DNA of 33,596 bases from NCBI GenBank assembly GCA_023665825.1, contig JAMPDE010000003.1:1-33596 (forward strand). The letters are read 5' to 3'. The DNA is from Alistipes senegalensis (lineage in GTDB: Bacteria > Bacteroidota > Bacteroidia > Bacteroidales > Rikenellaceae). Position numbers and translations under genes: made by a program. Positions 1 to 33,596 of the stretch are shown piece after piece; within the stretch, counting starts at the first letter, position 1, and the number at the start of each line of letters is the position of its first letter. The notes beneath the pieces were generated by a model. That model searched no databases. It was given only the letters and a program-made list of their open reading frames with translations, and had not been told where the DNA came from.

Positions 1-581
1 ATATACTCCGAATACCGTATCTCCGCATACGGATTGTCGCTGGATATGGTCTGGTGTACGGCCTTGACCCGTTTCCAGAACCACCAGCCTTTGTATTCCA
101 CCCACACCGCCTGACGGAGTGTTACCGGCACCCGGATTTCGCCTTTTAGCCGGTTGTCCTCGATGATTCCCGTCAGCTGGATGTGCAGCGTCAGCATCTC
201 GATTTTCTGCCGCAATATCGGAACCGTGTCCCGGATGACAACCGTATCCCGCACGACGGCATCGATGGGACCAGTTACCTCTACCTCGTGCCTTGCGGCC
301 GCTTCAAGGTTTTTGATTTTCACGCCGAGCCGTTTGATTCGTTCGGCATCTTCGGCTCGCAAGCGTTTGTATTCGTCCACCCGCAGCCGTAACGTATTTA
401 CGTCTACGGCCATCGTCGTCGAATCCACTCGGATGCGCTTCATGTCCGACAGCAACGCCTCGGTGTTGCCCCGATAACGGTCACGCTCTTCCCTGAGGCG
501 GCCATTGCGCTGCCACAGAAATGCGACAGCCAAGCCGAGCAACAGCACGGCAAGGCTCAGGTAACGGGTACTTCTACGCAT
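1..581 (-). CDS. Rz-like membrane-anchored coiled-coil protein (probable inner-membrane spanin), 3' end cut
   Basis: An open frame of 193 codons starts with ATG at 581 and runs off the left edge of the window. The protein begins MRRSTRYLSLAVLLLGLAVA, a single N-terminal membrane segment after a short positive N-terminus. It continues with about 90 charged, heptad-like residues and ends in view with a tryptophan-rich patch (YKGWWFWKR, about residues 168-176). One anchor plus a long coiled coil at the end of a lysis cassette is the layout of Rz-type i-spanins, which help disrupt the outer membrane at lysis; assignment to that role is inference from architecture and position. The start overlaps the stop of the upstream 70-residue gene by 8 bases, as in a tightly packed operon. 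No separate o-spanin is visible; it could lie beyond the edge. Confidence 0.75.
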   Translation of the reverse strand, partial: MRRSTRYLSLAVLLLGLAVAFLWQRNGRLREERDRYRGNTEALLSDMKRIRVDSTTMAVDVNTLRLRVDEYKRLRAEDAERIKRLGVKIKNLEAAARHEVEVTGPIDAVVRDTVVIRDTVPILRQKIEMLTLHIQLTGIIEDNRLKGEIRVPVTLRQAVWVEYKGWWFWKRVKAVHQTISSDNPYAEIRYSEY

Positions 582-786
582 GGCGGACGGACTCTATCGG
601 GATGAACCACTCGTATTCCTCTTGGAACGGGTCTTTGAGGAATACCATATAGCCTTTGTTGCTGCGCCGTTCGGGACCCGTCAGGTCTTCCGACACGACG
701 CCCGTTTTTCCGACTAATTCGTCTAACATCATCTCCGTAAGCTGGGGCGATGCCACTATCTGCACGGTTGCATTTCTTTCAATCAT
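574..786 (-). CDS. Small hypothetical protein in lysis cassette (70 aa)
   Basis: A 70-residue soluble protein with no signal peptide or membrane segment, beginning MIERNATVQIVASPQL. It starts 9 bases after the lysozyme stop and overlaps the next gene by 8 bases, so it belongs to the same transcript. I do not recognise the family. The middle (about residues 25-45) is charged, and the C-terminal part contains an aromatic stretch (YEWF). Its place between endolysin and spanin suggests a late-expressed accessory, but nothing in the sequence shows a function. Confidence 0.65.
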   Translation of the reverse strand: MIERNATVQIVASPQLTEMMLDELVGKTGVVSEDLTGPERRSNKGYMVFLKDPFQEEYEWFIPIESVRHA

Positions 787-795
787 AACGGTTTC

Positions 796-1269
796 TTATT
801 TGATGAATAGGATTTTGAATTCTTCTTCCCGTCGCTTCTGGATGGAGGGAACGGCTTTCCCTTGGTAATGACAGTAAGCCGTGTATTCGGCATGAATGTC
901 CCGGTCTCCGGCTTCGAGTTTGCGGACCAACCGGCTTTTCGGACGATTGCCGTAGCCCAAGAGCCGGGATTCGCCCACGTTGTAGGCAAGCACGCCGAGC
1001 AGCAGGGAGTCCGCCCCAAAACGCCGGAATGCGGCACATTTCTTTCTCAGGTCGGCACGCAGCAACGAATCGGCGGTTCTTTCGGTCATTGCCGGAAAGG
1101 ATTCGCCCGACAATAGTTTGTGCCCGTAGCCGACATACGGATGATGACGGCTGTCGTGCATGCCCTCGTAGCGTTTGATGCACGCCACCGCAACCTCGAA
1201 GCGAACTTCCTGCGCCCGGACAATTCCGGCGAACAGAAGTAGTCCTCCGACCAGTATCCACCGCCTCAT
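796..1269 (-). CDS. Secreted GH24-like phage lysozyme (endolysin)
   Basis: The 157-residue protein starts with a signal peptide (MRRWILVGGLLLFAGIVRAQ, cleavage likely near residue 19-20) and continues as a compact lysozyme-type domain. The core motif is IKRYEGMHDSRHHPYVGYGH at residues 31-50: the glutamate at 35 fits the catalytic Glu of T4-type muramidases, and the PYVGYGH segment matches the conserved IGIGH-like strand. It should cleave the MurNAc-GlcNAc bond of peptidoglycan at lysis. The signal peptide implies export by the host Sec system, so a holin may be needed only to trigger activation or to depolarise the membrane. Start ATG at 1269 overlaps the upstream stop as ATGA, suggesting coupled translation. 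The catalytic Asp and Thr spacing differs from T4 lysozyme, as in other Bacteroidetes relatives. Confidence 0.85.
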   Translation of the reverse strand: MRRWILVGGLLLFAGIVRAQEVRFEVAVACIKRYEGMHDSRHHPYVGYGHKLLSGESFPAMTERTADSLLRADLRKKCAAFRRFGADSLLLGVLAYNVGESRLLGYGNRPKSRLVRKLEAGDRDIHAEYTAYCHYQGKAVPSIQKRREEEFKILFIK

Positions 1270-1556
1270 CGGTTGTGTTTTAGGAGTTCCTTGATGTCCT
1301 CGCGCATCTCCCGGATGTCGGTCTGGAGCGAGGTGAACTGGGTCATGGTGGCCTCGAACACGGCTTTATCGAGCTTGATGGCGTCGATGCGTTCGTACTG
1401 GTCCTGCACTTTGAGCTCTAATGTCTGACAGCGGCGGGTCAGTTCGTTGATGTGTTCGGTGTTGCTGACGTGCTGCACGTAGAGGGTCACGGCAAAGGAG
1501 ACGATAACCAGTATCGTCCGCAGGTTGTCGCTGATGAAGTTTCTTACTTGTGTCAT
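1266..1556 (-). CDS. Single-pass membrane protein with coiled coil (holin-associated or antiholin-like)
   Basis: A 96-residue protein with one hydrophobic segment (about residues 14-28, LRTILVIVSFAVTLYV) followed by about 65 residues of charged, heptad-like helix ending in KELLKHNR. It overlaps both neighbours with ATGA junctions: the 58-residue membrane protein upstream and the lysozyme downstream. Small one-span proteins with a cytoplasmic or periplasmic coiled coil are common next to phage endolysins and may act as holin, antiholin or accessory. The sequence alone does not decide which. It has no similarity I can name. Confidence 0.75.
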   Translation of the reverse strand: MTQVRNFISDNLRTILVIVSFAVTLYVQHVSNTEHINELTRRCQTLELKVQDQYERIDAIKLDKAVFEATMTQFTSLQTDIREMREDIKELLKHNR

Positions 1557-1729
1557 GATGGATTTTGAATGAGTATTGAAAAAGCGTTCGTGATGGCCTC
1601 CATGAGCCGGGCGGCGACCTCGGAATCCTTGAACAGCCCGTATAGGAGCAGAAGGAGGATGACAGCGATGTAAAGCGACCGTTCGAGGGTGCGGCGGTTG
1701 ATTTTCCGTTTGGGTTCGGGCTTATTCAT
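1553..1729 (-). CDS. Small membrane protein, holin candidate (58 aa)
   Basis: The likely start is ATG at 1729, giving MNKPEPKRKINRRTLERSLY, a very basic N-terminus followed by the hydrophobic segment IAVILLLLLYGLF (about residues 21-33) and an amphipathic C-terminal helix. The frame stays open further upstream inside the terminase gene, but that extension is out-of-frame terminase sequence with an unnatural composition, so I reject it. The gene overlaps the terminase stop by 8 bases and the next membrane gene by 4. Size, charge and the adjacent lysozyme make it the better of two holin candidates. Confidence 0.7.
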   Translation of the reverse strand: MNKPEPKRKINRRTLERSLYIAVILLLLLYGLFKDSEVAARLMEAITNAFSILIQNPS

Positions 1730-2246
1730 GGGGAGGCGTCTGAGGTACGATGACGTTGAAGACCACGCCGCCCTCGCCGCCGTCGATGCGCAGTTTGGTC
1801 TCCTGCGAGCATTTGATGGGATACAGCTCCATGAGGGCTTTGGCGGCATTGACGGCGACGGCACGCAGCGGTGCCGGCGAAAGAGGCACGCCGAATTTGT
1901 CGGTGTACTCGGCCGAGGAGGTTTCGCTCATCACGGCTTTGAGCGTTTCGGCCACCTGCAAACGGGTGGCGATGGTCTCGACGTCGAACTGTACGCTGTC
2001 TATCATCTCCCGGATGCGGGCGGAGATGTTGGGACGCCCCAACAGCAGCCGACTGGCGATGGGGACGTTCTTGCCCTTGCCGAACACCTCCTCGTAGCAT
2101 TTGCGGTGGTTGCCGGCGAACTGCACACCGCCGGATACGTACAGCTCGCAGAATTTGTCCTCGTCCTCCGTCAGCGGCTTTTCCGCCAACGGAACGGGAG
2201 CCACAGGCAAAGCCCCGCTTGTTTTATCGATTTCTTTGTCTTTCAT
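1722..2246 (-). CDS. terS: Terminase small subunit
   Basis: This 174-residue protein carries the pattern of the terminase small subunit family: LTEDEDKFCELYVSGG (about residues 25-40), then a helix with NHRKCYEEVFG and a second segment RLLLGRPNISARIREM (about residues 64-79), which form the N-terminal DNA-binding helix-turn-helix region. The C-terminal half is likely the oligomerisation part. Such proteins recognise the phage packaging site and bring DNA to the large subunit. I chose ATG at 2246; a TTG at 2261 in frame would add five residues. The large subunit is not in this window, so the packaging genes are either split or continue beyond the left edge. Confidence 0.8.
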   Translation of the reverse strand: MKDKEIDKTSGALPVAPVPLAEKPLTEDEDKFCELYVSGGVQFAGNHRKCYEEVFGKGKNVPIASRLLLGRPNISARIREMIDSVQFDVETIATRLQVAETLKAVMSETSSAEYTDKFGVPLSPAPLRAVAVNAAKALMELYPIKCSQETKLRIDGGEGGVVFNVIVPQTPPHE

Positions 2247-2272
2247 CGTTTTCTTTATCAAAGAATAGCGGT

Positions 2273-2539
2273 TTAGGGGTTTGGGGGTTGAATAAACTCC
2301 GCCTTTCTCGCTATAAGCTGCTCCATCAACGTCTGATAGAACACGTCTGCCAGAGCGTTGGCGCAGGCCTCCGCATCGGCGAGCGAGTTGATGAGCCGCA
2401 TGTTGAACACCACGTTCAGGTCGTAGCCCGTGATGGCGGCCATCAGTTCGTTGCCGTCGTAGTTCAATACGCCGTAGGTCATGCGGTCTTCCACCCGGAA
2501 GGTGACACGCTCGATTTTTTCGTCTTTCGTCTCTTGCAT
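2273..2539 (-). CDS. Hypothetical protein (88 aa)
   Basis: An 88-residue acidic soluble protein beginning MQETKDEKIERVTFRVEDRM. The N-terminal half looks like beta strands and the C-terminal half (about residues 45-80, rich in Ala, Leu and Asp) like helices. It starts 4 bases after the exonuclease gene and lies upstream of the terminase small subunit, so it is part of the same transcript. I do not recognise a family. No cysteine cluster, membrane segment or nucleotide-binding motif is visible. Confidence 0.7.
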   Translation of the reverse strand: MQETKDEKIERVTFRVEDRMTYGVLNYDGNELMAAITGYDLNVVFNMRLINSLADAEACANALADVFYQTLMEQLIARKAEFIQPPNP

Positions 2540-2543
2540 ATTT

Positions 2544-3317
2544 TCAGATTTTGAAATGGTCCCGGGTCTTGGGAATGCGTTGTTGTGCGATGTCCGCTCC
2601 TTCGTTCTGCCGCAACCGCCGGCCGCACTGCACGACGATTTGCCGGGTGGCCGTCACGTCGGCATCAGCGTCATGGGCGTCGTCCAACTCGATGCCGAGG
2701 CGTTCGGCAACGAGTTCCAGCTTGTAGGAGGTAATGTCCGGCTCGGCGGCAAGGCAGAGCCGGGCAAGAGCAATGCTGTCCAAGTAACGGGGCTGGAAGT
2801 TGCCGTAGAAGTCGGTCGTACCGGCAAAGGCCTGTGCGAACTCTTTCTGCAAGCCGGCGTAGGCCATCATCTGTTGCAGGAAACCGATGTCGAACGGGAT
2901 GTTCTGCCCGATAAGTACCGGTTTGTAACGGGCACCTTTGCTCAGGGTGTGTCGGCGGACGAAGTCGATGACCTCCGCCGCCACCTGTTTCAACGCCACG
3001 CCCCGTGAGCGCAGCAGTTCCATCGTGATGCCGGTGTAGTTCAGTGCGACCGGTTCGTAGTCCATCGGCTCGGCGGTGTTTTCCTGTTCGACCTCCCGGC
3101 GGGTCTTCAATATTTTGCGCTTGGGCACTCCGCCCAACGGCTGTTTGTCGTAAGGGGCGATGTAGTTCACATACCGGCCTAACACCTCGAAGGTGTCGAG
3201 CCGCACGGCCTGCATGGCGATTTGCGTGCAGGCGCATCGGGTGCAGTCCAGACCGCCGGTCTCGAAGTCGAGCATGATGGCGGTATAGGTTCCTTGTTCT
3301 GTTTTCTGTGCTGTCAT
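2544..3317 (-). CDS. DnaQ-like DEDDh 3'-5' exonuclease (proofreading-type)
   Basis: The 257-residue protein contains the three exonuclease motifs of the DEDDh family: ExoI LDFETGG (catalytic Asp17 and Glu19), ExoII GQNIPFDIGFL (Asp143) and ExoIII HDADADV (His215 and Asp220). These bind two metal ions and remove nucleotides from the 3' end of DNA. The gene lies one guanylate-kinase-like gene away from the divided DNA polymerase III alpha, so the simplest role is the proofreading (epsilon-like) activity of the phage replicase. The loop between ExoI and ExoII is longer than in a minimal epsilon domain (about residues 50-95). It starts 1 base after the upstream stop. A role in recombination or degradation of host DNA cannot be excluded. 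Confidence 0.88.
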   Translation of the reverse strand: MTAQKTEQGTYTAIMLDFETGGLDCTRCACTQIAMQAVRLDTFEVLGRYVNYIAPYDKQPLGGVPKRKILKTRREVEQENTAEPMDYEPVALNYTGITMELLRSRGVALKQVAAEVIDFVRRHTLSKGARYKPVLIGQNIPFDIGFLQQMMAYAGLQKEFAQAFAGTTDFYGNFQPRYLDSIALARLCLAAEPDITSYKLELVAERLGIELDDAHDADADVTATRQIVVQCGRRLRQNEGADIAQQRIPKTRDHFKI

Positions 3318-3318
3318 G

Positions 3319-3834
3319 TTATCCTAATTGATTGATGATATACAATGCCTTTTCCTCGAACTCCCGTAGCGAGCTGTCGTTACGGATGACGGCGTCATAG
3401 GATTTGTCGGGCAGTTGCAGCCGCTCGGCGTCCCGGGCGATACGCTCCGGAGAGATGCCGCGCCGGCGCAGTTCGTCGGGCGGCGTGCGGAGCAGCACGG
3501 CGATGATGTGGAATCGTTCTCTGTATTGTTTGCGGAGCGCCACCAGCCCCTTTTCGTCGAGGACGTAGACGCAGCGCCCCATCTTCGGCACCTGGACGAG
3601 CAGGGCGAAGTATTCGTGGCCGCCGTATTGCGTGTAGGTCAGCATCTGTTCCCGAGGCGGTATCTCATGTTCGGAAATGAAGAAGTAGTCTTTCCCGTCG
3701 GTTTCGCCCTCCCGCCGGGGACGGGTCGTGTGGGAGACGATGACGGGAATGCCCAGTCGCATTCCCAAGTAGCAGGACAGGTGGGTTTTGCCGGTGCCGG
3801 AGTTTCCGACGATGGCGATGATGGTCGGTTTCAT
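3319..3834 (-). CDS. Guanylate kinase-like P-loop nucleotide kinase
   Basis: The chosen start ATG at 3834 overlaps the polymerase stop as ATGA and gives MKPTIIAIVGNSGTGKTHLS, with a Walker A loop GNSGTGKT at residues 10-17. A second diagnostic segment, SHTTRPRREGETDGKDYFF (about residues 36-54), matches the GMP-binding lid of guanylate kinases. The protein has 171 residues, shorter than the usual 200 or so of cellular enzymes. The expected activity is phosphorylation of GMP or dGMP (or another nucleoside monophosphate) for the phage dNTP supply. Its place between polymerase and exonuclease supports a role in DNA synthesis. The specificity is inferred, and a modified-base substrate remains possible. 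Confidence 0.82.
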   Translation of the reverse strand: MKPTIIAIVGNSGTGKTHLSCYLGMRLGIPVIVSHTTRPRREGETDGKDYFFISEHEIPPREQMLTYTQYGGHEYFALLVQVPKMGRCVYVLDEKGLVALRKQYRERFHIIAVLLRTPPDELRRRGISPERIARDAERLQLPDKSYDAVIRNDSSLREFEEKALYIINQLG

Positions 3835-6008
3835 ACGATGTGGATAAGGGTTGTTTTTGTACTTTGCAGGGTGTTCGTGCCGGAGTAGTCGCTGTATTTG
3901 ACCATGCCCGTCAGGATGACGATGCGGTCTTTCAGGGCGGAGATTTTGTCCCGGTGCGCCTCGCAGGTTTCGCTCCAGCAGACCATCTCCGCTATGTCGT
4001 TGTTTTGCTGGAGAGCCAGCTTGACGAACCGCTTCCGCTCGCCGGTCGTCCGGTCTTTGTAGGTGTGTTCGCTCAGCTCGGTGACGGTGGCGCACACGGC
4101 GGCACGCCTACCGTCGCCGGCAGGTTCGAGGACATCGTGCAGGCTCAGGTAGGAGGCTTTGCCTTTCACTAAGGCACGGGCGGGCGAGGTGTCGAAGATG
4201 CGGCGGTAGTCCACCGAGCCGATGCCGCTGACGGCGATTTGCAACCGGCTCCAGAAGTAGTGCTGTCCCACCGATTCCGCCGGGAAGTCTTTCTCCGAAA
4301 GCGTGAATCCCAGCTCCCGGGCGGCACGGACGAGCAGGCCGTAACGACCCGTCACGGCGTCGATGCCTTCCGTCTTGTCGAAGCATCCGGCCAGAATCAT
4401 GTTCCGCACGTGCCGGGCATTGACCGGCACCCGCACCGCCTCTTCGGCGTTGTCGGGGTCGTCCCAGTAGGCGTATTTCTTGAGTTTGTACCGGAATATC
4501 CGGTGGATGAACTGTTCGACGGAGGCGTAGGGACCGTTTTTCTCCCGCTCCCCGACGATGCAGGCGACGGCTTTGGCGCCCAACTGTTTGATGCGGCCGA
4601 GCGACCAGAAGATTTCGTCGGTGGCGTAGTCGGTGAAGAATACCTGCCGGGAGGTGTTGATTTCGGGCGGCACGATACGGGCTTCGGAGCAGAGTTCCAT
4701 CTCGGACATGAGCGTCGGAATCTCTTTGTCGTCGGCCCACTGTAACGCTACGGTGTAGAATGCCGTGGGATGGTTGGCTTTGAGGTAGGCGCCCACGTAG
4801 CTGGTAACGGCGTAGGCGGTGGCGTGGCTGGCGTTGAAGAGGTAGCCGCCGCCGGCTTCTATCATCTCCCAGATGCGTCCGGCATCCTCTTTCGGACAAC
4901 CTTTGGCGGCGGCACCCGTCATGAATTTCTCTTTCATGGCACGGATGGCGTCCACCTTTTTCTTGGAGATGAGTTTCAGCAGCCGCACGCCCTCCGCCAA
5001 CGTGAACCCGCCGACCTCTCGGGCCATCTGCGCCAGCTGCTCCTGGAAGACCAGCACGCCGTAGGTGTTTTTCAGGGCGTCGTAGGTACCCCAAAGGTAG
5101 ACGGGTGCCACCTCCCGACGGCGGCAGAGCAGGTATTTCTCCGCCGAACCGGAATCGAGGGTCGCCGGACGGTAGAGGGCGCTGGCGGCTATCAGGTCGT
5201 CGATGCACTCCGGACGCATGTCTTGCAGGAAACGGGTCATGCCCGGCGAGGAGAACTGGAAGACGTTCTGGGTGTAGCCCTCCGCCAAGATGCGGTAGGT
5301 CTTCTCGTCGTCCAATCCGCTGCGCACGATGCCCTCGAAGGTAAGCCCGGCATCGTATTCCCGGTTGCAGATGTCGATGACGGCCTGTATTTTCGACAGC
5401 TCCTTGATGCCGAGGCAGTCGTTTTTCAATAGACCCACTTCGTCGATGGAGTATCCGTCGAATTCGGAGATGAGCAGGTCGTCTACTCTCTTGATGGGCG
5501 TGTAGTCGAAGCATTCCATCGCCTCGCCGTCCTGCCGCTTGGGCGTGATGATGATGGCGGAGGCGTGTACCGAACCGCTGCGGGGCTGACCCAAGAGCGG
5601 ACGTATGTCCTCGATGACCCTCGGATAACGCCGGATGAAGTCCCGGACTTTCTTGTTGGTGGCGGCGAGCTTGAACAGGTCGGTCCACGTCATGTTGTCG
5701 TCCCCGAAGATGGCGGTGATGTAGTTCACCAAACTGACCGGCACCCGGTGTACCCGGCTGACGTCTTTGAGTACGGCTTTCATTTTGAGGGTCGTCAGCG
5801 TACCTGCGGAGAAGACCTGCTGCCGGCCGTCGGTGTTGTAGCGCCGTTCGAGGTATTCCTTGACCTCCTGCCGGCGGTCAGACTGGAAGTCGATGTCCAC
5901 GTCGGGAAGCTGGCCGCCGGCGCCCTGACGGTAGCCGTCGCCGGCAAAGGTGTCCGCTACCGCTGTCTTTTCCGGCAGGGTTTCGTATTCGATGCTGTGT
6001 ATCTTCAT
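3831..6008 (-). CDS. dnaE: DNA polymerase III alpha, C-terminal piece (catalytic aspartates, fingers, OB fold)
   Basis: The 725-residue protein begins with about 33 extra residues (MKIHSIEYETLPEKTAVADT and onward) and then enters the polymerase III alpha family exactly at the palm motif LPDVDIDF (residues 34-41), which holds two catalytic aspartates. The third is in LLKNDCLG (Asp197), after GSVHAS (145-150). The fingers region, a helix-hairpin-helix segment (HVRNMILAGCFD) and a C-terminal OB-fold (final 100 residues or so) follow in normal order. PHP and GRGS motifs are missing here and are encoded by the gene just upstream, whose stop overlaps this ATG (ATGA). Both products must assemble to form one active site. 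A clamp-binding peptide is not obvious. The split is discussed as a finding. Confidence 0.9.
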   Translation of the reverse strand: MKIHSIEYETLPEKTAVADTFAGDGYRQGAGGQLPDVDIDFQSDRRQEVKEYLERRYNTDGRQQVFSAGTLTTLKMKAVLKDVSRVHRVPVSLVNYITAIFGDDNMTWTDLFKLAATNKKVRDFIRRYPRVIEDIRPLLGQPRSGSVHASAIIITPKRQDGEAMECFDYTPIKRVDDLLISEFDGYSIDEVGLLKNDCLGIKELSKIQAVIDICNREYDAGLTFEGIVRSGLDDEKTYRILAEGYTQNVFQFSSPGMTRFLQDMRPECIDDLIAASALYRPATLDSGSAEKYLLCRRREVAPVYLWGTYDALKNTYGVLVFQEQLAQMAREVGGFTLAEGVRLLKLISKKKVDAIRAMKEKFMTGAAAKGCPKEDAGRIWEMIEAGGGYLFNASHATAYAVTSYVGAYLKANHPTAFYTVALQWADDKEIPTLMSEMELCSEARIVPPEINTSRQVFFTDYATDEIFWSLGRIKQLGAKAVACIVGEREKNGPYASVEQFIHRIFRYKLKKYAYWDDPDNAEEAVRVPVNARHVRNMILAGCFDKTEGIDAVTGRYGLLVRAARELGFTLSEKDFPAESVGQHYFWSRLQIAVSGIGSVDYRRIFDTSPARALVKGKASYLSLHDVLEPAGDGRRAAVCATVTELSEHTYKDRTTGERKRFVKLALQQNNDIAEMVCWSETCEAHRDKISALKDRIVILTGMVKYSDYSGTNTLQSTKTTLIHIV

Positions 6009-7720
6009 CGCCGTTCGTTTTGCAGGTGGAACAAAATATCCCGGTTGTCGAACAACACCTCGTCCCCAGCACGGAGCCGGTCGGCATAGACCGTGAGGCG
6101 GTTCCCGTTGCGCAGGACGACTAATTCGGCATCCCGGTCGAGACGGAGCGTCGTACCGTTGTCGAAACGGATGCGGACGACGTGGTCGGACAGCACTTCA
6201 TCGGTCAGACGGGTTACCCGGTCGGGATACAAGCCGGCACGCTCCGGCAGCAGGAAACGTTCGAAGAGCAGGTTGTACTGGATGGGGTCGATTAAGGTGA
6301 TGCCCAACAGGTAGAGCACGAGCGAACCGCCGGCGGAACCTCGGCCGCACCCCACGAGGATACCGTTGCGACGGGCCCAATTTACGGTGTCGTACTGCAC
6401 GAGCATGTAGTCGATGTTGTCGGTGGATTCGAGGATGTAGACCTCTTTTTCCAACCGCTTGCGGTATTCGTCCGCACGGTCTTGTGGAACTAACCGCCGG
6501 AAGCCCTCTTCGAGCAATTGCCGGAACATGGTGTGGCGGTCGCCGTAACGCTCCTGTTCCTCCGCCGTCATGTCGTAACGGGGCATGTAGTTGCGCTCGG
6601 TCTGGTAACGGGCTTCGGCACCCTCGGCGATTTCCACTGTATGGCGGCACACACGCTCGAAGAGTGCGTCGATGTCCCACCGATTGTCGTCGAATAGCGT
6701 GCGGAACTGTTCGTAGAGTTCGTCGACGTCTTTCAGGTATTGGTCGTCGCTCTGGCTGTGGGCGGCGCCCGTGGCGATTTTGTTCAGGACGATTTTCGTG
6801 CGGGCGTCGTCCCGGTCGGGATAGTGGCAGTCGGGAATCAAGACAGGCTCGACGAGGAAGCGGTCGGTTTCCCGGTCGTAGAAGGTATTGAAGAAGTGTG
6901 ATGTGGCTTTCAGCACTTCGGCATCCAACCGCTCGGCCTTGTATTCGGACAAATCGACCTGGTAGAATACTTGGTCGAAGGCCTCTTGCAGGGCTTTCAC
7001 GACGTGCCGGTTGCGCTCCATCCAGCAGGAGGAGAACTTGCCAAACACCAATACGTTTCCTTCGCCCCGGCGCAACAGTTCGGGCAGTTGGATGGTGGCA
7101 TCTCCGGCATCCACCATGACGGCTTTCTGGATGCGCAGCAGGTTCCGCAAGCCCCGCTGGCACTGGCAGTAGATTTTGACCTCGACCTGCTCTCCCTTGT
7201 GCGAGAGCGTGCAGGTGTATCCGAAGACGGGACGGATGCCGGCTTTGTCGCAGGCTTTCTGCAACGCCAGCGTGGCGCCCATCGTGTTGTGGTCGCAGAT
7301 ACCGAGGGCGGTATGACCCATCCACACGGCTTTGCGCACCCACAGCGACACGTCGCCCGAAGCGTTGAGCAACTCGTAGGGCGTATGGACGCCCAAGTGG
7401 ACGAATGGTGTCTGCCGCCGGCAGGAAACCCGCCGACCCACGTATTTGAGGATGTTCAATGCGAACCCCTCCCGAAGGGCGTAGTAGTACCAGTTGTCGC
7501 CGAACGGAAAGGCGACGTATTCGATGCCCTCGGCGAGCAGCACCTCCGGACGTTCCATCAGGTTGAATTCGGGTTCGCCGCCTTTCACGCTGAATATGGA
7601 TTCCACGCCGGAGAGGTCGGCGAGGAATACTTTGCCGAAGTCTTCGATTTCGACCACTTCCCGGTCGACGGGACGGTATGCGATGCGGTTTGCCTCCAAC
7701 CATTCATACAGTTCGTTCAT
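6005..7720 (-). CDS. dnaE: DNA polymerase III alpha, N-terminal piece (PHP domain and first half of palm)
   Basis: This 571-residue protein has an unusual leader of about 105 residues, then the PHP domain starting FVHLGVHTPYELLNA (His108, His112) with GICDHN (Asp143, His144) and PDCHYPD further on. It continues to the palm motif GRGSAGGS (459-466) and FERFLLPER. In ordinary DnaE the next residues are the catalytic PDxDxDF motif. Here the protein instead carries a 75-residue tail (497-571) with NGTTLRL and RLRAGDEVLFDN and then stops. The remaining polymerase is in the next gene. Several PHP metal ligands are kept, so residual PHP phosphoesterase activity is possible. The gene starts 2 bases from the end of the primase gene. 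Confidence 0.9.
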   Translation of the reverse strand: MNELYEWLEANRIAYRPVDREVVEIEDFGKVFLADLSGVESIFSVKGGEPEFNLMERPEVLLAEGIEYVAFPFGDNWYYYALREGFALNILKYVGRRVSCRRQTPFVHLGVHTPYELLNASGDVSLWVRKAVWMGHTALGICDHNTMGATLALQKACDKAGIRPVFGYTCTLSHKGEQVEVKIYCQCQRGLRNLLRIQKAVMVDAGDATIQLPELLRRGEGNVLVFGKFSSCWMERNRHVVKALQEAFDQVFYQVDLSEYKAERLDAEVLKATSHFFNTFYDRETDRFLVEPVLIPDCHYPDRDDARTKIVLNKIATGAAHSQSDDQYLKDVDELYEQFRTLFDDNRWDIDALFERVCRHTVEIAEGAEARYQTERNYMPRYDMTAEEQERYGDRHTMFRQLLEEGFRRLVPQDRADEYRKRLEKEVYILESTDNIDYMLVQYDTVNWARRNGILVGCGRGSAGGSLVLYLLGITLIDPIQYNLLFERFLLPERAGLYPDRVTRLTDEVLSDHVVRIRFDNGTTLRLDRDAELVVLRNGNRLTVYADRLRAGDEVLFDNRDILFHLQNERR

Positions 7721-7721
7721 G

Positions 7722-8759
7722 TTATTGCTGTTGTATTTTAGTAAGTTGATATTCGACGGGCGTCTTCAGACCGTAGGCGAAGACATGATAGATTTCTTCC
7801 GCCGTGAGGTCTTCCCAGTCTTTTGCCGGGTCTGGAATGTCCGCCACAAAGACCTCGAAGTAGGCGGACAGCTCCGAGACGGTATGCTTGACAGCTTCGA
7901 CAGCGTCCCCGTCGTAGCCGATGACTACCGTGCGGATGCCTTTCGACTGGAGTTTGTAAATCTGGGTGAGGGAGATTTTCTTGCCGAAGGTGGCGACGGC
8001 GACGATACGGCGGTTGTCGTATAGGTTGAGTGTCCGGGTCAGGGCGACCACGTCGAAGATGCCCTCGACGAGGACAACCGTGTCGGTCTCGCCCTCCGCC
8101 ACGGCGTCGTAGTTGTAGAGCAGCTTCACGAAGTCGTTCTCGGTGGAGTTGCGCCAGCGCAGGATTTTGTAATCGCCGTTGCGCTTGGCACGGCAGTTAT
8201 GCCGGTCTATCTCCTCCTTGCTCCATGTATGCCGGGCGACGTAACCCACCGTGTCGCCGGCATCGATGACGGGAAAGATGACGTAGTCGTCCCAGCAGCG
8301 GTTCAGCCGGCAGGTGGTGCCCACCGGAAACAGGTCGTAGTCGTCGTAGGTGAAACCCCGCCCTTGCAGGTAAGGATGCGTGAATGCTCTCCGCCAGTAG
8401 TCCGGCAGGGAGACGATACCCAACTCATCGTCCACCTCTTCCTCCGCATCCTCCAACGGGAACAGCACGTTGGTGAGCGGCGTGTCGAAAGCAACGGTCT
8501 CGGCCGGCAGCATATCCATCCGGCCGAGGCTTTCGAGCAGACGCTCCAGTGTCGTCGTCGAACGGCCGCACGAGAAGCAGTGCGCCATGAAGGGTTTCTT
8601 GCGGGCGGTCTCCCGACCGATGTAGACGCCGAATTTCCCCTCCTTGCCGCAGAACGGACACCGGGCGATAAGGTTTTTCCCGCCCCCGTCCGTCCGGGCT
8701 CCGAGCTCCGTCCGCAACTCCGCCACCAACAAATCGTATTCTTTCCCTGTGATGTGCAT
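7722..8759 (-). CDS. dnaG: DnaG-type primase (zinc ribbon plus Toprim)
   Basis: With the ATG at 8759 the protein has 345 residues. A zinc ribbon near the N-terminus uses CPFC (Cys34, Cys37) and CFSC (Cys61, Cys64). The Toprim domain shows VLVEGIFDVVA (Glu232) and GYDGDAVEAV (Asp283, Asp285), followed by DIPDPAKDWEDL, the pattern expected for DnaG. It should synthesise RNA primers at the fork. A longer frame from TTG at 8807 adds 16 hydrophobic residues that I consider untranslated leader. There is no DnaB-interaction domain of DnaG type after Toprim, as in many compact phage primases. It heads the polymerase block; its own promoter could not be placed with confidence in the upstream AT-rich region. 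Confidence 0.88.
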   Translation of the reverse strand: MHITGKEYDLLVAELRTELGARTDGGGKNLIARCPFCGKEGKFGVYIGRETARKKPFMAHCFSCGRSTTTLERLLESLGRMDMLPAETVAFDTPLTNVLFPLEDAEEEVDDELGIVSLPDYWRRAFTHPYLQGRGFTYDDYDLFPVGTTCRLNRCWDDYVIFPVIDAGDTVGYVARHTWSKEEIDRHNCRAKRNGDYKILRWRNSTENDFVKLLYNYDAVAEGETDTVVLVEGIFDVVALTRTLNLYDNRRIVAVATFGKKISLTQIYKLQSKGIRTVVIGYDGDAVEAVKHTVSELSAYFEVFVADIPDPAKDWEDLTAEEIYHVFAYGLKTPVEYQLTKIQQQ

Positions 8760-8832
8760 ATAAAGAAATAGAAATACGCATAGTCGGCGAGGTGAAAGGA
8801 TGAACAATTTTTATCTTTGTTCGATGCTTTAT

Positions 8833-8863
8833 TATGTAGATATAAAATGCGGTTTTAATTTTG
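8833..8863 (+). promoter_or_regulatory. Possible second Bacteroidetes-type promoter (degenerate copy)
   Basis: TATG (8833-8836), a 19-base spacer and TAATTTTG (8856-8863) match the Bacteroidetes consensus TTTG-N19-TAnnTTTG with one mismatch in the upstream box. It lies within the upstream copy of a direct repeat whose downstream copy holds the better promoter. A transcript from here would carry a leader of about 220 bases before the ATPase gene. Confidence 0.35.
8842..8863 (+). repeat. 22-base direct repeat, upstream copy
   Basis: This copy reads ATAAAAT, four variable bases, then TTTTAATTTTG. The same pattern recurs at 9050-9071, 208 bases downstream, with 18 of 22 positions identical. Both copies end in the TAnnTTTG promoter box, so the repeat probably reflects a duplicated promoter or a remnant of how the ATPase gene was inserted. 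Confidence 0.55.
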
Positions 8864-9040
8864 TAGAAAGGTTGTCTCGGAAGAAAAACATGGCGATCTC
8901 AATGCGATAACTTTTTGCTGTTTTCGACAGATTCTGGCTGGAATATTTGGTATTTCCCGACAAGAATGGTTCAGAAAGTGGATTATAGCAATTACAAAGA
9001 GATTGAAAAACAGGAATTTCAGAAAAAAGCCTTGTGATAT

Positions 9041-9071
9041 TTTGCAAAAATAAAATCTCATTTTAATTTTG
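9041..9071 (+). promoter_or_regulatory. Bacteroidetes-type promoter of the ATPase gene
   Basis: TTTG (9041-9044), exactly 19 bases and TAATTTTG (9064-9071) form a full match to the host primary-sigma promoter of Bacteroidetes. The start of transcription would fall near 9078, only about a dozen bases before the ATG at 9090. This leaves almost no room for a Shine-Dalgarno site, which these bacteria often do without. It supports ATG at 9090 over the TTG at 9069, which lies inside the promoter. Confidence 0.75.
9050..9071 (+). repeat. 22-base direct repeat, downstream copy
   Basis: Second copy of the repeat described at 8842-8863. It carries the -7 box of the stronger promoter. The two copies differ only in the four central bases, GCGG upstream and CTCA here. 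Confidence 0.55.
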
Positions 9072-9089
9072 CATGAAATTGACAACGAT

Positions 9090-10238
9090 ATGATAGAGCG
9101 TACACAACAAGCCAAGTTGCTGCAACTGGCAACGAAATATCCTTTTGTAACGATTACCGGACCTCGTCAGTCCGGCAAATCGACATTGGCTGAACTGACC
9201 TTTCCGAATTACAAACGAGTGTCTCTGGAAGATTTGGATAATCGCGAATTTGCCACGGAAGATCCGCGCGGCTTTATCGCTACTTATCCGTCGCATACGA
9301 TAATAGACGAAGTACAGCGTGTCCCGTCCCTGCTCTCGTACCTCCAGACCCATACGGACCGGGAGCGGCAGATGGGAATGTATATCCTCACCGGTTCCCA
9401 GAACACGGAGCTGATGGCGGCGGTCGATCAGTCGCTTGCCGGCAGGGTCGCTATTCTGACCCTATTGCCGTTTTCACACGAGGAAATGCACCATGCGGGC
9501 ATCCTGCCGAACACTATCGACAGAGAGATATTCTACGGAGCCTATCCGAGCATCTACGACCGCAATATCGACCCCGTGGACTATTATCCGAACTATATCA
9601 AAACTTATATAGAACGGGATGTTCGACAGATGAAAGCCATCGGAGACCTCTCGAAGTTCCGCAAGTTGATCAAGTTGTGCGCCGGACGTATCGGGCAGTT
9701 GCTCAACAAGGCTTCACTGGCTGTCGAATGCGGCGTTACGGCACCCACAGTCGATGCCTGGCTCTCGATACTTGAAGAGAGCTATATCCTTTACTTCCTG
9801 CGACCCGACCACAACAACTTCGCCAAGCGACTCGTCAAATCTCCCAAACTCTATTTCTACGATACGGGACTGGCTTGTTCGTTGCTGGAAATAAGGGATG
9901 TGGCACAGCTCGGTTCGCATTATTTGCGAGGCGGGTTATTTGAGAATATGGTCATCAACGAATACCACAAACGCGATTACAATCGCGGACTGGAACCGTC
10001 GTATTCTTTCTGGCATGACAGTTCCGGATACGAAGTGGACCTGATCCGGACAGAGGCGGACAAGCAATACGGATATGAAATCAAATCCGGGGCGACATTC
10101 TCGAAAGAATTTTTCAAAGGATTGAATTACTGGAGCAAGCTCTCCGGTGCCGGACAGGAGTTGAAAACCGTCATTTACGGTGGCGATAAGGCAATGAAAA
10201 CTTCGGACGGCAATGTCCTGCCGTGGCAAGAATTGTAA
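9090..10238 (+). CDS. AAA_14/DUF4143-family ATPase, lone plus-strand accessory gene
   Basis: The 382-residue protein has a Walker A loop GPRQSGKST (residues 24-32), a Walker B segment IIDEVQR and a sensor-like LTGSQN, all in the N-terminal AAA_14 domain. The C-terminal DUF4143 region contains YEVDLIRTE (from about residue 313) and YEIKSG (about 328-333), a D...ExK arrangement reminiscent of PD-(D/E)xK nucleases; whether it cuts is unknown. The family is widespread in Bacteroidetes and archaea, often in many copies, and its role is unresolved. This is the only convincing plus-strand gene. It sits between helicase and primase with its own host-type promoter and a terminator and appears less GC-rich than its neighbours. 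Together these are signs of a later insertion (a moron). Defence or exclusion is a guess. Confidence 0.9.
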   Translation: MIERTQQAKLLQLATKYPFVTITGPRQSGKSTLAELTFPNYKRVSLEDLDNREFATEDPRGFIATYPSHTIIDEVQRVPSLLSYLQTHTDRERQMGMYILTGSQNTELMAAVDQSLAGRVAILTLLPFSHEEMHHAGILPNTIDREIFYGAYPSIYDRNIDPVDYYPNYIKTYIERDVRQMKAIGDLSKFRKLIKLCAGRIGQLLNKASLAVECGVTAPTVDAWLSILEESYILYFLRPDHNNFAKRLVKSPKLYFYDTGLACSLLEIRDVAQLGSHYLRGGLFENMVINEYHKRDYNRGLEPSYSFWHDSSGYEVDLIRTEADKQYGYEIKSGATFSKEFFKGLNYWSKLSGAGQELKTVIYGGDKAMKTSDGNVLPWQEL

Positions 10239-10277
10239 TTGATTATAGTCAAATTATCAGTACATTAAATGAAGAAT

Positions 10278-10312
10278 GACTAAAATTGCTCTCTCATTGA
10301 GCAATTTTAGTC
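10278..10312. terminator. Bidirectional intrinsic terminator between ATPase and helicase genes
   Basis: A perfect 14-base inverted repeat (GACTAAAATTGCTC, 10278-10291, and its complement at 10299-10312) surrounds a 7-base loop. On the plus strand it is followed by TATTTTTG, a usable U-tract for the ATPase transcript. On the minus strand the following bases (ATTCTTCATTT) are a weaker U-tract for the helicase transcript. It lies between two convergent genes. Confidence 0.8.
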
Positions 10313-10316
10313 TATT

Positions 10317-10337
10317 TTTGCTCATTGGCTGAGCAAA
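10317..10337. repeat. Second small palindrome sharing the GAGCAA core
   Basis: TTTGCTCA (10317-10324) and TGAGCAAA (10330-10337) form a perfect 8-base inverted repeat with a 5-base loop, just 4 bases beyond the larger hairpin. Both palindromes use the same TTGCTC/GAGCAA core, giving four copies within 52 bases. It ends 10 bases from the helicase stop codon. It may be a second terminator hairpin or a protein-binding site. Confidence 0.55.
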
Positions 10338-10347
10338 TCGCCCTTTC

Positions 10348-11727
10348 TTATCTGTATTCTTCGTCCATCTGCTGCAACGACATCGACCGTTGCGCATCAT
10401 AGAACACCTCGTTATCGTAGTCGGTCGCAATCTTAATCGTATCTCCTTTCCTGAAAAACCTGCTCTTGGCCACGTGCAGCCGCATCAGGCACTCTTTCCG
10501 CTCGGCGGACGACTGGTTCAGGGAAATCAGGTGCGTGCAGGGACGTGCCAGTCCTTTCGCTTCGGAGCAGTTGTACTCGGTGAGCACGTTGCGCTCGTTG
10601 TTGAGCCAGTCCCTGTCCTCGATGGTCGATTGGTAGGTCACCACCATCCAGACGTTCTCGTCCGCCGCCAGGTCTTTGAGGTCGTTGGCGACGGCGATGC
10701 GTTTCGAGCGTTCGTGCTCGGCGCCCCACTGGCGGCGGGTGGCGTCGGTCAGCAGGTCCATCGAGTCGATGATGACCACGTCGGGCGAGTAGCCGTTTAT
10801 CTTGCGGTATTCGGCTATGCCGTTTTTGATGTCCATCGTCGATATGCGGGCGGCGAACCGAGGGAACGACCGCACGGTGATGCTGCCGGCATAACCCATC
10901 ACTAATTCCTCGAAGTGTTTGAATTCCCGGTCGGAAATCCTCCCTTGCTCGAAGTAGTAGGCGTTGCGGGAAATCATGCCGCCGGAATAGGCGTCCAGGG
11001 CCTCCTGCTCGGAACCCTCCAACTGGTAGTGCAGCACATGCAGCCCGTCGTCGATGTCGGCACGGATGCCGATGTGTTTGGCGAGGTGCGATTTGCCGAC
11101 GCCGGTCGAGGCGAGGAAGCAGGTGAGCTGCCCCCGCAGGTTCCGACCGCCGTTCAGGGCGTCGAGGTACGGGATGTAGAATCGGCATACCTGCGGCAGC
11201 CGGTTCTCCCGGCTCTCGGCCTCCCTACGGCGGTTGTGCTCGAACCGCTCCCGGAAGGTTTTGGCCACATCTACGAATGCCGTGGTGCGGAGCGTGAACG
11301 ACGAGAGCCACCGGGCGTATTCACCCAACAGTTCCTCAGCCTTATCCTGCCGGTTCTGGTTGTAGAGTTTGCCGACTTCGGTATATACTTTCTGCAAGCG
11401 CACGCCCTTGATGTAGGCTTCGAGCATGTCGGTGAGGGCTTCCGCACTGGAGTTCTCCTCTTCGTATTCGTGAAAGGTCTCGATGAGTTCGATGACGTCG
11501 TAGTCGCCCTGAAAGGTCTGCGAGAGCGTGGCGTATGTCGGAGGCACTTTGTAGGTGCGGTAGTGGTTGGCGATGAGCTCCTGCATCTTCTGGAAACTGC
11601 GGTCGGGAAGGTATTCCTTGCGCATGTTTTCGGCCACTACGCCGCACAGGGTGTCGTAGCGCAGAGAGGCGGCGTAGAGTTCGTAGAGGAACTCCGCCGA
11701 CAGCGGATTGACGGTTGTCTTGCTCAT
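10348..11727 (-). CDS. Replicative DNA helicase (DnaB/gp41-like RecA-fold ATPase)
   Basis: The 459-residue protein has an N-terminal helical region of about 180 residues and a RecA-type motor domain. The Walker A loop is ASTGVGKSH (206-214), the linker strand HVLHYQLEGSE (230-240) carries the expected acidic residue, and Walker B is DVVIIDSMDLL (Asp321). VVTYQST (near 377) fits the motif-3 strand with its polar sensor. This is the pattern of hexameric helicases of the DnaB, T4 gp41 and T7 gp4 group, which unwind DNA 5' to 3' at the fork. The primase is a separate protein encoded beyond the plus-strand gene. Start ATG overlaps the preceding stop (ATGA). A helicase loader is not identified; the upstream neighbour is a candidate by position only. 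Confidence 0.88.
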   Translation of the reverse strand: MSKTTVNPLSAEFLYELYAASLRYDTLCGVVAENMRKEYLPDRSFQKMQELIANHYRTYKVPPTYATLSQTFQGDYDVIELIETFHEYEEENSSAEALTDMLEAYIKGVRLQKVYTEVGKLYNQNRQDKAEELLGEYARWLSSFTLRTTAFVDVAKTFRERFEHNRRREAESRENRLPQVCRFYIPYLDALNGGRNLRGQLTCFLASTGVGKSHLAKHIGIRADIDDGLHVLHYQLEGSEQEALDAYSGGMISRNAYYFEQGRISDREFKHFEELVMGYAGSITVRSFPRFAARISTMDIKNGIAEYRKINGYSPDVVIIDSMDLLTDATRRQWGAEHERSKRIAVANDLKDLAADENVWMVVTYQSTIEDRDWLNNERNVLTEYNCSEAKGLARPCTHLISLNQSSAERKECLMRLHVAKSRFFRKGDTIKIATDYDNEVFYDAQRSMSLQQMDEEYR

Positions 11728-12344
11728 GACCGGTTCCTCCTTTCTGCCTCCTCGCAGCGGAGACGGTACAGTTCAGGATAACGGGCGGCGGTGTGCCGGC
11801 GGCAAAGTTCAGCCCGGACGCACTCCCCGCAGGCAGCGGAGAACGGGTTCCACAGCAGGGTCGAAACGCCGCAGACGTAGTAGCCCACGGGGGTGTTCAC
11901 CACCCGTCGTTTGGTCGCCTCCTCGTAAGCAGGGTCGAGAAACCGCCATAGCGGATGTTCCCGCCGGTCTTTGAGCAGCAGCGGCAAGGCATCCCGGGTG
12001 AGCCCCGCCCCCTGAAGCCAGCGGTCTTCGTAGTAGCGGCGCACCGGTGTGGTGGCGGCGAAGCGTTTCCTGGCTTTGGGACCGAAGGAGTGCGACGGCA
12101 TCCAGCGGCGCGACAGGTACTCCGCATCGAACCGGCTGATGGCGTGCGCCTGGCAGATGCAGAAGTCCGCCAGCCGCTCGTCGGAAAGCTCCCCGCCGCC
12201 GCTGGTTCGCAGGATGTCCAGACAGCCGGCCACCGCCCGAAGCCCTGCCGCTCCGCCCGGAAAGCGGAACGCCGGGTCGATGAGCCGGCGTATCAGCATC
12301 TCGAACAATGCCGCCGCTCGGCGGGTTTTATCGTTTTTCTCCAT
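11724..12344 (-). CDS. Unknown protein with a C-terminal four-cysteine cluster, next to helicase
   Basis: The 206-residue basic protein is not a family I recognise. The N-terminal 70 residues look helical. The striking part is the C-terminal cluster Cys158-x13-Cys172-x2-Cys175-x5-Cys181 (ending CGECVRAELC), followed by a basic helix. Four cysteines in this spacing could bind zinc, or an iron-sulfur cluster as in some DNA-processing enzymes; sequence alone cannot decide. It overlaps the sigma-factor gene by 17 bases and is coupled to the helicase by ATGA, so it is made with the replication proteins. By position it could be a helicase loader or fork factor analogous to T4 gp59, but no similarity to gp59 is visible. 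Confidence 0.75.
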   Translation of the reverse strand: MEKNDKTRRAAALFEMLIRRLIDPAFRFPGGAAGLRAVAGCLDILRTSGGGELSDERLADFCICQAHAISRFDAEYLSRRWMPSHSFGPKARKRFAATTPVRRYYEDRWLQGAGLTRDALPLLLKDRREHPLWRFLDPAYEEATKRRVVNTPVGYYVCGVSTLLWNPFSAACGECVRAELCRRHTAARYPELYRLRCEEAERRNRS

Positions 12345-12930
12345 CGGGCGTAATGAGTTTGCGCATTTGCTGTTTTGCTAAAAATATCCGGCTCTTCATC
12401 GTGTCCATGCTGCGGCTTTTCATGTTGCCGTTGCGGTACGAGATTTCGACAATCTCCTCCAATTTGTACCCCGCCTGCTGGAGCAGCAAGGCTTCCCGGT
12501 AGATGGGTTTGAGCTGGTCGAGGGCGGCGAGGATGTCGTCGTTGTAGAACTCCCGGTAGTTGTCCATGCCCATGGCGTTGCCGTGCGTCTCGTTTTCGTC
12601 GCTGAGCGACGAGGCGAGCTTGGAGATGTCTACGTTTTCCGAGACGGGCAGGCGGCCGTGGCGGCGGTTCTGCTCCATGACGAAACGCTTGGTCACGATG
12701 TGTATCCAGTTGAGCAGGCTCCGCTGGGGGTCGTAGGTAGTGATGTACCGGAAGAAGTTCACCAGCGCCTCGCTGTAGTTGTCTGCGATGTTTTCCTGCA
12801 AGAAGGTGTAGCGGATGCAAAGCCGGTACACTAAATTCCGGTTGGGCAGGATGTAGCGGTTGAACAGCTCGGTGCGCAGTTCGATGTCTCTTAACTCTGC
12901 TTCCGAGAGTGGTCTTTTCTCTTGCTCCAT
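12328..12930 (-). CDS. Small RNA polymerase sigma factor (phage-type)
   Basis: The 200-residue protein has the two-domain layout of a minimal sigma factor. A region-2-like segment (about residues 32-96) includes IADNYSEALVNFFRYITTYD, resembling the core-binding helix, and NWIHIVTKRFVMEQNRR, resembling the -10-binding helix. A region-4-like helix-turn-helix (about 138-194, IYREALLLQQAGYKLEEIV then MKSRIFLAKQQMRKLI) would contact the -35 or a partner. In T4, the late sigma gp55 is encoded close to genes 46 and 47, and here the gene likewise follows the SbcCD-like and RuvC-like genes. The likely job is to direct host RNA polymerase to late phage promoters. No such promoter motif is identifiable within this window. 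Confidence 0.82.
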   Translation of the reverse strand: MEQEKRPLSEAELRDIELRTELFNRYILPNRNLVYRLCIRYTFLQENIADNYSEALVNFFRYITTYDPQRSLLNWIHIVTKRFVMEQNRRHGRLPVSENVDISKLASSLSDENETHGNAMGMDNYREFYNDDILAALDQLKPIYREALLLQQAGYKLEEIVEISYRNGNMKSRSMDTMKSRIFLAKQQMRKLITPDGEKR

Positions 12931-13013
12931 AGGCCGGCGGATTGAGGGTTCAATCTGATTCCCAATCTGTCAGCTCTATGTGCGTCAATTCTGTAAATAG
13001 CTTTCATAACTTC

Positions 13014-13493
13014 TTAAATACGATGTTTGCGAATGTAATAATGCCACAAATGGCAGGCGTCGGCGGCGTTGTCGTCGGGCGGCTCGTAGCGGTATTTCTC
13101 CCGGCAGGCACGAATCATCTGTTCCTTGGTCGCCCGACCGTCCCCCGTGGCGAATTTTTTCAACGTGGCGGGGTTCACGAATTCGGGCTCCGGCAGGTCC
13201 AGCTCGTCGCACACCTCCAAGAGGATGCCCCGCAGCTCCGAGAGGCGGCGCAGGTCGTAGAAGTGGCGGTTCACGGCGACGTCTTCCGCCACAATCCGAC
13301 GGATGCCGTAACGGCGGATGAAGGCGACCAGCATCACCCGGAAAGCGCCGTGCATCTTGTTGCTGTTGCGGCGCTTGGATTCGGTGAAGTTCCATGTGCC
13401 GTTCTCGTGCTGGCTGTAGTAGCCTGTCTTGGTCGCCACGTCCAACGCCAGCACCTGTTCCCGGGTGATGTTATCCGATGCGTGATTCTCCAT
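13014..13493 (-). CDS. RuvC-like Holliday junction resolvase
   Basis: The 159-residue protein has the RNase H-like fold pattern of RuvC: VLALDVATKTGYY at the first strand (Asp18), RIVAEDVAV (Glu70) and DDNAADACHLWHY at the C-terminus (Asp141, Asp145). These acidic residues bind the metals that cut four-way junctions. Length and motif spacing agree with RuvC enzymes of about 160-175 residues. In a phage its job would be to resolve recombination intermediates and debranch DNA before packaging, like T4 endonuclease VII, though from a different family. The start lies inside the end of the SbcC-like gene (23-base overlap), placing it in the recombination operon. Confidence 0.87.
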   Translation of the reverse strand: MENHASDNITREQVLALDVATKTGYYSQHENGTWNFTESKRRNSNKMHGAFRVMLVAFIRRYGIRRIVAEDVAVNRHFYDLRRLSELRGILLEVCDELDLPEPEFVNPATLKKFATGDGRATKEQMIRACREKYRYEPPDDNAADACHLWHYYIRKHRI

Positions 13494-15792
13494 TTTCCTT
13501 GACGATGACGAGTTTGTGTTCGTAGCCTTCGGCGATGTTGCCGTGCGAGACGACGAGCGAGGTGATGCCTAAGCGGTTCAATGCCCCGAAGGTGCTGGCA
13601 AGGCCGCTTTCGTCCATGGCGTCGAGTATCTCGTCCAGCACCAACAGGTCGAGGCCTTTGTCCGCCTCGCAGCCGCCGTTCACCAACCGCTGCATGGCGA
13701 GGATGGTGGCCAGATGCACACGGGCGGCTTCACCCTGCGAGAATTTGCCGAATGAGCCGCAGTCTACACCGTCCCGCACGAGGCTGGCGGAGATTTTCTC
13801 CCGTAGCTTACCTGTCTTGAGTAGCGTGAAACCGGAAAGGCGCAGGCGGATGTCGGAGCCGATGTTTTCTAAAAATTCGTTGGTGATGCGGTTCAGGGCT
13901 TCGATTTTCGTTCCGGCAAGGAAGGATTTGAACTGGACGAAACGCTCCTGCTGCTCCTGCAAGCGATGCAACCGCCGTTCGATTTCCTCTTTGTGTGCCG
14001 CCGCTTCGCCGGATTTACGCCGAACCTCTTTCAGGGAGACTTTGAGCGAACGAATCAGCTCCGTGGAGGAGGTGTTTTTCAACTCTTCGACGGTCTCTTC
14101 GAGCGTGGCGACGGCACTCTCGGCGGCTCGGATTTCTTCTTCGGTACGCTGAACGTCACGCACGGTGCGGCGGCAGGCGTCGTCCACGAGGGCGAAGGCT
14201 TCGTCGAAGAGTTTGCGGCGGATACTGTCCAGTTCACCCCGCAGTCCGTCCAATTCGGTTTCGATTTGCCGCTGTCGCTGCTGTACCCGCCTCAGACGGC
14301 TGTCGGCATCCTGCACGGCACTTTCCGCACGGGAGAGTTCGTCGGCTATCGAACCGTCCGCTGCGGCCAACGCCCGTTTGTCCCGGCGGATGCGGTCTTG
14401 CTGCGCCTCTACCTGTTCGGTTTCGCTGTTCAGGCTGCGGATGTCCGTGTCAACCGCTTGCAACCGTTCCTGCTGCCGTTGCAGGCTGTCCCGACCGGCG
14501 GCGATGTCGAAACCCTCGTCCGCGAGCAAGAACTCGTGCCGGCAGGAGGGACAGCGGATGACGCCCGAGAGTTGCCCTTTGAGCGCTTCGATACTGCGCA
14601 GCACGTCCTGACGCTCCCGACGCATGGCGGATAACCGGGAACCGGTCGCAACCAACCGTTCGTCCAATGTTCGGAGGCGGCTGTCGTATTGCAGGGCTTT
14701 CTGCCGGTTTTCCTCCCGCAACAGGTCGTGGCGTTTGCTCAGGTCGTCCCGGTTTTGCGCCAACGCTCCGGCATCTGCTTCGATACGGGCATATTCCTCG
14801 TGTACGGTGTGCCATTCGGTCTCCGTGGCGGAGAGTTTGTCCCGCTTGGTTTTCAGGACGCCGACCCAGTCGCTGAATCCGCCGATACCCAGTCCCGAAA
14901 GGAGGCTGCCGACCTGCTCGGCACAGGTTTGCACTGTGTCGTCGCCCTCTTCCGTCTGTTGCAGGACGGCATCCGCCTGTTCGAGCCGGGAGATGCGCTG
15001 CTGTAAGTCGTCCCGCAGCGTGTTTTTCTCCCGAATCAAGGCGTGCTTGGCGGCGACGGATTCCCGGATAGCGGCGATGCGCTCCTGACGGCTGCGGGCT
15101 TTCTCCTCGGCGGCCTGCTCCTCTTTCTGTATCTGCTCGGCGAGCATCTCGACACGACCGTCCAGTCCGGCAAGTTCCAACGCCGCCTGCTGCAATGTTT
15201 TCTCCACCGGCAGGATGTCGTCCGCCACCTTTTCGATGGCACGGTCTACCAAGGAGGCGTTGGAGAAGCGGTTGATAATCTCTTTCTTCTGTGTGTCGGA
15301 GGCGGACAGGAAGTCCTGGTATTTGTGCTTGGAGAGGATGAAGGTGTTGAACAGTTCCTCCCGGGAGATGCCCAATTTGTCGAGAATGTAGCGGTTGTAG
15401 GCGTCCACCGAGGGGTGTACGGCTTCGTCGGTCGTAATCGCCCGACCGCTCCGCTCGATGCGGCATTCGACCGTCGAGGCGCCCTTGCGGGGGATGTGCC
15501 GCTCGATGAGGAAGGTTTCGCCGGCGGAGTCGTTCCGCAGGTGCAGGCACACCCGGCACTCTTGAGCGGCGTCGTTGATGATTTCCTCGCCACGCACCTT
15601 GCGCAGCGGACTTCCCGTGATGCCTATGGCGATGGCTTCGATAAGGGCGGATTTGCCGCTGCCGTTGGAGCGTTGCGAGTCGTTGTCCCGGTTGTCGCCG
15701 AAGACGAGCGTCGTGACGCCCTGCCAGAGGGTGTAGTCCAGCGTGCGGAAAGCACACAGGTTTTCCGCTTCGATATGTTCTAATTTCCACAT
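13471..15792 (-). CDS. sbcC: SbcC/Rad50/T4 gp46-like recombination ATPase
   Basis: The 773-residue protein has an N-terminal ATPase half with P-loop NGSGKSALIEAI (from residue 43), two long coiled-coil arms (about 175-395 and 435-620) separated by a zinc-hook CPSC (Cys414 and Cys417), and a C-terminal ATPase half with the signature FSQGEAARVHLA and Walker B LLVLDEILDAMDE. The signature differs from the usual LSGGE. With its SbcD-like partner it forms the end-processing nuclease complex equivalent to T4 gp46/47, which creates 3' single strands for recombination-dependent replication. It overlaps the SbcD gene by 13 bases. It is shorter than bacterial SbcC (about 1000 residues) and longer than T4 gp46 (about 560). 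Confidence 0.92.
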   Translation of the reverse strand: MWKLEHIEAENLCAFRTLDYTLWQGVTTLVFGDNRDNDSQRSNGSGKSALIEAIAIGITGSPLRKVRGEEIINDAAQECRVCLHLRNDSAGETFLIERHIPRKGASTVECRIERSGRAITTDEAVHPSVDAYNRYILDKLGISREELFNTFILSKHKYQDFLSASDTQKKEIINRFSNASLVDRAIEKVADDILPVEKTLQQAALELAGLDGRVEMLAEQIQKEEQAAEEKARSRQERIAAIRESVAAKHALIREKNTLRDDLQQRISRLEQADAVLQQTEEGDDTVQTCAEQVGSLLSGLGIGGFSDWVGVLKTKRDKLSATETEWHTVHEEYARIEADAGALAQNRDDLSKRHDLLREENRQKALQYDSRLRTLDERLVATGSRLSAMRRERQDVLRSIEALKGQLSGVIRCPSCRHEFLLADEGFDIAAGRDSLQRQQERLQAVDTDIRSLNSETEQVEAQQDRIRRDKRALAAADGSIADELSRAESAVQDADSRLRRVQQRQRQIETELDGLRGELDSIRRKLFDEAFALVDDACRRTVRDVQRTEEEIRAAESAVATLEETVEELKNTSSTELIRSLKVSLKEVRRKSGEAAAHKEEIERRLHRLQEQQERFVQFKSFLAGTKIEALNRITNEFLENIGSDIRLRLSGFTLLKTGKLREKISASLVRDGVDCGSFGKFSQGEAARVHLATILAMQRLVNGGCEADKGLDLLVLDEILDAMDESGLASTFGALNRLGITSLVVSHGNIAEGYEHKLVIVKENGESRIG

Positions 15793-16847
15793 GGTGTTCC
15801 GTCGATTTGAGATAGGTACATAAGCCCGTATTCAGGGTCTTCGATGCTGCGGAGCGTGCAGAACTCCCGGTAGCTCTCACTGATTTTTCGCCTGTCATAA
15901 CGCTCCAGCAGGTCGCCGTCGGGCAGCGGGTCGCTCTGCACCTCTTCGGCAAGAAGTTCCACTTTGGAGGCTCCGGCCTCGAACAGGGCACGCTTGTCGA
16001 TGTTCGGCAACTGGGAAGCCCGGCCGTGTATCCGTACCTTGACTTTGTAGCGCCCCTCGGCACGCATCTCCGCCAGTTCGTCCGTCAGGCGGATGCCGGC
16101 TTTCTCCACCGGCACGTCCATGACCCGGTAGCGGGTGTTGGCCCGGTTTTTCACGAACTCGTGGCTGCCGTCGCTGTAGAGCACGGTGTAGCCCTTTTCC
16201 TCGTCCTCGCCGAAGTTGTGCTGGCGGCTCGAACCGATGTATTCGATGCGGGTACGGGGAATGATGCAGCGGTTATGGTAGTGGCCGACGAACACCCGGT
16301 CGAAGGCCTCGAACAGATGCACGGGCAGTTCGTTGTCGGAGGGTTGCGCAAGCGCTCCGTTGATGCCCTCGTGGATGTAGAGGTAGTTCAGCCGGTCGGG
16401 GTCAAGGCGCACTTTACCCAGCTTTTCCGGGAAACTGCCGCTTTCGGGGAAGTAGGCCACCATGTGCAGGATGAACCGCTGCCCGTCAAGACACGGCAGG
16501 GCGATGTAGTCGTCTGCGACTAAGACGTTCGGATGCCGGTCGAAGATGTGGCAGTAGCCCCGCGTCGATTCGGGATTGACCTTGTCGTGGTTACCGTTTA
16601 TCATCGTGACCCGCATGCCCCGCTCGGCGGCGAGCAGCAGGGCGTCATGCACGGCGAGCAGCACGTCGAGGCTCTGGGCGGCACGGCTCAGGAAGAGGTC
16701 GCCGCCCAAGGCGATGTCCCTGACGTTCAGCCGCCGGCAGATGTCCAGCGCCTCCTGCCAGTTGGCCATGAACTCGGGTATGTTGTCTTTGGATACGTGT
16801 ATGTCGTTGAGCAGCAACAGACACGGATATATCGTTTCCTTTTGCAT
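15780..16847 (-). CDS. sbcD: SbcD/Mre11/T4 gp47-like nuclease
   Basis: The 355-residue protein is a calcineurin-type metallophosphoesterase of the Mre11 family. Ordered motifs are LLNDIHVSKDN (Asp15, His17), IALGGDLF, MINGNHD, YIHEGI and FVGHYHN, which supply the two-metal active site. It should act with the neighbouring SbcC-like ATPase in resecting DNA ends. I chose ATG at 16847; a longer frame from 16880 would place the start inside a strong hairpin and add eleven hydrophobic residues with no counterpart in the family. A capping region follows the catalytic core (about residues 235-320), and the C-terminus probably binds the ATPase coiled coil. Confidence 0.92.
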   Translation of the reverse strand: MQKETIYPCLLLLNDIHVSKDNIPEFMANWQEALDICRRLNVRDIALGGDLFLSRAAQSLDVLLAVHDALLLAAERGMRVTMINGNHDKVNPESTRGYCHIFDRHPNVLVADDYIALPCLDGQRFILHMVAYFPESGSFPEKLGKVRLDPDRLNYLYIHEGINGALAQPSDNELPVHLFEAFDRVFVGHYHNRCIIPRTRIEYIGSSRQHNFGEDEEKGYTVLYSDGSHEFVKNRANTRYRVMDVPVEKAGIRLTDELAEMRAEGRYKVKVRIHGRASQLPNIDKRALFEAGASKVELLAEEVQSDPLPDGDLLERYDRRKISESYREFCTLRSIEDPEYGLMYLSQIDGTPCGN

Positions 16848-16866
16848 AGGCGTGTGATATAGGAAA

Positions 16867-16896
16867 GGGAAGTGCGGCACGAAGCCGCTTCTTCCC
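16867..16896 (-). terminator. Strong hairpin between the ssDNA-binding protein and SbcD genes
   Basis: On the minus strand GGGAAG, a 2-base bulge, GCGGC, the loop TTCGT, GCCGC, a 1-base bulge and CTTCCC form an 11-pair stem, followed by TTTCCT. It sits in the 75-base gap between the genes. It may act as a partial terminator or as an RNA-stability element that keeps SbcCD output below that of the ssDNA-binding protein. The U-tract is weak, so full termination is doubtful. Confidence 0.5.
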
Positions 16897-16922
16897 TCAG
16901 GTGAATAACTCCAAGTATCTGT

Positions 16923-18149
16923 TTATCTGCGTCTGCGACGGGGTTCCTCTTCGGCAGGTGGTGTGTCCGGCTCCTCTTCTTCGGAGGGTACGGGACCCTG
17001 CATGGCCTCCTCGATCATCTCCAAGAGGTCTTTGTTGGAGGTCGAACGGGTCACACGGATTTGAAGCCCCTCCTGCTCGATGTAGGCACGGATGAGTCCC
17101 CGCAGCTCCTGTCCCTGCTCGGTGCGGTCGCCAAGGCCCTCGGCTTGCAGGCTTTCGAAGCGCTCGAACAGGTCGTCGAGGGTGGCGGCGCCCGCTGCCG
17201 GATTCTCCTTGTTGTCTTTGGTGCGCTTGTCGAACGAGAAGGAGCTGGTGTCCTCCTTGGGCAGAGCGGCCATGAGCGTTGCGACGGCCTCTTTCATCTC
17301 GTCTCCCTCCATCAGGGACATGCCGTAGCGGGCGTCGCACTGTTTGAGGTATTCGACGGTCGTCTCGGCCTGGTAGCGGGAGTAGCGGTAGATGACCTCC
17401 GGGATGCGGGGCGCCGACATCAGGGCGGCGAGTTCCTCTTTGGAGAGGATGTCGGCGTCGCTCTCGTTGTCGATGCTCACGAGGTATTCGGTCTTGCCGC
17501 CGTTCTTTTTCTTCTCGATTTCTACCGGGTAGGCATCTCTTATCGACGATATGGGACAGGGATAGGACGGGTTCTTGGCGAGTTTCTTCTGCCAGAGCTT
17601 GAATTTGCGCTCGTCGAGGTCTTTGAACTGGCTGTGCGAGAGCGTGAGCAGCTGCAACCCCTTGGCACGTTCGTCGAGGTCGAGGACGTAGAGGGCGTGG
17701 CCGTAGCTGTATTTGAGACCGCCGCCGAAGCTGCCTCCGCCTATCTTCTCGGCCAGCTTGTCGTCGCCCAGTGCCTTGGCTTCGGCAACGGCGGCCTTGC
17801 GGTAGATGTCGATCAGGTCTAACGGGTAACCGGCATCGGTGGCTCTCGGCACGGTGACGTACAGGTAGGCGGCTTTACCGCCCGTGGAGGGTTTCTCCAA
17901 TTCGAGCAGAAGCTGGTGGACGGGAAATTCGTACCCCGGACGGGCGAGCACGCCGTCGGCGGCCGGAGCGATGGGCATGACACGCAGTCGATAGACGCCC
18001 AGTTTGTCCATCCGGAAGAATTCGGTGCGGGCGAAGGCTTTGTTTTCCTCCTGCGCCCGCAGTTGCGCCTGCGCATAGGTCTCCTGCGAGGCGAGGAAAA
18101 GGTCCTCGACGGAAACCATGCTCTCTCTGTCAAGATTTTCTTCTTGCAT
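16923..18149 (-). CDS. T4 gp32-like single-stranded DNA-binding protein
   Basis: The 408-residue protein resembles phage gp32-type ssDNA-binding proteins by layout rather than by strong motif. A core with RLRVMPIAP (about residues 53-61), AAYLYVTVPR (about 93-102) and LKYSYGHALYVLDLDER (about 145-161) reads like the OB-fold strands. An acidic flexible tail comes at the end (SEEEEPDTPPAEEEPRRRRR). It is the first gene of the operon with SbcD, SbcC and RuvC homologues, as expected for a recombination mediator. The zinc-binding Cys/His cluster of T4 gp32 is not visible. It is preceded by a host-type promoter and a leader of about 170 bases. The C-terminal run of five arginines after the acidic tail is unusual. 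Confidence 0.62.
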   Translation of the reverse strand: MQEENLDRESMVSVEDLFLASQETYAQAQLRAQEENKAFARTEFFRMDKLGVYRLRVMPIAPAADGVLARPGYEFPVHQLLLELEKPSTGGKAAYLYVTVPRATDAGYPLDLIDIYRKAAVAEAKALGDDKLAEKIGGGSFGGGLKYSYGHALYVLDLDERAKGLQLLTLSHSQFKDLDERKFKLWQKKLAKNPSYPCPISSIRDAYPVEIEKKKNGGKTEYLVSIDNESDADILSKEELAALMSAPRIPEVIYRYSRYQAETTVEYLKQCDARYGMSLMEGDEMKEAVATLMAALPKEDTSSFSFDKRTKDNKENPAAGAATLDDLFERFESLQAEGLGDRTEQGQELRGLIRAYIEQEGLQIRVTRSTSNKDLLEMIEEAMQGPVPSEEEEPDTPPAEEEPRRRRR

Positions 18150-18319
18150 AGTGTTGAAAGTGATAAATGGAAAATGCCGAAGAATCTAAAAGTCGATGAA
18201 CAGGCGGGTTCGGATGCACCGCCGCTCTTCAGTTTAGAAACTGGATGGAAAGCCGGACGTTTCCGGTCCGTTTATCACTTCCCGCTGCAAGCCGCTCAGA
18301 ACGAGCGGATTCAATTGAG
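18150..18319 (-). other. Structured 5' leader of the ssDNA-binding protein gene
   Basis: Transcription from the promoter at 18326-18356 would start near 18319 and leave about 170 bases before the ATG. The leader contains two short perfect stems: CCGCTC/GAGCGG with a 5-base loop (18292-18308) and CGGAC/GTCCG with a 7-base loop (18254-18270). I see no gene in it. A leader this long in an otherwise tightly packed genome suggests post-transcriptional control. Confidence 0.5.
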
Positions 18320-18325
18320 TGTAGA

Positions 18326-18356
18326 CAAAAGTAGGTTCATTGGGCGAACCGGCAAA
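18326..18356 (-). promoter_or_regulatory. Bacteroidetes-type promoter of the recombination operon
   Basis: On the minus strand TTTG (18356-18353), a 19-base spacer and TACTTTTG (18333-18326) match the Bacteroidetes primary-sigma promoter in full, with the same spacing as the promoter at 9041. The spacer contains a small palindrome, GGTTC-N7-GAACC (18334-18350), a candidate operator. Use of the host consensus implies early or middle transcription by host RNA polymerase. Confidence 0.75.
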
Positions 18357-18357
18357 A

Positions 18358-18390
18358 TATCCGCTTGAATGTTTTTGAAAAAAGCGGATA
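18358..18390 (-). terminator. Intrinsic terminator of the tail operon
   Basis: A perfect 9-base stem (TATCCGCTT at 18358-18366, AAGCGGATA at 18382-18390) encloses a 15-base loop. On the minus strand it is followed by TTTTG, whose last bases are the -33 box of the next promoter. It lies 45 bases after the last tail-side gene stop. The stem is only moderately GC-rich. Confidence 0.55.
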
Positions 18391-18435
18391 ACGAGTTGTC
18401 CCCAAACGGTTTGCAGAACCATGCAAATAATCGTT

Positions 18436-18969
18436 TCAGGGTCGCCCGTCCGCCTTTGCCTGCCACGGGAGACGTAGTCGCTCCAACGGATAGAGGCTCG
18501 ACGTGTTTACTTTCGAGGCGTCCTCGACCATTTGCCGCCGGATGGCGGAGATGAGTTTGCGGTTGCGGCCGATGAATTGCTCCAGCTTGCGCCGCCGCAT
18601 CTCGTCGTAGAACGGTTTCTTTGCCGGGGTCATCACGGTGGCACGGCGGCAGTAGAGCCCGTCCCGTTCGTAGAGCTCCATATAACGTCGGAATTTGGGC
18701 TTCCGGAGCGACGGGTCTTGGGAGGCGGCGCACACGATGCGGATGAGCGGCAAGGGCGGCGCCCGGTGTTTGCCCGGTGGCAGGGACTGCATGATGAGCT
18801 GGAAGACCTCCGGCACCTCGTATTTGAGGAAGAAGCCCAGTTTGGTCTCCTCGAAGAGGTAGCGCTTATAGGTTCCCTTCGGTCTTCCGGACTTTCTTCG
18901 ACGTTTTGCGGGGCTGCTCTCCGCCTTGCGGGTGAGCCTTGCATTCCGGTGTTTCTTCGCTTGTGCCAT
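18436..18969 (-). CDS. Hypothetical basic protein (177 aa)
   Basis: A 177-residue strongly basic protein. Residues 1-30 are almost entirely Lys, Arg and Ser (including KRRRKSGRPKG), which looks like a nucleic-acid-binding tail. They are followed by KRYLFEETKLGFFLKYEVPE (about residues 35-54) and a helical, basic C-terminal half. I do not recognise the family. It is the last gene before the terminator at 18390-18358. Its first 104 bases overlap the upstream small gene in another frame, so the true start could be later; an internal ATG at residue 63 is possible but would remove the conserved-looking segment. A structural or DNA-associated role is only a guess. Confidence 0.65.
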   Translation of the reverse strand: MAQAKKHRNARLTRKAESSPAKRRRKSGRPKGTYKRYLFEETKLGFFLKYEVPEVFQLIMQSLPPGKHRAPPLPLIRIVCAASQDPSLRKPKFRRYMELYERDGLYCRRATVMTPAKKPFYDEMRRRKLEQFIGRNRKLISAIRRQMVEDASKVNTSSLYPLERLRLPWQAKADGRP

Positions 18970-19087
18970 GTGTCTCGGTGTTTACGGGTTCGACAGGTGC
19001 CGCATCGATGTTTTGCGTGCGGCGGCGTTTTTCACTGATGGCGGCCCGGCTGTTCAGGTCACGCTGGATGTTGAGTTTTTTCATCAT
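18866..19087 (-). CDS. Small hydrophilic protein (73 aa), overlaps next gene
   Basis: The frame starts directly at the fibre-gene stop (TAATG overlap) and encodes 73 residues, MMKKLNIQRDLNSRAAISEK and onward, rich in Lys, Arg, Thr and Glu and probably disordered. Starting at a translation-coupled junction supports a real gene. The 104-base overlap with the following gene is larger than anywhere else in the window and argues for caution. No family recognised. Confidence 0.45.
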   Translation of the reverse strand: MMKKLNIQRDLNSRAAISEKRRRTQNIDAAPVEPVNTETHGTSEETPECKAHPQGGEQPRKTSKKVRKTEGNL

Positions 19088-21156
19088 TATACCATGTATG
19101 AGAAGTTTACGTTTGTCGTATTGTTATACATACCGCTTTCGTAAAGTTGTAACTTGCGGGAGTTGGCATCTATCATGAAGGAGGTGCCCCGGTTGTATTT
19201 GTGGTCGTCGTTGAAGTCTGCAACGGAGAGCCGCACCCCGTATTTGGGCGGAGAAATGGCGTTGGGAATCAGGGCGACTACACCGCCCCAGTTGCCGCCG
19301 TCACGTCGGGCGGTATTGATACGCCCCTGGATGCAGACGATGTTGCCGATTTGACGCACGAATAGCTCTCGTGTGTCGGTGCCGGAGCCGCTGTTGGACA
19401 TCTGAATCCACCCCGTGTCGAGCAGCTTGGGCTGGTAGTCGGCGGCATAGGCGGCACCGAGCGTCTTGCAGGCGAGTTTGCGGGCGTCGTCATTGGGCAA
19501 TGTCAAGTCCGTCAGTCTGCCGTCTTTGCGCACGTAGTTGTCCGACAGGTCTTTGCTGCCGGCGGCGGCCAGTTTGTCGCGGAGCAGCTGCTGCGCCTCG
19601 ACGGAGTTTTTGCCTTGACTGACCAAGTAGTCGATGTAGTCCTGAAAGAGTTCCGCCAGACGGCCGAAGCGGCTGTCGGCATCTTTCCGGGAATAGACGC
19701 CGATATTGCCGGCAGCGGTCTGCCGCTCACCGTCGTTCAGACCGTCCAAAAGACGGTTCGCCTTTTTGTCGAGCTCGGCGGCGACCTGTGCGGAGGTAAC
19801 GTATCCGTCGCTTTGGGGCGTGTCGCCGGAGGCGAAGCTGCCGCTGGCGATGCCGTTGAGTTTGTCGTAGAGCTCCTGGGTGAAGTCTTTCGTGGAGAGT
19901 CCTTTGCCCTCGACGGCGTCCACTTTCCGGTTCAGACCGTCGGTCAGGGCCTGCTGCGTGGCGTAGGTCTTGGCGATGGAGATGCCGCCTACTCGCAGCT
20001 CGCCCAATACATCAACGAAGTTTTTGGGCATTAGGAAGATGCCGCCGACGGGGTTCGTGATGAAAAATTCGGTGTTTTCGTCCGAAGCATAGCCGACAAC
20101 GGCGGCATCCTCCGATTGTTTGTCGCACCAGCGGATGACTCCGCCGAATGCAGCATCCGTCGAAGCGTGTGCCGCATCGGAGAGCATGATGCCGGGCACC
20201 GCATCGACTGCCAGGGAGGCATGCACCGCCACCCGTTTGTCGGTACCGCAGACGTGCAGCAGCGGCAAAGCGCACCGCTTACCGTCGTAGACCTCGAAGT
20301 TGCGGAAGTAGGACGTGCCGTTGTTGTATCCATCGTAATTGATGCGGATGCTGCCTTTGTCGCTGCGCTCGGAGGTGTTTTTGAGGTGGTTGCCCGTGAG
20401 GTACAGCGAACCGGTGCGTATCGTGTCGCTTTGCAGGTTTATCAGGGTGCAGAGTTGTTCCGCAAAACGGGCGGTGAAGACGCCTTTGCTTTCGATGGTG
20501 ATGGTGCCCAGCGTCGTGTCGAAAAGGATGGCGGCAACGGATTCGGTGTTCGTACCGGCTTCGATGCGGGCAAGAGCCGTTTCCGGAAAGTAAGCCCGCA
20601 GTACCCGCTTGCTGCCGGGAGGCGCCACCAGCAGGGAGTTGCGGCTCTCGATGCCTTTGTCGACGGCCAACGTGCCGGTCAGCACGAGGTCTTTGCGGAC
20701 GGTCTGCTGCACGAAGGGGCTGTCTACCATCAGGGCGTAGCGGCCGATGAATTTGTCTACCAGACGGGGCGCGTAATCTTCGGTCAGGCGGATGAACTGC
20801 GGCACGACGCCCGTAACGGCATCGGCGGTGTCGGGAACGGTACGGCCGCCCGAGGCGAGGTAGCACGCACGGCCCCGCTTGTTGACTTCGTTGGCGTAGG
20901 TGACCGATTCGTTGCGGTTGGTTTCGTAGATGTAGTACGGGTACGAGGCGTCGGCGCACCCCTCGAAGCGGCGCACCTTGCCGTTGAGCCACACGTATCC
21001 GGGCGTGATGTCGGCTCCCTGACACCGACAGCCGGAGATGATGAAGTTGGCGCAGCCGTCGAACAGGCTGCTCAATGCAAGGACCATGTCCTGCAAGTTG
21101 ATGACGTCGTCGGCGTAGGTGTAACGGCCGCCGGGTTCGGCTATGAATTCTTTCAT
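19087..21156 (-). CDS. Tail fibre-like protein (H position)
   Basis: The 689-residue protein is last in the baseplate gene order, where P2 and Mu encode the fibre. It begins MKEFIAEPGGRYTYADDVIN, resembling a baseplate-attachment domain, and has a mid-region of Gly- and Asn-rich beta repeats. A helical segment follows (about residues 405-560, with TQQALTDGLNRKVDAVEGKG, LSDNYVRKDG and similar phrases typical of fibre shafts). The C-terminus (LFVRQIGNIVCIQGRINTA) looks like a beta-sandwich tip. It probably binds a host surface structure. Its start overlaps the upstream stop as ATGA. No chaperone gene of the usual tail-fibre-assembly type is evident; the two small basic proteins downstream do not resemble one. 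Confidence 0.75.
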   Translation of the reverse strand: MKEFIAEPGGRYTYADDVINLQDMVLALSSLFDGCANFIISGCRCQGADITPGYVWLNGKVRRFEGCADASYPYYIYETNRNESVTYANEVNKRGRACYLASGGRTVPDTADAVTGVVPQFIRLTEDYAPRLVDKFIGRYALMVDSPFVQQTVRKDLVLTGTLAVDKGIESRNSLLVAPPGSKRVLRAYFPETALARIEAGTNTESVAAILFDTTLGTITIESKGVFTARFAEQLCTLINLQSDTIRTGSLYLTGNHLKNTSERSDKGSIRINYDGYNNGTSYFRNFEVYDGKRCALPLLHVCGTDKRVAVHASLAVDAVPGIMLSDAAHASTDAAFGGVIRWCDKQSEDAAVVGYASDENTEFFITNPVGGIFLMPKNFVDVLGELRVGGISIAKTYATQQALTDGLNRKVDAVEGKGLSTKDFTQELYDKLNGIASGSFASGDTPQSDGYVTSAQVAAELDKKANRLLDGLNDGERQTAAGNIGVYSRKDADSRFGRLAELFQDYIDYLVSQGKNSVEAQQLLRDKLAAAGSKDLSDNYVRKDGRLTDLTLPNDDARKLACKTLGAAYAADYQPKLLDTGWIQMSNSGSGTDTRELFVRQIGNIVCIQGRINTARRDGGNWGGVVALIPNAISPPKYGVRLSVADFNDDHKYNRGTSFMIDANSRKLQLYESGMYNNTTNVNFSYMV

Positions 21157-21725
21157 GATTTCGTTTTATTGGATTTGAGCTCTTCGCCGTCGATTTTTAT
21201 CAGGTAGGTCTTGCCGGCCGTGCGGTAGGTGTTCACGGCATAGGAGAGCATGTAGACGAACTCTTGCGTGGGGAGGATGACGGGCGGCACGCAGACCATG
21301 AAGCTGACCTGCGCCACGGCTTTCTCTTCCGCACGCAGATACAGCGGACGGGGCTGTTCGTCCTCCCGGTCGGTCGTCACTTGCTCGCCGTCGTACCAGA
21401 GGGTGAACGGCCGACCGGTCGTTGCGCTTTCGTGGTAGAGGTCTACGCCCAAAGGCGTGCTGTCGGCGATGCGGATGGCGTCGGCAGGGTCTGCGAAGTA
21501 ACGGCGGAAGCGGTAGTTGAGCCACCACTCGAACCACATGACCTGCGAGGTCATGCAGGCTTCTATCCGACGCTCCCGGGCCCAGATGCAGAAACGCTCG
21601 TTGAGTGTCTGCAACGGCCACACGAGGCTTTGCAACAGCAGCAGGTAACGCCGCCCCGACAGGTAATGGGGCGTCAGCCGGTTGACGAGTTTGTCGGTAG
21701 GCAGTCGGTATCGTTTATCGGCCAT
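21153..21725 (-). CDS. Baseplate/tail protein in the gpI position
   Basis: A 190-residue protein, MADKRYRLPTDKLVNRLTPH and onward, encoded between the J-like and fibre genes. The N-terminal half has a leucine-rich helix (YLLLLQSLVWPLQTLNERFC) and aromatic residues (QVMWFEWWLNYRFRRYF). The C-terminal half appears to be beta strands. In P2-like order, the gene between J and H encodes gpI, which joins wedge and fibre. I assign it by position; no sequence motif of gpI is clear. It overlaps its neighbours by 11 and 4 bases. Confidence 0.6.
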   Translation of the reverse strand: MADKRYRLPTDKLVNRLTPHYLSGRRYLLLLQSLVWPLQTLNERFCIWARERRIEACMTSQVMWFEWWLNYRFRRYFADPADAIRIADSTPLGVDLYHESATTGRPFTLWYDGEQVTTDREDEQPRPLYLRAEEKAVAQVSFMVCVPPVILPTQEFVYMLSYAVNTYRTAGKTYLIKIDGEELKSNKTKS

Positions 21726-22602
21726 CGACGCTGAGTTTTAAGGATTGACGGAAATCGGGAATCCGCTCTTCGTCGCCCTTGCCGGTGGACTGGCGCAGGT
21801 AGCCGGAGGCGGTGTGCCGCATACGGGCGATGCGCTCCATGGGCATCAGGGTCCCGTCGCTGTCGTGGCAGGCAAGGAAGACGCCCTGCCGGGGCGTGGC
21901 TTCCTCGTCTATCCATACGTCGGTGACGTGCTCGGCGGAACGGATGGCGTCCATGACTTTGGAGACGTAGACTACGGCGTTGAACTCGATGTTCATCATG
22001 TATTCTTTCAGTTTCTCTTCGATGCCGTCCAGCACCTCCGCTTCGGAGATGGCTCCGTCCCAGAAGACGGACAGCCGGGGCACTAACAGGTCGCCCGGCA
22101 GGGAGGTGACCTCCACACGGGTGCCGGCGAATTTGATTTTGCCCAGATAAGCACGGATTTGCACCAGTTCGTCGGCGTCGATGGCGGAAAGGTTGCCTTT
22201 GTCGCCGGTGGCGACTTTCAGCACCAGTTTGCTGTCGAGGTTCACGTCATCGCAGCTTTCATCGTAGGATACCTGCGTGATGATGCGCTTGCTCTCGTCT
22301 ACCGAGGCGTAGCCGAAAGCCAGACCGTCTTCACGGACCGTCAGTTCGTCGCCTTTCTGGTACTGGAGCAAGGCACGGGCGTAGTAGTCCGGCGTGCCGT
22401 TGATGCGCCGGTTGATGGTCTCCGAGATGTCGTAGGCGAAGACGTCGAGCAGGGTCTCGAAGCTGTGGATGACGGCGGCGACCGTCCACGTGATGCCGTT
22501 CAGGATGGAGAGCTTGGAGTCGCTGGAAAACTCTTTCAACTCCAAACGCTTGTTGCGCTCACAGACGGCTTCGTTGTATATTTCTTTCAATGTTCGGCTC
22601 AT
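21715..22602 (-). CDS. Baseplate J-like protein
   Basis: The 295-residue protein reads like a short baseplate wedge subunit of the gpJ/gp6 class. An N-terminal helical region (about 1-75) is followed by an alpha-beta part (LVLKVATGDKGNLSAIDADE, VQIRAYLGKIKFAGTRVEVT) and a segment with IEEKLKEYMMNIEFNAVVYVS and MDAIRSAEHVTDVWI (about 185-225). The latter has the pattern of the gpJ C-terminal domain where a variable strand follows a conserved helix. Its location directly after the gp25-like and LysM genes and before the I-position and fibre genes agrees with the P2/Mu order. It would form the wedge ring around the hub. Confidence 0.68.
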   Translation of the reverse strand: MSRTLKEIYNEAVCERNKRLELKEFSSDSKLSILNGITWTVAAVIHSFETLLDVFAYDISETINRRINGTPDYYARALLQYQKGDELTVREDGLAFGYASVDESKRIITQVSYDESCDDVNLDSKLVLKVATGDKGNLSAIDADELVQIRAYLGKIKFAGTRVEVTSLPGDLLVPRLSVFWDGAISEAEVLDGIEEKLKEYMMNIEFNAVVYVSKVMDAIRSAEHVTDVWIDEEATPRQGVFLACHDSDGTLMPMERIARMRHTASGYLRQSTGKGDEERIPDFRQSLKLSVDGR

Positions 22603-22609
22603 GGTGGGT

Positions 22610-23542
22610 TCAGGGTTTATAGCGATAACTCTTTCCGTCGATGCGGATGGACCACACTCCCGCCTCGTTCCAACTCGGCTCGTGGGTCAGCAGCCAGACG
22701 GCTTCCATACCGGTGGCGACGATGTAGCGGCCGTCGGAATCCCGGACGGGTTCTTGGTAGGCACCGTAGGGAGCAACGGGCAATGTGATGTCGCAGGGAC
22801 GGCGGCCGTAGTGCCGGGTGACCAACTGAATCAGGTATTCGTCGACCGCCGACCGGTGGACATCGGCGTCCGTCAAATCGAGAGTCATCAATTCCCGGCA
22901 TTCCGCCACGGGCAGCAGGCTGCCGAGGGTCGTGCGGCTGAGGTCCATGCGGAAGGTGCCGTCCAGCAGGCGCAGGAAGTCGAGCGGACAATTGCCGCCC
23001 CGGAATGAAAACCGCTCGCAGTACAAGGGCTCGGAAAGGCGGACACTGCGGGCACCGCTCGGCCCGAGGTCGAGGCTCCGGAGGGTGAAATCCCCGTATA
23101 GGCGCACCTGCCGAGGCTCGGTGACGGTGTTGTCGAAGCGGTGGCTGAACGATTGTTCGGAAGTTCCCAATGTGGCCGTTTCCAACGGCGAGTTGTCGCC
23201 CCAGTCGATTTCGACGCTGCCGCTTCCCGAAAGTGCGAAGGCGGTGGTCGGACGTGCAGCGTCCACCGTGAACCACAAACGCCGGACACCGGACGGGTAT
23301 TTGGGATAGACGCCCCGTTCCCCGCCGGCAGGGACGATGTTTTCACGACGGTATTTGGCGACGACGTCGGCATCGATGACGAAGCCGTCGGTGTAGACGA
23401 GCGTGTCCCCGCTGCGGAGCGTGTCATCCAACGACAACGCCGGATTGCAGATGAGCAAGTCGACGATGCCCTCTACTGAACCGGTCAGGTGCAGGGCGAC
23501 GTCGTAGATGTTCTGACCTTCGGTGACGATGTATCTACCCAT
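22610..23542 (-). CDS. LysM-type tail/baseplate protein with a repeat-rich C-terminus
   Basis: The 310-residue protein begins MGRYIVTEGQNIYDVALHLT and continues with GDTLVYTDG (about residues 44-52), the pattern of a LysM domain of about 50 residues. Small LysM proteins such as gpX or gp53 join the tail tube to the baseplate, often through contact with peptidoglycan or the wedge. The rest (about residues 85-250) has Leu, Asp and Ser in a strand-rich pattern that could be a short leucine-rich-repeat-like module (RSLDLGPSGARSVRLS, LMTLDLTDADV). The fusion is unusual for a baseplate LysM protein. It overlaps the gp25-like gene by 8 bases. Function as baseplate component is inferred from neighbours. 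Confidence 0.65.
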   Translation of the reverse strand: MGRYIVTEGQNIYDVALHLTGSVEGIVDLLICNPALSLDDTLRSGDTLVYTDGFVIDADVVAKYRRENIVPAGGERGVYPKYPSGVRRLWFTVDAARPTTAFALSGSGSVEIDWGDNSPLETATLGTSEQSFSHRFDNTVTEPRQVRLYGDFTLRSLDLGPSGARSVRLSEPLYCERFSFRGGNCPLDFLRLLDGTFRMDLSRTTLGSLLPVAECRELMTLDLTDADVHRSAVDEYLIQLVTRHYGRRPCDITLPVAPYGAYQEPVRDSDGRYIVATGMEAVWLLTHEPSWNEAGVWSIRIDGKSYRYKP

Positions 23543-24224
23543 CGAGTTCCTCCTTTTCTTGGGTTTCCAACAGCAGTTCGCCCGTCACGGAGTCCATGTA
23601 GGCGTTGATGATGACCATGTTGTCGCCACGGAACTCGGCTTGCAGCCGGGCGGCGAGGTTGTTGTTCTCGAAGTTGCCGTGCAGGAAGTCTATCAACCCC
23701 ACACCGGTGGTGGGATGCTGGTAGAGGTTGCCGGGCATGGCTTTCAGCAGGAACACTTCGTTCTGGTATTTCGCCGCACCGATGGCAAGGTCGGTCTCGT
23801 CGCCCGAAAAGAGGAGCAGATAGCCCTCCTGCATGACCAACTGATAGCACCCCTCGTCGTTGACGGTTTCGTATTCGGATAACCGGACGGCGTGTGTCGT
23901 GCCCTCTTCGTCGGTGAGGAATACGGGGAACCAGACGCTGTTGTCCACCGGGTTATGCAGGTATTCGGGATGACCCGTACCGTTGTCGAGGCAGAAGCGG
24001 ACAAGCAACTCTTTGTAGAGCGGCGTGTAGGGAATCTGTACCCGGATGCACGGCTCGCTGCGGTAGCGCACGCCGAAGTCCGCAGGGACGGTGATTTCCC
24101 CGCGGGCGCTCTTCTCGTCCGGTTCGTCGAGCAACCGGAAAGGCCGGTATGCCCGGCCGGTCGAACTGGTCGTGGTGGCTACCTCCCCCAAGGAGGCGTT
24201 CATTGTAATGTCCATTCGGGCCAT
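23535..24224 (-). CDS. gp25/gpW-like baseplate wedge protein
   Basis: A 229-residue protein in the place of gpW. Its C-terminal half contains GNLYQHPTTGVGLIDFLHGN (about residues 164-183) and LAARLQAEFRGDNMVIINAY (about 189-208), resembling the gp25 fold in which an early TxxGxG-like loop is followed by two helices and a strand. The N-terminal part (about 1-150) is an added domain with beta strands. gp25-type proteins help trigger sheath contraction at the wedge. The start ATG at 24224 is only 16 bases after a strong hairpin. Homology is suggestive rather than certain. Confidence 0.55.
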   Translation of the reverse strand: MARMDITMNASLGEVATTTSSTGRAYRPFRLLDEPDEKSARGEITVPADFGVRYRSEPCIRVQIPYTPLYKELLVRFCLDNGTGHPEYLHNPVDNSVWFPVFLTDEEGTTHAVRLSEYETVNDEGCYQLVMQEGYLLLFSGDETDLAIGAAKYQNEVFLLKAMPGNLYQHPTTGVGLIDFLHGNFENNNLAARLQAEFRGDNMVIINAYMDSVTGELLLETQEKEELDG

Positions 24225-24239
24225 GGCGAGGTGTTGAAA

Positions 24240-24266
24240 AGCCCCGGAGCACTGGTGTCCGGGGCT
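24240..24266 (-). terminator. Intrinsic-terminator-like hairpin inside the tail operon
   Basis: A perfect 9-base GC-rich stem (AGCCCCGGA at 24240-24248, TCCGGGGCT at 24258-24266) with a 9-base loop is followed on the minus strand by TTTTC. It is positioned 7 bases after the stop of the 106-residue gene and 16 before the next ATG, so it must act as an attenuator or processing site rather than a full stop, unless a promoter is present that I do not see. Confidence 0.65.
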
Positions 24267-24272
24267 GTGCTA

Positions 24273-24593
24273 TTAGAGATTGGCGGCATCGTAGATTTTC
24301 TCCACTACCGCCCACATGTCGTCCGGCAGTTTTTCGTCCGAGATTTTCTCGCACGCCTGTTTCAAGTAGGCAAGTTCGTCGCTCCCGAAGTCGACGGGCA
24401 GCGGCGTGTCTTTCTCGACGTTCCACTCGATGCGGCCGGTTTCCTCGTTTTCGTGCAGACCGACTGCCTCACGCTCCGTGGCGGAGATTTCGATTTTGCG
24501 CAGGATTTCTTTTTTGGTGTTGAACTCCTTGAAGGTGCCCTCTTTGGGCAGGATGACCGGAATGTAGAGCCGGTCTTTGATGTTTAGTTCCAT
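24273..24593 (-). CDS. Hypothetical tail-region protein (106 aa)
   Basis: A 106-residue acidic soluble protein beginning MELNIKDRLYIPVILPKEGT. It continues with charged helices (EFNTKKEILRKIEISATERE, and a helix near the C-terminus with DMWAVVEKIYDAAN). No family recognised. The gene follows a 107-residue unknown and precedes the hairpin at 24240-24266. It could be a small baseplate or chaperone component. Confidence 0.7.
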   Translation of the reverse strand: MELNIKDRLYIPVILPKEGTFKEFNTKKEILRKIEISATEREAVGLHENEETGRIEWNVEKDTPLPVDFGSDELAYLKQACEKISDEKLPDDMWAVVEKIYDAANL

Positions 24594-24601
24594 ATTGTCG
24601 A

Positions 24602-24925
24602 TTATTGGTTTTTAGCATTGTTACCGGCGGTCTCTTCCTCCGCCATAGCCTTGATGCGGTTGAGGAAATCGGCGAAGTCGCCCATCAACCTTGCAATGGG
24701 TGCGTCGGCAGGCAGGGAGCAGAAAATCTGACCGTTTTCACAGGTGATGGTACCGATGAAAGTCGGAGCCGCAGCATTGTCGAGGTCGCTGTCGGGTGAA
24801 TAGAGGGTGGCGAGCACTCGCTCCAGCGTGCCGTCGGTCAGGGTGTAGTCCAAGTTGTACAGGGCACGCTCGTTGCGTTCCTGCACGGTCTTGGTCGTGG
24901 TGGTTCGGATGATGTTCATAAGCAT
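24602..24925 (-). CDS. Hypothetical tail-region protein (107 aa)
   Basis: A 107-residue protein beginning MLMNIIRTTTTKTVQERNER, with a predicted beta part (FIGTITCENGQIFCSLPADA) and a C-terminal helix (LMGDFADFLNRIKAMAEEET). An in-frame ATG two codons later (24919) is an alternative start. It begins 45 bases after the large tail protein gene. I do not recognise it. The C-terminal tail is rich in Ala, Asn and Glu and is probably flexible. Confidence 0.68.
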   Translation of the reverse strand: MLMNIIRTTTTKTVQERNERALYNLDYTLTDGTLERVLATLYSPDSDLDNAAAPTFIGTITCENGQIFCSLPADAPIARLMGDFADFLNRIKAMAEEETAGNNAKNQ

Positions 24926-24970
24926 TCTTTCGTTTCTATAAGAATAGCGGCACGGAGCGACGGTGGTTTA

Positions 24971-27900
24971 CTAATGGTCCCAGTTATTGGTGCTGATGAC
25001 CATGAAATTGAAGGAGCCGTCGTTGCGGGAGGCATCGTCCTGCGTGTAGATGTCGAAGTAGTAGGAATATATCGCCTTGACCGTCGGATAGATGGGCGTG
25101 TCCTCGGCAGTGGAATAGATACCTGTCGCCACGACCATGTATTTGCTGGCCAAGCCCCACCCCGAAGGCAGGTAGACTCGATACTGTCCGCGTCCCAGAC
25201 GGGTGACGGAAACGCCCGTCGAACCGTCGAAGGTGTTGTAACGGACGGAGGCGCTGGAGGTGGTGCCCGTTACGATGCCGGAGGCGAGCACCTGCAAGTA
25301 TTTGCCGTATTTGCCCGTGGTCATCAGGTCCCGGCGGTTGAGCACAATCCACCCGAAGAAGGTGGTGTCGTCCCCATATCCTATCATCTCGATGACCTCA
25401 CGGGAGAATTTCAAGGTCGTCTTGGAGATGCCGTCCTCGAAGAAGTATTTGCCGCTGGGTGCCGAGATGGTCATGTAGCCCGTCGAAAGAGTCGAGCCCC
25501 ATTTGTAGTTCACGAGGCAGATGCGGCGACCGGAGTTTTCCAGCGTCCATTGCAGGTTGATGTTTTCGTTCCAACCACCCGTCTGCGTGCAGACCACGTT
25601 GTCGTAATGCACGGGGTCGGTCTGCACTTCGCTGGAGGTTCCGCCGCCTACGACAATCCAAATCGAGGGGTCGTTCTTGACGAAGGCGCTGCGGATGGTA
25701 CCCTGAATGGTGACGTCCTTGAATTTGCCACCCTGGGCAACGATGTTGCCGGAGGCGTCCCACTTGAATTTACCGTTGGCGACCTGCCCCGAACCGTCCG
25801 TGTTGAAGATGCTTTTGCCCGAACCGAAGGAGGCGGAACCGTCGTTGTTGAGTTTCCAGCGGCTGCCGTTGGTAATGGAACCGTCGGCACTCAGGGAGAC
25901 GTTGTTTTTCCAGATGCTGGCATGGTCGAACGCCCAGCCGGCAATGCGGTTGTATATCTCCTTGCTGCCCGATTTCGTGTAGTTGGCCGAAAGGCAGAAG
26001 TATTCCACGTTGTCCCACGTCATCATCTGGATGCCCAAGAATCCTGTTTTGACGCTGCTGCCCGAGGCGGCGATCTGCCCGAAGACCACATGCCCGGCGT
26101 TATCGCTTTGATGCCACGTCATCGTGATGCCGAGGGGTTTGTAGTTGCCGGTGTACCAGTAACCCGAACCGCTGGCGGCGGAACGGATCTGGATGGGCAT
26201 AGCTCCGGCGGTGCCGACGCTGCCGGCAGTAATGTTGTCCGTGCCGATGGTCCAACCGCCGATTTTACCCCGCACGAAAGTGCAGCTCAGACCGTTGATG
26301 TAGTCCGTGTTGATGATGTTGGATTTGATGCTGGCGGCATCGAGTTTCGAGGCGTCGATGCTCCCGGCAGCAAGACGGTCGGCACTGAGCGTTCCCGTGC
26401 GGATGCTCCCGGCGTCAATGGCGACGGCATTGACCTGCGCCGCCGTCAAGGTGCCGGTGTAGATGCCGTTGGCGTCGATGGTGGTCGTGTACCGCTCCGA
26501 CGAGGTGATGTCGAAAACGGTAGCGTAAGCCAGTTGCCAGACAACCGGAGCATCGGTCGTGGCGGCGGCACCGCCCGACAGGTAGAAGTAGTTGGTCGTG
26601 GAAAATGAAGCGGTGCCGCACTCCACCTTGTAGATGTACTCGCACCAGTCGTCCGTGCCGGCGGTCGGGGTCAGCCATTTGTTGCTGCCGCCTGTGCCGA
26701 TGTTGTTCGTCGCCCACGCAATCTGCCGTCCCTGAGGAATCTTGGCGATGAGACGGACGATGAATATCTTTTTGTAGCCGGATAAGGTGCTGAATGTGAA
26801 ACCGCCGAATCCGGGTGTGGCACTGCCCGTGGTTTTGATTTCCAAAACATAGCCGCTGTCATTGGGTGCCGAAGCGGACATCCGGGTGACGGTCACCGTT
26901 CCGTTGCCGGCGTTGTTGTAGGCGCTGATACCGTTGTTGCCGTTGCGGAAGGTCGGGTCCCGATTCAGCATCTTGCCGAAAGCCATCGCCCGGGCGAGTT
27001 CTTTGGCGGCATCGGATTTGGCGGTGGCGTCTGCTGCCGCCGTGTTTACGGCTTCCGACTTTTTCGTGTCCGCATACGCTTTGGCGGAGGCTAATGCCGA
27101 GTTGGCAGCATCGGTCCAAAGAAGCGATACCGCCGTTCCGAAGGTAACGTTACCTGCCGCATCCCACGAGATGTTGCCCGAAGCGAGGCTGCCGGAGCCG
27201 TCGTTGTTGAGTTTCCACTTGGCGGCATTGGCGATGGAACCGTCGGCACCTAAGGCGACGTTGTTTTTGTAGATGCGGGCCGTGTCGATGTTCCAGCCGG
27301 CAATCTGGTTCGCGGAGCCGAACCGGGCAAGGCAGTTGCCGGCGGCATCCGTGGCGTAGAATCCGAAGTCGGTGTCGGAGGTGTAGTAGAGCTGTACACG
27401 CTTGCCACTGACAGCACCGGAGTTCTCTCCGTACACGACCACCCGCTTGTTGCCGCTGTCCAGCAGGATATGGCTGTTCGAGAGCGTGGTGGCACCGATG
27501 TTCCAGCCACCGATGGTGCCCCGGACGAAGGCGCACGTCAGACCGTTGATGTAGGCGGCGTTGATGATGTCGGACCGGATTTCGGCGGCGTTCAGACGGG
27601 CCGTGTCGATGGTGCCGGCGGTAATCTGCGAGGCATCGATGCGGATGGCGCTGACGGCATTGGCGGATAGCTGTCCCGTGAAGATACCGTTGGCGTCGAT
27701 GTAGGTTAGTTTGTTCGACCAGCCTTCCGCCGTCGCTTTCGAGGTGATGGCATCCGCTACGGCACGGGCATCCGTACCGGCTTTCTTGGCTTCGGCAATG
27801 GAGGCATTCAGCGTGGCGGTCAAGGCGGAGATTTTCCCGTCGGCATCTTTGCCCGCCTGCGTAATGGCCTCGGTTTTCTTTGTGTCGGCGTAGTTCTTGG

Positions 27901-30334
27901 CGGCCCCCAGTGCCGTGTCCGCCTTGCTCTGAGCCGTGGCGGCAGCGGCATTCAGGGTTTCGGTTTTCGCAGCGTCGATGGCGGTGGTCCAGTTCAGGCT
28001 GACGCCCGCACCGAAGGTGATTTTTCCGGTCGCGGCATCGTAGCGGACGAACTGGTCGCCGGAACCTAACTGGACGTTGCCGCCGTTATCCAGCAGGAAG
28101 GTTTTGTATCCGTTTTTGAATCCGCAGATGCCGTCCACAGTTTCGGTAACGATGCTGCCCGAAGCGGTTTTCGTACTCAAGGAGAAACGGCCGATGGCGG
28201 TGCCGGTAACGGTGCCGTCCGCATTCTTGACGCCGGCGAACAGCTTGGGTGTGATGAGTGTCGTGGAGCCGATCTGGGTGCGGTTGTTGTTCCAATCCTG
28301 TACCCAGTCTAATTCGACGTCGTTTTTCCCGGCTGCTCCGGCACGGACTACCGACCAGGCAAAAGGAACGGAAAAGACGATGCTGTCTACCGTAACGGGG
28401 AAGGATACGGAGCCGGATTCTTGCAATTCGGAGGTTCCGCCTTGAACGTTGACGGTGATGCCGGTGCGGTCGGCGTTCAGGGACAATTCCATGCCGGCGA
28501 TTTGCGGCAGTTCGCCCACGACGGGAGTTTGCACCTGATGCCCTTTGAAAGCGTGGAACCGGATGTCGAAACGATGGTCGGCGGTGATGCGCCCCTCGCT
28601 GTCGGCAGGGAAAAGGCGGCTCGGCGTGTCGGAATAGACGCTGTATCCGTCCTTGCCGGATAAGTTGCGCCGGGTTTCTTCGTCTAAATTGTCCCACCGG
28701 AGTTTCACATCTTCCGAGAAGGTAACGGCGGATTCGTCCCAACGGATTGCGCCTCCGGAAAAGTAGCCGCTGCCGTCGGGGTTGATGACGAAGGAGTTGT
28801 TGCCGGCACGGATGGAACCGTCCGCCTCCAGACGCAGCAGCGGGTGCTGGATGGTGCCGCCCACACCGCCCCGGCAGAACCATGCGCCGTATTCGTCGGT
28901 TTCGTTCAGGGTGCCGTCCGTGGGTTGGTAGAGGGTCGGAACAGCCCCTTTTTCGAGCTGCGGGGCACTGAAGAACCAGACCATCTTGTTATCGCTGCGC
29001 AAATCGATGCAGAGGTCTTCACCGGAAATGTGTTCGACGTCGAAGGCGACGTGGATGCGTTGCCATGCCTTTGGGAAAGTGACGATGGCAAGTGTCTTAT
29101 CGCCCCGTGAGATGCTCAGGGGAATGTCCTGTTTGGCGGTGCAATGGCACCAGAATGAAAGGCAGTAACGCTCCCCGGCATGCTTTTGGGTCCACGCTTC
29201 GGTCTGGCAGAGCAAGGTGCCGCCGGAAGCGGATATGAGGGCGTTTTTGCCGATGCCGGCGGGCGAAGTGCTCGACAGACGGGCTATCGTCGTAGTGAAG
29301 TTGCAGTTCAGGGAGTCGAGGATGCAGTTTTTGTGGATGCGCCCGACGTAGAAGGTGCTGCCGAATCCGGCTTCGTCGCCGGCGGAGAGCGTGCCGGCGA
29401 TGTTGACATCGCGGGTCGCATAGAGCCGCTGGAAGTAGGCACCGTAACCTTGCAGCAGACCGAACAGCGGGTCTACGATACCCGTGATTTTCCCGACCCG
29501 GATTTTGGAAGCGCCGTCCAGCGAGGATAATGTGCTGAGCAGGCAGACGTTCAGGTCGGCAATCTCCACCCAGTCGCCGGCGGTAAGGCCGCCGGTCAAA
29601 TCCAAGGACAAGACACGTTTGTAGGTTTCGGGATAATCGACGGTTATCATCGACAGTTTGTATTGCCACTCGGTCGAGATGTCGATGCTATCGCTGCCGT
29701 CCCTCTCTGTGCCGTCGGCATAGCCGAAGCTGAGCTCGACACCCGATAAGGCTTTGGATGCCCGCACCCGGTAGGAAATGACTAACCGCTGTCCGGGCGT
29801 TACCGTCGGGAATGGAATGTTCAGCCCCACCGGTTCCGCAGCAGCGGCGGAGGTGCGGGTCATACGCAGGATACGCTGGGCGGAATCGACTGCCGACGTA
29901 TAGGTGCATTCCAACGCCGCACCGCCGGAACAGGCATAACCGGCAAGGGAGGCCGGACGACACAGCGAGTGTTCCGTGCCCATGCCGTCGATGACGTCCA
30001 GATAGGGCGACTCTTCGTCCGAGGCGGTGAGATATAGGGCACCGCTACGCCGTTCATCTAAAAGGCTGCTCAACCGGATGAAGTCCAACAGTTCGCCATC
30101 TTTGGGGGCGTCGCCGTCGAGGAGCGCACCGATGAAGTACGGGGACGAGGCGTTGCGGCCGTCCGGCAACTGCATGGGGTCTTCGCCCGTAGCGAGGACG
30201 ACCATCAGGCTGTAGAAGGTTTGTGTGCCGTCCGCGTATTGACGGCGCACGACATCGCCGACGTGCAGTCCCTGACGTTTGCCGGAATCCGGAGCGATGC
30301 GTATTTTGAAGCGGTTATAATCGTATCTGGACAT
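24971..30334 (-). CDS. Very large modular tail/spike protein with duplicated modules (1787 aa)
   Basis: The 1787-residue protein starts MSRYDYNRFKIRIAPDSGKR, chosen because a longer frame from 30409 would overlap the preceding gene with non-protein-like sequence. An N-terminal part (about 1-500) resembles a baseplate-attachment region with carbohydrate-binding-like strands. The middle contains Ala-rich coiled helices (about 780-872 and 1071-1124) and two copies of a long beta-repeat module. The C-terminal 200 residues or so are Gly- and Tyr-rich, as in adhesin tips. It lies between the spike and wedge genes, which is not usual for a fibre and suggests a central or lateral tail appendage for host recognition. 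No endosialidase or lyase motif, nor a chaperone domain, is recognised. Confidence 0.75.
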   Translation of the reverse strand: MSRYDYNRFKIRIAPDSGKRQGLHVGDVVRRQYADGTQTFYSLMVVLATGEDPMQLPDGRNASSPYFIGALLDGDAPKDGELLDFIRLSSLLDERRSGALYLTASDEESPYLDVIDGMGTEHSLCRPASLAGYACSGGAALECTYTSAVDSAQRILRMTRTSAAAAEPVGLNIPFPTVTPGQRLVISYRVRASKALSGVELSFGYADGTERDGSDSIDISTEWQYKLSMITVDYPETYKRVLSLDLTGGLTAGDWVEIADLNVCLLSTLSSLDGASKIRVGKITGIVDPLFGLLQGYGAYFQRLYATRDVNIAGTLSAGDEAGFGSTFYVGRIHKNCILDSLNCNFTTTIARLSSTSPAGIGKNALISASGGTLLCQTEAWTQKHAGERYCLSFWCHCTAKQDIPLSISRGDKTLAIVTFPKAWQRIHVAFDVEHISGEDLCIDLRSDNKMVWFFSAPQLEKGAVPTLYQPTDGTLNETDEYGAWFCRGGVGGTIQHPLLRLEADGSIRAGNNSFVINPDGSGYFSGGAIRWDESAVTFSEDVKLRWDNLDEETRRNLSGKDGYSVYSDTPSRLFPADSEGRITADHRFDIRFHAFKGHQVQTPVVGELPQIAGMELSLNADRTGITVNVQGGTSELQESGSVSFPVTVDSIVFSVPFAWSVVRAGAAGKNDVELDWVQDWNNNRTQIGSTTLITPKLFAGVKNADGTVTGTAIGRFSLSTKTASGSIVTETVDGICGFKNGYKTFLLDNGGNVQLGSGDQFVRYDAATGKITFGAGVSLNWTTAIDAAKTETLNAAAATAQSKADTALGAAKNYADTKKTEAITQAGKDADGKISALTATLNASIAEAKKAGTDARAVADAITSKATAEGWSNKLTYIDANGIFTGQLSANAVSAIRIDASQITAGTIDTARLNAAEIRSDIINAAYINGLTCAFVRGTIGGWNIGATTLSNSHILLDSGNKRVVVYGENSGAVSGKRVQLYYTSDTDFGFYATDAAGNCLARFGSANQIAGWNIDTARIYKNNVALGADGSIANAAKWKLNNDGSGSLASGNISWDAAGNVTFGTAVSLLWTDAANSALASAKAYADTKKSEAVNTAAADATAKSDAAKELARAMAFGKMLNRDPTFRNGNNGISAYNNAGNGTVTVTRMSASAPNDSGYVLEIKTTGSATPGFGGFTFSTLSGYKKIFIVRLIAKIPQGRQIAWATNNIGTGGSNKWLTPTAGTDDWCEYIYKVECGTASFSTTNYFYLSGGAAATTDAPVVWQLAYATVFDITSSERYTTTIDANGIYTGTLTAAQVNAVAIDAGSIRTGTLSADRLAAGSIDASKLDAASIKSNIINTDYINGLSCTFVRGKIGGWTIGTDNITAGSVGTAGAMPIQIRSAASGSGYWYTGNYKPLGITMTWHQSDNAGHVVFGQIAASGSSVKTGFLGIQMMTWDNVEYFCLSANYTKSGSKEIYNRIAGWAFDHASIWKNNVSLSADGSITNGSRWKLNNDGSASFGSGKSIFNTDGSGQVANGKFKWDASGNIVAQGGKFKDVTIQGTIRSAFVKNDPSIWIVVGGGTSSEVQTDPVHYDNVVCTQTGGWNENINLQWTLENSGRRICLVNYKWGSTLSTGYMTISAPSGKYFFEDGISKTTLKFSREVIEMIGYGDDTTFFGWIVLNRRDLMTTGKYGKYLQVLASGIVTGTTSSASVRYNTFDGSTGVSVTRLGRGQYRVYLPSGWGLASKYMVVATGIYSTAEDTPIYPTVKAIYSYYFDIYTQDDASRNDGSFNFMVISTNNWDH
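25735..25905 (-). repeat. Tail protein internal repeat A, copy 2
   Basis: Second copy (residues about 1477-1534), with SIWKNNVSLSADGSITNGSR and WKLNNDGSAS, followed by an extra short strand pair (NTDGSGQVANGKFKWD). The borders are approximate. Confidence 0.7.
26236..26483 (-). repeat. Tail protein internal repeat B, copy 2
   Basis: Second copy (residues about 1284-1367), closely similar in protein sequence to 27488-27709. It is 26 bases longer, with the extra residues in the middle of the module. Confidence 0.75.
27130..27275 (-). repeat. Tail protein internal repeat A, copy 1
   Basis: This copy (residues about 1020-1069) contains RIYKNNVALGADGSIANAAK and WKLNNDGSGS. It is found again at about 25735-25905, each copy following a repeat B. 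Confidence 0.7.
27488..27709 (-). repeat. Tail protein internal repeat B, copy 1
   Basis: This copy (residues about 876-949) begins YIDANGIFTGQLSANAVSAI and ends YINGLTCAFVRGTIGGWNIG. The second copy at 26236-26483 keeps DANGIYTG, SIRTGTL, IINTDYINGL and IGGWTIG in the same order. The similarity is visible in the DNA too, so the module was duplicated within the gene. Confidence 0.75.
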
Positions 30335-30338
30335 AGCG

Positions 30339-32021
30339 TTACAAGGGTTCGACGCTATCGCCCGAACAGGTGTCCGTGACCCACAGGGAACCGTTGGTGG
30401 CGGAGGCACGCTGTACTTCCAACTCGTACACCCGCATGCGCCTGCGGACGGTCAGTTCGTCGAAGGTGGCGGAGACGGTGCCCGTCGTGCGGCTGCACAG
30501 AATAGCCCAACCCGTACCGGCCATGCCCGATGTGAAGCGCTCGGAACTCAGGCTGCCGTCGAAGTAGGCGTTGCCGCCGTGGCGGATGCCGTCCTTGACC
30601 TGTTTCAGAGAGATAGCGTCGCTAAAGAATAGCCCGTCCGCCGTCAGACGGGTGTACGACCCGTCGATTCCGATATGCCCCGTCGCCTCCAAAGGATTCA
30701 AGGCGACGATGAAGTCCCCGAAAGTGCCGATGTGCAGGGAGTCGGAGGGCTGGTTTTGCGGGGCGTACCGACTGGTGGAGGGCGCATGGTACAGCAGGGA
30801 CGCTATCTGTTCGGACCGGCTACCCGATGTTCCGGCCTGACCGTTGTAGGATACGAACACCAGCATGTGTTCGTCGCCGCTCAGATAGCAACCGTCCGTG
30901 CTGCCGAACCGCAGCCGGTTATGGATTACGATTCCCTCGTCATTGCTGTCGGTGCGGTACGAGGACAGCAGGTCGCCGCCGTAGTTGTGGCGTACCCGCA
31001 GGGAGTCGGGAAAGTAACCGGCGCCGTATCGGGAAATGAGGACGTGTTCCCCGTCGATGTCCGCAAGATTCGACATCAGCCGGATTTTGTTCGTATGGTC
31101 GCCGCCGAAAAGCAGGTCGCCGTCCGCACCTTCCAACCGGACATCGTTCGCTCCGGAGCCTTTGAGGACGGTCACGCCGCTAATCTTAACGCCGCAACCG
31201 GCAGCGAAGGCAAGGTCGCTCAGGCACGAAACGCTCTCGCCGAGAACGGAAAAGAGTATCTGTCCTTTGTCACCCAGTTCCACACCCTGCAAGGCTCGCA
31301 GCCGGCCGGAGAGGTCGACCGTCCCGGCGACCTCCAAAGAACCGGCAACGGAGGCGTTGCGCATCGCCCAGTCCACGGTGGAGCGATTGGCATTGCCGCC
31401 ATGATAGACCTCCCGGCCGTGTAGCAGCAGGTTGTCCGGCGTCAGGAGCAGACCGGAGGCTTGGGTTTCGCCCAGCAGGATGCTACCGGTCAGCGTGAGG
31501 GCGGCATCCGCGAAATCGACCCGTTTGCCCTGTATGAGAATGGTGTCGGTAACGGAATCGCAACGCAGCGGCTGCATACCGTCCATGAAAAGGCGGCTGC
31601 CATCGATATGTACTTCACCGGGGAATCGGATGCCGTAGGTATAGCCGGTGAGGTTGCCCTCTTCATCGTGTTGCGGGGTGCGGAAGGTTTCCAACAGGCG
31701 GCGGTTGTCGATGCCGGCGGCAAAGCCGTAGTCGGCAGACAACATCCCCTGCATGTCGCCGCCGCTCTTGGGCAGGTAGCCGACCCAGCCGCCGCTTTCG
31801 CCGCCCTCGCCGGAGACTCCGCCCGCAATGGCCTCGGCAAATCCGTAGGCCGTGTTGTGCAGACGAATCGATGTGTCGTCGCCCTCCTCGATGCCGTAAG
31901 GATTCGTTTCGCTTTTGCGTTCCTGAGCGTTGAAGAAAGTTTGATACAACTGGCGATAGATGCTGTAGCACAGGCTCTGCGTGTCGAGTTTGCCGATGCC
32001 GGGATGAAGGGTGACGCTCAT
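30339..32021 (-). CDS. Large tail-associated protein (560 aa)
   Basis: I chose ATG at 32021 because it overlaps the upstream stop (ATGA) and gives MSVTLHPGIGKLDTQSLCYS; a longer open frame from 32138 is out-of-frame spike sequence. The N-terminal 90 residues or so are helical with charged heptads. The rest is a series of Gly-, Ser- and Asp-rich beta segments (about 100-450), including LTLTGSILLGETQASGLLLT and similar phrases, which suggests an elongated beta-structure. It lies between the spike and the 1787-residue protein and likely cooperates with it in a tail appendage. No enzymatic motif is recognised. Confidence 0.7.
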   Translation of the reverse strand: MSVTLHPGIGKLDTQSLCYSIYRQLYQTFFNAQERKSETNPYGIEEGDDTSIRLHNTAYGFAEAIAGGVSGEGGESGGWVGYLPKSGGDMQGMLSADYGFAAGIDNRRLLETFRTPQHDEEGNLTGYTYGIRFPGEVHIDGSRLFMDGMQPLRCDSVTDTILIQGKRVDFADAALTLTGSILLGETQASGLLLTPDNLLLHGREVYHGGNANRSTVDWAMRNASVAGSLEVAGTVDLSGRLRALQGVELGDKGQILFSVLGESVSCLSDLAFAAGCGVKISGVTVLKGSGANDVRLEGADGDLLFGGDHTNKIRLMSNLADIDGEHVLISRYGAGYFPDSLRVRHNYGGDLLSSYRTDSNDEGIVIHNRLRFGSTDGCYLSGDEHMLVFVSYNGQAGTSGSRSEQIASLLYHAPSTSRYAPQNQPSDSLHIGTFGDFIVALNPLEATGHIGIDGSYTRLTADGLFFSDAISLKQVKDGIRHGGNAYFDGSLSSERFTSGMAGTGWAILCSRTTGTVSATFDELTVRRRMRVYELEVQRASATNGSLWVTDTCSGDSVEPL

Positions 32022-32920
32022 TTGGTGTAAGAGGTTTTGGATAGGAATTTCTGTATCTTGGAGGTCAGGGACAGAAAGTTGGGAAAGTTCAGCGGCTGCA
32101 TGGTGCCCATCAGTGTCGGGGTCATGATTTTCGAGCACTCGGTCAGAAAGTCCAGCATGAGCTGCGCCAACTCGTTGCCCAGCACGAGCGGTTCGGTGGC
32201 GTTCTCGTCGCCGAGCGTTACCTTGTTGTCCGCAACGGAAATGGTCGTGGAGTTGACTTTCTGTACGATTTTGTCGGCAGACTGCTTGAACTCGGTCTTG
32301 TCCACGGTCTGGGTGATTCCCTCGGCATCCTGCGAGGTCGAGGATTCTTTGCCGCTGTCGTTTTTGACCGTCGAGACGATGCCGTCGGCGGAATAGGTGG
32401 TGTGCGCCTCGTTGCCCGTTGGTTCCAACTCGTCGTAGTCGGGCGAGGAATCGCTGTCGGGGTCGAGCGCTTCGGTTTCCGTGATGCCGATGCTGACTTC
32501 CGTGTGGGCATCCAGCCGGAGCGTCTCCGCATGGGAGTAGTTCACCACGTAGGCATGGCGGGTGGCGGCGTCCAGTACGATGGTCACCTCCGAGTAGAGC
32601 GTTGGCACAATCAGGATACCGCCCTCGTTGTTCCGGGCGGCGGCAAGCAGCACGCCCTTGTGGATGATGCCGCCCGTCGAGGCGGTTTCGTCGGGATATT
32701 CCCCGACATCCACCGTACCGCCGTAGTCGGCGAACTCTTCATCGCCGGGGTCGTCGTGTATCTTGGCGACATACCCGTGTATCAGACGGGCCGTGCCGAC
32801 CCCGCCCATACCGCCCGGAGCCATCTCAATGCGCTCGATGCTCCGCCCCAGCGCAATCTTCCGAATCGCCTCCTGAATCATCCGCCGGTTGTTGTCCTGT
32901 GTTTTATGTTTTGTTTCCAT
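32018..32920 (-). CDS. gpV-like baseplate spike protein
   Basis: The 300-residue protein has an OB-fold-like part (about residues 40-150) with YVAKIHDDPGDEEF, GGILIVPTLYSEVTIV and HAYVVNYSHAETLRL. These match the gpV-type strands, where a GxxxIPxxGSxVxV turn precedes the beta-prism. The C-terminal region (about 180-240) has regular Ser-, Lys- and Thr-rich short strands (GIVSTVKNDS, GITQTVDKTEF, KIVQKVNSTTISVADNKVTL), consistent with a trimeric beta-helix needle that pierces the outer membrane. It follows the hub gene as in P2 (D then V), overlapping it by 17 bases. The C-terminal end carries a helical tail (about 250-300). Confidence 0.72.
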   Translation of the reverse strand: METKHKTQDNNRRMIQEAIRKIALGRSIERIEMAPGGMGGVGTARLIHGYVAKIHDDPGDEEFADYGGTVDVGEYPDETASTGGIIHKGVLLAAARNNEGGILIVPTLYSEVTIVLDAATRHAYVVNYSHAETLRLDAHTEVSIGITETEALDPDSDSSPDYDELEPTGNEAHTTYSADGIVSTVKNDSGKESSTSQDAEGITQTVDKTEFKQSADKIVQKVNSTTISVADNKVTLGDENATEPLVLGNELAQLMLDFLTECSKIMTPTLMGTMQPLNFPNFLSLTSKIQKFLSKTSYTK

Positions 32921-33596
32921 ACGTCTTGTTCGTTCCTTTGATTTTATGCGGTATCGTTATCTTCTGCCGATAGCCTCCCGTCCCGAAGGTGGTCGTGACC
33001 TCCTCGACGATGTAGGTGCCGTTCTTGGCGGGATTGCGGTCGTCGAGGAGTTCCACCTGGCAGGCGGGATATAACCCGAAATCACCGAAGAGGGTCACCG
33101 AACCGCTGATGCCGTTCAGGTTGTAGCTGCGGAAGTATTCGATGGCCTCCTCGACGAGTCTGTCGGAGTTGATTTTCATGTTCGGCGACATGTAAGGCAC
33201 GATGGTGTAGGTCGACAGGTCGGCCTTGGTGCGGGTCTGTGCACCGGTCGCCGTGGTGTTGCCCGTCACTTTGTGGGTCTTCTTGCTGATTTGCGTGGCA
33301 TTGATTGTCTGAAACTCCTTGCTGCCGGCAACCGTCGGGTCGTAGTCGGGATTCAGGCGCACGGTCACCTCGAAGAATTTCTCGTCCGAGCCCAACGCCT
33401 TGGCCTGTACGGCAAGGAATTTCGGGTCGGTTTTCAGGACTTTGAGATTCGAGGCGGCAACGTGGGTATCGAAACGAATCCGAAAGGGACCGGCAGCCGT
33501 GTCCTGCGGAAATTCGGGCTGGCTCTTGGCGGATGAGTACGGCCGGCCGATGGCGATGGCGGGCATCGTGTCCGGACTGTTCTCGTCGTATTTCAG
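32904..33596 (-). CDS. gpD-like baseplate hub protein, 5' end cut
   Basis: The frame is open to the right edge (bases 33596-33567 encode ten further residues ahead of the first ATG), so the start lies outside the window. The visible 230 residues end with SVTLFGDFGLYPACQVELLD and KNGTYIVEEVTTTFGTGGYR, a pattern typical of the C-terminal domain of P2 gpD/T4 gp27-like hubs, where a short strand binds the next subunit and GYR-type turns lie before the last strand. The spike gene directly downstream supports this. The hub forms a trimer at the tail-tube tip. Confidence 0.68.
   Translation of the reverse strand: MKYDENSPDTMPAIAIGRPYSSAKSQPEFPQDTAAGPFRIRFDTHVAASNLKVLKTDPKFLAVQAKALGSDEKFFEVTVRLNPDYDPTVAGSKEFQTINATQISKKTHKVTGNTTATGAQTRTKADLSTYTIVPYMSPNMKINSDRLVEEAIEYFRSYNLNGISGSVTLFGDFGLYPACQVELLDDRNPAKNGTYIVEEVTTTFGTGGYRQKITIPHKIKGTNKTYGNKT

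What the first reader, a model, noticed from the sequence alone, without database searches (positions are those of the whole stretch)
5880..6330. DNA polymerase III alpha split inside the palm, with a Hint/intein-like remnant on both sides of the break
The first gene ends normal DnaE sequence at FERFLLPERAG and the second resumes at LPDVDIDF, so the break falls between the GRGS loop and the catalytic aspartates. In ordinary DnaE only a few residues separate these. Instead there are 75 extra residues at the first C-terminus and 33 at the second N-terminus. The first piece reads FDNGTTLRLDRDAELVVLRN then RLRAGDEVLFDN, resembling the N-terminal strands and GDxL turn of Hint domains; the second begins KIHSIEYETLP..VADTF, resembling a C-terminal Hint strand pair. 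No Cys/Ser at position 1, no TxxH and no terminal His-Asn are seen, so protein splicing is unlikely. It may be a decayed split intein converted to a docking module that holds two half-polymerases together.
Basis: partly seen in the sequence, partly recalled or inferred. Interest (0 to 1): 0.85.

Follow-up and report, generated by a model that had tools for sequence, protein, structure and literature searches.

The report
Dead split intein in phage polymerase
A gut phage's replication enzyme is encoded in two pieces that carry the matching halves of what looks like a worn-out self-splicing element, which can no longer splice and probably just holds the two pieces together, at a spot that mobile DNA elements keep invading.

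Summary
In detail: DnaE is split between the GRGS loop and the catalytic aspartates, with 75 extra residues on the first piece and 35 on the second. The split and module recur in relatives (63 non-redundant first-half tails). L032 is naturally unsplit with the insert; a Chryseobacterium phage is unsplit without it. The first tail is Hint-derived: P 94.6 against intact-looking inteins, 0 of 200 shuffles as high. The second-half head is not significant alone. TxxH (57 tails) and His-Asn (60 heads) are absent, so ordinary splicing is excluded. The tail is under purifying selection. Against L002, DNA similarity stops 8 nt after ERAG and returns 1 nt before DVD; L002 has an HNH gene there, suggesting an exchangeable cassette. 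Beyond the question: ten relatives have a stop codon right after LP, behind a 9-10 bp hairpin, with DVD resuming in another frame, mostly beside an HNH gene. This resembles T4's endonuclease-plus-bypass cassette.

The parts
6005..7720 (-). DnaE first half: PHP domain, palm up to GRGS loop and FERFLLPERAG, plus a C-terminal tail
   Evidence: PF02811 E 9.5e-13, PF07733 E 2.7e-30; PDB Pol III alpha
6008..6232 (-). N-module: 75-residue Hint-derived tail (LYPDRV...GDEVLFDNRDILFHLQNERR); intein block B-like, catalytic T and H replaced (DRDA)
5904..6008 (-). C-module: 35-residue head (MKIHSIEYE...VADTFAGDGYRQGAGGQLP), placed where intein blocks F and G would be; not significant by profile alone
3831..6008 (-). 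DnaE second half: catalytic DVDIDF, rest of palm, fingers, HHH, OB-like end (weak)
   Evidence: PF07733 E 3.5e-26, PF17657 E 7.8e-36, PF14579 E 1.2e-14; OB models only at E 0.06-0.14
5886..5903 (-). DVDIDF catalytic motif, first residues after the break
6005..6008 (-). ATGA overlap of stop and start codons
5905..6224 (.). 320-nt stretch with no DNA similarity to L002 found by blastn although the flanks are 82.5% and 86.7% identical; the L002 counterpart is 858 nt with an HNH gene

Best explanation
An intein-type element once invaded the palm of this phage-lineage DnaE just before the catalytic DVDIDF. The gene became two genes with a Hint-N tail on the first and a Hint-C head on the second, and in several relatives an HNH endonuclease gene lies between them. 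Splicing was lost early (block A gone, TxxH became DxDA, terminal Asn lost), and the two tails were kept as a folded module that lets the two polymerase pieces find each other without covalent joining. The site stayed a homing hotspot, so the module and its HNH gene are exchanged as cassettes. Shown here: the split, its conservation, Hint homology of the N tail, loss of catalytic residues, purifying selection on the N tail, HNH between halves in relatives, abrupt similarity boundaries in one close pair. Inferred: Hint identity of the C head, the order of events, module exchange, non-covalent docking.
For: N tail versus 11 intact-looking intein N-parts: hhalign P 94.6, E 6.9e-8, 0 of 200 column shuffles as high. 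Its profile against PDB sequences: the four best of nine hits at E<=10 (2cw7 0.0083, 9hth 0.018, 5o9j 0.019, 2jmz 0.11) and also 2lcj are inteins by title, inference or recall. PF14890 Intein_splicing is the Pfam model hit by most members, 36 of 57, best 5e-05. No His at the TxxH place in 57 and no Asn at the end in 60, yet 25 of 60 heads have His at the penultimate-His place and 41 of 60 Ser at the +1 place. dN/dS of the tail is 0.06-0.40 in four disjoint pairs. HNH/NUMOD4 genes sit between the halves in L002, L005, L006, L007. Window versus L002: similarity ends 8 nt after ERAG and resumes 1 nt before DVD, with higher synonymous divergence inside (pS 0.71 and 0.79 versus 0.51 and 0.36, few sites). 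L032 shows both parts in one open frame in the order N then C.
Against: The C head alone does not match inteins. L032 against full inteins gives only P 24.8, again through block B. DrmE_C also hits 29 of 57 members (best 0.00015) and a designed SH3-like barrel hits in PDB, so a generic small barrel is not excluded. The window's own tail scores 14.2 bits on PF14890, below the 35.8-bit cut-off. Seven of the 63 tails are preceded by ERCG instead of ERAG or ERGG, so a Cys lies two residues before the tail there. The abrupt boundaries could partly reflect fast divergence. No intact intein was found at this exact site. No structure could be predicted.
Confidence: 0.58

Rival explanations
1. The tails are a leftover and landing pad of mobile HNH elements with no docking role; the two polymerase pieces assemble through their own palm and PHP contacts, as split phage enzymes elsewhere do.
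For: HNH genes recur at the site; the tail is looser than the palm flank (median dN/dS 0.205 versus 0.068 in eight pairs) and short in Cellulophaga phage phi13:1 and Tenacibaculum phage Larrie (about 50 + 20 residues). Split phage 25 gene 43A/43B products co-purify and have polymerase activity (PMC2988022, passages).
Against: Purifying selection on the tail and a conserved core (two invariant and six nearly invariant residues in 57 rows); the module is present also in 54 of 64 loci with no HNH gene.
Confidence: 0.22
2. The tail is an unrelated SH3- or OB-like insertion that only resembles Hint block B.
For: DrmE_C hits 29 of 57 and a designed SH3-like barrel appears in PDB; the C head shows no intein similarity alone.
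Against: Intein models are the best and most frequent hits; HNH genes between the halves and similarity boundaries near the intein borders.
Confidence: 0.13
3. The pieces are still joined covalently, by a non-canonical splicing reaction or by a frameshift at the ATGA overlap.
For: L032 is naturally one open frame, so a joined chain with the insert is tolerated in at least one relative, if that contig is free of error.
Against: The TxxH His and the terminal Asn are missing in all members counted; 37 of 64 loci have more than 250 nt between the halves, mostly whole helicase or HNH genes.
Confidence: 0.05

Closest known systems
Fractured genes with split inteins and free-standing homing endonuclease (Dassa 2009, recalled; seen only as a reference in PMC6892783 and PMC10448857)
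   Same: gene in two parts, Hint-like tails on the facing ends, an endonuclease gene between the parts in some relatives
   Different: catalytic residues are gone in every member counted here, so no trans-splicing is expected; no endonuclease in the window itself
Pseudomonas phage MIJ3 split PolB with split intein and HNH gene (PMC6892783, passages)
   Same: replicative polymerase split at an intein with an HNH gene between
   Different: B-family polymerase with intein blocks A, B, F and G ending in HNS; here C-family and splicing-dead
Aeromonas phage Aeh1 NrdA split by mobE (PMC2988022, passages; interaction tails recalled from Crona 2011, not held)
   Same: endonuclease insertion breaks an essential gene and the pieces work without splicing
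   Different: different enzyme; tails there are not known to me as intein-derived
T4 genes 39-mobA-60 with the 50-nt ribosomal bypass (PMC5009743 and PMC3014915, passages)
   Same: in ten relatives: stop codon directly after the last codon before the break, hairpin just 5' of it, out-of-frame resumption, mostly with an HNH gene upstream
   Different: gap of only 7, 8 or 11 nt including the landing codon; take-off and landing codons mostly not identical; absent from the window
Cyanobacterial split DnaE intein (recalled)
   Same: DnaE in two genes with Hint-like tails
   Different: active, and at a different place as I recall it; the intact-looking inteins of DnaE2 relatives (L012, L020, L110) also lie further downstream

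Membership tests
Split intein (fractured gene) | host gene in two open frames broken at one site, tails on facing ends | tested here: met
Split intein (fractured gene) | Hint-N sequence similarity | tested here: met
   (block B part only)
Split intein (fractured gene) | Hint-C sequence similarity (blocks F, G) | tested here: inconclusive
   P 1.7, 8 of 200 shuffles as good; no intein hit; His kept in 25 of 60
Split intein (fractured gene) | Cys/Ser at position 1 with block A | tested here: not met
   the matched region begins at block B, about 15 positions into the tail profile; no Cys or Ser directly after ERAG in the window. Seven of 63 tails have ERCG before the tail
Split intein (fractured gene) | TxxH in block B | tested here: not met
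   columns read D (40 of 57), x, D (50), A (52); fourth place is A, S or T in 57 of 57, never H
Split intein (fractured gene) | terminal His-Asn followed by Cys/Ser/Thr | tested here: not met
   His in 25 of 60, Asn after it in 0 of 60, Ser next in 41 of 60
Split intein (fractured gene) | endonuclease gene between the halves | tested here: met
   HNH in 10 of 64 loci, plus L002 and L006, which that call's pattern missed; not in the window
Split intein (fractured gene) | trans-splicing activity | not testable with these tools
   needs expression and mass spectrometry
C-family DNA polymerase (DnaE) | PHP, palm with GRGS and catalytic Asp motif, fingers, HHH | tested here: met
T4 gene 60-type bypass cassette (relatives only) | stop codon directly after take-off codon, 5' hairpin, out-of-frame resumption | tested here: met
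   ten distinct loci
[quoted passage not shown]
   identical in L070; CCA/CCT in L098; CCG or CCA to TCG or GCG in the other eight
T4 gene 60-type bypass cassette (relatives only) | nascent-peptide signal | not tested
   no call bears on it
T4 gene 60-type bypass cassette (relatives only) | joined protein product | not testable with these tools
   needs mass spectrometry or a reporter
T4 gene 60-type bypass cassette | present in the window itself | tested here: not met
   the window's head is open and in frame

The most novel reading that the evidence does not exclude
This DnaE break is a two-layer mobile site: a splicing-dead intein kept as a trans-docking module, into which a second selfish cassette repeatedly homes, made of an HNH endonuclease plus a replacement Hint-C head ending in hairpin, stop codon and a 4- to 8-nt coding gap that ribosomes hop over to read LP straight on into DVDIDF. 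To my knowledge it would be the second natural case after T4 gene 60 of ribosome bypassing tied to a homing endonuclease, and the first seen gained and lost repeatedly.
Probability: 0.4. Interest if true: 0.92.

Novelty: new variant of a known kind. Interest (0 to 1): 0.78.

Why it matters
If right, a protein-splicing parasite has become an assembly part of an essential replicase, and how a split replicative polymerase is held together becomes directly testable. The relatives add a natural series of occupied and empty endonuclease sites with and without an apparent ribosomal hop, which would turn a single textbook curiosity (T4 gene 60) into a comparative system.

Tried and rejected
Structure prediction (A7, A8, then A9, A10) never ran, so no fold comparison was possible. 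A single-sequence PDB search of the L032 insert gave only arginine deiminase chains at E 0.35. NCBIfam gave only weak, mixed hits, some of them to intein-containing models. Mixed alignments of separate tails and heads came out wrong with MAFFT (A5, A6) and were replaced by anchored sets (A7 to A10); A5 served only as a list of members. Two phage hits that seemed to run into the tail (Vibrio VA-RY-3, Burkholderia Karil-Mokiny-1) have ordinary uninterrupted palms. A search of plasmids with the L032 insert region matched two records, both annotated dnaE and only in the part beyond the insert. For the stop-codon heads I considered a transcription terminator (rejected: no T run follows), a dead gene (rejected: bodies of 671-690 residues open in all ten, one cut by the contig end) and re-initiation: GTG lies 2-3 codons before the motif in L043, L307 and L098, TTG or ATG lies 12-19 codons before it in L015, L070, L093, L107 and L394, and no usual start codon in the body frame precedes it in L047 and L077. 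Re-initiation or plain frameshifting is therefore not excluded for most of them.
Full report
What is there. On the minus strand, DnaE is encoded in two genes, 6005-7720 and 3831-6008, overlapping by ATGA. Pfam's C-family palm model is cut exactly between them. The first protein ends ...FERFLLPERAG plus 75 residues; the second begins with 35 residues before DVDIDF. The window lies at C23:1-33596 of an unnamed 2.27-Mb assembly in 29 contigs. Around the polymerase lie primase, DnaB-like helicase, SbcC- and SbcD-like and tail genes, a guanylate kinase and an RNase_T-type exonuclease, so it looks like phage DNA.

Relatives. From IMG/VR and phage records and one genome contig (L180) I extracted 96 loci with such a first-half tail, some of them the same contig fetched twice; 63 tails are non-redundant. 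Named members inspected are Bacteroides phage BS-TP1, Cellulophaga phage phi13:1 and Tenacibaculum phage Larrie; phiST and phi19:2 match in the same way. Chryseobacterium phage MA9V-3 has one uninterrupted gene without the insert. L032 is a natural single open frame with both parts of the insert in order; it is the only such copy I recognised among the fetched loci and rests on one contig. In the window's own bacterial family, 8 of 268 genomes (own included) match the second half at E 1.5e-30 or better; most of the other listed matches are weak and look like cellular DnaE.

Is it Hint-derived? The profile of 57 N-tails (A11) was compared with intein N-parts: 11 rows, eight from the loci and three from intact-looking inteins in DnaE2 relatives. 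Result: P 94.6, E 6.9e-8, score 45.5, against at most 14.9 in 200 column shuffles. Against PDB sequences, the four best of nine hits and five of the nine in all are inteins by title, inference or recall; the other four are a designed barrel, VompD and two KIF19 chains. In Pfam, Intein_splicing is hit by 36 of 57 members (best 5e-05; the window's own tail 14.2 bits, below the 35.8-bit cut-off), DrmE_C by 29, Hint by 3. An intact-looking mini-intein in DnaE2 of relative L110 scores 44 bits on the same model, so the model works in this family. The C-heads (60 rows, A12) are not significant alone. What they keep is position and pattern: His at the penultimate-His place in 25 of 60, never followed by Asn, and Ser at the +1 place in 41 of 60.

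Why it does not splice. The aligned region starts at block B; I saw no block A in the tails, and in the window no Cys or Ser directly follows ERAG. Seven of the 63 tails are preceded by ERCG, a Cys two residues before the tail, which I take as host-protein sequence. The fourth TxxH column holds Ala, Ser or Thr in 57 of 57 rows, never His, and no head of 60 has the terminal Asn. The loss is shared by all members counted.

Why it is probably not debris. In eight comparable pairs (equal-length tails within set divergence limits) dN/dS of the tail has median 0.205 (0.057-0.399), against 0.068 in the adjoining palm; the window and L001 give 0.07. So it is constrained, less than the palm. This was not tested for the head.

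A mobile site. NUMOD4/HNH genes lie between the halves in L002, L005, L006 and L007, a Dda/PIF1-like helicase in others, and in some a DNA methylase. In one search, of 64 loci with both ends, 27 have at most 250 nt between the halves, 26 only the helicase, 10 an HNH gene and 1 another short stretch. Against L002, the window's DNA is 82.5% identical up to 8 nt after ERAG and 86.7% identical from 1 nt before DVD; blastn finds nothing between, where L002 holds 858 nt with an HNH gene. Synonymous divergence is also higher inside (pS 0.71 and 0.79) than outside (0.51 and 0.36), on few sites. That points to replacement of the whole module, though fast divergence may add to it. Other pairs in the list have more diverged flanks, so this rests on one pair (and its near-copies).

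A second layer, seen only in relatives. In nine non-redundant heads, ten with L394, the head reads to LP and meets a stop codon at once; DVD resumes 7, 8 or 11 nt after the start of that stop, so always in another frame, and always after TCG, GCG, CCG or CCT. The nine heads have 9 or 10 of 10 hairpin pairs ending at that codon; 57 open heads average 5.2 and one (L110) reaches 9. Random synonymous versions reach the observed pairing in 10 to 356 of 20,000. Two exact-pattern scans of IMG/VR, with patterns written from these heads, gave eight matches: seven on contigs already seen with such heads, one new (L394). Bodies are open for 671-690 residues, one cut by the contig end. In one search, 7 of 9 stop heads and 3 of 55 open heads have an HNH gene between the halves; L002 and L006, missed by that call, are further open heads with HNH. 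L060 (empty) and L093 (occupied) are 97.3% and 98.2% identical outside a cassette in which 98 nt of the head are replaced by 659 nt with an HNH gene, a new head, hairpin, stop and gap. L305 has an HNH gene and a stop head, L290 neither; from the head onward they align at 91% with an 8-nt length difference, the length of the gap, and the hairpin is weaker in L290. On the quick DnaE2 tree the ten stop heads need ten changes (six forced by starred branches), no more clustered than shuffled labels. This is what a mobile cassette gained and lost repeatedly would look like. T4 genes 39-mobA-60 are the known parallel (passages). Bypass is my preferred reading because one rule explains gaps of 7, 8 and 11 nt; re-initiation and frameshifting remain open.

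Literature. Searches of the held open-access papers for split DnaE with inteins in Bacteroides or Cellulophaga phages, for degenerate inteins used as dimerisation modules, and for endonuclease-linked bypassing outside T4 did not list this case (listings and starts of abstracts). Passages were read in PMC2988022, PMC5009743, PMC10448857, PMC6892783 and PMC3014915. Subscription papers are not held, so this is no proof of novelty.

Verdict. A decayed intein module at an invaded site is well supported on its N side; docking is the most likely present role but inferred. Interest 0.78.

Noticed in passing
L015, L043, L047, L070, L077, L093, L098, L107, L305/L307, L394 (start of the second DnaE gene): Stop codon directly after the LP codon, 9-10 bp hairpin before it, DVD resuming 7, 8 or 11 nt later in another frame; mostly beside an HNH gene; looks like a small ribosomal bypass cassette.
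   Followed up: yes
L110 (DnaE2, 4591-7179), L012 (5983-9012), L020 (968-3475): Intact-looking inteins elsewhere in the second DnaE gene, so probably active inteins live in the same gene as the dead module.
   Followed up: partly
L010, L012, L016 and other loci: A Dda/PIF1-like helicase gene of about 440 codons sits between the two polymerase halves in 26 of 64 loci without an HNH gene, and in four more with one.
   Followed up: partly
L021 (Bacteroides phage DAC16 dnaE): Unsplit polymerase with a different insertion of about 60 residues at the same palm loop, before SLPDVD.
   Followed up: no
window 2544-4095: RNase_T-type exonuclease and guanylate kinase genes follow the polymerase.
   Followed up: no
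L005, L007, L015, L107: A DNA methylase gene joins the HNH genes between the halves.
   Followed up: no
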